A DNA stretch of 44,441 nt from positions 1 through 44,441 of the forward strand of contig PNKH01000065.1 in NCBI GenBank assembly GCA_013822345.1, given 5' to 3'. The stretch is from Isosphaera sp. GTDB taxonomy: Bacteria > Planctomycetota > Planctomycetia > Gemmatales > Gemmataceae. Below the pieces are notes generated by a model. It had not been told where the DNA came from. It was given only the letters and a program-made list of their open reading frames with translations, and searched no databases. A program made the translations under genes and the position numbers. This document shows, piece by piece, positions 1-44,441 of this stretch (its first letter is position 1; each line of letters begins with the position of its first letter).

Positions 1-361
1 TGAACTCGGCCGACGTGTGGAGGCGGATCACGTCGCCCGGCGACAGGCCGGTGTGCTCGCACACCCGCGGCAGGTCGGGGGCCATCTCGTAGCAGACGGG
101 GAGTTCGAAGTGATGAGTGATGAGTGATGAGTGATGAGTGTCGGAAGTCGGGCCGTGGGGAAGGGCGGCCAGCCACGCCGTCACCGCCGCGGTGCCGACC
201 CGGTCGGCGTCGAAGAACACGCCGACACTGGCGTAGGCCGGGACGACGTCCTGCAGCCACGGCGGGGCCGCCGCCCGGACCGCAGCCGCGAACCGGACGG
301 CCGCCGCCTCGTCCGGCAGGTACGCGAGCACCGCCTGGTCGCCGAGCGGGACGAGTCGCAT
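1..361 (-). CDS. pxpB: 5-oxoprolinase subunit B (PxpB/KipI family), N-terminal part, cut by window edge
   Basis: The gene reads leftward from an ATG at 361 and runs off the window, leaving about 120 residues. Together with PxpA and PxpC, this family forms the ATP-dependent 5-oxoprolinase that opens pyroglutamate to glutamate. Older annotation calls it KipI or allophanate hydrolase subunit 1. The evidence is the N-terminal PLGDQAVLAYL, then ELPVCYE..APDL and the block GLSPGDVIRLHTSAEF, which match the family's IPV-Y-GPDL and GLS-LHSS-EY blocks in order. The linker before ELPV is built from a 7-bp tandem repeat that encodes a His/Ser-rich stretch. pxpC and pxpA would be expected beyond the left edge. 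The family call is secure; function is inferred from family. Confidence 0.82.
   Translation of the reverse strand, partial: MRLVPLGDQAVLAYLPDEAAAVRFAAAVRAAAPPWLQDVVPAYASVGVFFDADRVGTAAVTAWLAALPHGPTSDTHHSSLITHHFELPVCYEMAPDLPRVCEHTGLSPGDVIRLHTSAEF
111..140. repeat. Tandem heptamer array (TGATGAG x4) inside pxpB
   Basis: Four exact copies of the 7-bp unit TGATGAG (111-138) plus two bases of a fifth. Each copy shifts the reading frame, so three copies give one period of coding; no frame is closed and the array reads as THHSSLITHH in PxpB. It lies in the variable linker between the N-terminal domain and the ELPV strand. The composition (3 G in 7) is far below that of the surrounding DNA. Confidence 0.9.
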
Positions 362-423
362 ACCCTGAGTTGTAGGCGGCCGGCCGCCTGAAACAGCCTC
401 CCCCGACGGGCGTCTTTCAGCCG

Positions 424-915
424 ATGGGACCGGACCAACTGGCCGAACTGGTGGACCGGTACGGGGCGGCCCTGGTGCTGTACGCCCGGCAGTGGTGCGA
501 CTGCCCCGAGGACGTGGTCCAGACCGCCCTGCTGAAGCTCTGCCGGCAGCGGACCCCGCCCGGGAACCTGATCCCGTGGCTGTACAAGGTGGTCCGGAAC
601 GGGGCGATCGACGCCAGCCGGGCGGCCCGCCGCCGGCGCCGGTACGAGGCGGCGGCCGCGGACGCCGCCCCGAAGTGGTTCGCCCCGTCCTACGACCCGA
701 CCGGCCTCGACGCCCGGGCCGCCGCCGCCGCCCTCGCCACCCTGCCCGCCGAGACCCGCGAGATCATCGTGATGCACGTGTGGGGCGGGCTGACGTTCGA
801 GCAGGTCGCCCAGGCGCTCGGCAGCTCCGCCGCCACCTGCTACCGGCGGTACGCCGCCGGCCTCGACGCCCTCCGCAAGACCCTCGGGGCGGAAGCCCCG
901 GTGAAGACGACATGA
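424..915 (+). CDS. ECF-type RNA polymerase sigma factor
   Basis: A 163-residue sigma-70-family factor of the extracytoplasmic-function class, which directs RNA polymerase to a specific promoter set. Region 2 spans roughly residues 5-70 (YARQWCDCPEDVVQTALLKL, then IPWLYKVVRNGAIDASR). A short basic linker follows (ARRRRRY), then region 4 at about 100-155 (LATLPAETREIIVMHVWGGL and TFEQVAQALG, ending CYRRYAAGLDALRK). Length is typical of short planctomycete ECF factors. Its stop overlaps the next start (ATGA), so the next gene is translationally coupled and probably acts with it. The start lies 62 nt from the divergent pxpB start. Target promoters cannot be read from the window. Confidence 0.9.
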   Translation: MGPDQLAELVDRYGAALVLYARQWCDCPEDVVQTALLKLCRQRTPPGNLIPWLYKVVRNGAIDASRAARRRRRYEAAAADAAPKWFAPSYDPTGLDARAAAAALATLPAETREIIVMHVWGGLTFEQVAQALGSSAATCYRRYAAGLDALRKTLGAEAPVKTT

Positions 916-1178
916 CCGACCCCGCCGCCACCGGCCCGCCGCCGCCCGACCCGCTGGCCGTCGCGCTGTCGAAGCTCGACCCGGCCCCGCACGGGTTCGA
1001 CCGGGACGCCCTCATGTTCGCCGCCGGGCAGGCGTCGAAGATGCGGGTCGTCGGCCTGTGGCGGGCGGTCGCCGGCGTCGCCCTGGTGGCCGCCGCGGCG
1101 TTCGCCGCCCTGTACGCCACCCGCCCGCCGCGGGTCGAGGTGATCGACCGCCCGGTGGTCGTCGCCCCGCCGAACTGA
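912..1178 (+). CDS. Small single-pass membrane protein coupled to the ECF sigma gene (possible anti-sigma)
   Basis: An 88-residue protein whose ATG overlaps the sigma-factor stop by 4 nt. It has a Pro-rich N-terminus, a charged cytoplasmic segment (residues 15-45), one hydrophobic segment at about 48-68 (VVGLWRAVAGVALVAAAAFA) and a short outer tail ending VVVAPPN. Position and topology are those of a membrane anti-sigma factor, but no ZAS zinc motif (HXXXCXXC) is present and it is very short. The anti-sigma role is inferred from coupling only. Confidence 0.75.
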   Translation: MTDPAATGPPPPDPLAVALSKLDPAPHGFDRDALMFAAGQASKMRVVGLWRAVAGVALVAAAAFAALYATRPPRVEVIDRPVVVAPPN

Positions 1179-1187
1179 CCCCGTCCG

Positions 1188-1193
1188 TATAAT
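1188..1193 (+). promoter_or_regulatory. Likely -10 box (TATAAT) for the S9 peptidase gene
   Basis: A perfect TATAAT lies 32 nt before the ATG at 1226 in otherwise GC-rich DNA, just after the upstream stop at 1178. No convincing -35 is seen. Similar boxes (TACAAT, TATCAT, TACACT) sit ahead of many genes here. Confidence 0.6.
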
Positions 1194-1225
1194 CCCGTCG
1201 CGCCCACGTCCCCTCGGAGTGACCC

Positions 1226-3157
1226 ATGTCCCGCGTCCTGCTCGCGGCCGGTTTCGCCATGCTCGCCGCCCCGCCCGCCCGCGCCGACCTCCCGCCGCTC
1301 ATCCCGCGCGAGGTCCTGTTCGGCAACCCGGACAAGGCCGGCCCGCAGATCAGCCCGGACGGCAAGCACCTGGCGTACCTCGCCCCGGACGACAAGAACG
1401 TCCTGCAGGTGTGGGTGAAGCCGCTCCCGGCCGGCGACGCGAAGCGGGTGACGAGCGACGAGAAGCGCGGCATCCGCCAGTACTTCTGGGCGCACGACCG
1501 GAAGCACCTGCTCTACCTGCAGGACAAGGGCGGGGACGAGAACTTCCACCTGTTCGCCGCCGAGTTGACCACCGGGAAGACCCGCGACCTCACCCCGTTC
1601 GACGGCGTCCGGGTGCAGGGCGTGGACCTCGACAAGCACCACCCGGACACCGTCCTGGTCGGGATGAACAAGCGGGACAAGGCCGCGTTCGACCTGCACC
1701 GGGTCACCATCTCGACCGGCGAGGAGAAGCTCGACACGCAGAACCCCGGCCTGGTCCTCGGGTGGACCGCCGACAAGGACTTCGTCATCCGGGCGGCGAC
1801 CGCGGTGAACACGAAGACCGGCGGGTACGACCTGATGGTGCGGGAGAAGCCGGGGGCCGAGTGGAAGGTGGTGAAGAGCTGGACGAACGAGGAGCAGGGG
1901 TCGGCGGCCGGGTTCGGGGCGGACGCCAACACCCTGTACGTGGTCGGCAACCACGACGCGAACACCGCCCGGCTGACGAAGCTCGACCTGGCCACCGGGA
2001 AGGAGGAGGTGCTGGCCGAGGACAAGGAGTACGACCTCGGCGGGGCGATGATCGACGACAAGCGGCGCGTCCCGCTGGCGGTGTCGTTCACCAAGGCCCG
2101 GACCGAGTGGAAGGCGCTGGACGAGAGCGTGAAGGCCGACCTCGACGCGCTGGCCAAGGTCCGCCGCGGCGACTTCGGCGTCAGCAGCAAGACGGACGAC
2201 GACACGAAGTGGGTGGTCGGGTACACCGCCGACGACGGCCCGGTCGCGTACTACCTGTACGACCGGCCGGCGAAGAAGGCCGAGTTCCTGTTCGTGAACA
2301 ACGCGAAGCTGGAGGCGGCGAAGCTGGCCCGGACCGAGCCGGTCGAGTTCAAGGCGAAGGACGGCCTCACCGTCCACGGGTACCTGACGAAGCCGGTCGG
2401 GGTGGAGGCGAAGAACCTGCCGGCGGTGCTGCTGGTGCACGGCGGGCCGTGGGCGCGGGACACCTGGGGGTACAACCCGACGGTGCAGTTCCTGGCGAAC
2501 CGCGGGTACGCGGTGCTGCAGGTGAACTTCCGCGGCAGCACCGGGTACGGGAAGGCGTTCCTGAACGCCGGGAACCGGGAGTGGGCCGGGAAGATGCACC
2601 AGGACCTGGTCGACGCGAAGGCGTGGCTGGTGACGGAGGGTGTCGCCGACCCGAAGAAGGTGGCGATCATGGGCGGGAGCTACGGCGGGTACGCGACGCT
2701 GGTCGGGCTGACGTTCACCCCGGAGGAGTTCGCCTGCGGGGTGGACATCGTCGGCCCGAGCAACATCGCGACGCTGCTGAAGACGATCCCGCCGTACTGG
2801 GCCCCGGCGAAGGCGCTGTTCGCCAAGCGGGTCGGCGACCTGGAGAAGGAGGAGGACTTCCTGAAGGAGCGGAGCCCGCTGTTCAAGGTGAACTCCATCA
2901 CCAAGCCGCTCCTGATCGGGCAGGGGGCGAACGACCCGCGGGTGAAGCAGGCGGAGAGCGACCAGATCGTGGAGGCGATGCGGAAGAACGGCAAGCCGGT
3001 GGAGTACGTGGTGTACCCGGACGAGGGCCACGGGTTCGCCCGGCCGGAGAACCGGCTCCACTTCAACGCGGTGACCGAGCAGTTCCTGGCGAAGCACCTG
3101 GGCGGCCGGGCGGAGCCGGTCGGGGAGATCAAAGGCCACTCCGGCCAGGTGAAGTGA
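1226..3157 (+). CDS. Secreted S9 family peptidase (prolyl oligopeptidase/acylaminoacyl-peptidase type)
   Basis: A 643-residue serine peptidase. A signal peptide (MSRVLLAAGFAMLAAPPARA) predicts export. Residues about 30-380 form the beta-propeller (repeats such as ISPDGKHLAYLAPDD), and about 385-643 the alpha/beta hydrolase. The catalytic triad is visible: Ser485 in GGSYGGYA, Asp570 in GANDPRV and His602 in DEGHGF. The oxyanion region VHGGPWARD is also intact. The family cleaves short peptides, often after proline, or removes acylated N-terminal residues; exact specificity is not readable. The gene has its own -10 box and is followed by a 29-bp-arm inverted repeat, so it looks monocistronic. 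Confidence 0.92.
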   Translation: MSRVLLAAGFAMLAAPPARADLPPLIPREVLFGNPDKAGPQISPDGKHLAYLAPDDKNVLQVWVKPLPAGDAKRVTSDEKRGIRQYFWAHDRKHLLYLQDKGGDENFHLFAAELTTGKTRDLTPFDGVRVQGVDLDKHHPDTVLVGMNKRDKAAFDLHRVTISTGEEKLDTQNPGLVLGWTADKDFVIRAATAVNTKTGGYDLMVREKPGAEWKVVKSWTNEEQGSAAGFGADANTLYVVGNHDANTARLTKLDLATGKEEVLAEDKEYDLGGAMIDDKRRVPLAVSFTKARTEWKALDESVKADLDALAKVRRGDFGVSSKTDDDTKWVVGYTADDGPVAYYLYDRPAKKAEFLFVNNAKLEAAKLARTEPVEFKAKDGLTVHGYLTKPVGVEAKNLPAVLLVHGGPWARDTWGYNPTVQFLANRGYAVLQVNFRGSTGYGKAFLNAGNREWAGKMHQDLVDAKAWLVTEGVADPKKVAIMGGSYGGYATLVGLTFTPEEFACGVDIVGPSNIATLLKTIPPYWAPAKALFAKRVGDLEKEEDFLKERSPLFKVNSITKPLLIGQGANDPRVKQAESDQIVEAMRKNGKPVEYVVYPDEGHGFARPENRLHFNAVTEQFLAKHLGGRAEPVGEIKGHSGQVK

Positions 3158-3162
3158 GTGTG

Positions 3163-3230
3163 CCGTCCGAGCCGGACGCGTGAGCGACGGGTCTTGCCCG
3201 GCCCGTCGCTCACGCGTCCGGCTCGGACGG
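3163..3230. repeat. Inverted repeat, 29-bp perfect arms, 10-nt spacer (GAGC family)
   Basis: Arms 3163-3191 and 3202-3230 are perfect complements around a 10-nt spacer. The element starts 5 nt after the S9 peptidase stop. The core GAGCCGG...GTGAGCGAC recurs in the elements at 15082 and 33309. No T-run follows, so it is not a classical intrinsic terminator, although the RNA would fold very stably. Confidence 0.92.
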
Positions 3231-3296
3231 CCGGTTGCCCCCGCCCCGGCCGGTCTGGTAGGCTATCTCCCGCCCGCCACCGCCCGAGGACCGACC

Positions 3297-3998
3297 ATGC
3301 GGACTCTCACCCGGGTCACCGCCGCCGTACTCCTGACCGCCGTCGCCGCCGGGGCGGCCCCGGTCCCGAAGGAGGAGCCGCGGCCGGCGCTCGAGGGCAA
3401 GTACGCCCTCACGGCCGTCTCGTCGGCCGTTAACCCAGCCGACGACCCGGTGAAGGGCCCGGCCGCGTTCCCCCGGGTCGACCGCACCACCACCTACCTG
3501 CCCGGCCCGGCGACCATCACCCGGGACCGGATCGTCCTCGAGGGCCGCGTCCCGGCCACCGCCACCGCCGCCACGCTCGCCAGCGTGCAGCTCCCGGTCA
3601 CGCTCGAGTACGCCGTGGTGGACGCGACGAAGCGGCCGCTCCACGTCGACGTGTTCACCGTCACCCCGCGCGGGAAGAAGACGAAGATGGAGGGGCTGGC
3701 CGAGGTGGTGGAGGACCGGCTGATCCTGGCGGTCGCCAAGGCGGGCGGGGAGCGGCCGAGGACGACGGACGAGGCCGACGGGGTGACGGTGTACTACTTC
3801 CGGAAGGCCCCGCCGCCGCCGCCGGCCGAGTTCAAGATCGTCGCCCTGACCGTCGGCAAGGAGGCGGAGGCGGAGAAGGAGCTGAACCGGCTGGCCAAGG
3901 AGGGGTACGAGCTGGTGAGCACGACCCAGCCGTCGGCCCCGGACGCCAAGTCGTCGCCGACCACCGTCCACTTCGTTCTGAAGCGGGCGGCGAAGTAG
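3297..3998 (+). CDS. Exported TIGR03067-like protein with DUF4177-like C-terminus
   Basis: A 233-residue protein starting at the ATG at 3297, because a signal peptide (MRTLTRVTAAVLLTAVAAGA) follows directly; an in-frame upstream extension would run through the inverted repeat. Residues about 30-170 resemble the planctomycete TIGR03067 domain: LEGKYALTAVSS at the front, DATKRPLHVDV in the middle and ERPRTTDEADGVTVYYFRK at the end. After a proline run (PPPPPAEF), residues about 178-233 resemble DUF4177 (EKELNRLAKEGYELVST... FVLKR). Neither domain has a known activity; an extracytoplasmic role is likely. A TAGGCT box at 3259-3264 may be its -10. Confidence 0.75.
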   Translation: MRTLTRVTAAVLLTAVAAGAAPVPKEEPRPALEGKYALTAVSSAVNPADDPVKGPAAFPRVDRTTTYLPGPATITRDRIVLEGRVPATATAATLASVQLPVTLEYAVVDATKRPLHVDVFTVTPRGKKTKMEGLAEVVEDRLILAVAKAGGERPRTTDEADGVTVYYFRKAPPPPPAEFKIVALTVGKEAEAEKELNRLAKEGYELVSTTQPSAPDAKSSPTTVHFVLKRAAK

Positions 3999-3999
3999 C

Positions 4000-4032
4000 G
4001 GCCCCGCCCGCCGGTCCCGCCCGGGCGGGGCC
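4000..4032. terminator. GC-rich hairpin after the TIGR03067-like gene
   Basis: Perfect 11-bp arms (GGCCCCGCCCG, 4000-4010, and its complement, 4022-4032) with an 11-nt loop, starting 1 nt after the stop codon. No U-tract follows. It also abuts the -10 box of the next gene. Confidence 0.6.
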
Positions 4033-4038
4033 GGCGCG

Positions 4039-4044
4039 TATCAT
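4039..4044 (+). promoter_or_regulatory. -10 box (TATCAT) placing transcription start at the ATG
   Basis: TATCAT ends 6 nt before the ATG at 4051. With the usual 6-8 nt from -10 to the first transcribed base, the transcript would begin at or within a base or two of the start codon, i.e. leaderless. No Shine-Dalgarno is present in the gap. Confidence 0.55.
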
Positions 4045-4050
4045 TCCCAC

Positions 4051-4923
4051 ATGCTCGCGCACCTCCGCACCCTCCGCCTGTCCGCCTGGCTCGGGTGGCA
4101 GCTCGAGACGAACTGGGCCAGCCCGTGGCTGTTCGCCCTGTACATGCTGGTCAAGCCGGTGTGCGGGTCGCTGATGCTGGTGTGCATGTTCTTCGCGGCC
4201 AAGGCGGCCTCCGGCGGCCGGGTCCCGGCCGAGTTCCTCCCGTACCTGTACGTGTCGAACGCCTGCTACGGGCTGGTCGGCACCGTCATGTTCGGGCTCT
4301 CCTACGCGGTGGTGCGGGACCGGGAGCACTACCGGATGCTGAAGTACGTGTACATCAGCCCGGCCCACTTCCAGACGTACTTCCTCGGCCGCGGGGCGGC
4401 CCGCGGGCTCGAAGGCACGATCGGCGGGGTGCTGAACGTGGGCGTCGGCCTGTTCCTGTTCGCCGAGCTGCGGAACACCGTCGCGGTCGACGTCGGGTGG
4501 CTGCTGGTGTTCCTGGCGATCGGCGGGGCGATGCTGTGGGCGTGCGGGATGCTGCTGGCGGCGGCGTGCCTGAACCTGTCGCGGAGCGGGATGTTCCTGA
4601 GCGAGGGGATCGCCGGCGTCGTGTACCTCTTGAGCGGGGTGGTGTTCCCGCTGACGGTGTTCGACCGGGACGGCTTGCGGTGGGTGTTGTGGGTGTCGCA
4701 GAGCCTGCCGACGACGTACTGGCTGGAGGGGATGCGGCGGGCGCTGATGGGGCCGTTGCCGGAGCGGTTCGCCGGCCCGCTCGCCGGGTGGAGCACCGGC
4801 GGGCTGGCGCTGATGCTGCTGGCGACGACGGCGGGGCTGGTGGTGCTGGCGCAGCTGTTCTGGCGGTGGAGCGAGCGGCGGGCGTGGCGGACCGGCCGGC
4901 TGGAGGAGAACGCCGGGGTGTGA
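4051..4923 (+). CDS. ABC-2 type transporter permease
   Basis: A 290-residue polytopic membrane protein with about six hydrophobic segments, including LFALYMLVKPVCGSLMLVCM near residue 30 and LLVFLAIGGAMLWACGMLLA near 155. The signature PLTVFDRDGLRWVLWVSQSL with PTTYWLEGMRRALMG at about 205-235 is typical of ABC-2 permeases that export polysaccharides, lipids or drugs. No ATPase gene adjoins it, so the partner must be encoded elsewhere. The likely leaderless start at 4051 follows a TATCAT box. It ends in a convergent junction filled by a GTAG-type paired hairpin. Confidence 0.85.
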   Translation: MLAHLRTLRLSAWLGWQLETNWASPWLFALYMLVKPVCGSLMLVCMFFAAKAASGGRVPAEFLPYLYVSNACYGLVGTVMFGLSYAVVRDREHYRMLKYVYISPAHFQTYFLGRGAARGLEGTIGGVLNVGVGLFLFAELRNTVAVDVGWLLVFLAIGGAMLWACGMLLAAACLNLSRSGMFLSEGIAGVVYLLSGVVFPLTVFDRDGLRWVLWVSQSLPTTYWLEGMRRALMGPLPERFAGPLAGWSTGGLALMLLATTAGLVVLAQLFWRWSERRAWRTGRLEENAGV

Positions 4924-4940
4924 AGTCGCCCCGTGCTCCC

Positions 4941-5030
4941 GTAGGGTGCGTCGAGGCCCGCTCCGGGCCGACGACGCACCACCCCTCCCCGGTGCGTCGT
5001 CGGCCCGGAGCGGGCCTCGACGCACCCTAC
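4941..5030. repeat. GTAG-foot paired hairpin (BIME-like), 40-bp perfect arms
   Basis: Arms 4941-4980 and 4991-5030 are perfect complements with a 10-nt spacer. Each arm starts with GTAG (or ends CTAC) and is itself a near-complete hairpin: GGTGCGTCG pairs with CGACGCACC, and GGCCCG with CGGGCC around CTC. GTAG beside an imperfect hairpin, in two inverted copies, is the architecture of REP/BIME elements. It lies between the convergent ABC permease and baeRF3-like genes. Confidence 0.92.
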
Positions 5031-5059
5031 CCAGTTGCGGACATCGCGGGACCCGCACG

Positions 5060-6229
5060 TCAGTACCGGTAGATCGCCGCCAGGCCGGTGTCCGTCGGGA
5101 CGTTCGCCGACGGGGTCAGGATCACCCGGGCCTTCGTCAGCAGGGCCATTTCCGCCAGGTCGTCGAGCATGTCCCCGGCCGCAGGGTCGCCCGCGGACGC
5201 CGGCCGCATCTCCCCCGTCCCGCGCTCCACCGACCCCGGCAGCACCCGGTCCGCGTCGATCAGCAGCGTCCCGATCCGTCCCTCCGCCGCGGCCCGCGCC
5301 GCCTCCGCCAGGTCGGCCGTTCCCTTCCCGCGCGACCGCGCCAGCCCGAAGTCCTCGCGGATCTGCGCGAGCCGGTCCAGGTAGTGCTTCTCGAACACCT
5401 TCCACGCCCGGTCCCGGATCTCCGGCAGCGACAGGTTCGTCCAGTCCCCGTGCACCGCCTCCTCGACCACGAACCGGTTCTTCGTCGCCGCCCGGAACTC
5501 CGACAGGTTGTCGTCGATCCCCGCCAGGATCACCGGCAGCCCCGACGGCTCCGACACCCGGGCCGTCACCGCCCGGTCGACGATCTGGAAGAACCGCCGG
5601 ATGTCCGGGAAGAGTTGCTCCTCGCGCGACCCGCGGCCCTCCCGCCCGGTGTCGGTCGCGTCCCGGGTGCCGGGCTTCGGCCCGGGCCCCGGCCCGCCGG
5701 CGGTCGATCCCGCGAGCGGCTCGTCCGTCTCCGCCCCGCGAGCCTCGGCCAGCGTCAGCGGCACCCCGGGGACGTGCAGCGCCCGCAGCCCGTACCGGTT
5801 CCCCTCGAACAGCCCGACCCGCTCCCTCGACACCCCGAGGACGTGGAACGGGTCGGCCGACTGGACGTACCGCAACAGCGGCTTGACGTGGAACGTCTCC
5901 CCGACCTCGACCCGCGGCGGCACCTCCCGCGGCAGGTTGAAGGCGTCGAGCCGGCCCGGGGACGCCAGCACCACCACCGCCCCGCCCGGGTCGGCCCACA
6001 CCGCCGGGTCGCTCACCAAGTCGGTCAGCTTGGCGACGAGGTCCCGCGCGGCCGGGCCGGGGTACGACTTCTCCAGGGCCTGCTCGGCCGTCCGGACCAG
6101 GCTCCGGTACCGCGTCTGGGCCGGCTCGCCCCCGGAGTCGACCTTCCCGACCGGGACGTAGATCGACACGCACGGGGCTTCGGCCGCCGCGAGGGCGGCC
6201 GACAGGTAGGCGGGGTCCGGGGTGCGCAC
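5060..6229 (-). CDS. eRF1-fold protein, baeRF family 3 (ribosome-associated, AOC03_06830-like)
   Basis: A 389-residue protein. The start is a GTG at 6229 with GGAGG 8 nt upstream. The sequence follows the bacterial/archaeal eRF1-like family 3: PCVSIYVP near the N-terminus, GAVVVLASPGRLDAFNLP, then FHVKPLLRY, RVGLFEGNRYGLRALHVPGV with TLAEA, ILAGIDDNLSEFRAAT, EGRIGTLLIDAD and the C-terminal AAIYRY. The family is related to the RNA-binding eRF1/Pelota core and is proposed to act on ribosomes in hibernation or rescue. That role is inferred from family only. A Gly/Pro-rich insert at about 180-210 (GGPGPGPKPG) contains a small CCGGGC-TTCG-GCCCGG hairpin at DNA level. The rhodanese gene is upstream on the same strand. 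Confidence 0.8.
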   Translation of the reverse strand: MRTPDPAYLSAALAAAEAPCVSIYVPVGKVDSGGEPAQTRYRSLVRTAEQALEKSYPGPAARDLVAKLTDLVSDPAVWADPGGAVVVLASPGRLDAFNLPREVPPRVEVGETFHVKPLLRYVQSADPFHVLGVSRERVGLFEGNRYGLRALHVPGVPLTLAEARGAETDEPLAGSTAGGPGPGPKPGTRDATDTGREGRGSREEQLFPDIRRFFQIVDRAVTARVSEPSGLPVILAGIDDNLSEFRAATKNRFVVEEAVHGDWTNLSLPEIRDRAWKVFEKHYLDRLAQIREDFGLARSRGKGTADLAEAARAAAEGRIGTLLIDADRVLPGSVERGTGEMRPASAGDPAAGDMLDDLAEMALLTKARVILTPSANVPTDTGLAAIYRY

Positions 6230-6292
6230 GGGAGAGACCTCCGGGGTGACGGACGACCGCCGGAGGTGCAACCGTCGTGCCCGCCCGCCACC

Positions 6293-6348
6293 AGCCCGCG
6301 GCGCGAGCAAGGGCGGCGGGCCGAACGCCCTTGCTCGCGCCGCGGGCT
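6293..6348. repeat. Inverted repeat, 23-bp perfect arms, 10-nt spacer
   Basis: Arms 6293-6315 and 6326-6348 are perfect complements around a 10-nt spacer. It sits between the rhodanese gene (ending 6358) and the baeRF3-like gene (starting 6229), both on the minus strand, so it would fold in the intergenic mRNA. Confidence 0.9.
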
Positions 6349-6357
6349 CGTCGGCGG

Positions 6358-6732
6358 CTACTGCTCCGTCGGCAGCCCGGCCTTCACCCACGCCGCCCAC
6401 CCGCCGTCCATGCTGACCACGTTCGTGTACCCCATCTTCTGGAGGGCGTCGGCGGCCAGCGCCGACCGGAACCCGCCGCCGCAGTACAGCACCAGCGGCG
6501 TCGCCGGGTCCGGCACCCGCGCCTCGATGTCCCGCTCGATCACCCCCTTCCCGAGGTGCACCGCCCCGGCCGCGTGACCGGCCGCGAACTCCCGGTCCTC
6601 CCGGACGTCCACCAGGACGAACCGGTCCCCGGCCGCGAGCCGGGCCCGCACGTCCTCGAGGGTACACTCCCGGACCCGGGACCTGGCGTCGGCCACCAGC
6701 TTCAGGAACCCCGGCGCGTGCTGCTTGGCCAT
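6358..6732 (-). CDS. Rhodanese-like sulfurtransferase domain protein
   Basis: A 124-residue single-domain rhodanese. The fold is recognisable from [20 protein letters not shown] (residues about 38-57), the active-site loop CGGGFRSA, and the final [14 protein letters not shown]. The active-site Cys is present, so persulfide transfer is plausible. It differs from many standalone rhodaneses by about 25 extra N-terminal residues ([20 protein letters not shown]). It lies upstream of and on the same strand as the baeRF3-like gene, separated by a palindrome, and is divergent from DUF1559. Substrate unknown. Confidence 0.88.
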
Positions 6733-6821
6733 TACCCGGCCTCCGGTGCGGTGGGGTCGCGGGTCGGGCGGACCGGCGGCCCGGGACCCCACTCTCCAGG
6801 CGTCGGTCGAGAATATGAAAA

Positions 6822-6850
6822 TTGTCGGAAAAAAGCTGTGCCGTTACCAT
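6822..6850 (+). promoter_or_regulatory. Sigma-70-like promoter for the DUF1559 gene
   Basis: TTGTCG (6822-6827), a 17-nt spacer and TACCAT (6845-6850) form the best-spaced -35/-10 pair in the window. It sits in an AT-rich island (about 6810-6880) unlike the surrounding DNA and gives a leader of about 130 nt before the ATG at 6985. Confidence 0.6.
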
Positions 6851-6984
6851 CCGGGCGGTGTATTGTTACAAACTGCGAGGCACTCACCGGCGGCTCATCC
6901 ACTCCCGTCCGCCGCCGGCCGCGAATCGCGCGGGTGCCTCCGGCCTCTTCCCGAACCGTCCGTTCATCATCCGAGGGGGTTCCC

Positions 6985-7809
6985 ATGCGCCGCGCGCGCC
7001 GCCGGGCGTTCACGTTGATCGAGTTGCTGGTCGTCGTCGCCATCATCGCCGTCCTCGTCGGCCTGCTCCTCCCGGCCGTCCAGAAGACGCGGGAGGCGGC
7101 CGCCCGGACCGCCTGCACGAACAACATGAAGCAGATCGGGATCGCCATGCACAACCACCACGGCACCCGCGGCGCCTTCCCGACCCGGTCCGGGACCGGC
7201 CCGTGGCTGGAGCAACTCCGGGCGTACTTCGAGGAGGACATCGCCCCGGACAACCACGTCCTGAAGATCCTCCAGTGCCCGACCCACCCGAACGCCGGGC
7301 GGCTGTACGGCACCAGCTACGCCCTGACCTTCTACGTCGCCCTGGCCGAGCGGCCGAACTACACGACCGCGGCGAACGACACGGCGGTGATCAACACCCG
7401 CACCCGCGGGGTGACGGTGGCCGAGATCGGGGACGGGGCGAGCAACACGGCGGCCGTCGGGGAGCGGGGCCCGAGCCCGGACCTGTTCTGGGGGTGGTGG
7501 GGCTTCCCGGCCCTGCTCGACACGAACATGCCGGTGTACTCCACCCCGGTCTACTACACCACCTCCGGCACCACCGCCGGGAGCCCCCCGTGCCCGGTCC
7601 CGGCGGTGTTCGGCCGGGCCAGCGCCACCGACCGGTGCGCGTTCAACGCGGTCAACAGCCCCCACCCCGGGGGCGGGAACTTCGTGTTCGCCGACGGCCA
7701 CGTCGGGTTCCTCCCGTTCACCGTCACCCGGCTCCTCCCGGACGGGTCGAAGTCGGTCCTGGAGGCGCTGGTGTCCCGCTCCGGCGGGGAGCAGGCGGTG
7801 CCCGAGTGA
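6985..7809 (+). CDS. DUF1559 domain protein with type IV pilin-like leader
   Basis: A 274-residue protein of the large planctomycete DUF1559 family. Residues 1-8 are basic, then comes the prepilin-type N-methylation motif ([20 protein letters not shown]) and [20 protein letters not shown]. The C-terminal motif FADGHVGFL is the family's H-X9-DG-type signature. A prepilin peptidase should cleave before Phe of FTLIEL, giving a pseudopilin-like helix in the membrane with a globular domain outside. Function is unknown. A lipoprotein gene follows 26 nt downstream and is probably co-transcribed, a common pairing in these bacteria. Confidence 0.92.
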
Positions 7810-7835
7810 CCCCGACCCACCCGAGGAGGCCGAAC

Positions 7836-8303
7836 ATGACCCGGATTCTTGCGGGCCTGGCCGTCGCCGCCCTCGCCGCCGGGTGCGGCGGCGGCGCGGC
7901 CGAGGTGGGCGGGACCGTCACCGTCCGGGGGAAGGCGGCCCCCGGGCTGACCATCACGTTCATGGGGGCGGACGGCAAGCCGGTGACCGCGGCCGTCGCC
8001 CCGGACGGCACCTACCGGGCGACCGGGGTGCCGGCCGGCGAGGTCCGGGTCGGGTTCGCGGCCGCCGGCGACACCGACCCGGACGCGGCCGCGGTGGGGT
8101 CCGACAAGCCGGCCCCGGGCGAGACGGAGGAGCAGGCCGAGCGGCGGCGGGCCGACCCCCGGGCGGCCGCCGCCGCGGCCCGGCGGGCGGGGGCGGCCGC
8201 CCCCGCCTGGCTGCCGGAGAAGTACCTCGACCCGCTCCGGTCCGGGGTGACCACCACCCTGAGCCCGGGGGCGAACAACACCTTCGACTACGACATCCGG
8301 TGA
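7836..8303 (+). CDS. Small lipoprotein with carboxypeptidase-regulatory-like (transthyretin-like) domain
   Basis: A 155-residue lipoprotein. GAGGAGG lies 6 nt before the ATG. The lipobox LAAGC places the lipidated Cys near residue 17. Residues about 22-80 read as one beta-sandwich unit: GGTVTVRGKAAPGLTITFMG, then DGTYRATGVPAGEVRVGF. An Ala/Arg-rich linker follows (AERRRADPRAAAAAARRA) and the C-terminal PEKYLDPLRSGVTTTLSPG with NNTFDYDIR is typical of planctomycete partners of DUF1559 proteins. Likely outer-membrane or periplasmic; function unknown. Confidence 0.82.
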   Translation: MTRILAGLAVAALAAGCGGGAAEVGGTVTVRGKAAPGLTITFMGADGKPVTAAVAPDGTYRATGVPAGEVRVGFAAAGDTDPDAAAVGSDKPAPGETEEQAERRRADPRAAAAAARRAGAAAPAWLPEKYLDPLRSGVTTTLSPGANNTFDYDIR

Positions 8304-8332
8304 GGCGCGGCCAGGCCGGGTTGTGTAGTTTT

Positions 8333-8445
8333 GTAGGGTGGGCCGAGTCTTCGAGTCCCGCCACTCCCATCCGCCGAGCGGTGGGACTCGAAGACTCGGC
8401 CCACCCTACGAGGCGAGCGGTGGGACTCGAAGACTCGGCCCACCC
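8333..8445. repeat. GTAG-foot inverted repeat with a duplicated right arm
   Basis: Perfect 27-bp arms lie at 8333-8359 (starting GTAGGGTG) and 8383-8409 (ending CACCCTAC), with a 23-nt spacer. A 31-bp unit at 8376-8406, covering most of the right arm, is repeated exactly at 8415-8445, 39 bp further on. It fills the junction between the convergent lipoprotein and zinc-ribbon genes. The GTAGGGTG end matches the 4941 element. Confidence 0.9.
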
Positions 8446-8464
8446 GACAAGCTTCGCCCGCCGG

Positions 8465-9439
8465 TCAGTCGTCGTCCCGGTCCGGGTCGAGCAGGACGTT
8501 GTGGACCAGCGTCTCCACCTCCCGCACGTTCTCGATCCCGATGAACCCGTAGTTCGTCTCGCTCCGTGACGTCTCGCTCTTGACCGTCTGCCCGGTCCGC
8601 CGGTCGACGTAGTCCGTCCGCTTCTCGGTGACCTTGGTCTTGAACACCAGGTCCCCGGCCCCCGGCGGCGACTTCGCTTTCTGCACCCGCATCCGCCGCA
8701 GCTCCCGCGGCTCGTACGACTCGGTCTGCCCGGAGTCGCCGAACAGCCCGACGGTGAACACGACCGCCCGCCGGTCGGTGACCGCGTACCACCCCTTCTC
8801 GGCCTGCTTCACCGCCGCCCGCGGGCCGAAGATCGCGACCCCGATCCCGATCAGGACGAACAGCAGCGGGAACAGCCCGATGTACCACGGGATCCCCTTG
8901 GCCAGGAACATGCCGGTCGACACCGCCGCCCCGATCAAGGCGAACACCAGGCCGAAGATCAGCATCATCCGGCCCTTCCGCTTGGCGATCTCCAGGCACG
9001 GCCGGGCCGCCCAGTGGAGCACCTCCCCGCGGGCCAACTCGTCCTCCACCTGCCGCATCAGCGCCCGGTTCCGGAACCCGGGGTCGAGCTCCAGGCTCTC
9101 GGCCGCCCGCCCGTCCCGGGCCGAGCCCCCGCCCCCGTCGTCCTCCTCGTCGTCCGCCCGCGGGGCCGGCTTCGCCCGCCGCGGCGGAGGCCGGTCCTCG
9201 TCGTCCTCGTCCCGCCGGCGGGCCGCCGGCCGCGGCCGGTCGTCTTCGTCGTCCTCGTCGCGGCGGCGGGGCGGCGGCTTCGGGGCCGCCTTCCGGGGGG
9301 CGTCGACCTCGGCCGGGCCGCTCTTCGCCTTGTACTTCGGCCGGGTCATCGTGCCGTCGCACTTCGGGCAGGTCTGGGGGGTGTCGTCGTCGGCCGCGGC
9401 GGTGTGCCCGCAGTCGGGGCACTTGAGGGTGACAGCCAT
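8465..9439 (-). CDS. Zinc-ribbon / PH-domain membrane protein
   Basis: A 324-residue protein starting at the ATG at 9439, chosen because a zinc ribbon follows at once: CPDCGH and CPKCDG (residues about 7-31). Next is a long Arg/Asp/Glu/Pro-rich linker (about 40-120, repeated RRRDEDDED), then two membrane segments (about 170-190 MLIFGLVFALIGAAVSTGMF and about 198-218 IGLFPLLFVLIGIGVAIFG). The C-terminus resembles a bacterial PH-like domain: WYAVTDRRAVVFTVGLFGD, then SYEPRELRRMRV. Such proteins probably sense or scaffold at the cytoplasmic membrane; role unknown. It diverges from the MerR gene. Confidence 0.78.
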   Translation of the reverse strand: MAVTLKCPDCGHTAAADDDTPQTCPKCDGTMTRPKYKAKSGPAEVDAPRKAAPKPPPRRRDEDDEDDRPRPAARRRDEDDEDRPPPRRAKPAPRADDEEDDGGGGSARDGRAAESLELDPGFRNRALMRQVEDELARGEVLHWAARPCLEIAKRKGRMMLIFGLVFALIGAAVSTGMFLAKGIPWYIGLFPLLFVLIGIGVAIFGPRAAVKQAEKGWYAVTDRRAVVFTVGLFGDSGQTESYEPRELRRMRVQKAKSPPGAGDLVFKTKVTEKRTDYVDRRTGQTVKSETSRSETNYGFIGIENVREVETLVHNVLLDPDRDDD

Positions 9440-9608
9440 CGGGGCGTCCGGTGGGAAAAGGTACCGTCCAGACAGCATGCCAAATCGGCGCGGGAACGCA
9501 AGCGGTCGGTGGTTCCGCGGCCGGTCCGCAACTTTTTCCCGGATTCCCCGTTGAACCTGACGCCGCGTGAGGCGCTACCATGCCCCCGTCGAGACCCCGG
9601 AGCGACCC

Positions 9609-10373
9609 ATGCCGGAGGCGACCTGGAAGGTGGGCGAGCTGGCGGCCCGGACCGGGCTGACCGTTCGCACCCTGCACCACTACGACGCGATCGGGCTGCT
9701 GAGCCCGTCCGCCCGGACCGGGTCGGCCCACCAGGCCGGGCACCGGCTGTACACCGCCGCGGACGTGGCCCGGCTGCACCAGATCGTCTGCCTGCGGCAG
9801 CTCGGGTTCGGGCTGGAGCAGGTCCGGGAGTACCTGTCCCGGGCCGGCTACGATCCGCGGGAGGTGGTCCGGCTGCACCTGGCGGACGTCCGCCGGCGGG
9901 CGGCCGAGCTGGCCGACCTGGGCCGCCGGCTGGAGTCGCTGGACGAGGCCCTCGACCGGGCGGACGCGGTGTCCCCCGACACCTTCCTCCAGACGATCGA
10001 GGCGATGGTCATGGTCGAGAAGTACTACACCCCGGAGCAGTTGAAGCGACTCGAGGAGCGGGCGAAGGAGGTGGGGCCGGAGGCGATCGACCGTGCCCCG
10101 CAGCAGTGGGCCGACCTGCACGCGGACGTGCGGGCGGCGATGGACGCCGGGGTCGACCCGGCCGACCCGCGGGCGCAGGAGTTGGCCCGCCGGTGGTTCG
10201 ACCTGGTGAGCGCGTTCACCGGCGGCGACCCCGGGATCTTCAAGTCGCTCCGCACGATGTACGAGAACGAGGACACCGTCGCGGGCATGGACGTGGCGGC
10301 GATGCGGCCGATGATGGAGTACGTCGAGAAGGCCCGGGTCGCGGCCGGGATCCGGCACCCCGGGGAGAATTGA
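9609..10373 (+). CDS. MerR family transcriptional activator with TipAS-like C-terminal domain
   Basis: A 254-residue regulator starting at the ATG at 9609. The MerR helix-turn-helix occupies residues about 5-75 (KVGELAARTGLTVRTLHHYD, GHRLYTAADVARLHQI), followed by the dimerisation coiled coil (about 80-120). Residues about 130-245 match the TipAS antibiotic-recognition domain: YYTPEQLKRLEERAKEVGPE, WADLHADVRAAMDAGVDPAD and WFDLVSAFTGGDPGIFKSL. TipA-type regulators bind thiopeptides or other ligands and activate multidrug genes, often including their own; no transporter adjoins it here. A TACCAT box at 9576-9581 may be its -10. It ends against an AT-rich palindrome. Confidence 0.9.
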   Translation: MPEATWKVGELAARTGLTVRTLHHYDAIGLLSPSARTGSAHQAGHRLYTAADVARLHQIVCLRQLGFGLEQVREYLSRAGYDPREVVRLHLADVRRRAAELADLGRRLESLDEALDRADAVSPDTFLQTIEAMVMVEKYYTPEQLKRLEERAKEVGPEAIDRAPQQWADLHADVRAAMDAGVDPADPRAQELARRWFDLVSAFTGGDPGIFKSLRTMYENEDTVAGMDVAAMRPMMEYVEKARVAAGIRHPGEN

Positions 10374-10374
10374 T

Positions 10375-10458
10375 GATTTCAGATTTGTGATTGACGATTG
10401 AAGGACGCCAAGCCCCACGCCGAGGTGCCTTTCAATCGTCAATCACAAATCTGAAATC
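10375..10458. repeat. AT-rich palindrome built of GATT heptamers, 28-bp perfect arms
   Basis: Arms 10375-10402 and 10431-10458 are perfect complements with a 28-nt spacer. The left arm divides into four 7-bp units, all starting GATT: GATTTCA, GATTTGT, GATTGAC, GATTGAA. It begins 2 nt after the MerR stop and runs to 6 nt before the DUF488 stop codon. The composition, mostly A and T, is in sharp contrast to its surroundings. The 33976 element is related. Confidence 0.93.
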
Positions 10459-10463
10459 TGAAA

Positions 10464-10883
10464 TTACTCAAGGTGCGTGAACCGCCACCCGGCGGTGCGC
10501 TCCAGGTAGGCGGCGAGGTGCCGGCGGTGGCAGTCGCCGACCCTCCGCTCGGCGCACACCAGGCAGACCGGGCCGGGGACGCCGGCGAGGCGGTCGAACA
10601 GCAGCGGGCCGGCGGCGGCGAGGAACGCCTCGTACCGCGCCGGCCAGTCGTCGTACTCCAGGAACAGGTTCCCCAGCTCCGGCAGCGACACGTACCCGAC
10701 CCCGGCCCGGGCGAGCAGCCCGGCGATCCCCTTGTCGGCGTCCTTCGCCTTCGCGAAGCTCCCCATCGCGGCCTTGTCCGGCCGGAGCCGCACGTCGACG
10801 GCCGTCCGCACCCCGGCGTCCGCGAGGAGCCGGGCGAACGCGCCGGGGACGCGCCCCCCGTACCCGGCGGTGAAGTTGCTCAT
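10464..10883 (-). CDS. DUF488 family protein
   Basis: A 139-residue protein of the DUF488 family, short cytoplasmic proteins of unknown function. Family features: the N-terminal TAGYGGRVPGAFARLL, then VRTAVDVRLRP, a central GYVSLPELGN, and the C-terminal VCLVCAERRVGDCHRRHLAA with the conserved Cys/His pattern CAE...CHR. Length is normal to slightly short. Its TAA stop lies in the tail of the AT-rich palindrome shared with the convergent MerR gene. The start is 76 nt from the divergent methyltransferase start. Confidence 0.85.
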   Translation of the reverse strand: MSNFTAGYGGRVPGAFARLLADAGVRTAVDVRLRPDKAAMGSFAKAKDADKGIAGLLARAGVGYVSLPELGNLFLEYDDWPARYEAFLAAAGPLLFDRLAGVPGPVCLVCAERRVGDCHRRHLAAYLERTAGWRFTHLE

Positions 10884-10959
10884 TCCCGCCCTCCGGCTCA
10901 ACCCGCCCGACCCGCGGGACCGATACCACCCGCGTATCGTACCGCCCCCGGGGTGCCCG

Positions 10960-11637
10960 ATGAACCGTTTCGTCCGCGGGGTGGCCCGCGCGATGGTCGA
11001 GTCGTTCGACCTGCCGGGGCCGGTCCTGGAGGTCGGGTCGTACCAGGTGGCCGGGCAGCAGGACCTGATCGACCTGCGGGGGCTGTTCCCCGGGCGGGAG
11101 TACACCGGGGTGGACTTCCGGCCCGGCCCGGGGGTCGACCTGGTGGCGGACGTGGAAGCCCTGCCGCTCCCGACCGGGTCGGTCGGGACGGTGGTGGCGT
11201 TCAGCGTGTTCGAGCACGTCCGGCGGTTCTGGAAGGGGTTCGAGGAGGTCCGGCGGGTGCTCCGCCCGGACGGGGCGTTCCTGGTCTGCACCCCGTTCTA
11301 CTTCCACGTCCACGCCTTCCCGAGCGACTACTGGCGGTTCACCCCGGAGGCGTTCGACGCCCTGCTCGAGTCGTACCCGACCCGGGTGCTCGGGTGGCAC
11401 GGCCCGGACCGTCGGCCGCTGAACGTGTGGGCGGCGGCGTTTCGGGAGGCGGCGAAGGCCCCGACCGAGTGGCAGTTCGCGGACTACCGGCGGCGGCTCG
11501 GGGAGTACGCCCGGGAGCCGCTCGGGTGGGGCCGGCGGGTGCGGTTCGGGCTCGGCCGGGTGCTGTGCGGTCGCCGCCCGTTCGCCCCGCACCTGGACCG
11601 GGAGCGGTGGCGGACGGAGGTCCGCCGGGCGGCCTGA
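10960..11637 (+). CDS. Class I SAM-dependent methyltransferase
   Basis: A 225-residue protein with the Methyltransf_11 fold. Motif I is VLEVGSYQVAGQQ (residues about 22-34), the acidic ribose-binding end is YTGVDFRPGPGVD, motif II/III is ADVEALPLPTGSVGTVVAFS, and FEEVRRVLRPDGAFLVCTPF is the post-motif block. The segment FPSDYWRFTPEAFDALL is common in methyltransferases of surface-polysaccharide clusters, but none adjoins it. A TATCGT box at 10935-10940 is a possible -10. Substrate unknown. Confidence 0.87.
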   Translation: MNRFVRGVARAMVESFDLPGPVLEVGSYQVAGQQDLIDLRGLFPGREYTGVDFRPGPGVDLVADVEALPLPTGSVGTVVAFSVFEHVRRFWKGFEEVRRVLRPDGAFLVCTPFYFHVHAFPSDYWRFTPEAFDALLESYPTRVLGWHGPDRRPLNVWAAAFREAAKAPTEWQFADYRRRLGEYAREPLGWGRRVRFGLGRVLCGRRPFAPHLDRERWRTEVRRAA

Positions 11638-11646
11638 CCGGCGGGG

Positions 11647-12132
11647 TCACGCCGGCCCCCGGAAGGCGTCGGCGAGCAGCCCGACCAGCAGCAGCACGAT
11701 GAGCAGGGCGAGGAGGGCCAGGTACAGCTTGACGAAGAACGCGAGGAGGTCGAACCACGACCCGAGGCTCCGCAGGGCGGTCATCAGGTGGGTGACGTCC
11801 GACCCCTTGGTGGTGGTGATCCGGGCGAACGCCTCGGCCGCCCGCCCGAGCCACCCGGCCAGCAGGAAGGCGACGACCGCGGCCAGGGCGTGGCTGAGCA
11901 CCGCGACGACGTGGGCCCCGTCGAGCTTGAGCCGGAACACCAGCCCGGTGGCGATCACCGCCTGGAGCAGCCCGACGACCAGCAGCGGCAGCCGGACCCA
12001 GACGATCGCCAGGGCGAGGTCGGCGATGACGCGGTTCTGGGCGTCGTCGAACTCGTACTGCGGGCGGGGGTCGGCCGGGGGGTCGGCCCACGGCGGGGTG
12101 GGGGGCGTGGTGGCGGGCGGGTCGCTGCTCAT
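11647..12132 (-). CDS. Hypothetical membrane protein, three or four TM segments
   Basis: A 161-residue protein I do not recognise. A Pro-rich soluble N-terminus (about 1-25) is followed by hydrophobic segments near 45-70 (VRLPLLVVGLLQAVIATGLV), 75-98 (VVAVLSHALAAVVAFLLAGW) and 128-155 (FFVKLYLALLALLIVLLLVG). Between the last two is a conserved-looking amphipathic stretch (FARITTTKGSDVTHLMTALR). It converges on the methyltransferase with only 9 nt between stops, one of only two convergent junctions here without a long palindrome. Confidence 0.72.
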   Translation of the reverse strand: MSSDPPATTPPTPPWADPPADPRPQYEFDDAQNRVIADLALAIVWVRLPLLVVGLLQAVIATGLVFRLKLDGAHVVAVLSHALAAVVAFLLAGWLGRAAEAFARITTTKGSDVTHLMTALRSLGSWFDLLAFFVKLYLALLALLIVLLLVGLLADAFRGPA

Positions 12133-12270
12133 CGGGGGTGGCCTCGGGGGGCGGGCGTCCGAGGCCCCATCTTACTGACCCGTGGGCGGTGGAGGTGGTC
12201 CGGCGGCACGGGTCGGAGACCTGGCCGCCGGACCAGTCGTGTACCTCCGGAGGGTCGCGACACGGGCCCC

Positions 12271-12400
12271 ACCTCTCCCCGGCGGGTGAGGGGCAACACG
12301 TGGGCGGGCGGCCCGGGATGGGGTTCGCTCCCGGGAGACTCGGGAGGTGGCTTCCCCTCACCCGCCGCTCCGCGGCGACCTCTCCCCGGCGGGGAGAGGT
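12271..12400. repeat. Compound inverted repeat with CTCTCCCC/GGGGAGAG modules
   Basis: A left block (12271-12293, ACCTCTCCCCGGCGGGTGAG...) pairs with a split right block: CCCCTCACCCGCCG at 12354-12367, then GGGGAGAGGT at 12391-12400. The right part also holds its own hairpin (ACCTCTCCCC 12378-12387 / GGGGAGAGGT 12391-12400). The same module recurs at 26267. It lies downstream of the small membrane gene at 12427 and upstream of the one starting at 12132, both on the minus strand. The rest of 12133-12426 shows nothing further. Confidence 0.8.
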
Positions 12401-12426
12401 GAAGACCGGAGCCGACCCGGCCGCCG

Positions 12427-12657
12427 TCAGCGGGCCCTCCGGCGTCTCAGGACGAATCCGACGACGACCCGTGGGACGCCGACCGAGCCGGCCGTCGTAA
12501 TCACGATGACCGCAAACACGTGCCCGAAGTCGGTCGGGTCGGTCGTGAGTGACTCGACGCCCAACCAGACCGCCGCCAGGACCGCCGCGAACCCGGCGAC
12601 GAGGCAGAACACCCCCAACTGGTGTCGCAGTTCGGGCTCGCGGCGCACGAGGCGCAT
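12427..12657 (-). CDS. Small hypothetical membrane protein
   Basis: A 76-residue protein with two membrane segments (LGVFCLVAGFAAVLAAVWLG and FGHVFAVIVITTAGSVGVP) and a basic C-terminus (VLRRRRAR). I prefer the ATG at 12657. An upstream in-frame ATG at 12717 would add 20 residues but would place a perfect 9-bp hairpin (12683-12707) inside the gene and leave only 25 nt to the DUF1501 stop. TATGAT just upstream on the minus strand could be a -10. Not recognised; the coding call is moderate. Confidence 0.55.
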   Translation of the reverse strand: MRLVRREPELRHQLGVFCLVAGFAAVLAAVWLGVESLTTDPTDFGHVFAVIVITTAGSVGVPRVVVGFVLRRRRAR

Positions 12658-12682
12658 CCACGCATCATACCGACGAAACGCG

Positions 12683-12707
12683 GACCGGGGGCACGCGGCC
12701 CCCGGTC
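12683..12707. terminator. GC hairpin after the DUF1501 gene
   Basis: Perfect 9-bp arms (GACCGGGGG / CCCCCGGTC) around a 7-nt loop, 36 nt beyond the DUF1501 stop on the minus strand. No U-run. Confidence 0.55.
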
Positions 12708-12742
12708 GACGGCTCATCGAACCTCACGGCTTGCCGGAGGCG

Positions 12743-14023
12743 TCAGACCAGCTCGGTCACCACCTCGCGGTCGTCGAGGATGTACATCGGCCGGCCGGCG
12801 TTGTTCGGGAACGTGTAGCTCGGGTCGATCCCCATCGCCTGGTAGATCGTGCTCAGCAGCTGCGGCACCTTGTACGGCCGGTCCTTCGGGTACTCGCCGC
12901 GGGCCGAGCTCGCCCCGACCGCCTGGCCCATCCGCAGCCCGCCGCCGGCCACCAGCGCCCCCATCACCGGGGCCCAGTGGTCCCGCCCGGCCCCGCCGTT
13001 CACCTTCGGGGTCCGGCCGAACTCGCCCCACACCACCGTCACCACGTCGTCCGCCATCCCCCGGTCGTGCAGGTCCCCGACCAGGTTCGCGATGCCCCGG
13101 TCCAGGTTCGGCAGCTGCTGCCGGAGTTGCACGAAGTTCTTGTCGTGGGTGTCCCACCCGCCGTAGCTCAGGGTCACCACCCCGACCCCGGCCTCGACCA
13201 GCCGGCGGGCGGTCAGGAACTGCTCGACCCCCTTGTACCGGTCCCGCGTCTTCGGGTCCTCGTGCTTCAGGTCGAGCGCCTTCCGGGCGGTCCCGGACGC
13301 GATCATGTCGAACGCCCGGCCGGTGAACGCGTCCATCCCCTTCATCGTCCCGGTCGCGTCGACCTCCCGGCGGACGGTGTCGAACTGCCCGAGCAGCGAC
13401 TTCCGGTCGTCCATCCGGTCCGCCGTCACCCCGTTCAGCCGGAGGTTCTGGATGCCCGGGCCCTCGGCGGTGAACGGCCGGTGGGCGACCCCGAGGTAGC
13501 CGGGCTCGGTCCCCATGCTGCCGCCGCCGCGGAGGCTGACGAACGACGGGACGCCGTTGGCCGACCCGCCCCGGAGCTTCGACACCACCGACCCGAAGCT
13601 CGGGTGGGCGGCGGTCCGGTTGGTGTTCTCGCTGTACCCGGTGCTGACCAGCGAGTCGGAGTGCTCGTCGACCGACACCAGCGACCGGACGACGGCCAGC
13701 TTGTCCCACATCCGGGCCTGGAGCGGCATGTGCTCGCAGATCTCGACCCCCGGGACGTTCGTCTTGATCGGCCGGAACTCGCCGCGGAACTCGGCCGGGG
13801 CGTCCGGCTTCAGGTCCCACATGTCCATGTGGGACGGCCCGCCCGGCAGGTAGACCATGACCGCCGCCTTCGGGACGGTCGGCCGGGCGGCCGGGTCCTG
13901 GGCGGCCCGGAGGCGGAGCACGTCGGCGAGGGTGAGCCCGGCCCCGAACGCGCCGAGGCGGAGGAAGTTCCGGCGGTGGAGGCCGTCGCAGGACCGTTGG
14001 CGGTCACCCCAGAGGGTCAACAT
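12743..14023 (-). CDS. DUF1501 domain protein with Tat-like signal
   Basis: A 426-residue protein of the DUF1501 family, alkaline-phosphatase-like proteins abundant in planctomycetes. The ATG at 14023 gives a twin-arginine-like leader (HRRNFLRLGAFGAGLTLADV). The family blocks follow: VMVYLPGGPSHMDMWDLKPD (residues about 55-75), FRPIKTNVPGVEICEHMPLQ, DEHSDS, GVGVVTLSYGGWDTHDKNF near 285, VVWGEFGRTPKVN near 340 and GRDHW. Metal-ligand-like Asp/His residues of the sulfatase/phosphatase fold are present. DUF1501 genes usually follow a DUF1549/DUF1553 cytochrome-type partner; none is adjacent here, so it stands alone. Confidence 0.9.
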   Translation of the reverse strand: MLTLWGDRQRSCDGLHRRNFLRLGAFGAGLTLADVLRLRAAQDPAARPTVPKAAVMVYLPGGPSHMDMWDLKPDAPAEFRGEFRPIKTNVPGVEICEHMPLQARMWDKLAVVRSLVSVDEHSDSLVSTGYSENTNRTAAHPSFGSVVSKLRGGSANGVPSFVSLRGGGSMGTEPGYLGVAHRPFTAEGPGIQNLRLNGVTADRMDDRKSLLGQFDTVRREVDATGTMKGMDAFTGRAFDMIASGTARKALDLKHEDPKTRDRYKGVEQFLTARRLVEAGVGVVTLSYGGWDTHDKNFVQLRQQLPNLDRGIANLVGDLHDRGMADDVVTVVWGEFGRTPKVNGGAGRDHWAPVMGALVAGGGLRMGQAVGASSARGEYPKDRPYKVPQLLSTIYQAMGIDPSYTFPNNAGRPMYILDDREVVTELV

Positions 14024-14211
14024 GGGCACGTCTCCGAACGGAGGAAGCAGGTGGGATACCGGCAGGTGGGAACCGGGCAGCGCGTTTCGGCAGGCAGCGT
14101 TCACGCAGTTCGACTGCGCCCGATGCTAGCTTGAGTACCCCGGGGTCGCAACCGGAAAAGTGGAAAAGGTGGAAACCGGCCGCCGGACCGCGGACCCGGT
14201 GGGCGCCCCGA

Positions 14212-14232
14212 ACCCAGGCCAACGGCCTGGGT
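14212..14232. repeat. Short perfect hairpin in the divergent DUF1501/ImpE region
   Basis: ACCCAGGCC (14212-14220), loop AAC, GGCCTGGGT (14224-14232). It lies in the 294-nt divergent gap 14024-14317. The same gap holds a purine array (GGAAAAGTGGAAAAGG, about 14154-14170) of direct short words with no inverted partner. Nothing else is evident there. Confidence 0.7.
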
Positions 14233-14305
14233 CCCACGAACACGGCCCGGGTTCTCCGTCCGGACGGCCCGGCGGGTCGAGGGCGCGGCGGGTGGCCTCG
14301 CCGGG

Positions 14306-14311
14306 TACACT
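14306..14311 (+). promoter_or_regulatory. -10 box (TACACT) for a probably leaderless ImpE-like gene
   Basis: TACACT ends exactly 6 nt before the ATG at 14318, the same geometry as at 4039/4051. No Shine-Dalgarno is present. Confidence 0.5.
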
Positions 14312-14317
14312 TCCCCC

Positions 14318-15070
14318 ATGACCCCGCACGACGCGCTCGCCGACGGCCGGCTCGCCGACGCGCTCGCGCTCCAGGAGCGGGCGGTCGCCGCCGGCCCGGC
14401 CGACCCGGCCGCCCGCCGCCTCCTCGCCGACCTCCTCGCGTTCGCCGGCCGGCCCGCCGACGCCCTCGCCCAGCTCCCCGAGGTCCGGGCCGTCCGCGAC
14501 CTGCGCCGGCTGTTCCGGGCCGACCTGCGCCGCCAGGCGAGCCGCAAGCCGCACGTCCGCCCGGACCCGGCCCCGAAGCACGCGGCCCGGCGGTGGCGGG
14601 CGGTCCGGGCGCTGCGGGACGGCCGGCCGGCCGACGCGGTCCGGTGGGTCGACGCCGCCGACGCCGCGGCCCCGGAGGTCCGCGGGTTCGTCGACGGGGA
14701 GGAGTTCGCCGGGCTGCGCGACGCCGACGACCGGTTCGGGTCGGTGCTGGAGGCGGTCGCCGGCGGGCGGTACGTCTGGTTCGCGTGGGAGGCCCTTCGG
14801 AAGGTCGAACTCGCCCCGCCGGCGGTGCTGCTCGACCAACTCGTCCGCCCGGCCGTCGTCACCCTCAAGGACCGGACCGCGGTCGCGGTCCGGCTGCCGC
14901 TGGTGTACCCGGGGTCGGCGGCCGCCGGGGACGAGTTCGCGCTGGGCCTGGCGACCGACCACGTCTGCCCGGACGGCGGCCCGACCCGGTGCGTCGGCGG
15001 GAAGCTGCTGCTGGTCGGGGACGGGGCCGAGGTGCCGCTCGCCGAGTGCCGGATGGTCGAGGTGCGGTGA
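14318..15070 (+). CDS. ImpE/TagJ family protein (type VI secretion accessory), orphan
   Basis: A 250-residue homologue of ImpE/TagJ, which in type VI secretion systems binds the sheath protein TssB near the ClpV recycling step. The N-terminus is TPR-like (DALADGRLADALALQERAVA, AGRPADALAQLPEV). The C-terminus carries the family blocks: GFVDGEEFAGLRDADDRFGS, VLEAVAGGRYVWFAWEALRK, LRKVELAPPAVLLDQLVRPA and VRLPLVYPGS, ending with a CRMVEVR strand. No other T6SS gene lies in the window, so its partner is unknown. The start is probably leaderless. It is followed by a GAGC-family palindrome. Confidence 0.82.
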   Translation: MTPHDALADGRLADALALQERAVAAGPADPAARRLLADLLAFAGRPADALAQLPEVRAVRDLRRLFRADLRRQASRKPHVRPDPAPKHAARRWRAVRALRDGRPADAVRWVDAADAAAPEVRGFVDGEEFAGLRDADDRFGSVLEAVAGGRYVWFAWEALRKVELAPPAVLLDQLVRPAVVTLKDRTAVAVRLPLVYPGSAAAGDEFALGLATDHVCPDGGPTRCVGGKLLLVGDGAEVPLAECRMVEVR

Positions 15071-15081
15071 CGGCGGGTTCG

Positions 15082-15148
15082 CGGCGAGCCGGGAGCGTGA
15101 GCGACCGGAGGGAGGCGTCCTCCGGTCGCTCACGCTCCCGGCTCGCCG
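15082..15148. repeat. GAGC-family inverted repeat, 30-bp perfect arms, 7-nt spacer
   Basis: Arms 15082-15111 and 15119-15148 are perfect complements, starting 12 nt after the ImpE-like stop. The arm is nearly identical to that at 33309 and shares GAGCCGG and GTGAGCGAC with 3163. Confidence 0.92.
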
Positions 15149-15227
15149 GGCTGCGGTTGACCTTGACGCCGCTCCCGCGGGACGGGTCTACTCCGGCCGA
15201 GGCCCCGCGCACCCCCGGGAACCGCAC

Positions 15228-17573
15228 ATGGCCACGGACACGGCCGCCCCCGCCCCGACGCCCGCCGCCGGGCCCGACCCGACACGACACGTCTGGCAGG
15301 TGCCGACGTTCCTCCTCGGGGCCGCCGCGTTCGTCGCGGCGTGGCAGGGGTGGCTGCCGCTCGGCACCCCCGACCCGGACGCCGACCTGGCCCGGGACGT
15401 GGCGGCCCTGCGGGCGGCGTGCGAGAAGGTGAAGCCGGACCGGGACGAGCTGCGGCAGCTGCTCGGGTCGGTGCAGGCGGGGGTCGACGCCCGCGGGGGG
15501 GGGACCCCGGCGCACCGGTTCGCCCTCGGCAGCGGGTACGCCCGGCTGGCCGAGCTGACCCCGGCCGCGGACGAGGCCCGGCAGCACTGGGTCACCGCCC
15601 GCGGGTACTTCGACCGGGTCCGCGGGGAGGAGCTGCGCGACCCGGGCGACGCCCCGAAGTTCGCCTTCCGGGCGGCCAAGGCCCGGGCCGCGGCCGGCCT
15701 CCCCCCGAACGTCGGGAACGGCGACCTGAAGCTCTACCTGAGCCTGCTCGCGAAGGTCCCGGCGGGGGAGGAGGCGGGGGAGGCGGGGCGGCTGTCGGGG
15801 GAGCTCGCCCTCCGGCTGTCCCCGCCGGACGTGGCGGCCGCGAGGGAGGCGTTCTCCAAGTACCTGACCGGGACCGGGGTGTCGACCCCGCCGGCGGCGC
15901 TGGCCCGGGCGAAGCTGCAGCTCGCCGAGTTGCACCACCGGCTGAGGGAGTTCGACCTGGCCCGGAAGTGGCTGGAGCAGATCGGGGCGGACGCCCCGCC
16001 GGAGGTGGTCGGGCCGGCGAAGGCGCTGCTCGCCCGGGTGCGGATGGCCGACGGCGACTGGGCCGGGGCCGCCCGGGACTGGGAGGCGGCCCGGGCCGCC
16101 CCGGGCCTGGCCCCGGCGGCCCGGGCGTCGGCCGCGTACTTCCTCGGGGTGTGCCGGCTGAACACCAAGGAGACAGACGCCGCCGCGAAGGGGTTCGAGG
16201 AGGCGGTCACGGGCGGCGGTCCGGAGGGGCGGGCGGCCGCCGTCCGGCTGGCCGAGCTTCACCTGAGGGGGCCCGACCGGGCGAAGCGGGAAGCCGCCGC
16301 CGGCCTCCTCGCCGCCGCCGTCAAGGACGGCCCGGCCGCCGGGTTCCAGAACCCGCACCTCTCCGCCGACGACGCCCGCCCGGTGTTCGAGCTGGCCGTC
16401 ACCACCCTGGTCGCCGACGGGGCGTTCGAGGCGGCCGTGAGGGCGGCCGACGCCTACGCCGCGGTCGCGGCCGGCGGGCGGGACCGAGAGCGGCGGGCGG
16501 AGGCGCTGGCCGCGTGGGCCGCCGCCCTGCGGAAGGAGAGCGGGGAGTTCAAGCCGAAGGCGGCGGCCGCGGCCGCCGAGTTCGAGGCGCTGGTGGGGCT
16601 GCAACCGGCCCCGGCCGCGAAGGCCGAGGTGGCGCGGAAGGCGGCCGGGATGTACGTCCTGGCCGGGGAGACGGGCAAGGCGGTGGCGGTGCTGGAGGCG
16701 GCGGCCCGGCTGCCGGACCTGCCGGACGCGACCTCCGGGGCGGTGTGGGCGGAGCTGGCCGAGGCGCTGCTGGCGGCCGGCCGCCCGGACGAGGTGTGGA
16801 AGGCGATCAACCAGGCGATGGCGTCCGTCGGCCCGGTCGGGACGGCCACCCGGTACCGGATCGCGCGCCAGTTCCTCGACGCCAAGAACCCCGGACTGGC
16901 GACGCTCGGGCGGAACCTGCTGGGGCAGATCGCCGACGGGGAGGCGGTCGGCCCGGCCGAGCAGGAAGTACACGAGAGCACCCTGGTCGAACTGGCCCGG
17001 GACGCGGTCCGGGCCGGCGACTACCCCGGGGCGGAGGCCCGGCTGCGGAAGCAGGTCGGCACCTACCCGGCCGGGCCGCAGGCCGGGGTCGGGCGGCTCT
17101 TGCTGGGGGTGTGCCTGGTGCAGCGGGCGGCCGGCGGCGGGCCGGCCCCGCCGGACGCCGCGGCCGCGGTGCGGATGCGCGAGGAGGCGCTCGACCTGTT
17201 CAAGCAGATCGTCGCCGACGCCGACGCCCGGTACCGGCGCGACGGGAAGTTGTCCGACCAGGACGCGTGGCTGCGGCTGCAGGCCGGGATGCGGGTGCTG
17301 CAGGCGCTGCACCAGCTCGGCCGGCCGAACGACGTGCTGGCGGAGGCCGCGGGGCTGCTGGAGAAGCACCGCGGGACGGTCGAGGAGTTGGTGGTGCTGA
17401 GCCTGGTGTACCACGCGTTCAAGCAGAAGAACGAGCCGGGCAAGGCGCTGCAGACGCGGGACCGGATGAAGGAGCTGTTCGACCGGCTGCCGGCGGCCGC
17501 GTTCCCGGCCGCGTCCGGGGAGTACAGCCGGGGGTACTGGGAGAAGGTGTGGTTCGCCCCGGAGCCGAAGTGA
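15228..17573 (+). CDS. Large membrane-anchored tetratricopeptide-repeat protein
   Basis: A 781-residue protein, mainly alpha-helical TPR-like repeats. A short cytoplasmic N-terminus leads into one membrane segment at about 25-45 (VPTFLLGAAAFVAAWQGWLP), so the repeats should face the periplasm. Repeat-like units are seen throughout: FALGSGYARLAELTPAADEA, AKLQLAELHHRLREFDLARK, YFLGVCRLNTKETDAAAKGF, and the C-terminal LLGVCLVQRA. No catalytic motif is visible; a scaffold role is the cautious reading. It is preceded by a palindrome and followed by a broken nuclease gene. Confidence 0.82.
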   Translation: MATDTAAPAPTPAAGPDPTRHVWQVPTFLLGAAAFVAAWQGWLPLGTPDPDADLARDVAALRAACEKVKPDRDELRQLLGSVQAGVDARGGGTPAHRFALGSGYARLAELTPAADEARQHWVTARGYFDRVRGEELRDPGDAPKFAFRAAKARAAAGLPPNVGNGDLKLYLSLLAKVPAGEEAGEAGRLSGELALRLSPPDVAAAREAFSKYLTGTGVSTPPAALARAKLQLAELHHRLREFDLARKWLEQIGADAPPEVVGPAKALLARVRMADGDWAGAARDWEAARAAPGLAPAARASAAYFLGVCRLNTKETDAAAKGFEEAVTGGGPEGRAAAVRLAELHLRGPDRAKREAAAGLLAAAVKDGPAAGFQNPHLSADDARPVFELAVTTLVADGAFEAAVRAADAYAAVAAGGRDRERRAEALAAWAAALRKESGEFKPKAAAAAAEFEALVGLQPAPAAKAEVARKAAGMYVLAGETGKAVAVLEAAARLPDLPDATSGAVWAELAEALLAAGRPDEVWKAINQAMASVGPVGTATRYRIARQFLDAKNPGLATLGRNLLGQIADGEAVGPAEQEVHESTLVELARDAVRAGDYPGAEARLRKQVGTYPAGPQAGVGRLLLGVCLVQRAAGGGPAPPDAAAAVRMREEALDLFKQIVADADARYRRDGKLSDQDAWLRLQAGMRVLQALHQLGRPNDVLAEAAGLLEKHRGTVEELVVLSLVYHAFKQKNEPGKALQTRDRMKELFDRLPAAAFPAASGEYSRGYWEKVWFAPEPK

Positions 17574-17633
17574 CACCGCTCGACATCTCCCGCCCCGGCC
17601 GGCGATAATGTCACCGGTCCCGGGGCGCCCGCC

Positions 17634-18437
17634 GTGCCGCAGAACCCGTTCGACAAGGCGAGCCGGTTCGCGGCGAAGCTCGACCCGCCGGGGTCCCTGC
17701 GGCAGAGAAGGGGTGAAGGGGTGAGCGGGTGAAGGGGTGACCGAGACTACCCCGGTCTCGGTCACCCCTTCACCCGCTCACCCCTTCACCCCTTCTCTTC
17801 GTAGGTCGGGGCGGCGGTGGTGAACCTGACCGGCGGCGGATTGGCGACGCGGCGGATGGAGTGGCCGGCGGCCGGGCTGGCGACGCACCTCCAGGTGGTT
17901 GAGCGGAACTTGGCGCGGGAGTCGGCGACGGACCTGTTGGCGGCGGTCGAGTCCGGGTCGTGTTCGCGGGCGGTGTTGCCGTGGGTGCCGCTGTTGGCCG
18001 GCGGGGACGAGGCCGCGGTGGCCGAGCGGTGGAAGCGGGCGGCGGAGGCGGAGCCGGACGCCCGCCGGCGGGCGGACTACGCCGGGCTGGCACGGGTGTT
18101 CGCGAGCGCGGCCGGGCGGAAGGACTTCTGGAAGACCCAACTGGAGGGGTGGAACGTGACCGAGTCGAGCGTGGTAAACGAGTGGATCGCCGAGGGCGAG
18201 GCCAAGGGCCGGGCCGCGGGTCTGGCCGCGGGTCTGGCCGAGGGGCGGGTGGAGGGGCGGGTGGAGGGGCGGGTGACGGCCCTCCTCGACATCCTCACCG
18301 ACCGGTTCGACCCGCTCCCGGCCGACGTGGTGGCCGCCGTCCGGGCCGCGACCGACGAGACCCGGCTCCGGGCCTGGACGACGGCCGCGGCCAAGGCCGC
18401 GACCCTCGACGACTTCCGCCGCGCCGCCGGCGTCTGA
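17634..18437 (+). pseudogene. Broken Rpn/YhgA-like (PD-(D/E)XK) nuclease-family gene; catalytic part replaced by a palindrome
   Basis: The GTG at 17634, after a GATAAT box at 17604-17609, begins VPQNPFDKASRFAAKLDPPG, the usual N-terminus of a Gemmataceae nuclease-like family. After about 24 residues the frame enters the palindrome 17704-17798 and stops at 17730. Past the palindrome the family's C-terminal half resumes in frame with VGAAVVNLTGGG (about 17806), then LPWVPLLAGGDEAAVAERWK and LEGWNVTESSVVNEWIAEGE, ending at 18437 with an Arg/Gly/Glu repeat segment. From memory of the family, roughly 100 residues carrying the catalytic motifs are missing. The C-terminal open frame could be translated from the GTG at 17817 (206 residues), but would lack the active site. 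Confidence 0.78.
17704..17798. repeat. Palindrome of GGGTGA octamers, 44-bp perfect arms, inside the broken nuclease gene
   Basis: Arms 17704-17747 and 17755-17798 are perfect complements around a 7-nt centre. Each arm contains four 8-bp units of the type GGGTGAAG/GGGTGAGC. A 31-bp core is identical to that of the 29736 element, while the flanking arm bases differ (AGAGAA here, ATGAG there). Confidence 0.94.
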
Positions 18438-18537
18438 CCGTCGCCCCACGAATTCCCGTGACCGCGAACCCCGGACCGGTCATAATCCTCCGTGGGGTAC
18501 GGCGCCGGACGAGCCGCGCCGCCACGGGGGGTCTCCG

Positions 18538-18813
18538 ATGAAGCGGTCGCGGGTGTGGCTGGTGGTGCTGTCGGTCGTCGCGGTCGGGGGCGCGGCCGGG
18601 TGCGGCGGGGCCGGGGCCGCGTTGCGGGCCGCCGGGCGGAGTGCCCCCCGGGCGGCCCCGGTCGCCAAGCCGGTCGTGACCACCCCGGCGCTCCGCCCGC
18701 CGGTGACCGGCCCGGCGGCCGAGCGCGGCGGGTGGGGCGCCGCCCACCACGCCGACCTACCGGTCAACGCCCTCACCGGTTCGGGACAGGGTGACGACCG
18801 CCGGAGGAAGTGA
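18538..18813 (+). CDS. Small putative lipoprotein
   Basis: A 91-residue protein with a lipoprotein signal (MKRSRVWLVVLSVVAVGGAA then GC), lipidated Cys near residue 22. The mature part is Ala/Pro/Gly-rich and probably unstructured (APVAKPVVTTPALRPPVTGP), ending in a basic tail. CATAAT at 18481-18486 is a plausible -10. Not recognised; it may be a short planctomycete-specific envelope protein. It converges on Uma2 with 48 nt between, holding only a short GC stem. Confidence 0.6.
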   Translation: MKRSRVWLVVLSVVAVGGAAGCGGAGAALRAAGRSAPRAAPVAKPVVTTPALRPPVTGPAAERGGWGAAHHADLPVNALTGSGQGDDRRRK

Positions 18814-18861
18814 CGGCCCGGGGGCCGAGCCTTTGCCCGCGCCGGGGGCCGGTCCGGACGG

Positions 18862-19437
18862 TCACCCGCCGGCGGGGTCGTCCTCGGGGACCGGGAACAG
18901 CGGGGCCATCGGGACCGAGAACCCGGGCAGCACCGCCCCGCCGTCGAGGGCGTCGCTTTCGGTCAACACCCGCGGGGCGGTGACGACGGCGGTGTACGCG
19001 TACAGTTGGCGGAGCCGCGGGTACACGACCCACACCAACTCCACCCCGGCCCGCAGGTACTCGTGGGCCTTGGCGATCAGGTCTTCCCCCTCGTCCGTCG
19101 GGCTGGCGACCTCGACCACCAGGTTCGGCACCACGTCGGCCGGGTTCCCCCGGGTCGGCAGCGGCCGGTCCTGCGGCCACCGGTCGAACGTGATGAACGC
19201 CACGTCCGGCGCGCGGTTCCGGGTGCCGTCGTCGGGCAGCGGCATCCGGAACAGCATGTCGTTCCGGGCGCGGCCCCGCCCCGAGCTGCGGGCGTACGCC
19301 GCCAGTTCGTCGCGGATGCGGTTGGCCACCTCGCTGGCGAACAAGCTCATCGGCGGGACCTCCACCACCTGCCCGTTCACCACCTCGTAGCGGTCCGGAA
19401 GGTCTGCCTCCGCGACCGCGTCGATCACCGTGGACAT
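18862..19437 (-). CDS. Uma2 family endonuclease-like protein (DUF820)
   Basis: A 191-residue Uma2-family protein, a restriction-endonuclease-like PD-(D/E)XK fold that is greatly expanded in cyanobacteria and planctomycetes. Blocks seen: YEVVNGQVVEVPPMSLFASE at the N-terminus, the catalytic strand NRAPDVAFITFDRW, VVPNLVVEVASPTDEGEDL, and the end VLPGFSVPMAPLF. The Asp and Glu of the active site are present; the expected Lys position is less clear. Biological substrate unknown. The start lies 25 nt before the stop codon region of the double amidohydrolase transcript's end, with both genes on the minus strand. Confidence 0.88.
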   Translation of the reverse strand: MSTVIDAVAEADLPDRYEVVNGQVVEVPPMSLFASEVANRIRDELAAYARSSGRGRARNDMLFRMPLPDDGTRNRAPDVAFITFDRWPQDRPLPTRGNPADVVPNLVVEVASPTDEGEDLIAKAHEYLRAGVELVWVVYPRLRQLYAYTAVVTAPRVLTESDALDGGAVLPGFSVPMAPLFPVPEDDPAGG

Positions 19438-19462
19438 GTCGCACCTCCGGCCCCAGTATACG

Positions 19463-22075
19463 TCACCACGCCCCGAGGCAGCAGCCCGCCCCGGGGCCGC
19501 CGGCCAGGAGCGGCAGGATCCGCCGCTCGAACGGCAGCTTCAGGTACTCCTCCCGGCTGTACACTACCCGCCCGCCCATCACCGTGTGCGTGACGTGCGT
19601 CGCGTGCTCGAACGGGTCCCCGTCGTACAGCACCAGGTCCGCCGCCTTCCCCTTCTCGACCGTCCCGTACTCCGCGTCGATCCCGAGCAGCTTCGCCGCG
19701 TCGACCGTCACCGCCCGCAGCGCCCGCTCCCGGCCTAGCCCGCCGGCCCCGGCCGCCATCGCCGCCTCGTGCCGCAGCACCCGCACCTTCGGCACGTACC
19801 CCTCGAACCCCGTCCCGATCGTCACCGGCACCCGCGCGGTGTCCAGCGCCGCCGCGTTCCCGACGAACGAGTGGAGCGTCTCCATGCTCCCGCCGGCCCG
19901 CTGCATCGTCGGGTGGACCACCACCGTCACCCCCGCCGCCTTCAACTCGTCGGCCATCCGGTACGCCTCGGTCCCGAGCGCGATCACCGGCTTCAGCTTG
20001 AACTCGGCGGCGAGCCGCAGCGCCGTCTGGATGTCGTCCTTGCGGTGGGCCGCGAAGTACACCGGCAGCTTCCCCTCCAGGGCCGGCACCAGCGCCTCGT
20101 GCTTCGGGTTCTTCGCCGCCGGCGGCTTCGCCCGGTACGCGTCGGCCTCCGCGAACGCCTTCCGCACCAGCGCCGCCGTCCCCATCCGGGTGTCCGGACC
20201 CTTCCCCTTGTACGCCGCCTTCGGCACCTCCCCGAGGTTCACCAGCAGCGCCGCCACCGGCTTCACCGCCGCCGACTCGGCCGTCGCCCCGTCGGTCCGG
20301 AAGACGCCGCTCCGGCCGGCGATCACGTTCTGCCGGCCGGGCGTGGTGTGGACGACGGTGACGCCGTTCGCCTGGAGGAACTCGAGCAGCGGCTCGCGCG
20401 GGTTGAACCCGTCGAGGACGCGGAGGTCGGCCTGGTTCGGGTCGGCGAGCTCGTCCTGGTCCTGATCGGCCGGGATGTTCCACGCCCCGGTCAGCCCGGC
20501 GACGCAGAACGAGTCGATCAGCCCCGGGGTGACGTGCTTCGCCTTCAGCGTCGGCCCGTTCTTCAGCGCCGCCCCGGGGCCGACGAAGGTGATCTTGCCG
20601 TCCTCGACCACGATCGCGGCGTTGCGGATGACCCCGGCCGGCCCGGCGGTGTGGATCTGCTCCGCTTCGATCACGAGTCGGTTCTTCTTCGGCTGGCCCG
20701 GCACCCCGCCGTCGTAGACCGTGAGCCCGTCCTTCTCGGGCCGGTCGGCGGGCGCCGGCAGCTTCTCGGCGGCCGGGAGCGCGAACCCGCCCTCGCGGTA
20801 CGCCCGGTCGGTCGCCTCGTCGAACACCTTCTTGCCGTCGATGTACGTCTGCTTCACCCGCGTGTACGTCGAGAACGGCGGGCCGCTCAGCACGACGAAG
20901 TCAGCGTCCTTCCCCTTCTCCAGCGACCCGAGGCGGTGGTCGAGGTGCATCAGTTTCGCCGGCGTCAGGGTCATCGCCTTCAGCGCCGCCGCCTCCGGCA
21001 TCCCGCCGCGGACCGCGATCGCCCCGGTGTGCAGGAAGAACCGCGACTCGGTGATCGCGTCGTCGGTGTTGATCGCCACCGGCACCCCGGCCTTGTCCAG
21101 CACCGCCGCGTTCTCCTCCAGCAGCCCGATCGTCTCCGCCTTCCCGCCCGGGGCGTCGATCAGCGTCAGCGACGCCGGGATCTTCTTCTTCGCCAGCAGC
21201 TCGGCGACGCGGTACCCCTCGGTCGCGTGCTGCAAGACGATCTCGAAACCGAACTCCTCGGCGATCCGGACCGCGGTCATCAGGTCGTCGGCCCGGTGGC
21301 AGTGGAAGTGGACCGTCCGCTTCCGCTCCAGCACCTCCACGAGCGGTTCCAGCGCCACGTCGCGGGGCGGCTTCTCCCCGGCGTCGAGCTTCGCCTTGTA
21401 CTCCTTCGCCTTCTGGAACGTCTCCCGCTGCAGGGCCGCCACCTTCATCCGGGTGAACGGGGCCTGCCCCTTGGTCCGCCCGTACCCCTTCGGGTTCTCG
21501 CCGTTCGCCATCTTCAGCCCGCCGAGCACCTCCGTCCCGTCCGGCAGTCGGCCGTTCACCCGCATCGCCTCGACCGTGCCGCCGCGGAGCTTGACGTACA
21601 GCGTCGACCCGCCGATCACGTTCCCGGACCCGGGCATGATGTTCGCGGTGGTGACCCCGCCGGCGGTCGCCATCCGGACGCCGGGGTCGTCCGGGTTGAT
21701 CGCGTCGATCGCCCGGACGCCCGCCTGCACCGGCCCGCTCATCTCGTTCCCGTCGGAGTTCCCGGGCACGTTCGGCCGGGTCCACAGCCCGATGTGGGAG
21801 TGGGTGTCGACCAGCCCGGGGATGACGACCGCCCCGCCGAGGTCGACCACCTCCGCCCCGGCGGGGTCCGGCTTCCCGGCCCCGACCGCCTCGACCTTGC
21901 CGTCCTTCACCAGCAGGAACCCGCCCTCGACCGGCTTCTCACCGGTCCCGGCGTGGACGGTGGCGTTGACGAACAGCGTCGCCCCGGCCGGCTTCTTCGG
22001 CTGGGCCGGGACGGGCACCGCCGCGACGCCGAGGGCGAGTGACAAGGCGATGACACTGGCGAGAAGTCGCGGCAT
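19463..22075 (-). CDS. Exported double amidohydrolase; second half lacks metal ligands
   Basis: An 870-residue protein beginning at the ATG at 22075 with a signal peptide (MPRLLASVIALSLALGVAAV). Two amidohydrolase-superfamily units are fused. Unit 1 (about 30-430) has the metal-binding HxH (PGLVDTHSHIG, His92 and His94), then HFHCHRADD near 256 and LQHATEGYR near 279. Unit 2 (about 455-870) keeps the same order but reads PGLIDSFCVAGL, YFAAHRKDD near 671 and IALGTEAYR near 697, losing the HxH and other His ligands. Unit 1 is likely a periplasmic imidazolonepropionase- or prolidase-like hydrolase; unit 2 looks non-catalytic. Substrate unknown. Confidence 0.87.
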   Translation of the reverse strand: MPRLLASVIALSLALGVAAVPVPAQPKKPAGATLFVNATVHAGTGEKPVEGGFLLVKDGKVEAVGAGKPDPAGAEVVDLGGAVVIPGLVDTHSHIGLWTRPNVPGNSDGNEMSGPVQAGVRAIDAINPDDPGVRMATAGGVTTANIMPGSGNVIGGSTLYVKLRGGTVEAMRVNGRLPDGTEVLGGLKMANGENPKGYGRTKGQAPFTRMKVAALQRETFQKAKEYKAKLDAGEKPPRDVALEPLVEVLERKRTVHFHCHRADDLMTAVRIAEEFGFEIVLQHATEGYRVAELLAKKKIPASLTLIDAPGGKAETIGLLEENAAVLDKAGVPVAINTDDAITESRFFLHTGAIAVRGGMPEAAALKAMTLTPAKLMHLDHRLGSLEKGKDADFVVLSGPPFSTYTRVKQTYIDGKKVFDEATDRAYREGGFALPAAEKLPAPADRPEKDGLTVYDGGVPGQPKKNRLVIEAEQIHTAGPAGVIRNAAIVVEDGKITFVGPGAALKNGPTLKAKHVTPGLIDSFCVAGLTGAWNIPADQDQDELADPNQADLRVLDGFNPREPLLEFLQANGVTVVHTTPGRQNVIAGRSGVFRTDGATAESAAVKPVAALLVNLGEVPKAAYKGKGPDTRMGTAALVRKAFAEADAYRAKPPAAKNPKHEALVPALEGKLPVYFAAHRKDDIQTALRLAAEFKLKPVIALGTEAYRMADELKAAGVTVVVHPTMQRAGGSMETLHSFVGNAAALDTARVPVTIGTGFEGYVPKVRVLRHEAAMAAGAGGLGRERALRAVTVDAAKLLGIDAEYGTVEKGKAADLVLYDGDPFEHATHVTHTVMGGRVVYSREEYLKLPFERRILPLLAGGPGAGCCLGAW

Positions 22076-22145
22076 GCGGGCCTCGGGTGGGGCGGGCGTG
22101 CGGTTCACCGAACGTACCCGGTTGCAAACCCGCCCGCCAGGGGTA

Positions 22146-22151
22146 TATCAT
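22146..22151 (+). promoter_or_regulatory. Likely -10 box (TATCAT) for the ACT-domain gene
   Basis: TATCAT within GGGTATATCATCG, 62 nt before the ATG at 22214; identical to the box at 4039. The gene also has a GAGGAGG-like Shine-Dalgarno about 9 nt before its ATG. Confidence 0.5.
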
Positions 22152-22213
22152 CGCGGTTGATGACCGGCCCCGTCCGGCCCCCACGTCGCCGTTCCACCGA
22201 GGAGGACACTCCC

Positions 22214-22645
22214 ATGAGCTTCAAGATGCAGCGCGTCCACGTCTTCCACGCCGAGGTCGAGGACAAGCCCGGCGGGATCGCGGTCAAGCTGAAGAAGCTG
22301 GCCGAGGCCGGGGCGCACCTGGAGTACATCTACAGCCAGCGGTCGGACACCAAGCCGGGGGTCGGGGACCTGTACGTCGCCCCGCTGCACGGGAACGGCG
22401 AGATCGCGGCGGCGCGGGCGGCCGGGATGCACGAGGTGAGCGAGCCGATCGTGATGCGGGTGGAGGGGGACGACAAGGCCGGGCTGTCCGGCCGGCTGAC
22501 GCAGGCGTGGGAGATGGCCGGGCTGAACCTGCACGGGCTGGTCCTGTCGGCGATCGCCGGGAAGTTCCTCGGGTACGCCACCTTCGACACCGTCGCCGAC
22601 GCCAACCGGGCGGCGACCATCCTGGCCGAGCTGGGGACGGCCTGA
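22214..22645 (+). CDS. Tandem ACT-domain protein
   Basis: A 143-residue cytoplasmic protein made of two ACT units. The first spans about 6-65 (VHVFHAEVEDKPGGIAVKLK, then KLAEAGAHLEYIYSQRS), the second about 76-140 (IVMRVEGDDKAGLSGRLTQA, WEMAGLNLHGLVLSAI, and ATFDTVADANRAATIL). ACT domains bind amino acids and control metabolic enzymes; here no catalytic domain is attached, so it is a free-standing ligand-binding regulator or sensor. It has its own promoter and is followed by 327 nt of nested repeats. Confidence 0.85.
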   Translation: MSFKMQRVHVFHAEVEDKPGGIAVKLKKLAEAGAHLEYIYSQRSDTKPGVGDLYVAPLHGNGEIAAARAAGMHEVSEPIVMRVEGDDKAGLSGRLTQAWEMAGLNLHGLVLSAIAGKFLGYATFDTVADANRAATILAELGTA

Positions 22646-22972
22646 AGAGGGCAGAGGGCAGAGGAAGACAGGGGTGATCCTCCCTTGCCGTGTCGAAGTC
22701 CTCCCGGGAGGTCGGCGGTCTTCAGCCCGAAGGGCTGGGACAGCGTAGCCCCGGGCGAAGCCCGGGGTACCCGGCGGCGGAGGGTCGGCAGCCTGAAGGG
22801 CTGCGACACGGCTTGTCCCAGCCCTTCAGGCTGGGGGGGTGGTCGGGGCCGCGGACCCGGGGCGTTGCCCCGGGCTACGGTGTCCCACCCCTTCGGGGTG
22901 AAGACCGCCGACCTCCCCCGAGGATGTCAACCGAGCAATCCTCCCTGACTTCTGCCCTCTGCCGCTCTGTCC
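22646..22972. repeat. Nested inverted repeats filling a convergent junction, including a GTAG-foot hairpin pair
   Basis: Three layers. The outer layer is GAGGGCA-type heptamers at 22647-22665, imperfectly matched by TCTGCCCTCTGCC at about 22951-22963. The middle layer has arms of about 60 bp (about 22703-22765 and 22866-22925) with few mismatches, sharing GGAGGTCGGCGGTCTTCA. Inside these are two GTAG-foot hairpins: GTAG 22745-22748 with CCCCGGGC-GAA-GCCCGGGG, and the inverted CCCGGGGC-GTT-GCCCCGGG-CTAC ending 22878. The core layer is a 15-bp stem (22789-22803 / 22819-22833). No gene is seen in the 327 nt. Confidence 0.85.
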
Positions 22973-24883
22973 CTACGGGTGTCCCTGCGGGTCGCCGTCC
23001 CACGGCCGGTCGCACAGCGGCGGGTCCAGTTCGTGGACGACGTACCGGCCGGCGCCGTTCCGCGACCGGAACACCGCCGGCTGGTTGAACGGGAACGCCG
23101 CCCGCACCCAGTTCCGCAGCTTCGGCGGGTACCGGTCGTACCGCAGCCCGAGCACCGGCAGCGGGCCGACGCGGGCCAGCACGACCGGCACCCACCCGCG
23201 GGCCGGGGCCAGCATCGCCGCCTTCACGTCCGGCTCCTGCCCGAGCGCCGCCCACCCCAGGTCGCTCACCGCGAACCGGGCCGTCCCCGCCTTCTCCCAC
23301 AGCTCCGCCATCACCTGCGCCCGGCCCCGGTCGCTGATCCCCACCACCGTGTTGATGTGCTGGAACCGCAGCCCCGGCCGCAGGTTCATCGTCAGGTACA
23401 GGGCGTGCGGGGAGTCGTGCCAGGCGATCACCTCCCCGTCGCCGGCGCCGCGGGAGCGGAGGTACTCGGCCACCTCCGCCAGCTCCTCCCACCCGGGCGA
23501 CGCCTCGTGGTCCTGGTACCGCTTCACCCGGTCCCACAGGGCGTACCGCTCGGCCTCGGTCAGGTCCGTCCGCCAGCAGTCCGGCCAGTGCCGGGTCCGC
23601 TCCCAGTACGCCAGCGGGTGGCGGACCAGGTACCGCTCCCGGTCCGGCTCCCCGTGGTCCGGGACGCCGTCGTGCCGGGACCACCGGGTCAGCACCTCCC
23701 GCACCGCCGGGTCGTGGTCCGCCGCCACCCACGCCAGGCTGGTGACGGTCACCCACAGGATGACGACGAACGGCACCGCCCACCGGTGCGCCGCCCACAG
23801 CCCGAGCATCAGCAGCGTCTCGGCCATGTGGACGTACATGAACGCCCGCTGGACGAAGTACGCCTGGCACGCCCACGCGAACCACAGGGCGGCCAGCGCC
23901 GCCCGGGCGAACCGGGCGTCCGGCCCGGCCTCCCGGTCCCACAGCCACCCGGGCAGCACCCGCCCGACCGGCCCGGGTCGGGCGTCGCCGGCGGGCGGCC
24001 GCCGGCCCCACGGGACGGCGTCGAGGACCGACAGGGCGGCGAGCGGCAGGGTCGGCAGGAGCCACAGGCTCCACGGCGGGAACCAGCCGAGCTGGAGGTC
24101 GTGGTTGTACCCCATCTCGTACTCCCGCCCGGCCAGGTCGGCGTACTCCGGGGCCCACACGTCGATCACCTCCCAGAAGTGCGGCCACGTCCCGGAGGCG
24201 ACCAGGGCGAGTACCCCCGCGGCCCCGACCGCCAGGCCGCCGGCGAGGTTCCCGAGCACGTCGGCGGCGAACCCCCGCCACCCGCCGGCCACCCGCCGGG
24301 CGGTCACCAGCCACACCCCGGCGGCCATGAACACCGCGTGCGGCTTCACCCACACCGCCGCCCCCCACAGCGCCCCCTCCAGGGCCGCGGCGGCGAACGG
24401 CCGGGGCGACGGGTCGGCCGCCCGGCGGACCCGCAGGAGGACCGCCGCCAGCACCGGCAGGGCCATCCAGGTGTCGCGCTGGCAGTGGGCCATCTCGACC
24501 GCGAACGGGTACAGCACGGCCGCCCCGGCGACCGCCCACCACCGGGCGGCCGGGGTCCCCCCGCCGCGCCCCGCCAGGCGGTCGATCAGGAGCACCACCC
24601 CGGCGACGATCACGAGGTCGGCGACCCGGAGGGTGACCGCCCCGAACCCGAACACCCCGCGGAGCGCGGCCAGGGCCCACACGAACCCGGGCAGGTTGGT
24701 GTCGAACACGTCCCGGTAGTGGACCCCGCCGTCGAGCAGGTTGCGGGCGGCGAGGTCGTACAGGGTGAGGTCGCACCACAGCGGCATGCGGAGGAACAGC
24801 GGCAGCCCGGCCAGCAGGGCGGCGGCGGTCACCGCCCGCGGGAGCCAGACCGACCGCCACGGGCGGGGCAGCGTGAGCGACAT
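22973..24883 (-). CDS. Polytopic membrane protein, probable GT-C fold glycosyltransferase
   Basis: A 636-residue protein starting at the ATG at 24883. About ten hydrophobic segments fill residues 10-430; a soluble C-terminal domain occupies about 430-636. The first luminal loop reads CDLTLYDLAARNLLDGGVHY then RDVFDTNLPG, which resembles the acidic loop of ArnT/PMT-type (GT39/GT83) transferases that use polyprenyl-phosphate sugars. The QRDTWMALPVLAAVLLRVRR segment is also typical. The C-terminal part (DRVKRYQDHEASPGWEELAE) is not recognised. A role in envelope glycan modification is inferred. It diverges from the CNNM/CBS gene. Confidence 0.72.
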   Translation of the reverse strand: MSLTLPRPWRSVWLPRAVTAAALLAGLPLFLRMPLWCDLTLYDLAARNLLDGGVHYRDVFDTNLPGFVWALAALRGVFGFGAVTLRVADLVIVAGVVLLIDRLAGRGGGTPAARWWAVAGAAVLYPFAVEMAHCQRDTWMALPVLAAVLLRVRRAADPSPRPFAAAALEGALWGAAVWVKPHAVFMAAGVWLVTARRVAGGWRGFAADVLGNLAGGLAVGAAGVLALVASGTWPHFWEVIDVWAPEYADLAGREYEMGYNHDLQLGWFPPWSLWLLPTLPLAALSVLDAVPWGRRPPAGDARPGPVGRVLPGWLWDREAGPDARFARAALAALWFAWACQAYFVQRAFMYVHMAETLLMLGLWAAHRWAVPFVVILWVTVTSLAWVAADHDPAVREVLTRWSRHDGVPDHGEPDRERYLVRHPLAYWERTRHWPDCWRTDLTEAERYALWDRVKRYQDHEASPGWEELAEVAEYLRSRGAGDGEVIAWHDSPHALYLTMNLRPGLRFQHINTVVGISDRGRAQVMAELWEKAGTARFAVSDLGWAALGQEPDVKAAMLAPARGWVPVVLARVGPLPVLGLRYDRYPPKLRNWVRAAFPFNQPAVFRSRNGAGRYVVHELDPPLCDRPWDGDPQGHP

Positions 24884-25033
24884 GCGGCGGACCGGGGGGA
24901 AGGACGGGACTTCACGACAGGATACGACCCCCGGGGGAAATGACGAAGCACCGGCCGCGGGCCAAGCGGAAGGCTCGCGGCGGGTTGCGGAGCCGGGCCG
25001 GGGGTCGGTCCCCAAGGCGATCGTCCCGGGGTG

Positions 25034-25039
25034 TACAAT
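25034..25039 (+). promoter_or_regulatory. Likely -10 box (TACAAT) for the CNNM/CBS gene
   Basis: TACAAT 29 nt before the GTG at 25069. It supports this start over in-frame upstream ATG codons (for example 24940), which would precede the box. Confidence 0.55.
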
Positions 25040-25068
25040 ATCCCGCCCGCCCCGCCCCGGAGCCCGCC

Positions 25069-26241
25069 GTGCCGCCGTTCGCCGCCGCCGACACGCCCGT
25101 CTGGCTGACCGTCCTGGGCCTCCTGCTGATTCCGGTGCTGGTCGTCCTGAACGGGTTCTTCGTGGCCGCCGAGTTCGCCCTGGTGGCGGTCCGCCGGACG
25201 CGGGTGGACGAGCTCGTCGCCCAGGGGGTGCCGCGGGCCAAGGCGGTGGCCGACGCGATCACCAACCTGGACCGGACGATCGCCGCCACCCAGCTCGGGA
25301 TCACCCTGGCGAGCATCGCACTGGGGTGGGTCGGGGAGGCGACGCTGGCGACCGTCATGCAGCCGTGGTTCACCTTCCTGCCCGAGCGGGAGGCGTTCTT
25401 CACCCGCCACTTCCTGGCCGTGGCGATCGCGTTCAGCCTGGTCACGTTCATGCACGTCGTGTTCGGGGAGCTGATGCCGAAGGCGGTCGCCCTCCAGACC
25501 CCGGACAAGACCGCCCTGTGGGTGTCGCCCCCGCTCAACCTGTTCTCCCGGGTGTCGTACCCGGTCATCAGCCTGATGAACGGGACCGGGAACTGGCTGC
25601 TGCGGCGGATCGGGTACACCCCGAGCGGGGAGGAGGGGCACCTCCACTCGGTCGAGGAGGTGCGGATGCTGGTCGACGACCAGGAGGAGGCCGGGCTGCT
25701 CGACGCCGAGCAGGCGGAGTTCGTCCGGAACGTGTTCGCCCTGACCGACAAGCGGGTCCGGGACTGCATGGTGCCGCGGGACCGGATGGCCTGCCTGGAC
25801 GTGAACAGCCCCCCGGACAAGGTGATGGAGGTGGCCCGGCTCGGGGCCCACACCCGGCTGCCGGTGTACGACGGGACCCCGGACAAGGTGGTCGGGGTCG
25901 TCAACACCAAGGACCTGTTCTTCCTGTTCAGCACGTCCGGGGTGGTGGTCCTGGAGGACGCCCTGTACCCGGCGACGTTCCTCGACCCGGACGAGCCGGT
26001 CGCCAACGCGTTCCGGCTGTTCCGGAAGTCGCACCGGCCGATGGCGGTGGTCCGCGACCCGCAGGGGGCGGTGCTCGGGCTGATCACCCTGGAGGACGTG
26101 CTGGAGGAGATCGTCGGGGACATCGAGGACGAGCACGACGTGCCGGTGCCGAAGCTGAAGCTGCCGCGCCGGCGGCCGCCGCGGCCCGGGGCATCCGGCG
26201 AGCACCGCCCGCCGGACCCGAAGGACAAGCCGAAGGGGTAG
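25069..26241 (+). CDS. CNNM/CBS-domain membrane protein (hemolysin C / CorC-like family)
   Basis: A 390-residue protein. The GTG at 25069 is chosen because it follows a TACAAT box and leads straight into the first membrane segment (VLGLLLIPVLVVLNGFFVAA). The CNNM/DUF21 domain covers about 8-190 (FFVAAEFALVAVRRTRVDEL; FGELMPKAVALQTPDK). A CBS pair covers about 205-345 (VRDCMVPRDRMACLD; KDLFFLFS; ITLEDVLEEIVGDIEDEHD). The family handles Mg2+/Co2+ or related transport. The C-terminal CorC_HlyC domain usual in the family is absent; instead there is a basic Pro-rich tail (KLPRRRPPRPGASG). Confidence 0.87.
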   Translation: MPPFAAADTPVWLTVLGLLLIPVLVVLNGFFVAAEFALVAVRRTRVDELVAQGVPRAKAVADAITNLDRTIAATQLGITLASIALGWVGEATLATVMQPWFTFLPEREAFFTRHFLAVAIAFSLVTFMHVVFGELMPKAVALQTPDKTALWVSPPLNLFSRVSYPVISLMNGTGNWLLRRIGYTPSGEEGHLHSVEEVRMLVDDQEEAGLLDAEQAEFVRNVFALTDKRVRDCMVPRDRMACLDVNSPPDKVMEVARLGAHTRLPVYDGTPDKVVGVVNTKDLFFLFSTSGVVVLEDALYPATFLDPDEPVANAFRLFRKSHRPMAVVRDPQGAVLGLITLEDVLEEIVGDIEDEHDVPVPKLKLPRRRPPRPGASGEHRPPDPKDKPKG

Positions 26242-26266
26242 AAGTGCGGCCGCCGGAGGCGGCTCT

Positions 26267-26303
26267 GGTCTTCACCTCTCCCCGCTGGGGAGAGGTGAAG
26301 ACC
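26267..26303. repeat. Palindrome, 17-bp perfect arms, 3-nt centre
   Basis: GGTCTTCACCTCTCCCC (26267-26283), centre GCT, and its complement (26287-26303). It lies between the CNNM/CBS and TIGR02996 genes on the plus strand and shares the CCTCTCCCC module with 12271-12400. Confidence 0.88.
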
Positions 26304-26331
26304 CGGACGCGCCCGGTTCGACGAACCTCCC

Positions 26332-27528
26332 ATGTCCACCCTCGACGCCCTGCACCGGGCGGTGATCGCCGACCCGGCCGACCGCACCGTCCGGCTGGCG
26401 TACGCCGACGCCCTGGACGAGGCCGGCGACCCGGCGTCGGCCGCCCGGGCGGAGTTCATCCGCGCCCAGATCGAACTCGACGCCACCCCCGAGCCGCTCC
26501 GCCGGCACTACGAGCTGTCGATCCGGTCCCGGGAGCTGTTCGAGGAGCACTGGCCGGACTGGTGGCGGCCGGTGTGCACCGCGGCCGGGCTGCCCGAGCC
26601 GCACGGTCCCGGGCGGCGCGGCCGCCGGCGGCCGTGGAACTGGCCGTACACCCACGTCTCGGGTCTTCCCCACGCCGTCAACCTGGCGGACCACCTGACC
26701 GTGCAGTTCGGCGCCGGGTTCCCGGAGGAGGTCCGGTTCCGAAACTTCGACGCGCCGGCGGGCCTGCCGGACGTCGACCACCGCCGGTGGGGGGACGCGA
26801 TCCCGCTGGTCCGGCTGAACCTCGGGTGGGATGTCACCCCCGACCGCTGGGCCCGGGTGGACGGCCCGCACCTGGCTCGCCTGCCGGAGTTGGAACTCGG
26901 CCGGCTCCCGGTCGGGACCGCGGCGGCCGTCGCCGCGTCCGCGCACCTCGCCGCCGTCGCCCGGCTGTCGGCCGACCTGACCGATGCGGGGGCGGACGCG
27001 GTCCGGGCGCTGGTCGCCGGCCCGCCGTGGGCCGGGCTGCGCGAGCTGCACCTGACCGGACACCTCGACCCGCCGGCCGTCCGCGAGTTGGCCGCCGCGT
27101 GCACCCTCCGGCACCTGGAAGAGGTGTCGGTCGCCCTCCGGCGCCCGGGCGGGCTCGGGGCGTTGGCCGGGGAGGTCTTGTCCCGGATGATCCGGGTGCT
27201 GTTCGCGCGCGGGTCGGCCCCGGAGCCGCCGGAGGCCGGGTGGCGGGACTTCGGCCCGGCCCTGGAGGCGCTGGCGGTCGCCCCGTGGGTGCGGCGCCTC
27301 CGCCGGCTCCGGATCACGGCCGGCCGGTTCGGGCTGCTCGGGGACCTCGGCCGGCGGCTCGACCGGATGGGGCGGGACGACGACTTCCTCCCGGACGCCG
27401 CGGTCCGCGCCCTGGCGGCCGCCGCCGAGACCGGTAAGTTGGACTCGTTGGTCCTGCCGGCCGGGTTGGTCCGCGACCCGGTCCGGGAGGAGCTGGCCCG
27501 GCCCGGCGGCCGGGTCTCGTTCGCCTGA
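26332..27528 (+). CDS. TIGR02996 (repeat-companion) domain protein with LRR-like body
   Basis: A 398-residue protein. Residues 1-50 are the TIGR02996 domain, a Gemmata-type N-terminal module: [31 protein letters not shown] and [13 protein letters not shown]. The remainder has leucine-rich, repeat-like segments ([70 protein letters not shown]), which suggest a ribonuclease-inhibitor-like solenoid. No enzyme motif is visible. The FKBP gene follows after 17 nt and is probably co-transcribed. Confidence 0.85.
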
Positions 27529-27545
27529 CCCCACGGAGGCCGCCG

Positions 27546-28370
27546 ATGCGACTTCTGACGCCGCTCGCCCTCGCCGCCCTGCTCGCCGCCGCCGCCCCCG
27601 CCTTAGAGGACAAGCCGATGCTGCCGGAGTTGCCGGACCTGAACGCGAAGGAGTGGGCGAAGCAGAAGTCCGGGCTCGAGACGTGGGACGTGAAGGAGGG
27701 GAAGGGGGCCGAGGTCAAGTCCGGGGACAAGGTCAAGGTCCACTACACCGGGTGGCTGACCAACGGCGACATCTTCGACAGCAGCGTCGTCCGGAAGGAG
27801 CCGATCACGTTCGGCCTGGACCAGGTGATCAAGGGGTGGGGGGAGGGGATCCCGGGGATGAAGGTCGGCGGCGTCCGCCGGCTGAAGATCCCGGCCGACC
27901 TCGCCTACGGGAAGCAGGCCCGGGGGAAGATCCCGGCCAACTCCACCCTGGTGTTCGAGGTCGAGTTGCTCGGGGTCGAGGCCGGGCCGCAGAAGGGCGA
28001 GAAGCGCGAGCCCCCGAAGCTGCCGGACCTGAAGGCCAAGGAGTGGACCAAGCGGGAGAGCGGGCTGGAGGTGTGGGACGTGAAGGAGGGCACCGGCGAC
28101 GCGGTCAAGCCGGGGGCGACCGTCACCGTCCACTACACCGGGTGGCTGACCGACGGCAAGGTGTTCGACTCCAGCCTCCCCCGCGGGGAGACGATCGAGT
28201 TCGGCCTGAACCAGGTCATCAAGGGGTGGACGGAGGGGATCCCGGGGATGAAGCCGGGCGGGGTCCGGCGGCTGAAGATCCCGGCCGAGCTCGGGTACGG
28301 CAAGCGCGGCGCCCCGCCCGACATCCCGGGGGACGCGGTCCTGGTGTTCGAGGTCGAGCTGATCAAATGA
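27546..28370 (+). CDS. Exported tandem FKBP-type peptidyl-prolyl isomerase
   Basis: A 274-residue protein with a signal peptide ([20 protein letters not shown]) and two FKBP domains. Domain 1 (about 48-145) has [38 protein letters not shown] and [11 protein letters not shown]. Domain 2 (about 180-274) has [38 protein letters not shown] and LVFEVELIK. Active-site residues (Tyr, Phe-Asp, Trp, Phe) are kept in both. It should speed proline isomerisation in exported proteins. Each domain is preceded by a near-copy of LPDL..KEW.K..SGLE.WDVKEG, so the duplication includes the lead-in. It ends at a convergent palindrome. Confidence 0.93.
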
Positions 28371-28373
28371 AGC

Positions 28374-28417
28374 CCGCCGCTCGCGGCGTTGCGTGGACGC
28401 AACGCCGCGAGCGGCGG
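28374..28417. repeat. Palindrome, 21-bp perfect arms, 2-nt centre
   Basis: Arms 28374-28394 and 28397-28417, centre GG, between the convergent FKBP and LptF/G genes. It starts 3 nt after the FKBP stop. Confidence 0.9.
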
Positions 28418-28443
28418 ACTCGAAACCGCTCGAACCGGTGGGC

Positions 28444-29682
28444 TCAGCGCCGCAGCAACCGGACGTTCAGCAGCACCGCGATCGCCGCGAACGCCAGGTT
28501 CGCCAGCCAGCACCCGAGCGGCAGCGGCACCTTCCCGTCCTTGCCCATCCCGGTCCCGGCCAGCAGCAGCGGGTAGTACAGGAACACGGTCGGCAGGAAG
28601 CAGATGACGAACGTGCTCAGGTAGTCGGCCCGGTTCGCCCAGATCCCGACCGGGCAGCCGACCAGCGCGAACAAGAGGCACCCGAACGCCAGCGCCGGCC
28701 GGAGGTACAGCTCGGCCTCGACGTTCCGCAGGGTCCGCCGGGCCCCGTCCGCGTGGTGCTTGTAGTGCCGCTTCACCTCGTCCAGGGCCAGGGCCCGCTG
28801 GTCCGGGTCCGGCAGGGCGTTGGCCGCGTCCTCCTTCTCCGCCCGCCGGGCCTCCGCGGCCGACAGCTCCTCCCGCAGGGCGGCCACCCGCCCCGGTAGC
28901 TCGTCCCACAGCACGGCCGACGCCCGGAGCTTCACGTCCCGCCCGTTCAGCCCGTCCGGGAGCGTCATCTGGAACGGCGCGGGGTCCCCGACCGCCCCGG
29001 ACGTGCTGCGGTCCGAGAACGCGAACCGGTCCGGGACGAGGTGCAGCTTCCCGTCCGCCGGGTCGACCCGCAGCTGGGCCTCCCGGGCCCGGCTGACCAC
29101 GTCGTACCCGGCGTACGACTCCTGCCCGGTCCGCCCGTCCTTCACCCTCGCCCGCCGCTTCAGCACCACGTCGATCAGCCGCTTCCCCTGCACGTCCCGG
29201 ACGTACAGGACGTACCCGAGCCCGGGGTGGCGGATGCACCGGTCCCGGCGGAGCAGGTTGTAGACGATCTCCTCCGGGTTGGCGGCGAGCTGCTGGTGGA
29301 GGAGCTGCTGGGACCGCGGGATGGCGGTGTGGTACAGGGCGGCGGTGGCGGCCGCCGCCAGGCACCCGAGGAGGAAGGCCGGCTTGAGCAGGTGGAACAG
29401 GTGGACCCCGGCCGCCCGGACGGCCACCACCTCGTTGTCGTGGCTGAGCCGGCCGTACACGACGCAGGTGGCGAACAGGGTGGTGGTCGGGATCGTGTAC
29501 GGCAGGGTGTTCGGGACGAACAGCGGGACCGCCTGGAGGGTCTGGGTGAGGGACAGCCCGAGCAGGGCCGCCTGCTGGACCAGTCCGGCGATCACCAGGA
29601 GCCCGGTCAGGGCGCCGAGGGACAGCAGGAACACCTTCAGCAGTTCCCGGAAGATCAGCCGGTTCAGTGTGCTGCCGGGCAT
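28444..29682 (-). CDS. LptF/LptG family permease (YjgP/YjgQ)
   Basis: A 412-residue inner-membrane protein of the LptF/LptG family, the transmembrane part of the LptB2FG transporter that extracts lipopolysaccharide. The N-terminus LNRLIFRELLKVFLLSLGAL is the usual first helix; two more membrane segments follow in the first 110 residues (FVPNTLPYTIPTTTLFATCV) and three lie in the last 110 (ALAFGCLLFALVGCPVGIWA; FVICFLPTVFLYYPLLLAGT). The middle is the periplasmic jelly-roll, here with an Ala/Glu-rich helical insert near 250-310. Only one of the usual F/G pair is present. The AsmA-like gene lies upstream on the same strand, with a palindrome between. Confidence 0.88.
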   Translation of the reverse strand: MPGSTLNRLIFRELLKVFLLSLGALTGLLVIAGLVQQAALLGLSLTQTLQAVPLFVPNTLPYTIPTTTLFATCVVYGRLSHDNEVVAVRAAGVHLFHLLKPAFLLGCLAAAATAALYHTAIPRSQQLLHQQLAANPEEIVYNLLRRDRCIRHPGLGYVLYVRDVQGKRLIDVVLKRRARVKDGRTGQESYAGYDVVSRAREAQLRVDPADGKLHLVPDRFAFSDRSTSGAVGDPAPFQMTLPDGLNGRDVKLRASAVLWDELPGRVAALREELSAAEARRAEKEDAANALPDPDQRALALDEVKRHYKHHADGARRTLRNVEAELYLRPALAFGCLLFALVGCPVGIWANRADYLSTFVICFLPTVFLYYPLLLAGTGMGKDGKVPLPLGCWLANLAFAAIAVLLNVRLLRR

Positions 29683-29735
29683 TGCGCGTCCCGTTGGGGG
29701 TGCATCCTTGACACCGTTCGCGCCGCGGGCGGGGC

Positions 29736-29827
29736 ATGAGGGGGTGAAGGGGTGAGCGGGTGAAGGGGTGACAATGACAACCCGGGTTTTGTCACCCCTT
29801 CACCCGCTCACCCCTTCACCCCCTCAT
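29736..29827. repeat. Palindrome of GGGTGA octamers, 38-bp perfect arms, holding the AsmA stop codon
   Basis: Arms 29736-29773 and 29790-29827 are perfect complements with a 16-nt AT-richer centre (AACCCGGGTT within). It shares a 31-bp core with 17704-17798. The right arm contains the TGA stop (29824-29826) of the AsmA-like gene. It lies between two minus-strand genes. Confidence 0.94.
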
Positions 29828-32800
29828 CTGCCGCCGCCGCCGCCGAACATCCGGGCGGCCCGAGCCCGGAGGCGGTCGGCGACCGCCCGGGCCGGGTCGG
29901 TCACCAGCGGGACCGCCTCCGGCTTGTACCGCAGCTCCCCGTCCTCCCGGGTCAGCCGGATCACGAACAGGTTCTTGCTCAGGAACGCGGTCAGGTCCCC
30001 GACCGGGGTGTGCACCATCTTCGCCAGCACCTGCGACCCGAGGGTGTAGAAGTCGAACTTCACGTACTCCCCGGTCGTGTCCAGCTCCCCGCTCCCGCCC
30101 AGGCACACCGCCTTCCCGATCAGGTCCACCTGGTCCACCTTGACCCGGTCCCCGCGGACCCGGAAGGTGGCGTGCGCCTCCTCGAACGCCGTCTTGTCCG
30201 GGGCCTGCAGCTTGAGCACCTTCACCAGGTCCAGCAGGACCGGCAGGTTGTACATCCGCCCGGTCGGGATGTCGACCTTCCCGGACCCCTCGACCACCGG
30301 CCGGCCGGTCTTCGGGTCCGGGCGGTTGTACAGGTGCAGCTCGGCCTGCGCGATCCCCTTCAGGTCGGCGTCCGACCCGAGCTTGTAGTGCTTCGCCACC
30401 TCGTCCAGCTGCACGTCGGCGGCGGCCAGCGCGAGGTTGAACCGGGGCGGGTCGGACAGCACCACCCGGGCCTGCCCGCCGACCGCCCCGTGGAACAGGT
30501 CGCCGCGGAGGTCGGTCACCGCCACCTCGGTCGGCAGGTACTCGCCGGGGCGGGCCGGGTCCGGCCGTTGCGGGTCGGCCGACAGGTGGGCCCCGGCCTG
30601 GGTGACCGGCAGCCCGGCGACCACCGCCCGGTCGAACCACACGTTCCCCTCGACCCGGCCGGTGTGCGTCCCCTCGTACCGCCCGCGGCAGGCGACCGCC
30701 CCGGTCACCGCCTCCCACCCGACCCCGGTGTCGAACGACGCCCCGGCCAGCCGCACCTCGGCGTCCCAGTAGACGACCGGGTCCGGGCGGGCCGCGGAGG
30801 ACGCCGGGGCCTGGCCGCGGGCGACCGGGGTGCCTTCCCGTAGCACAACCGTCCTCGGTTGTGCAGACGTGGGCACAACCGAGGACGGTTGTGCTACGAC
30901 CTTGCCGGCCGGAGTCGGGTCGGGGGCCGGGCGGTCGAGCACCACCAGGTGCTTGACCAGCAGGTCCGCCCCTCCGCCGAGCTTCAGGTCCGCGACCGCC
31001 GCCGACAGCCCCGGCGGCAGCGCCTTCAGCAGGGCGGCGTCGGTGACCAGCGGGGTCACCTCCACCCCGCCCAGGTTCGCCCACACCGCCCCGTCCGGGT
31101 AGAACCGCACCTCCCCGGCCGCCACCCGCACCCGGGTGGCCCCGTGCCGGGCGGCGAACCGGGACACGTCCAGCCGCCGGTCCTGGTACACCAGCGCCCC
31201 GGCGGCGTCGGTCAGCTCGTACGGGAAGAACGTCGGGGTGACGGTCGGGCCGGAGAACCGCAGCGCCAGCCGGACGTCGGCCGCCGGGTCGGGCCTGGCG
31301 TCGGCCGGCCGGCCGGCCCGGTCGGTCAGCTCCACGTCGGCCTCGAACGTGGCCCTCCCGCGGGGGTTGATCCGGTCCCACGCGACCCCGACCCCGAGCC
31401 CGGCCAGGGCGGTCCGGAGGTCGGCGGTCAGCGGGCAGTCGACCCCGGTCGCCCGGAGGGTGAGCTTCCGGTCCTTCGACCCGGGCACCGTCAGCCGCTT
31501 GCCGTCCAGGGTGACGGCCGCCCCGGCGTGGACGGCGGTGAACTTGTCCAGCACCAGCTCGTCCCGGTCCGGCGGCGGGGTCGGGTCGCCGGGCCGGACC
31601 GGGCGGGCCGGGTCGGTGGATGTCGTGCGGACGACCAGCTCGCCCCGCACCTTCTCCAGCCGGACCGGGAAGTCGGCGTGGCACATCGCCCCGTCCCGGA
31701 CCGTGACCCGGAACTCGTTCGCGGTCAGGTTCACCCCGGCCGGCTGGGTGATCGCGGCGACCAGGTCGCCGCGGCCGGTCGCCCGGCACCGGCGGACCAG
31801 GTCGGCGTACCGCGGGGTGAGGGCGGACACCAGGGCGTCGTCGAGCGGGACGTTCGACGCGGTCAGCCGGAGGTTCAGCCCGGGGTCCGGCCCGTCCCCG
31901 GTGACCCGCCCGAGGATCGTGACCGACTGCCCGGCCGCCTTCCCCCGCAGGTCGACGGCGGTGACCGGCGGGTCGCCCGGGGTCTCGGTCCGCCGCACCC
32001 ACCCCTCCAGGTCGGTGAGCGGGTACTTGAACTTCTCGTACACCGCCGCGACCTGGCGGGGCCGGACCTCGAACTCCCGCCGCCACCCGCCGGCGTCGCG
32101 GGTGAACCGGTACCCGGCGTCGACCCTCCCGGCCGGGGAGAACGCCTGCCGGAGCGCCCGGGCCTTCTCCGGCAGGTGGGCGAACAGGGCGTCGTCCAGG
32201 GCCACCCCGGTGACGGTCACCTCGGCCGACTCGAGGAAGTCCTCCGGCCCGCCGCCGGCCGGGTCCTTCCGCGTCTCGAGCGACACCCGGACGTCGGCCC
32301 CGTTCACCCGGGCGGTGGCGTCCTTGACCGTGGCCCGCCCGTCCTTGACCCCGACGGACGCGGTGATCGCCTCCACCGGCCAGGGCAGGTCCGGGTGGGT
32401 GAACCGGGCCCCCTTGAGGTCGAGGGTGAGGGTGTACCCCCACCGGCGGGCGTCGGCGGCGTAGGACAGGTCGGCGGTGACGGAGGCGGTGGCGGACAGC
32501 CCGGCGAGGTGCGGGGCGAGGTCCGGGGCGACCCGGGCGGCGACGGCCGGGGCCGCCCCCCCGAGCGGGAACTCGGGCAGTTGCAGCACCACGTCCAGCT
32601 TCCCGGTCGTGCGGACCAGCTTCCCGACGGCGGCGACCGGGCCGTACCCGGCGGCGGTCGCCTTCGCCCGGACGGTGAGGACGGTCGACGGGTCGTTCAG
32701 GACCGTCGCCTCGGCCCCGGTCAGGGTGAGCGGGGGGAGCGGGTCCGGGCCGCGGTCGGTCACCCGGACGGTCGCCCCCTTGACGACGAACGTCGGGACC

Positions 32801-33210
32801 GGCTCGTTCGGCTCCCCGACCCGGACCGCCCCCTCGACGTTCCACCTCCCGTCCGGCCCGCGGTCGAGCCGCACCTCCGGGTTCTCCAGCTCGACCTTCC
32901 GGATGACCAGCTTGCCGCGGGTGAGTTGCTGCTTGTCGTGGTGGAGGACGGCGGCCGGGACGACGAGGAACGGGTCGGCGTCCCCGGCCCGGGTGACCCG
33001 GATGTCGGACACCGCGATCCCGCCGAACAGCCGGACCCGGGCGTCCGCGACGGAGACCTCGGCCCCGGGGAACTGGGCGGCCAGGTGGGCGAGGACCTGG
33101 GCCTTGACCCGCTCGGGGCTGACCCACGAGTGGGCGACCCACCCGAGGCCGGCGACGCCCGCCACCCCGGTGAGGATCAGCCCCCGGATCGCCCAACTCC
33201 GCAGCGCCAT
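29824..33210 (-). CDS. AsmA-like / TAM-type giant envelope protein
   Basis: A protein of 1128 residues, starting at the ATG at 33210 because a membrane anchor follows at once (WAIRGLILTGVAGVAGLGWV). An in-frame ATG at 33264 is possible, but TATGGT at 33260-33265 fits a -10. The body has the repeating beta-strand character of AsmA/TamB/YhdP bridge proteins, which move lipids between membranes; the C-terminus is AsmA-like (PRFNLALAAADVQLDEVAKH; GSGKVDIPTGRMYNLPVLLD; LDTTGEYVKFDFYTLGSQVL). Residues about 771-790 (VVAQPSSVVPTSAQPRTVVL) are encoded by an in-frame GTAG-type paired hairpin. The stop lies in another palindrome. It neighbours LptF/G, fitting an outer-membrane lipid role. Confidence 0.82.
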   Translation of the reverse strand: MALRSWAIRGLILTGVAGVAGLGWVAHSWVSPERVKAQVLAHLAAQFPGAEVSVADARVRLFGGIAVSDIRVTRAGDADPFLVVPAAVLHHDKQQLTRGKLVIRKVELENPEVRLDRGPDGRWNVEGAVRVGEPNEPVPTFVVKGATVRVTDRGPDPLPPLTLTGAEATVLNDPSTVLTVRAKATAAGYGPVAAVGKLVRTTGKLDVVLQLPEFPLGGAAPAVAARVAPDLAPHLAGLSATASVTADLSYAADARRWGYTLTLDLKGARFTHPDLPWPVEAITASVGVKDGRATVKDATARVNGADVRVSLETRKDPAGGGPEDFLESAEVTVTGVALDDALFAHLPEKARALRQAFSPAGRVDAGYRFTRDAGGWRREFEVRPRQVAAVYEKFKYPLTDLEGWVRRTETPGDPPVTAVDLRGKAAGQSVTILGRVTGDGPDPGLNLRLTASNVPLDDALVSALTPRYADLVRRCRATGRGDLVAAITQPAGVNLTANEFRVTVRDGAMCHADFPVRLEKVRGELVVRTTSTDPARPVRPGDPTPPPDRDELVLDKFTAVHAGAAVTLDGKRLTVPGSKDRKLTLRATGVDCPLTADLRTALAGLGVGVAWDRINPRGRATFEADVELTDRAGRPADARPDPAADVRLALRFSGPTVTPTFFPYELTDAAGALVYQDRRLDVSRFAARHGATRVRVAAGEVRFYPDGAVWANLGGVEVTPLVTDAALLKALPPGLSAAVADLKLGGGADLLVKHLVVLDRPAPDPTPAGKVVAQPSSVVPTSAQPRTVVLREGTPVARGQAPASSAARPDPVVYWDAEVRLAGASFDTGVGWEAVTGAVACRGRYEGTHTGRVEGNVWFDRAVVAGLPVTQAGAHLSADPQRPDPARPGEYLPTEVAVTDLRGDLFHGAVGGQARVVLSDPPRFNLALAAADVQLDEVAKHYKLGSDADLKGIAQAELHLYNRPDPKTGRPVVEGSGKVDIPTGRMYNLPVLLDLVKVLKLQAPDKTAFEEAHATFRVRGDRVKVDQVDLIGKAVCLGGSGELDTTGEYVKFDFYTLGSQVLAKMVHTPVGDLTAFLSKNLFVIRLTREDGELRYKPEAVPLVTDPARAVADRLRARAARMFGGGGGR
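30839..30898. repeat. GTAG-foot paired hairpin (BIME-like) inserted in frame in the AsmA-like gene
   Basis: Arms 30839-30864 and 30873-30898 (26 bp) are perfect complements with an 8-nt spacer. Each arm is itself a hairpin: GTAG, CACAACCG, TCCT, CGGTTGTG. The whole is 60 bp, exactly 20 codons, so the frame is kept. Codon choice and composition differ from the host gene. Confidence 0.93.
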
Positions 33211-33308
33211 CCGCCACCCGGTACGTCCGCCCCCCGGCCCGCCCGGCGAGAGGCGGGGGACCATACGCGGGAGGGCGGGGCGGGTCAACCGGGAGTGGGC
33301 GGGGTCTC

Positions 33309-33376
33309 GGCGAGCCGGGAGCGTGAGCGACCGGAGGAAGGCGCAAACCTCCGGTCGCTCACGCTCCCGGCTCGCC
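33309..33376. repeat. GAGC-family inverted repeat, 29-bp perfect arms, 10-nt spacer
   Basis: Arms 33309-33337 and 33348-33376. Nearly the same arm as at 15082. This is the only long palindrome in the window lying between divergent genes (AsmA-like and DJ-1-like); it sits upstream of both proposed -10 boxes. Confidence 0.92.
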
Positions 33377-33409
33377 AGGCCCGGGGGTTCCGCCCACCCG
33401 GCCGTGGAC

Positions 33410-33415
33410 TACAAT
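33410..33415 (+). promoter_or_regulatory. Likely -10 box (TACAAT) for the DJ-1/PfpI gene
   Basis: TACAAT 47 nt before the GTG at 33463, the same hexamer as at 25034. Confidence 0.5.
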
Positions 33416-33462
33416 GACCGGACACCCCCAACCGCCCCCCTTCCCCGACACGGCAGGCCGTC

Positions 33463-33975
33463 GTGAAAGCCCTCATCCTCGTCGCCGACGGGTTCGAAGA
33501 CCTTTCCCTGTTCCTCCCCTGGTACCGGCTCCGGGAGGCCGGGGCGGAGGTCCGGCTGGCGTCCCCGCGGATGCACGTCCTGGCCGGGGAGCACGGGTAC
33601 CGGGTCGAGCCGGACGCGACCATCCACGAGGTGAACCCGGCCGAGTTCGACCTGCTGGTGATCCCGGACGGGTCGTGCGGGGAGCGGCTGCGGGTGCGGG
33701 AGGAGGCGGTGGACGTGGCCCGGACGTTCATGCAGGACGGCGGGCGGGTGGCGGCGGTCGGGCACGGCCCACAGCTGCTCATCAGCGCCGGGGCGCTGGA
33801 CGGGCGGCGGGTGACCTGCTCGCCGGGCATCCGGGACGACGTCCGGGCGGCCGGGGCGGTGTACCAGGACGAGGCGGTGGTGCGGGACGGGACCCTGCTG
33901 ACCGGCCGCGGCCCGGCCGACCTGCCGGCGTTCGCCGCCGCGATGATGCGGCTGCTGGCGGGGGTGACGGTGTGA
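33463..33975 (+). CDS. DJ-1/PfpI family protein lacking the nucleophile Cys
   Basis: A 170-residue single-domain DJ-1/PfpI protein starting at a GTG. Family blocks: KALILVADGFEDLSLFLPWY with Glu12 kept, VRLASPR, FDLLVIPDGSCGERLR, VAAVGHGPQLLISAGALDGR, and TGRGPADLPAFAAAMMRLL. The nucleophile-elbow position, normally Cys in the consensus A-x-CHGP, is Gly100 here (VGHGP), although His101 remains. Protease, deglycase or glyoxalase chemistry is therefore unlikely by the usual mechanism. It ends directly at an AT-rich palindrome. A sequencing error is unlikely, since GGG for TGC needs two changes. Confidence 0.87.
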   Translation: MKALILVADGFEDLSLFLPWYRLREAGAEVRLASPRMHVLAGEHGYRVEPDATIHEVNPAEFDLLVIPDGSCGERLRVREEAVDVARTFMQDGGRVAAVGHGPQLLISAGALDGRRVTCSPGIRDDVRAAGAVYQDEAVVRDGTLLTGRGPADLPAFAAAMMRLLAGVTV

Positions 33976-34072
33976 GATTTCAGATTGCAGATTTGTGATT
34001 TCAGATTTGAAGACCGGACCAGAGCCGGCCCCCATCTTCAAATCTGAAATCACAAATCTGCAATCACAAATC
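33976..34072. repeat. AT-rich palindrome of GATT heptamers, 38-bp arms, overlapping a stop codon
   Basis: Arms 33976-34013 and 34035-34072 match except for two bases. The left arm is made of 7-bp units: GATTTCA, GATTGCA, GATTTGT, GATTTCA, GATTTGA. It starts on the base after the DJ-1-like stop (33973-33975). Its right arm holds the last codons and TGA (34064-34066) of the ClpS-like gene. Confidence 0.93.
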
Positions 34073-34390
34073 CGCGACCGGCTCGATGGTCGTCGCCAGG
34101 CCGCGGGCGGCGAACTGCTCGACGAACAGCTCCGCCCGCTCCAGGTGGGTGACCAGCACCAGCGACCGCCCGCGGTGGTGCGCCTCCCACATCCGGAACT
34201 CGGCCTCCGCCGGGCCGAACCGGGTCACCTCCATCACCGCCCGCGCGACGAACATCAGCCCCTTGTCGGCGGCCCGGTGGAGGACCACCCGGAACCGGCC
34301 GGGCGGCCGCGTCAGGCGGGAATGGTGGGACGGGGACGCCCGGAAGTCCCACCGGCGGCCGGGCCGCCGGTGCGGGGGGCGGGTGGACAT
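34064..34390 (-). CDS. ClpS-like adaptor protein with altered N-degron pocket
   Basis: A 108-residue protein whose residues about 32-105 follow ClpS, the adaptor that hands N-degron substrates to ClpAP/ClpCP: FRVVLH...FVARAVMEVTRFGPAEAEF, then MWEAHHRGRSLVLVTHLERA and ELFVEQFAARGL. The Asn-Asp-Asp that binds the substrate alpha-amino group is replaced by Arg39-Ala40-Ala41; the pocket His (His71 in EAHHRG) is kept. The N-terminal 30 residues are basic and Pro-rich. GGAGGT precedes the ATG by 4 nt. Its C-terminal codons and stop come from the AT-rich palindrome. No clpA or clpC gene is adjacent. Confidence 0.78.
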   Translation of the reverse strand: MSTRPPHRRPGRRWDFRASPSHHSRLTRPPGRFRVVLHRAADKGLMFVARAVMEVTRFGPAEAEFRMWEAHHRGRSLVLVTHLERAELFVEQFAARGLATTIEPVADL

Positions 34391-34702
34391 GGCGACCTCC
34401 ATTCCCCCGGCGGCGCAGCGTCCGTGTGCCGCGACCGCGGGGGCGCCTCTCGGGAGAGGGCCGGCGGTGCGTGGGGAACCCCTACCAACGTCCACTATAC
34501 GTCGGCCGGCGGCCGGGCGCAAGTCGGGACCGACCCGGGTTGTGAAGGCCCCGGGAAGACCGGTTCCGGGCGTGCCGGGGTTGCCGGTCGGCCGCGCCGC
34601 CGCGAACAATGGGGGGCCGCGAACCCGCACCCGGGTGGGGGCGTCATTCTCCCGGACCGATGAGTTTGGGGGGTCCGTCCGCCCCCGCCGAGACCACACC
34701 TC
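34391..34702. promoter_or_regulatory. Divergent ClpS-like / rnr intergenic region
   Basis: 312 nt with no gene. A TATAGT box on the minus strand at 34494-34499 may serve the ClpS-like gene with a leader of about 100 nt. A short 6-bp hairpin (CCTCTC-GG-GAGAGG) lies at 34446-34459. For rnr, GAACAAT near 34603-34609 is the only -10-like string. No long palindrome is present. Confidence 0.4.
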
Positions 34703-36937
34703 ATGCCCGACCTGCTCGCCAAGATCCTCCACGCCGTCACCGCCCACAGCTACACCCCGATCAAGGCCAAGCCGCTGTTCAGGCGGCTCAACCTCGGCGA
34801 GGACGCCTACCCCGAGTTCCGCCGCACCGTCCGCGAACTCGTCCGCACCGGCCGGCTGGCCGTCGGCCGGAACAACACCATCCGCCCGGCCGACCCGCAC
34901 GGCACCGTCACCGGCACCTTCCGCCGCACCTCCGCCGGCCACGGCGTCGTCCGCCCGCACCCCGTCGACGGCACCTTCAAGCCGGACGTGTTCGTCCGCG
35001 AGGACAAGACCCAGGACGCCTCGACCGGCGACGATGTGCTGGTCCGGATCACCCGCGAGGCGACGACCATCAAGGACGCCGCCGGGGAGGTGGTGCGCGT
35101 CCTGGGGCGGGCCACCCGGACGTTCGTCGGCACCTACTTCGAGCGCGACGGCGAGGGCCTGGTGCGGGTCGACGGGACCGTCTTCTCGCACAGCGTGTCG
35201 GTCGGCGACCCCGGGGCGAAGGGGGCGAAACCGCACGACAAGGTCGTGATCGAGATGCTCCGGTTCCCGTCGCCGGACGGCCGCGGCGAGGGGGTCATCT
35301 CGGAGGTGCTCGGGCCGCACGGCCAGCCCGGCGTCGACACCCTGTCGGTGATCCGGGCGTTCGGGCTGCCGGAGGCGTTCTCGGAGGCGGCGCTCGCCGA
35401 GGCCCGGCAGGTCGCCGACCAGTTCTCCGAGGACGACCTCGCCGGCCGGACCGACTTCACGCACGACCTGGTCGTCACCATCGACCCGCCGGACGCCAAG
35501 GATTTCGACGACGCCGTGAGCGTCACCATCGACCCGAAGACGCGGCACTGGGTGCTGACGGTCCACATCGCGGACGTCGGGGCGTTCGTGAGGCCCGGCG
35601 GGGCGCTGGACGCCGAGGCCCGGAAGCGGGCGACGAGCGTGTACCTGCCGGGGAAGGTCATCCCGATGTTCCCGGAGGTGATCTCGAACGGGCTGGCGTC
35701 GCTGCAGGAGGGGAAGCTGCGGTACGTCAAGACGGTGCGGATGGAGTTCACCCCGAACCTGCAGAAGGGGCACGTCCAGTTCTTCAGCGGGGCGATCCGG
35801 AACCGGAAGCGGTTCACCTACGACGAGGTGCAGCAGCTCCTCGACGGCCTGGCGGGCGGCTCTTCGCCATCTCCCCCGGCAGGGGGCGTAGGGGAAGACC
35901 GAACCCCCCCGGCGGACCCCGACGTCCGCGCCATGCTCCGCCGGATGCGCGACCTGGCCCTGCTCCTGCGGAAAAAGCGGTTCCGCCGCGGGGCGCTCGA
36001 GCTCACCATGCCCGAGGCGGTACTCGAGTACGACGCCGACGGCCGGGTCAGCGGGGCCCACTTCGCCGAGCACACCCTCAGCCACCAGATCGTCGAAGAG
36101 TTCATGCTGGCGGCGAACGAGGCGGTCGCCGAGCACTTCACCCGCCACGAGGTGCCGTTCCTCCGCCGCGTCCACCCGGCCCCGAACGAGGACAAGCTGG
36201 AGGCGTTCGCCCGGTTCGCCGACCTCCTCGGCCATCGCATCAAGCGCCCCCAGGACCGGTTCGAGCTGCAGGCCGTCCTCGGCAAGACGGCCGACCAGCC
36301 GGAGAGGGCGGCGGTCCACTTCGCCCTGCTGCGGAGCCTGAAGCAGGCGGCGTACTCGCCGGTCCAGGACGAGCACTACGCCCTGGCGATCCAGAACTAC
36401 TGCCACTTCACCTCGCCGATCCGCCGCTACCCGGACCTCCAGGTCCACCGCCTCCTGGACCGGTGGCTGAAGCACGGGACGGCGTCGGCGGACGTGGAGG
36501 AGCTGACCGCCCTGGGCGACCACTGCTCGAAGATGGAGCGGCGGGCCGAGACGGCGGAGCGGGAGTTGGTGAAGCTGAAGATCCTGACGTACCTGGCGGG
36601 CCGGCTCGGGGAGCGGCTGGACGCGGTCATCACCGGGGTCGCGGACTACGGGTTCTTCGCCCAGGCGGAGCGGTTCCCGGCCGAGGGCCTGGTCCACATC
36701 TCGTCGCTGGTGGACGACTACTACGGGTTCGACGAGGACGCGCACACGCTGGAGGGGAAGCGGACGGGGCGGCGGTTCCGGCTCGGGGACCGGGTGCGGG
36801 TGGAGGTGGCCCGGGTGGACGTGGCGCGGCGGATGCTCGACTTACGGCTCGCCGACCTGCCGCCCCGCCGCGCCGCGGACGACGAGGTGCCGAGCTACGG
36901 CCGGTCGCCGAAGCGGCGGGGCGGGCGGCGCAGCTGA
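34703..36937 (+). CDS. rnr: Ribonuclease R
   Basis: A 744-residue 3'-to-5' exoribonuclease that degrades structured RNA. An N-terminal winged-helix-like domain (about 1-65) precedes two cold-shock domains (about 70-230). The RNB domain (about 245-575) has the catalytic DPPDAKDFDDA with Asp261, Asp267, Asp269 and Asp270, plus YCHFTSPIRRYPDLQVHRLL. An S1 domain (about 635-715, LDAVITGVADYGFFAQ, GLVHISSLVDDYYGF) and a basic tail (GRSPKRRGGRRS) follow. Residues about 386-405 (GGSSPSPPAGGVGEDRTPP) are an in-frame insert encoded by a degenerate palindrome. In a genome with so many hairpin-ended transcripts, RNase R would be a natural enzyme for their turnover (inference). Confidence 0.95.
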   Translation: MPDLLAKILHAVTAHSYTPIKAKPLFRRLNLGEDAYPEFRRTVRELVRTGRLAVGRNNTIRPADPHGTVTGTFRRTSAGHGVVRPHPVDGTFKPDVFVREDKTQDASTGDDVLVRITREATTIKDAAGEVVRVLGRATRTFVGTYFERDGEGLVRVDGTVFSHSVSVGDPGAKGAKPHDKVVIEMLRFPSPDGRGEGVISEVLGPHGQPGVDTLSVIRAFGLPEAFSEAALAEARQVADQFSEDDLAGRTDFTHDLVVTIDPPDAKDFDDAVSVTIDPKTRHWVLTVHIADVGAFVRPGGALDAEARKRATSVYLPGKVIPMFPEVISNGLASLQEGKLRYVKTVRMEFTPNLQKGHVQFFSGAIRNRKRFTYDEVQQLLDGLAGGSSPSPPAGGVGEDRTPPADPDVRAMLRRMRDLALLLRKKRFRRGALELTMPEAVLEYDADGRVSGAHFAEHTLSHQIVEEFMLAANEAVAEHFTRHEVPFLRRVHPAPNEDKLEAFARFADLLGHRIKRPQDRFELQAVLGKTADQPERAAVHFALLRSLKQAAYSPVQDEHYALAIQNYCHFTSPIRRYPDLQVHRLLDRWLKHGTASADVEELTALGDHCSKMERRAETAERELVKLKILTYLAGRLGERLDAVITGVADYGFFAQAERFPAEGLVHISSLVDDYYGFDEDAHTLEGKRTGRRFRLGDRVRVEVARVDVARRMLDLRLADLPPRRAADDEVPSYGRSPKRRGGRRS
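35861..35898. repeat. Decayed palindrome inserted in frame in rnr
   Basis: TCTTCGCCATCTCCCCC (35861-35877) and GGGGGCGTAGGGGAAGA (35882-35898) pair at 13 of 17 positions around GGCA. It lies in an RNB-domain loop that RNase R homologues do not usually have, and reads as a Ser/Pro/Gly-rich segment. Confidence 0.6.
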
Positions 36938-36943
36938 GAGACC

Positions 36944-37041
36944 GTTCCGGAAGGGGTGGCGTGGGAGGGCGAGGCTCCCGCCGAGCCGCCTACCTCCGGC
37001 TCGGCGGGAGCCTCGCCCTCCCACACCACCCCTTCCGGAAC
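36944..37041. repeat. Inverted repeat, 44-bp arms with one mismatch, 10-nt spacer
   Basis: Arms 36944-36987 and 36998-37041, mismatch at 36960, 10-nt spacer. It begins 7 nt after the rnr stop. The inner part (GCTCCCGCCGAGCC) resembles the GAGC family. Confidence 0.93.
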
Positions 37042-37067
37042 AGAGCTGCGCATCGGTCTAAACTGTG

Positions 37068-37294
37068 TCCGGGGCGGCAGTTTATCGCCGGCAGAGAATC
37101 CCCGGGTCATCACTTATCGCCTCGCGGTCTGCGGCAGAATCGTTACAGTCATCTCCACGCCGCCACCGTCTCGCGCAATCCCTCTCTCCCGCTCGGTGGC
37201 GGCCCACGCCCGGCAGTCCCGGAGTGGATGGCGCCCTTCGCCCGTGGGGAGGTCGGGGCGCCGCCGGGGGATCTCCCCACGGGAGCATACCGAG
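37068..37294 (+). promoter_or_regulatory. Structured leader of the PEP-CTERM pseudogene (copy 1)
   Basis: Shares order and spacing with 37967-38193: CCGGGGCGG near 37068 followed by TTTAT at 37081, a TACAGT -10-like box near 37144, the stem GCCGCCACCG (37159-37168) / CGGTGGCGGC (37194-37203) with a 25-nt loop, and a second stem CCCGTGGGGAGGT (37241-37253) / ATCTCCCCACGGG (37271-37283) ending 11 nt before the former start codon. Confidence 0.6.
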
Positions 37295-37841
37295 ACGCGC
37301 AACACGTTCTGGGCCGGGTGCGCCGCCGCGGTGGCGGTGCCCGCCGGGGCCGGCGGCACGGCGAGGGCGGAGTTCATCGTCGCGGAGGTCGAGCCGAGCA
37401 ACGCGTTCGCCGCGCAGCAGGTGCTGCCGGCCGGCCCCGGCCAAGTGACCGGGTCGGTCGCCCCCGGGACGTGGACAACTTCCGGTTCACCCTGACCCCG
37501 GGGCGCGGTTTGTCGCCGAGATCATCGCCGGGACGTTCGACACCGTCCTCGGGCAGCGGAACGACGCCGGGGCGATCGTCGCCACCGACGACGGCGGCGG
37601 GGTCGGCCTGCTGTCCCTCTTGGCCGGCCAGCTCGTGTCGGCGGACGGGGCGGTGAGGCTGGCCGTGTCGGGCTTCCCGGACTTCGGGTTCGCCGGGGCG
37701 CCCGCCGGGCAGACCGGCAGCTTCACCCTGGTGCTGACCGCGGAGGTGCTCCCCGTGCCGGAGCCGGCGGGCATGGCCCTGCTGGCGGCCGGCGGGCTCG
37801 GCCTGGCCGGGTACCGCCGGCTCCGCCGGGTCAAGGCCTGA
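37295..37841 (+). pseudogene. PEP-CTERM protein pseudogene (start lost, two frameshifts)
   Basis: A broken paralogue of the gene at 38194. The start codon position reads ACG (37295-37297, in GACGCGCAAC) where the intact copy has ATG. The frame then gives RNTFWAGCAAAVAVPAGAGG, RAEFIVAEVEPSNAFAAQQV and LPAGPGQVTGSVAPG. A one-base deletion near 37470 shifts to DVDNFRFTLTPG, and another near 37505 shifts to RFVAEIIAGTFDTVLGQRND, ending with the PEP-CTERM tail VPEPAGMALLAAGG, GLAGYRRLRRVKA. Both deletions fall in G/C runs. With three independent lesions, a functional product is unlikely. It would have carried a single PPC-like domain. Confidence 0.85.
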
Positions 37842-37966
37842 CCGACGTGGGGTGACTTCCGATTCGGGGCGGTCGGGTGTCGGCGTCGGCCGTCGCCCGA
37901 CCGCCCCGACAGTTTCAGAACGTTATGTGAAGAACTCGCGTAGCCGATAATCGATATGATGTGCGG

Positions 37967-38193
37967 CCCGGGGTGGAAATTTATGCCGCCGGGGAATCAG
38001 TGTTTGCTTACTTTTCTTTCCGTGCCGGGTGTCGGACTCTGTAGACTGTCCTCCACGCCGCCACCGACTTGTTGACCTCCTTCCCTGCCACCCGGTGGCG
38101 GCCCGCGGCCGGTGGACCCGCCGCGCAAGCCCCCTTCCCCGGTGGGGGGGATCGGGGCCGTCGCCTTCCCCCTCCCCACGCACGAGGTTCGCG
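37967..38193 (+). promoter_or_regulatory. Structured leader of the intact PEP-CTERM gene (copy 2)
   Basis: CCCGGGGTGG near 37967 followed by TTTAT at 37980, an AT-rich stretch (37984-38022), a TAGACT -10-like box at 38042-38047, the stem GCCGCCACCG (38057-38066) / CGGTGGCGGC (38093-38102) with a 26-nt loop that contains CCTCC, and a second stem (GTGGGG near 38141 with CCCCAC near 38178) just before the ATG at 38194. The rest of 37842-37966 shows nothing recognisable. Confidence 0.6.
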
Positions 38194-39141
38194 ATGCGCA
38201 GGTTTCTCTGGGCGGGGTGCCTGACCGGCCTGGGGTTGCTCGGCGGCGGGGCGGCGCGGGCGGACTTCATCGCCTCGGACACCGAGCCGAACCAGACGTT
38301 CGCGACCATCCAGCCGCTCCCGGCCGGGCCCGGCCGGGTGGTCGGGTCGACCGTCGCCGGGGACGTGGACAACTTCCGGTACACCCTGACCCCCGGGCAG
38401 CAGTACGCCGCCGCGATCGTCGCGGGGACCCTGAACACCGTCCTCGGGGCGCGGGACGACGCCGGGGTGATCATCCCGACCCCGGACGACGACAGCGGGG
38501 CCGGCCTGTACTCGCTGCTCACCCCGATCCTGGTGCCAGCGAGCGGCCAGGTGAACATCGCGGTGACCGGGTCCGCCGACCTCGGGCTGGTCGGGGCCCA
38601 CGCCAACGCCGGGACCTACACCCTGGAGGTGGAGCAGCTGGTGATCGCCGCCGACGCCGAGCCGAACGACACGTTCGCCACCTCGCAAACCCTGGGGGCC
38701 GGGGTGAACACGGCGACCGGGACGATCGTCGGGGGCGACGTCGACTTCTACACCTTCACCGGGCTGGTCCCCGGGTCGGTGTTCGGGGCCAGCGTGGTGG
38801 CCGCGGACTTCGACACCGTCCTCACCCTGTTCGACAACACCGGGGCGTTGGTCGCGTCCGACGACAACGACGGGTTCGGGCTGCTGTCGGCCCTGGCGAA
38901 CCAGATCGTGGCGATCGACGGGACGGTCACCCTGGCCATCTCGGGCATCTTCGCCGCGCCCGCGTTCCCGGGCCCTGGCGGGGGCGGGTTCGCCCCCCAG
39001 CCGCTCGGCCAGGTCGGCAACTACATGCTGGTGGTGTTCGCCCAGGACGCGGTCATCCCGGAGCCGGCCAGCGTGGCCCTGCTGGCGGCCGGCGCCGTCG
39101 GGCTGGCCGGGTACCGCCGGCTCCGCCGGGCCAAGGCGTGA
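38194..39141 (+). CDS. PEP-CTERM sorting-domain protein with two PPC-like domains
   Basis: A 315-residue exported protein starting at the ATG at 38194 with a signal peptide (MRRFLWAGCLTGLGLLGGGA). Two bacterial pre-peptidase C-terminal (PPC)-like units follow: DTEPNQTFATIQPLPAGPGR then GDVDNFRYTLTPGQQYAA (about 28-145), and DAEPNDTFATSQTLGAGVNT then GDVDFYTFTGLVPGSVFGAS (about 150-260). The C-terminus VIPEPASVALLAAGAVGLAG then YRRLRRAKA is the PEP-CTERM signal that exosortase recognises for surface anchoring. Exosortase is not in the window. A truncated paralogue lies 0.35 kb upstream. It ends in a convergent palindrome. Confidence 0.88.
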   Translation: MRRFLWAGCLTGLGLLGGGAARADFIASDTEPNQTFATIQPLPAGPGRVVGSTVAGDVDNFRYTLTPGQQYAAAIVAGTLNTVLGARDDAGVIIPTPDDDSGAGLYSLLTPILVPASGQVNIAVTGSADLGLVGAHANAGTYTLEVEQLVIAADAEPNDTFATSQTLGAGVNTATGTIVGGDVDFYTFTGLVPGSVFGASVVAADFDTVLTLFDNTGALVASDDNDGFGLLSALANQIVAIDGTVTLAISGIFAAPAFPGPGGGGFAPQPLGQVGNYMLVVFAQDAVIPEPASVALLAAGAVGLAGYRRLRRAKA

Positions 39142-39148
39142 CGTGAAC

Positions 39149-39211
39149 GGTCCGAGCCGGAGCGCCAGCGACGGGTCAGCCTGACCCGTCGCTGGCGCTC
39201 CGGCTCGGACC
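39149..39211. repeat. Near-continuous 63-bp palindrome (31-bp perfect arms, 1-nt centre)
   Basis: Arms 39149-39179 and 39181-39211, between the convergent PEP-CTERM and alpha-2-macroglobulin genes. The arm contains GAGCCGGAGCGCCAGCGAC, AGC-phased units related to the GAGC family at 3163, 15082 and 33309. Confidence 0.94.
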
Positions 39212-39228
39212 CCCGCCCCGGACTCACC

Positions 39229-42200
39229 TCACTTCTTCGCCCCGACCTTGAGCACGAACGAGTCGGAGTGCCCGCCGACCGTCGGCTTGTACATCAGCTC
39301 GACCCGGGCCGGGGCGAGGCGGAACTCGCCGGCGAACTCCGTCAGCACCACGAACTCGGCCGTCACCGGCCCGGCCGCCCGCTCGTAGTGGAAGCAGGTC
39401 ATCGCCTCCCGGTCCTCGCGCAGGACGTGCTGCCGCGGCGGGGCGTCCTTGGCGAACCGCCCGTCGTCCGCCGGCACCGTCTCCCCGCCGGCCGGCTTCG
39501 GGCTCTCCAGCAGCGTGTACTGCAGCTGCGTCCCCGGCCCGGGCGTCGCCGTCACCCGAACCCTGACGTAGCTCCCGGCCGGGACCGCCGCCCCGGTCTT
39601 CAACTCGGCCCAGGTGCCGTCGGCCGCCCGCACGCTGACCGTGCGCTCGACCTTCACCCCGTGGTCCCGGGCCGGGATGTCGGCCCCGGGGCCGCGGGTG
39701 AACGCCACCACCACCCGGGCCAGCCCGCCGGCCTTCGCGTCCGGCCCGGTCACCGCGAACACGTTCTCGCCCGGCTTCAGGTCCTTGCCGGTCAGGGTGA
39801 TGACCTTCGAGGTCGGGCCGTCGAGGGTGGTCGTCCCGTCGGCGACCCCGTTCACCGACACCTTGACTTCCCCGGCGGCCGCCGGCCCGGCCTTCACCGC
39901 CGCGAGGTAGTCGCACAGGGCGTACAGGACGGACGCGGTGTCCTTGGTCGAGTCCCACCGGTCGCCGCGCTTGGTGGCGTGGAAGAACGCCAGGACCCCG
40001 GGCAGGAGCGGGTCGTGCGGGTCGTGGGCGACCAGCGCCTTCATCACCGTGGCGGTCACCTCGGTGGTGTTGTCGCCCCACCGGGAGAACCCGGCCGAGG
40101 TCCAGTACACCCGGTCGCCGGACGTCTTGGCCCGCTTCCGCAGCTCGGCCGCGAGCATGCCGGCGAACGGCTTCTTGCCCCGCTTGACCGCGACTTCCAG
40201 GGCGAAGGCGCACCCGGCGTCGGACATCAACGGGGTCTCGGTCCATCTCACGATCCGGACCCACCACGGGTCCAGGTTGACGGTGTCGTCCCGGGTGGCG
40301 GCTACCCACAGGCAGAACAGGGCGTCGTTGACGACCGGGTGGCGGCCCTTGGGGTCCGCCGCGGCGGCCGCGTCCCACTGCCGGCCCATGTCGTCGAGGT
40401 ACTGCTTGAGCCGCCCCATCCCGCGGTCGATCGTGTGCGGGTTCGGGCACGGGTACCCGGCCTGCTCCGCCGCGATCAGCCCGAACAGGGCGTACGGCGT
40501 CATCATCTCGTGCGTCGTGCCGCTCCCCTGCCAGGCCCACCCGCCGTCCGGCTGCTGCAGCTCGATCAGCCGCTTCTGCCCCTGCTCCACCACCTTCGGC
40601 AGCTTCGCCTCCAGCTCCTTCGGCACGCCGCCGCCGGACTGCTTGAGGATCTGGGCGACGCGGATCGCCGGGAGGAACCGGCTCATCGTCTGCTCGACGC
40701 ACCCGTACGGGTACTCGACCAGGTACGGCAGGGTGTCGGCGAGGTCGGCGGCCAGCGTCGGGGCGACGGTCACGGTGGCGGTCGCCCGGGCCGGGTCGAA
40801 GTCGGCCGGGAGGGTGAGCTTCAGGTCGCCCTTGCCGACCAGGCCGGACGCCGTCGCCCGCTCCAGGACCCCCGCCGGCGTGACCGGCAGCTTCTTCAGC
40901 GAGGCGTCACTGCCGGCGTCGCACTTCGCGGACATCAGCAGGTCGGTGAACCCCTTGGTGCCCGCCCGGTAGTCCCAGTACACCGGGGCGCTCCCCTTCG
41001 CCGGCACCGTCACGGCCTGCTCCGCGTCCGCCAGCACCCGGCCGTTCTCGGCCTTGAGGTGGGCGCGGATCGTCTGCTCCTTGTCGGTCAGGTTGTGGAC
41101 CGTGCCGAACACGCGGACGGTGTCGCCCTCGGTGAACGTCCGCGGGAGCATCGGCCACACCATCACCGCCCGGGTGCTCTTGAACGTCGCGGTGCCGGTG
41201 CCGACGTGCATCTTCGGCGACACCGCCGTCACCTGGACGCGCCAGTTGGTGAGCGAGTCCGGGAGCTTGAAGCTCGCCGTCGCGGTGCCGTCGGCGGCGG
41301 TGCGGAGCTTGGCGGTCCAGTGGGCGCTGTCGGCGAAGTCGCGGCGGACCACCTCGTCCGGCAGGCCGAGGCCGGGCAGCGCCACCCCGCCGGCCGGCAA
41401 CGCGACCGGGCCGAAGTCGCGGTTGAACCCGAACGACATCCCCATCTGCCCGCCGACGAACGGCTGGGAGAACGCCGCGTTCCCGCCGGCGAAACCGCCG
41501 CCGCCGAAGCCCCCGCCGAACCCGCCGCCCTTGCCGAACCCGAACTGGCCGGCCAGGTTGCCGAACTGCCCGAGCTGCCCGCCGCCGACCTGCAGCCCGC
41601 CGGCCCCGAACCCGAAGTTCCCGCCGAACCCGGAGATGCCGTTGAACCCGGGGCCGTGGAACTGCCACCCGGAGAACCCGGTGCAACTGAACCCGCACTG
41701 CCCGAACCCGATCTGCTGGAACCCGGTGCAGCTCATCCCGCCGAAGTACCCGCCGTTGAACGACAGGCACCGCGGCGGGGCGTGCCCGTACGGGTTGCCG
41801 CGGTGCCCGACCCACGGGTCGGACGGGTACCCGTCGTCCGGCCTGCCGGGGCGGGCCGCGACCCCGACCAGGGCGACGTTCCCGACCACCGTGGCCGAGA
41901 CGAACAGCCGCTGGCCGTTCACCGCGTCCTTCTTCTCCCACCGGAGCAGGTCGGCCAGGGTGGCGGTCTTCGGCACGTTCCACGCGGCCGTCCCGTCCCC
42001 GTGGTACAGGGAGTGGGCGAGGTACACCTCCAGCCCGGTGAGCCGGACCAGGGTGACCACGTCGGCCAGCCCGACCCGCCCCTCCTTCCAGTGGTTGACG
42101 AGCCCTTCGAGCTGCGGCCGCAGGACCGGGTCGCGGTCGAGGGTCGGCTTGTCCGCCAGCAGCGCCTCGGCCTTCTTCACTAACTCGGCGACGGTGACGG

Positions 42201-44385
42201 CCCCGACCCGGGTGGCGGCGAGGTCGCGGGCCGCCCGGGCCTGGCCGCGGGCGTCGGCGAGGAAGTGGTTGCGGATGTCCTTCGCCAGGTCGCCCGACAC
42301 GCCCAGGAGCGACTCGTCGAACACCGACACGATCAGGTCCACCTCCTCCTTCCGGTCGAGCTTCACCCCGAGCTTCACCTCCGCCCCCGGCCCGACCTCG
42401 GCCGGCGGGGTGACTGTCACGCCGATCGTGCGGTCGTTCGGGATCACGAACAGGTCGCGCTGGTCGGCGTGAACCTGCGTCGCGCTCTCGGGGTACTGGA
42501 CGCACACCGCGCAGCCGTACCGCAGGTTCGCCGGGAGCGGCTCGTCGATGACGGCGACCCCGCGGGCGTCGGCGGTCAGCGGCTTGACCACCTTCACCCC
42601 CTGCGCGTCGCGGAGGGTGAGGAGGAGCTTCGCCCCGGCGAACCGGGTGTGGGCGGCGCCGGTCAGGCGGGTGCCGGACGTGATCTCGCGCCGGTCGAGG
42701 TGGAGCACGACGCCGGGCAACTTCGCCGGGGCCTTCACCACCACGCCGGTCTCGCTCTGGAACGACGAGCCGTCCGGGAGCCTGGTGACGGCGAGGAGCT
42801 TGTACGCCCCGGGCTGCTTCAGCTCGACCGTCGTCGCGCCGCCGGCGACCGGCGTCGCCGACACGACCCGCCGCTTCACCGGGTCGAAGACCGGGACGGC
42901 CTTCCACCCGCCGGCGGCCGGGGCCGGCTTCGGCTTCGGGGCGGGGGCACCGATCGCCGGCAGCCGGGTGTTGTCCGGCAGGACGGTCCCCTCGGGGTCG
43001 GAGTCCGGGGTGACCCACGGGTTGGCGGGTTGGGCGTCGAGGCGGACGACGATCAGAGTCGTGGCCGCCTGGACCCCCCGCTTCAGGCCGAACAGGTGGA
43101 CCGCCGCGGGGATCTTCTCGCCGAGGGCGTACGTCTCCTTGGGCGTGGTCACGCTCACCCCGCAGACCGGGCGGAGCTCGAGCGGGAACGTCCCGGCCGC
43201 CCGGTTCTCCCGCCCGGTGTCGTCGGTGAACACCCCGGCGACGGTGACGGTGTGGCCGCCCTTGAGCCACTCGGGGTGGAGGTCGAGGACGAGCTTCGCG
43301 GCGCCGTCGGCGATGTCCACATTCCCGTCGCGGCTGGCGACCTGGCGGCTGCCGAACCCGGCGAAGGTCATGGCCGAGACGCCGTTGGCGAGGGTGAGGA
43401 GCCGCTCGTCGTCCGGCAGGGCTTCGAGTTCGTCGGACCCGGGCGGGCCGCCCTCGGGGTGGGCGAACTCGTCCGGGTTGAGGGTCAGCTTGGCCGGCTC
43501 GGCGGCGCGGGCGACGGCGGCCGTGTAGGTGGCGGCGGTCCCCTTCACCGGCCGGTCGAGGTAGTCGCGGGCGTCGAACGAGACGTGGAGTTTGCCGTCC
43601 TTCACCTCGCCGGTGAGCTTCAGCCCGACCTTCGTCTTGCGGTACTCGCCGAGCAGGACGCGGGCCGACCCGGCGAACCCGCTAGCGGTGAGGACGTAGT
43701 GGTCGAGGGCGTCGGCGTCGGAGAACGTGTACTCGCCGGTGATCCGGCCGTGGGCGTCGGCCCGGACGCGGATCCGGGCGGCCCGGGTCTGCTTCGCCTG
43801 GCTGGTGATGTCGATGAGCACCTCGCGGTCGGCCCCGGCCGGGAACTCCGGCGGCTCGAACTCGCCGTCGGGGTCGAGCTTGCGGAGGAAGGCGACGAAC
43901 CGGAGGGTGTGGCCGGGGCGGTACGCGGACCGGTCGGTGACGAAGAACGCGGTCTGGCCGCGGACCGCCGGGGCGGGGAGGACGGTGGTGCGGGCGGTGA
44001 GCGGCTGCTTGACCCCGGGGAGGGTGACGGTCGCGGTCACCGGGGTGGCGGCGGTGGCGGGGAAGTCGTGGGCGAAGGTGCCGTCGGCGGCGAGCTTCGC
44101 GGTCGCGGTGCGGGCGTTGCCGAGCCGGAGGGTGACCGCCGTGCCGGCGGGGGCGGCGTGTTTGCCGGCGACCCACCCGCGGACGCCGCGCTCGTCGGGG
44201 AGCAGCACCAGGACCGGGGCGTTGGCGGCCGGCTCGACCTTCGCGAACAGGGGGGTGACCGGTTTCGGCGGGTCGGTGACCGGCCGCGGGGGCGGGGCTT
44301 GGGTGTCGGTGCGGACGAGGGCCGCGACGAGCGAGGTCGTCAGCAGCCCGGCCGCGGCGGCGGCCAGGTAACGGGTCCGGAGCAT
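39229..44385 (-). CDS. Bacterial alpha-2-macroglobulin with thioester and Gly/Phe-rich bait-like region
   Basis: A protein of 1718 residues starting at the ATG at 44385 with an N-terminal export signal or anchor (LAAAAAGLLTTSLVAALV). MG-type domains fill the first half: FVTDRSAYRPGHTLRFVAFL, then VDLIVSVFDESLLGVSGDL near 685. The thioester motif is YPYGCVEQTMSRFLP with Cys1229, followed by the alpha-helical TED (GGWAWQGSGTTHEMMTPYAL; DDMGRQWD). Residues about 870-970, where the protease bait lies, are extremely Gly/Phe-rich with four Cys (MSCTGF, GQCGFSCTGF, GGGFGGGFGGGGFAGG). ADSAHWTAKLRTAADGTATA leads into the ANA segment. These proteins trap attacking proteases covalently. No penicillin-binding-protein partner (PBP1C) is adjacent. 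Confidence 0.9.
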   Translation of the reverse strand: MLRTRYLAAAAAGLLTTSLVAALVRTDTQAPPPRPVTDPPKPVTPLFAKVEPAANAPVLVLLPDERGVRGWVAGKHAAPAGTAVTLRLGNARTATAKLAADGTFAHDFPATAATPVTATVTLPGVKQPLTARTTVLPAPAVRGQTAFFVTDRSAYRPGHTLRFVAFLRKLDPDGEFEPPEFPAGADREVLIDITSQAKQTRAARIRVRADAHGRITGEYTFSDADALDHYVLTASGFAGSARVLLGEYRKTKVGLKLTGEVKDGKLHVSFDARDYLDRPVKGTAATYTAAVARAAEPAKLTLNPDEFAHPEGGPPGSDELEALPDDERLLTLANGVSAMTFAGFGSRQVASRDGNVDIADGAAKLVLDLHPEWLKGGHTVTVAGVFTDDTGRENRAAGTFPLELRPVCGVSVTTPKETYALGEKIPAAVHLFGLKRGVQAATTLIVVRLDAQPANPWVTPDSDPEGTVLPDNTRLPAIGAPAPKPKPAPAAGGWKAVPVFDPVKRRVVSATPVAGGATTVELKQPGAYKLLAVTRLPDGSSFQSETGVVVKAPAKLPGVVLHLDRREITSGTRLTGAAHTRFAGAKLLLTLRDAQGVKVVKPLTADARGVAVIDEPLPANLRYGCAVCVQYPESATQVHADQRDLFVIPNDRTIGVTVTPPAEVGPGAEVKLGVKLDRKEEVDLIVSVFDESLLGVSGDLAKDIRNHFLADARGQARAARDLAATRVGAVTVAELVKKAEALLADKPTLDRDPVLRPQLEGLVNHWKEGRVGLADVVTLVRLTGLEVYLAHSLYHGDGTAAWNVPKTATLADLLRWEKKDAVNGQRLFVSATVVGNVALVGVAARPGRPDDGYPSDPWVGHRGNPYGHAPPRCLSFNGGYFGGMSCTGFQQIGFGQCGFSCTGFSGWQFHGPGFNGISGFGGNFGFGAGGLQVGGGQLGQFGNLAGQFGFGKGGGFGGGFGGGGFAGGNAAFSQPFVGGQMGMSFGFNRDFGPVALPAGGVALPGLGLPDEVVRRDFADSAHWTAKLRTAADGTATASFKLPDSLTNWRVQVTAVSPKMHVGTGTATFKSTRAVMVWPMLPRTFTEGDTVRVFGTVHNLTDKEQTIRAHLKAENGRVLADAEQAVTVPAKGSAPVYWDYRAGTKGFTDLLMSAKCDAGSDASLKKLPVTPAGVLERATASGLVGKGDLKLTLPADFDPARATATVTVAPTLAADLADTLPYLVEYPYGCVEQTMSRFLPAIRVAQILKQSGGGVPKELEAKLPKVVEQGQKRLIELQQPDGGWAWQGSGTTHEMMTPYALFGLIAAEQAGYPCPNPHTIDRGMGRLKQYLDDMGRQWDAAAAADPKGRHPVVNDALFCLWVAATRDDTVNLDPWWVRIVRWTETPLMSDAGCAFALEVAVKRGKKPFAGMLAAELRKRAKTSGDRVYWTSAGFSRWGDNTTEVTATVMKALVAHDPHDPLLPGVLAFFHATKRGDRWDSTKDTASVLYALCDYLAAVKAGPAAAGEVKVSVNGVADGTTTLDGPTSKVITLTGKDLKPGENVFAVTGPDAKAGGLARVVVAFTRGPGADIPARDHGVKVERTVSVRAADGTWAELKTGAAVPAGSYVRVRVTATPGPGTQLQYTLLESPKPAGGETVPADDGRFAKDAPPRQHVLREDREAMTCFHYERAAGPVTAEFVVLTEFAGEFRLAPARVELMYKPTVGGHSDSFVLKVGAKK

Positions 44386-44420
44386 GGTGCGCCACCCCCT
44401 TCGGGTTGCCACAGGCACCG

Positions 44421-44426
44421 GTATAA
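44421..44426 (-). promoter_or_regulatory. Possible -10 box (TTATAC) for the alpha-2-macroglobulin gene
   Basis: TTATAC on the minus strand inside the short palindrome CCGGTTATACCGG, 35 nt before the ATG at 44385. The region ends at the window edge, so no -35 can be judged. Confidence 0.4.
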
Positions 44427-44441
44427 CCGGACCGCCCGGGG

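Follow-up and report, generated by a model that had tools for sequence, protein, structure and literature searches.

The window, by which we mean the whole stretch of 44,441 nucleotides analysed, is contig C65 of an Isosphaera genome (7.47 Mb in 226 contigs, completeness 95.2%). Two tandem PEP-CTERM genes, the first of them broken, sit there between the gene for RNase R and an alpha-2-macroglobulin-like gene. The features of the locus are, in order of position:

34703-36937, RNase R gene (TIGR02063)
37144..37149, + strand, -10-like hexamer TACAGT of copy 1, aligned with TAGACT of copy 2
37159..37203, + strand, stem-loop 1 of copy 1, 10-bp perfect arms and a 25-nt pyrimidine-rich loop
37241..37283, + strand, start-proximal stem of copy 1, a predicted fold not more stable than shuffles
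37295..37841, + strand, PEP-CTERM pseudogene (copy 1), with ACG at the start position and two reading-frame changes
38042..38047, + strand, -10-like hexamer TAGACT of copy 2, aligned with TACAGT of copy 1
38057..38102, + strand, stem-loop 1 of copy 2, arms identical to those of copy 1 and a 26-nt loop
38142..38179, + strand, start-proximal stem of copy 2, a predicted fold (z +0.56, not significant)
38194..39141, + strand, intact PEP-CTERM protein gene (copy 2), 315 aa (PF07589, TIGR02595)
39229-44418, strand opposite to the PEP-CTERM pair, alpha-2-macroglobulin-like gene (PF00207)

The intact gene starts with ATG at 38194, and its product scores 20.8 bits against PF07589 (cut-off 20.7) and 21 bits against TIGR02595 (cut-off 16). 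The pseudogene contains one repeat unit, the intact paralogue two. The host genome has 24 matches to the PEP-CTERM motif and two exosortase genes.

Long near-perfect palindromes with arms of 25-45 nt and a REP-like look lie at 36944-37041 and 39149-39211 and also at 3167, 15086 and 33313; by eye, four of them have GAGCCGG ... AGCGAC (or nearly so) in common, 36944 being the exception. Anywhere in the window, no Rfam family reached its gathering score; miRNA-like Rfam matches, all below gathering scores and mostly on the long palindromes, were discarded. Upstream of the leader hairpin of copy 1 there is in addition a small dyad, TAAACTG ... CAGTTTA (37059-37084), which by eye has no counterpart at the corresponding position in copy 2.

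The leaders of both genes contain a perfect inverted repeat with the arms GCCGCCACCG and CGGTGGCGGC, which lie at 37159-37168 and 37194-37203 in copy 1 and at 38057-38066 and 38093-38102 in copy 2. A preliminary description of this DNA had stated that the stem is kept perfectly in the two leaders, that the 25- and 26-nt loops are almost unrelated and that the 5' arm keeps its distance from the start, and all three statements were borne out. In an alignment of 153 columns the arms are identical at 20 of 20 positions, the other columns at 72 of 133 and the whole at 92 of 153 (hypergeometric P for the arms 1.5e-5, the arms being a post hoc choice). The loops are identical in 14 of 26 columns, and since 288 of 2000 pairs of shuffled loops reach their alignment score, "almost unrelated" is a fair wording; in composition they are alike (80% and 77% pyrimidine). 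The 5' arm lies 126 and 127 nt before the start, which in copy 1 is the position that reads ACG (37295). Conserved arms with drifted loops are thus confirmed as an observation.

A longer leader alignment (236 columns, 140 identical) gave the same picture: the two arms lie within its two longest identical runs, CTCCACGCCGCCACCG and CGGTGGCGGCCC of 16 and 12 nt, and top runs of at least 16 and at least 12 nt were obtained in 0.12% of 20000 column shuffles. Outside the arms the conservation continues with CTCCAC before and CC after. At the fourfold-degenerate coding sites of the paralogues, compared over three pieces, with the intact gene's second repeat as the best-aligning partner of the third, 58 of 75 are identical. 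On the strength of the 20/20 identity relative to the other columns, of the run shuffles and of the fourfold sites the arms look constrained, and they probably are, two sequences being all that exist and the arms having been chosen after inspection of the data. The two leaders would go back to one upstream region that was copied along with its PEP-CTERM gene.

We considered the explanation that the element has no present function, the inverted repeat having arisen by chance in a GC-rich leader and the identical blocks having survived from the tandem duplication. Hairpins in themselves are no rarity in the window: perfect arms of at least 10 nt enclosing a loop of 3 to 40 nt occur at 40 places, and in five shuffled sequences at 2, 6, 8, 11 and 12. 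Such a chance origin also agrees with the broken state of the first gene and with the post hoc choice of the arms from a single pair of sequences. It has difficulty with the finding that the longest runs of identity are complementary to each other, which is unlikely by chance (0.12% for the runs, P 1.5e-5 for the arms), and gene conversion would be expected to include the intervening loop as well. We regard this explanation as about as likely as a DNA operator and somewhat less likely than a hairpin in the leader. If instead purifying selection maintains the 10-bp inverted repeat, its retention in copy 1 would mean either that the gene broke recently or that the element still acts.

Taken alone, the hairpin is predicted to fold with -22.7 kcal/mol (z -4.9) in copy 1 and -21.3 kcal/mol (z -4.2) in copy 2, values that go with a post hoc choice of the segment. 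Of 500 column shuffles, 496 gave a poorer consensus fold energy than the two rows themselves. The mean pairing probability of the stem was at least 0.98 in each of the 12 transcript models whose 3' end does not pass the end of the leader. It was below 0.5 in 7 of the 18 models that reach into the genes; three further models of copy 1 gave 0.0, 0.0 and 0.41, the value 0.0 belonging to the 3' ends 37329 and 37330. The leaders from stem to start (37154-37293 and 38052-38192) were predicted to fold no better than their shuffles (z -0.37 and -0.25). On the opposite strand the hairpin is predicted to be more stable (-27.9 and -27.2 kcal/mol) than on the coding strand (-22.7 and -21.3 kcal/mol).

In both copies a hexamer of the form TANANT begins 15 nt ahead of the stem, and it is the one TANANT that the two leaders share in their alignment. 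TACAGT (37144) and TAGACT (38042) are alike except at positions 3 and 5, where neither matches TATAAT. The window has ten TANANT hexamers on its + strand and four on its - strand, and of these 14 places the two in the leaders are the only ones followed within 15 nt by an inverted repeat with arms of 8 nt or more. A scan of 36900-38300 passed no promoter of the sigma-70 type, and for TACAGT and TAGACT no -35 element better than 3/6 was found. Two other PEP-CTERM genes of the same genome (L023 and L030) have TTGACG-N17-GACAAT or CACAAT. The rare form TA(C/T)ANT, each time a possible -10 element, is present on the + strand also at 1188, 6663, 14306, 19001, 19560, 25034 and 33410; among these, 19001 alone has a -35 match better than 3/6.

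Because both copies have a -10-like hexamer that begins 15 nt ahead of the stem, the hairpin may lie close to the 5' end of the mRNA; if the hexamer is a -10 element, the stem would begin 2-3 nt from that end. Weaker candidates are located further upstream (TAAACT at 37059 in copy 1; TATGAT at 37955 and TTATGT-N17-GATAAT in copy 2), and if one of these were used as promoter, the stem would still be inside the transcript.

The inverted repeat could also act as DNA. Each arm would then be one half-site for a transcription factor, a dimer or tetramer, which would bind immediately after the -10-like hexamer, or after a promoter lying further up, and repress or activate the gene. Between the copies the dyad is constant in sequence as well as in pairing, as expected for contacts between protein and DNA; the conservation on either side of the arms (CTCCAC before, CC after) and the nearly fixed spacing of 25/26 nt point the same way. 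For a simple dimer site, 10-bp perfect arms 25-26 bp apart are long and far apart, which counts against an operator, as does the distribution of the dyad in the genome: with exact 8-nt arms it is near no other PEP-CTERM gene. On balance a DNA operator comes close to a leader hairpin in likelihood, neither of the two being probable in its own right. The preliminary description had taken conserved stems and drifting loops as what selection at the RNA level would give. The constraint and the drift are there; the step to an RNA mechanism does not follow, since a DNA dyad would leave the same pattern.

Compensatory base changes give no support to an RNA mechanism. All 10 pairs of the stem are invariant between the two sequences, and since the pairs never vary, evidence from covariation is absent. 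Elsewhere in the leader alignment there are four double changes, fewer than the mean of 6.4 in shuffled alignments; two double changes had suggested compensatory changes in a middle hairpin, a candidate that was dropped after column-shuffled alignments showed more. A regulatory RNA demonstrated by covariation is therefore not supported.

The preliminary description had proposed to search the Gemmataceae with a covariance model built from the two leaders, and had named the absence of further copies with covarying stems as the finding that would speak against a regulatory RNA. Such copies were absent from 95 genomes of the family, searched by pattern and by model, and from 397 genomes of the class, searched by model (the host genome is included in both sets); nothing convincing was found beyond the two leaders. 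The model (R1) recovered the leaders at E 1.9e-19 and 1.2e-18, and the next best matches had E 0.015 in the family and 0.0046 in the class, with E calculated per genome; both searches used stricter Infernal filters, by which weak matches can be lost. At E up to 1 there were matches in 28 of the 95 family genomes, and at E up to 0.05 in 11 of the 397 class genomes, the host included, which with E-values per genome is no more than chance beyond the two leaders. The 39 distinct places outside the leaders included 35 with a locus, and these were scanned with a regular expression for PEP-CTERM-like motifs that recovers 21 of the 24 PEP-CTERM loci of the host; one of the 35 (L099) matched, with a hydrophilic tail unlike a sorting signal. 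That the predicted family of copies was not found in either set agrees with a chance origin of the repeat.

The exact 10-nt-arm pattern (gap 18-34) was present in two of the 95 family genomes, the host and one other (G028). Besides the leaders, the host has such a stem in contig C5, inside overlapping long open frames, and the stem in G028 is in a repeat-rich stretch that by eye looks coding; both look like chance and were set aside. We take the stretch in G028 to be FG-GAP-like.

An element common to PEP-CTERM genes was likewise rejected, since among the 24 matches in the host genome, of whose presumed starts at least three are doubtful, the two in the window are the only ones that adjoin a stem with exact 8-nt arms. 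The 8-nt-arm pattern (exact, gap 20-34) has eight forward places in this genome, namely the two leaders and six others, and six places when read backwards. Perfect arms of at least 10 nt were found in 4 of 20 PEP-CTERM upstream stretches (L018, L020, L025 and L029, the last being that of the window), the count omitting three of the 24 with doubtful starts and one that was too short; by eye the inverted repeats of L018, L020 and L025 are unlike the stem described here.

The copy 2 protein gave weak partial matches only, in 40 of the 95 family genomes including its own, the best outside its own genome being 35% over 143 residues (E 6.3e-7). A named genome collection, from which records very near the host genome may be left out, contained four distant matches (best 39%, E 7e-13), and the stretches examined at these four relatives contained no 8-nt-arm stem. 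No relative of the protein was found in viral contigs, and the DNA of leader 2 had no match in 18 other genomes of the genus. Since the searches with leader 2 DNA, with R1 and with the protein yielded no close relatives, gene and leader appear, as far as is visible, to be specific to this lineage. The lack of a close homologue of the gene also means that there is no suitable material for a comparative test. The element thus consists of two copies in one genome; it is real and probably constrained, and it is a lead from a single locus rather than a class.

Nearer to the start codon the preliminary description had seen a second stem, with an A-T pair in one copy and a G-T pair at the same place in the other. 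The stem occurs in both copies, and the difference exists; it is a one-sided change and not a compensatory one, and shuffled sequence is predicted to fold as well as this part of the leader (z -0.80 in copy 1, +0.56 in copy 2). The CCTCC noted in the loop of copy 2 is also present and can pair with GAGG before the start. The pairing between loop and ribosome-binding site has energies of -11.9 (copy 2) and -13.7 (copy 1), and because 144 and 176 of 1000 shuffled loops, respectively, reach the same energies, it has no support above chance. On this pairing a self-contained translational switch could be built, in which a lineage-specific leader RNA keeps its stem fixed while each loop and the ribosome-binding site of the same copy drift in step, so that the loop pairs with its own start region. 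Were it true, the switch would be private to a single pair of PEP-CTERM genes; we consider it very improbable.

We favour, with a probability of roughly 0.4, a lineage-specific hairpin in the 5' leader that acts in the mRNA. In hand for it are the sequence, the conserved arms, the drifted loops and the predicted fold; transcription through the arms, the position of the 5' end and an effect on stability or translation are what we infer. The constrained inverted repeat would most likely be an mRNA hairpin, probably near the 5' end, whose stable stem and open pyrimidine-rich loop may protect the transcript from decay that depends on the 5' end. Alternatively, the hairpin could be the landing site for a protein or an RNA.

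Stabilisation of E. coli mRNAs by secondary structure at the 5' end is described in PMC3997798. The leader hairpin resembles the 5' stem-loops of the ompA/papA type in E. coli in having a stable GC-rich stem in the 5' leader (predicted at -22.7 and -21.3 kcal/mol), possibly a few nucleotides from the 5' end; it differs in its loop of 25-26 nt and in being found in one genome only. With the cis-regulatory RNAs of Rfam it shares the position in the 5' leader, the difference being that no family matches at gathering score. Among the matches listed in literature searches on PEP-CTERM promoters, leaders and riboswitches, no such leader is described.

What is cited here on the regulation of PEP-CTERM genes concerns the proteobacterial system of sigma-54 and PrsR (PMC1569441 and PMC9850573). 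According to PMC1569441, many PEP-CTERM genes of Proteobacteria have a sigma-54 site and, upstream of it, a further motif; the regulator PrsR shows the same phylogenetic profile. PMC9850573 contains a sigma-54 case that has been tested. In the host genome, 95.2% complete, none of 34 matches to PrsR (TIGR02915) exceeds 502.6 bits, the best having 392.4. Neither leader has a GG-N10-GC core upstream of the stem; the five such cores in leader 1 and the two in leader 2 begin within the 3' arm or beyond it and agree with 4-6 of the 11 consensus positions. The likeness to the proteobacterial PEP-CTERM box is that of a non-coding element upstream of PEP-CTERM genes, whereas the element described here is a dyad and was found before one gene pair only. 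If real, it would offer one lead on the control of such a gene in a genome with no PrsR above the cut-off.
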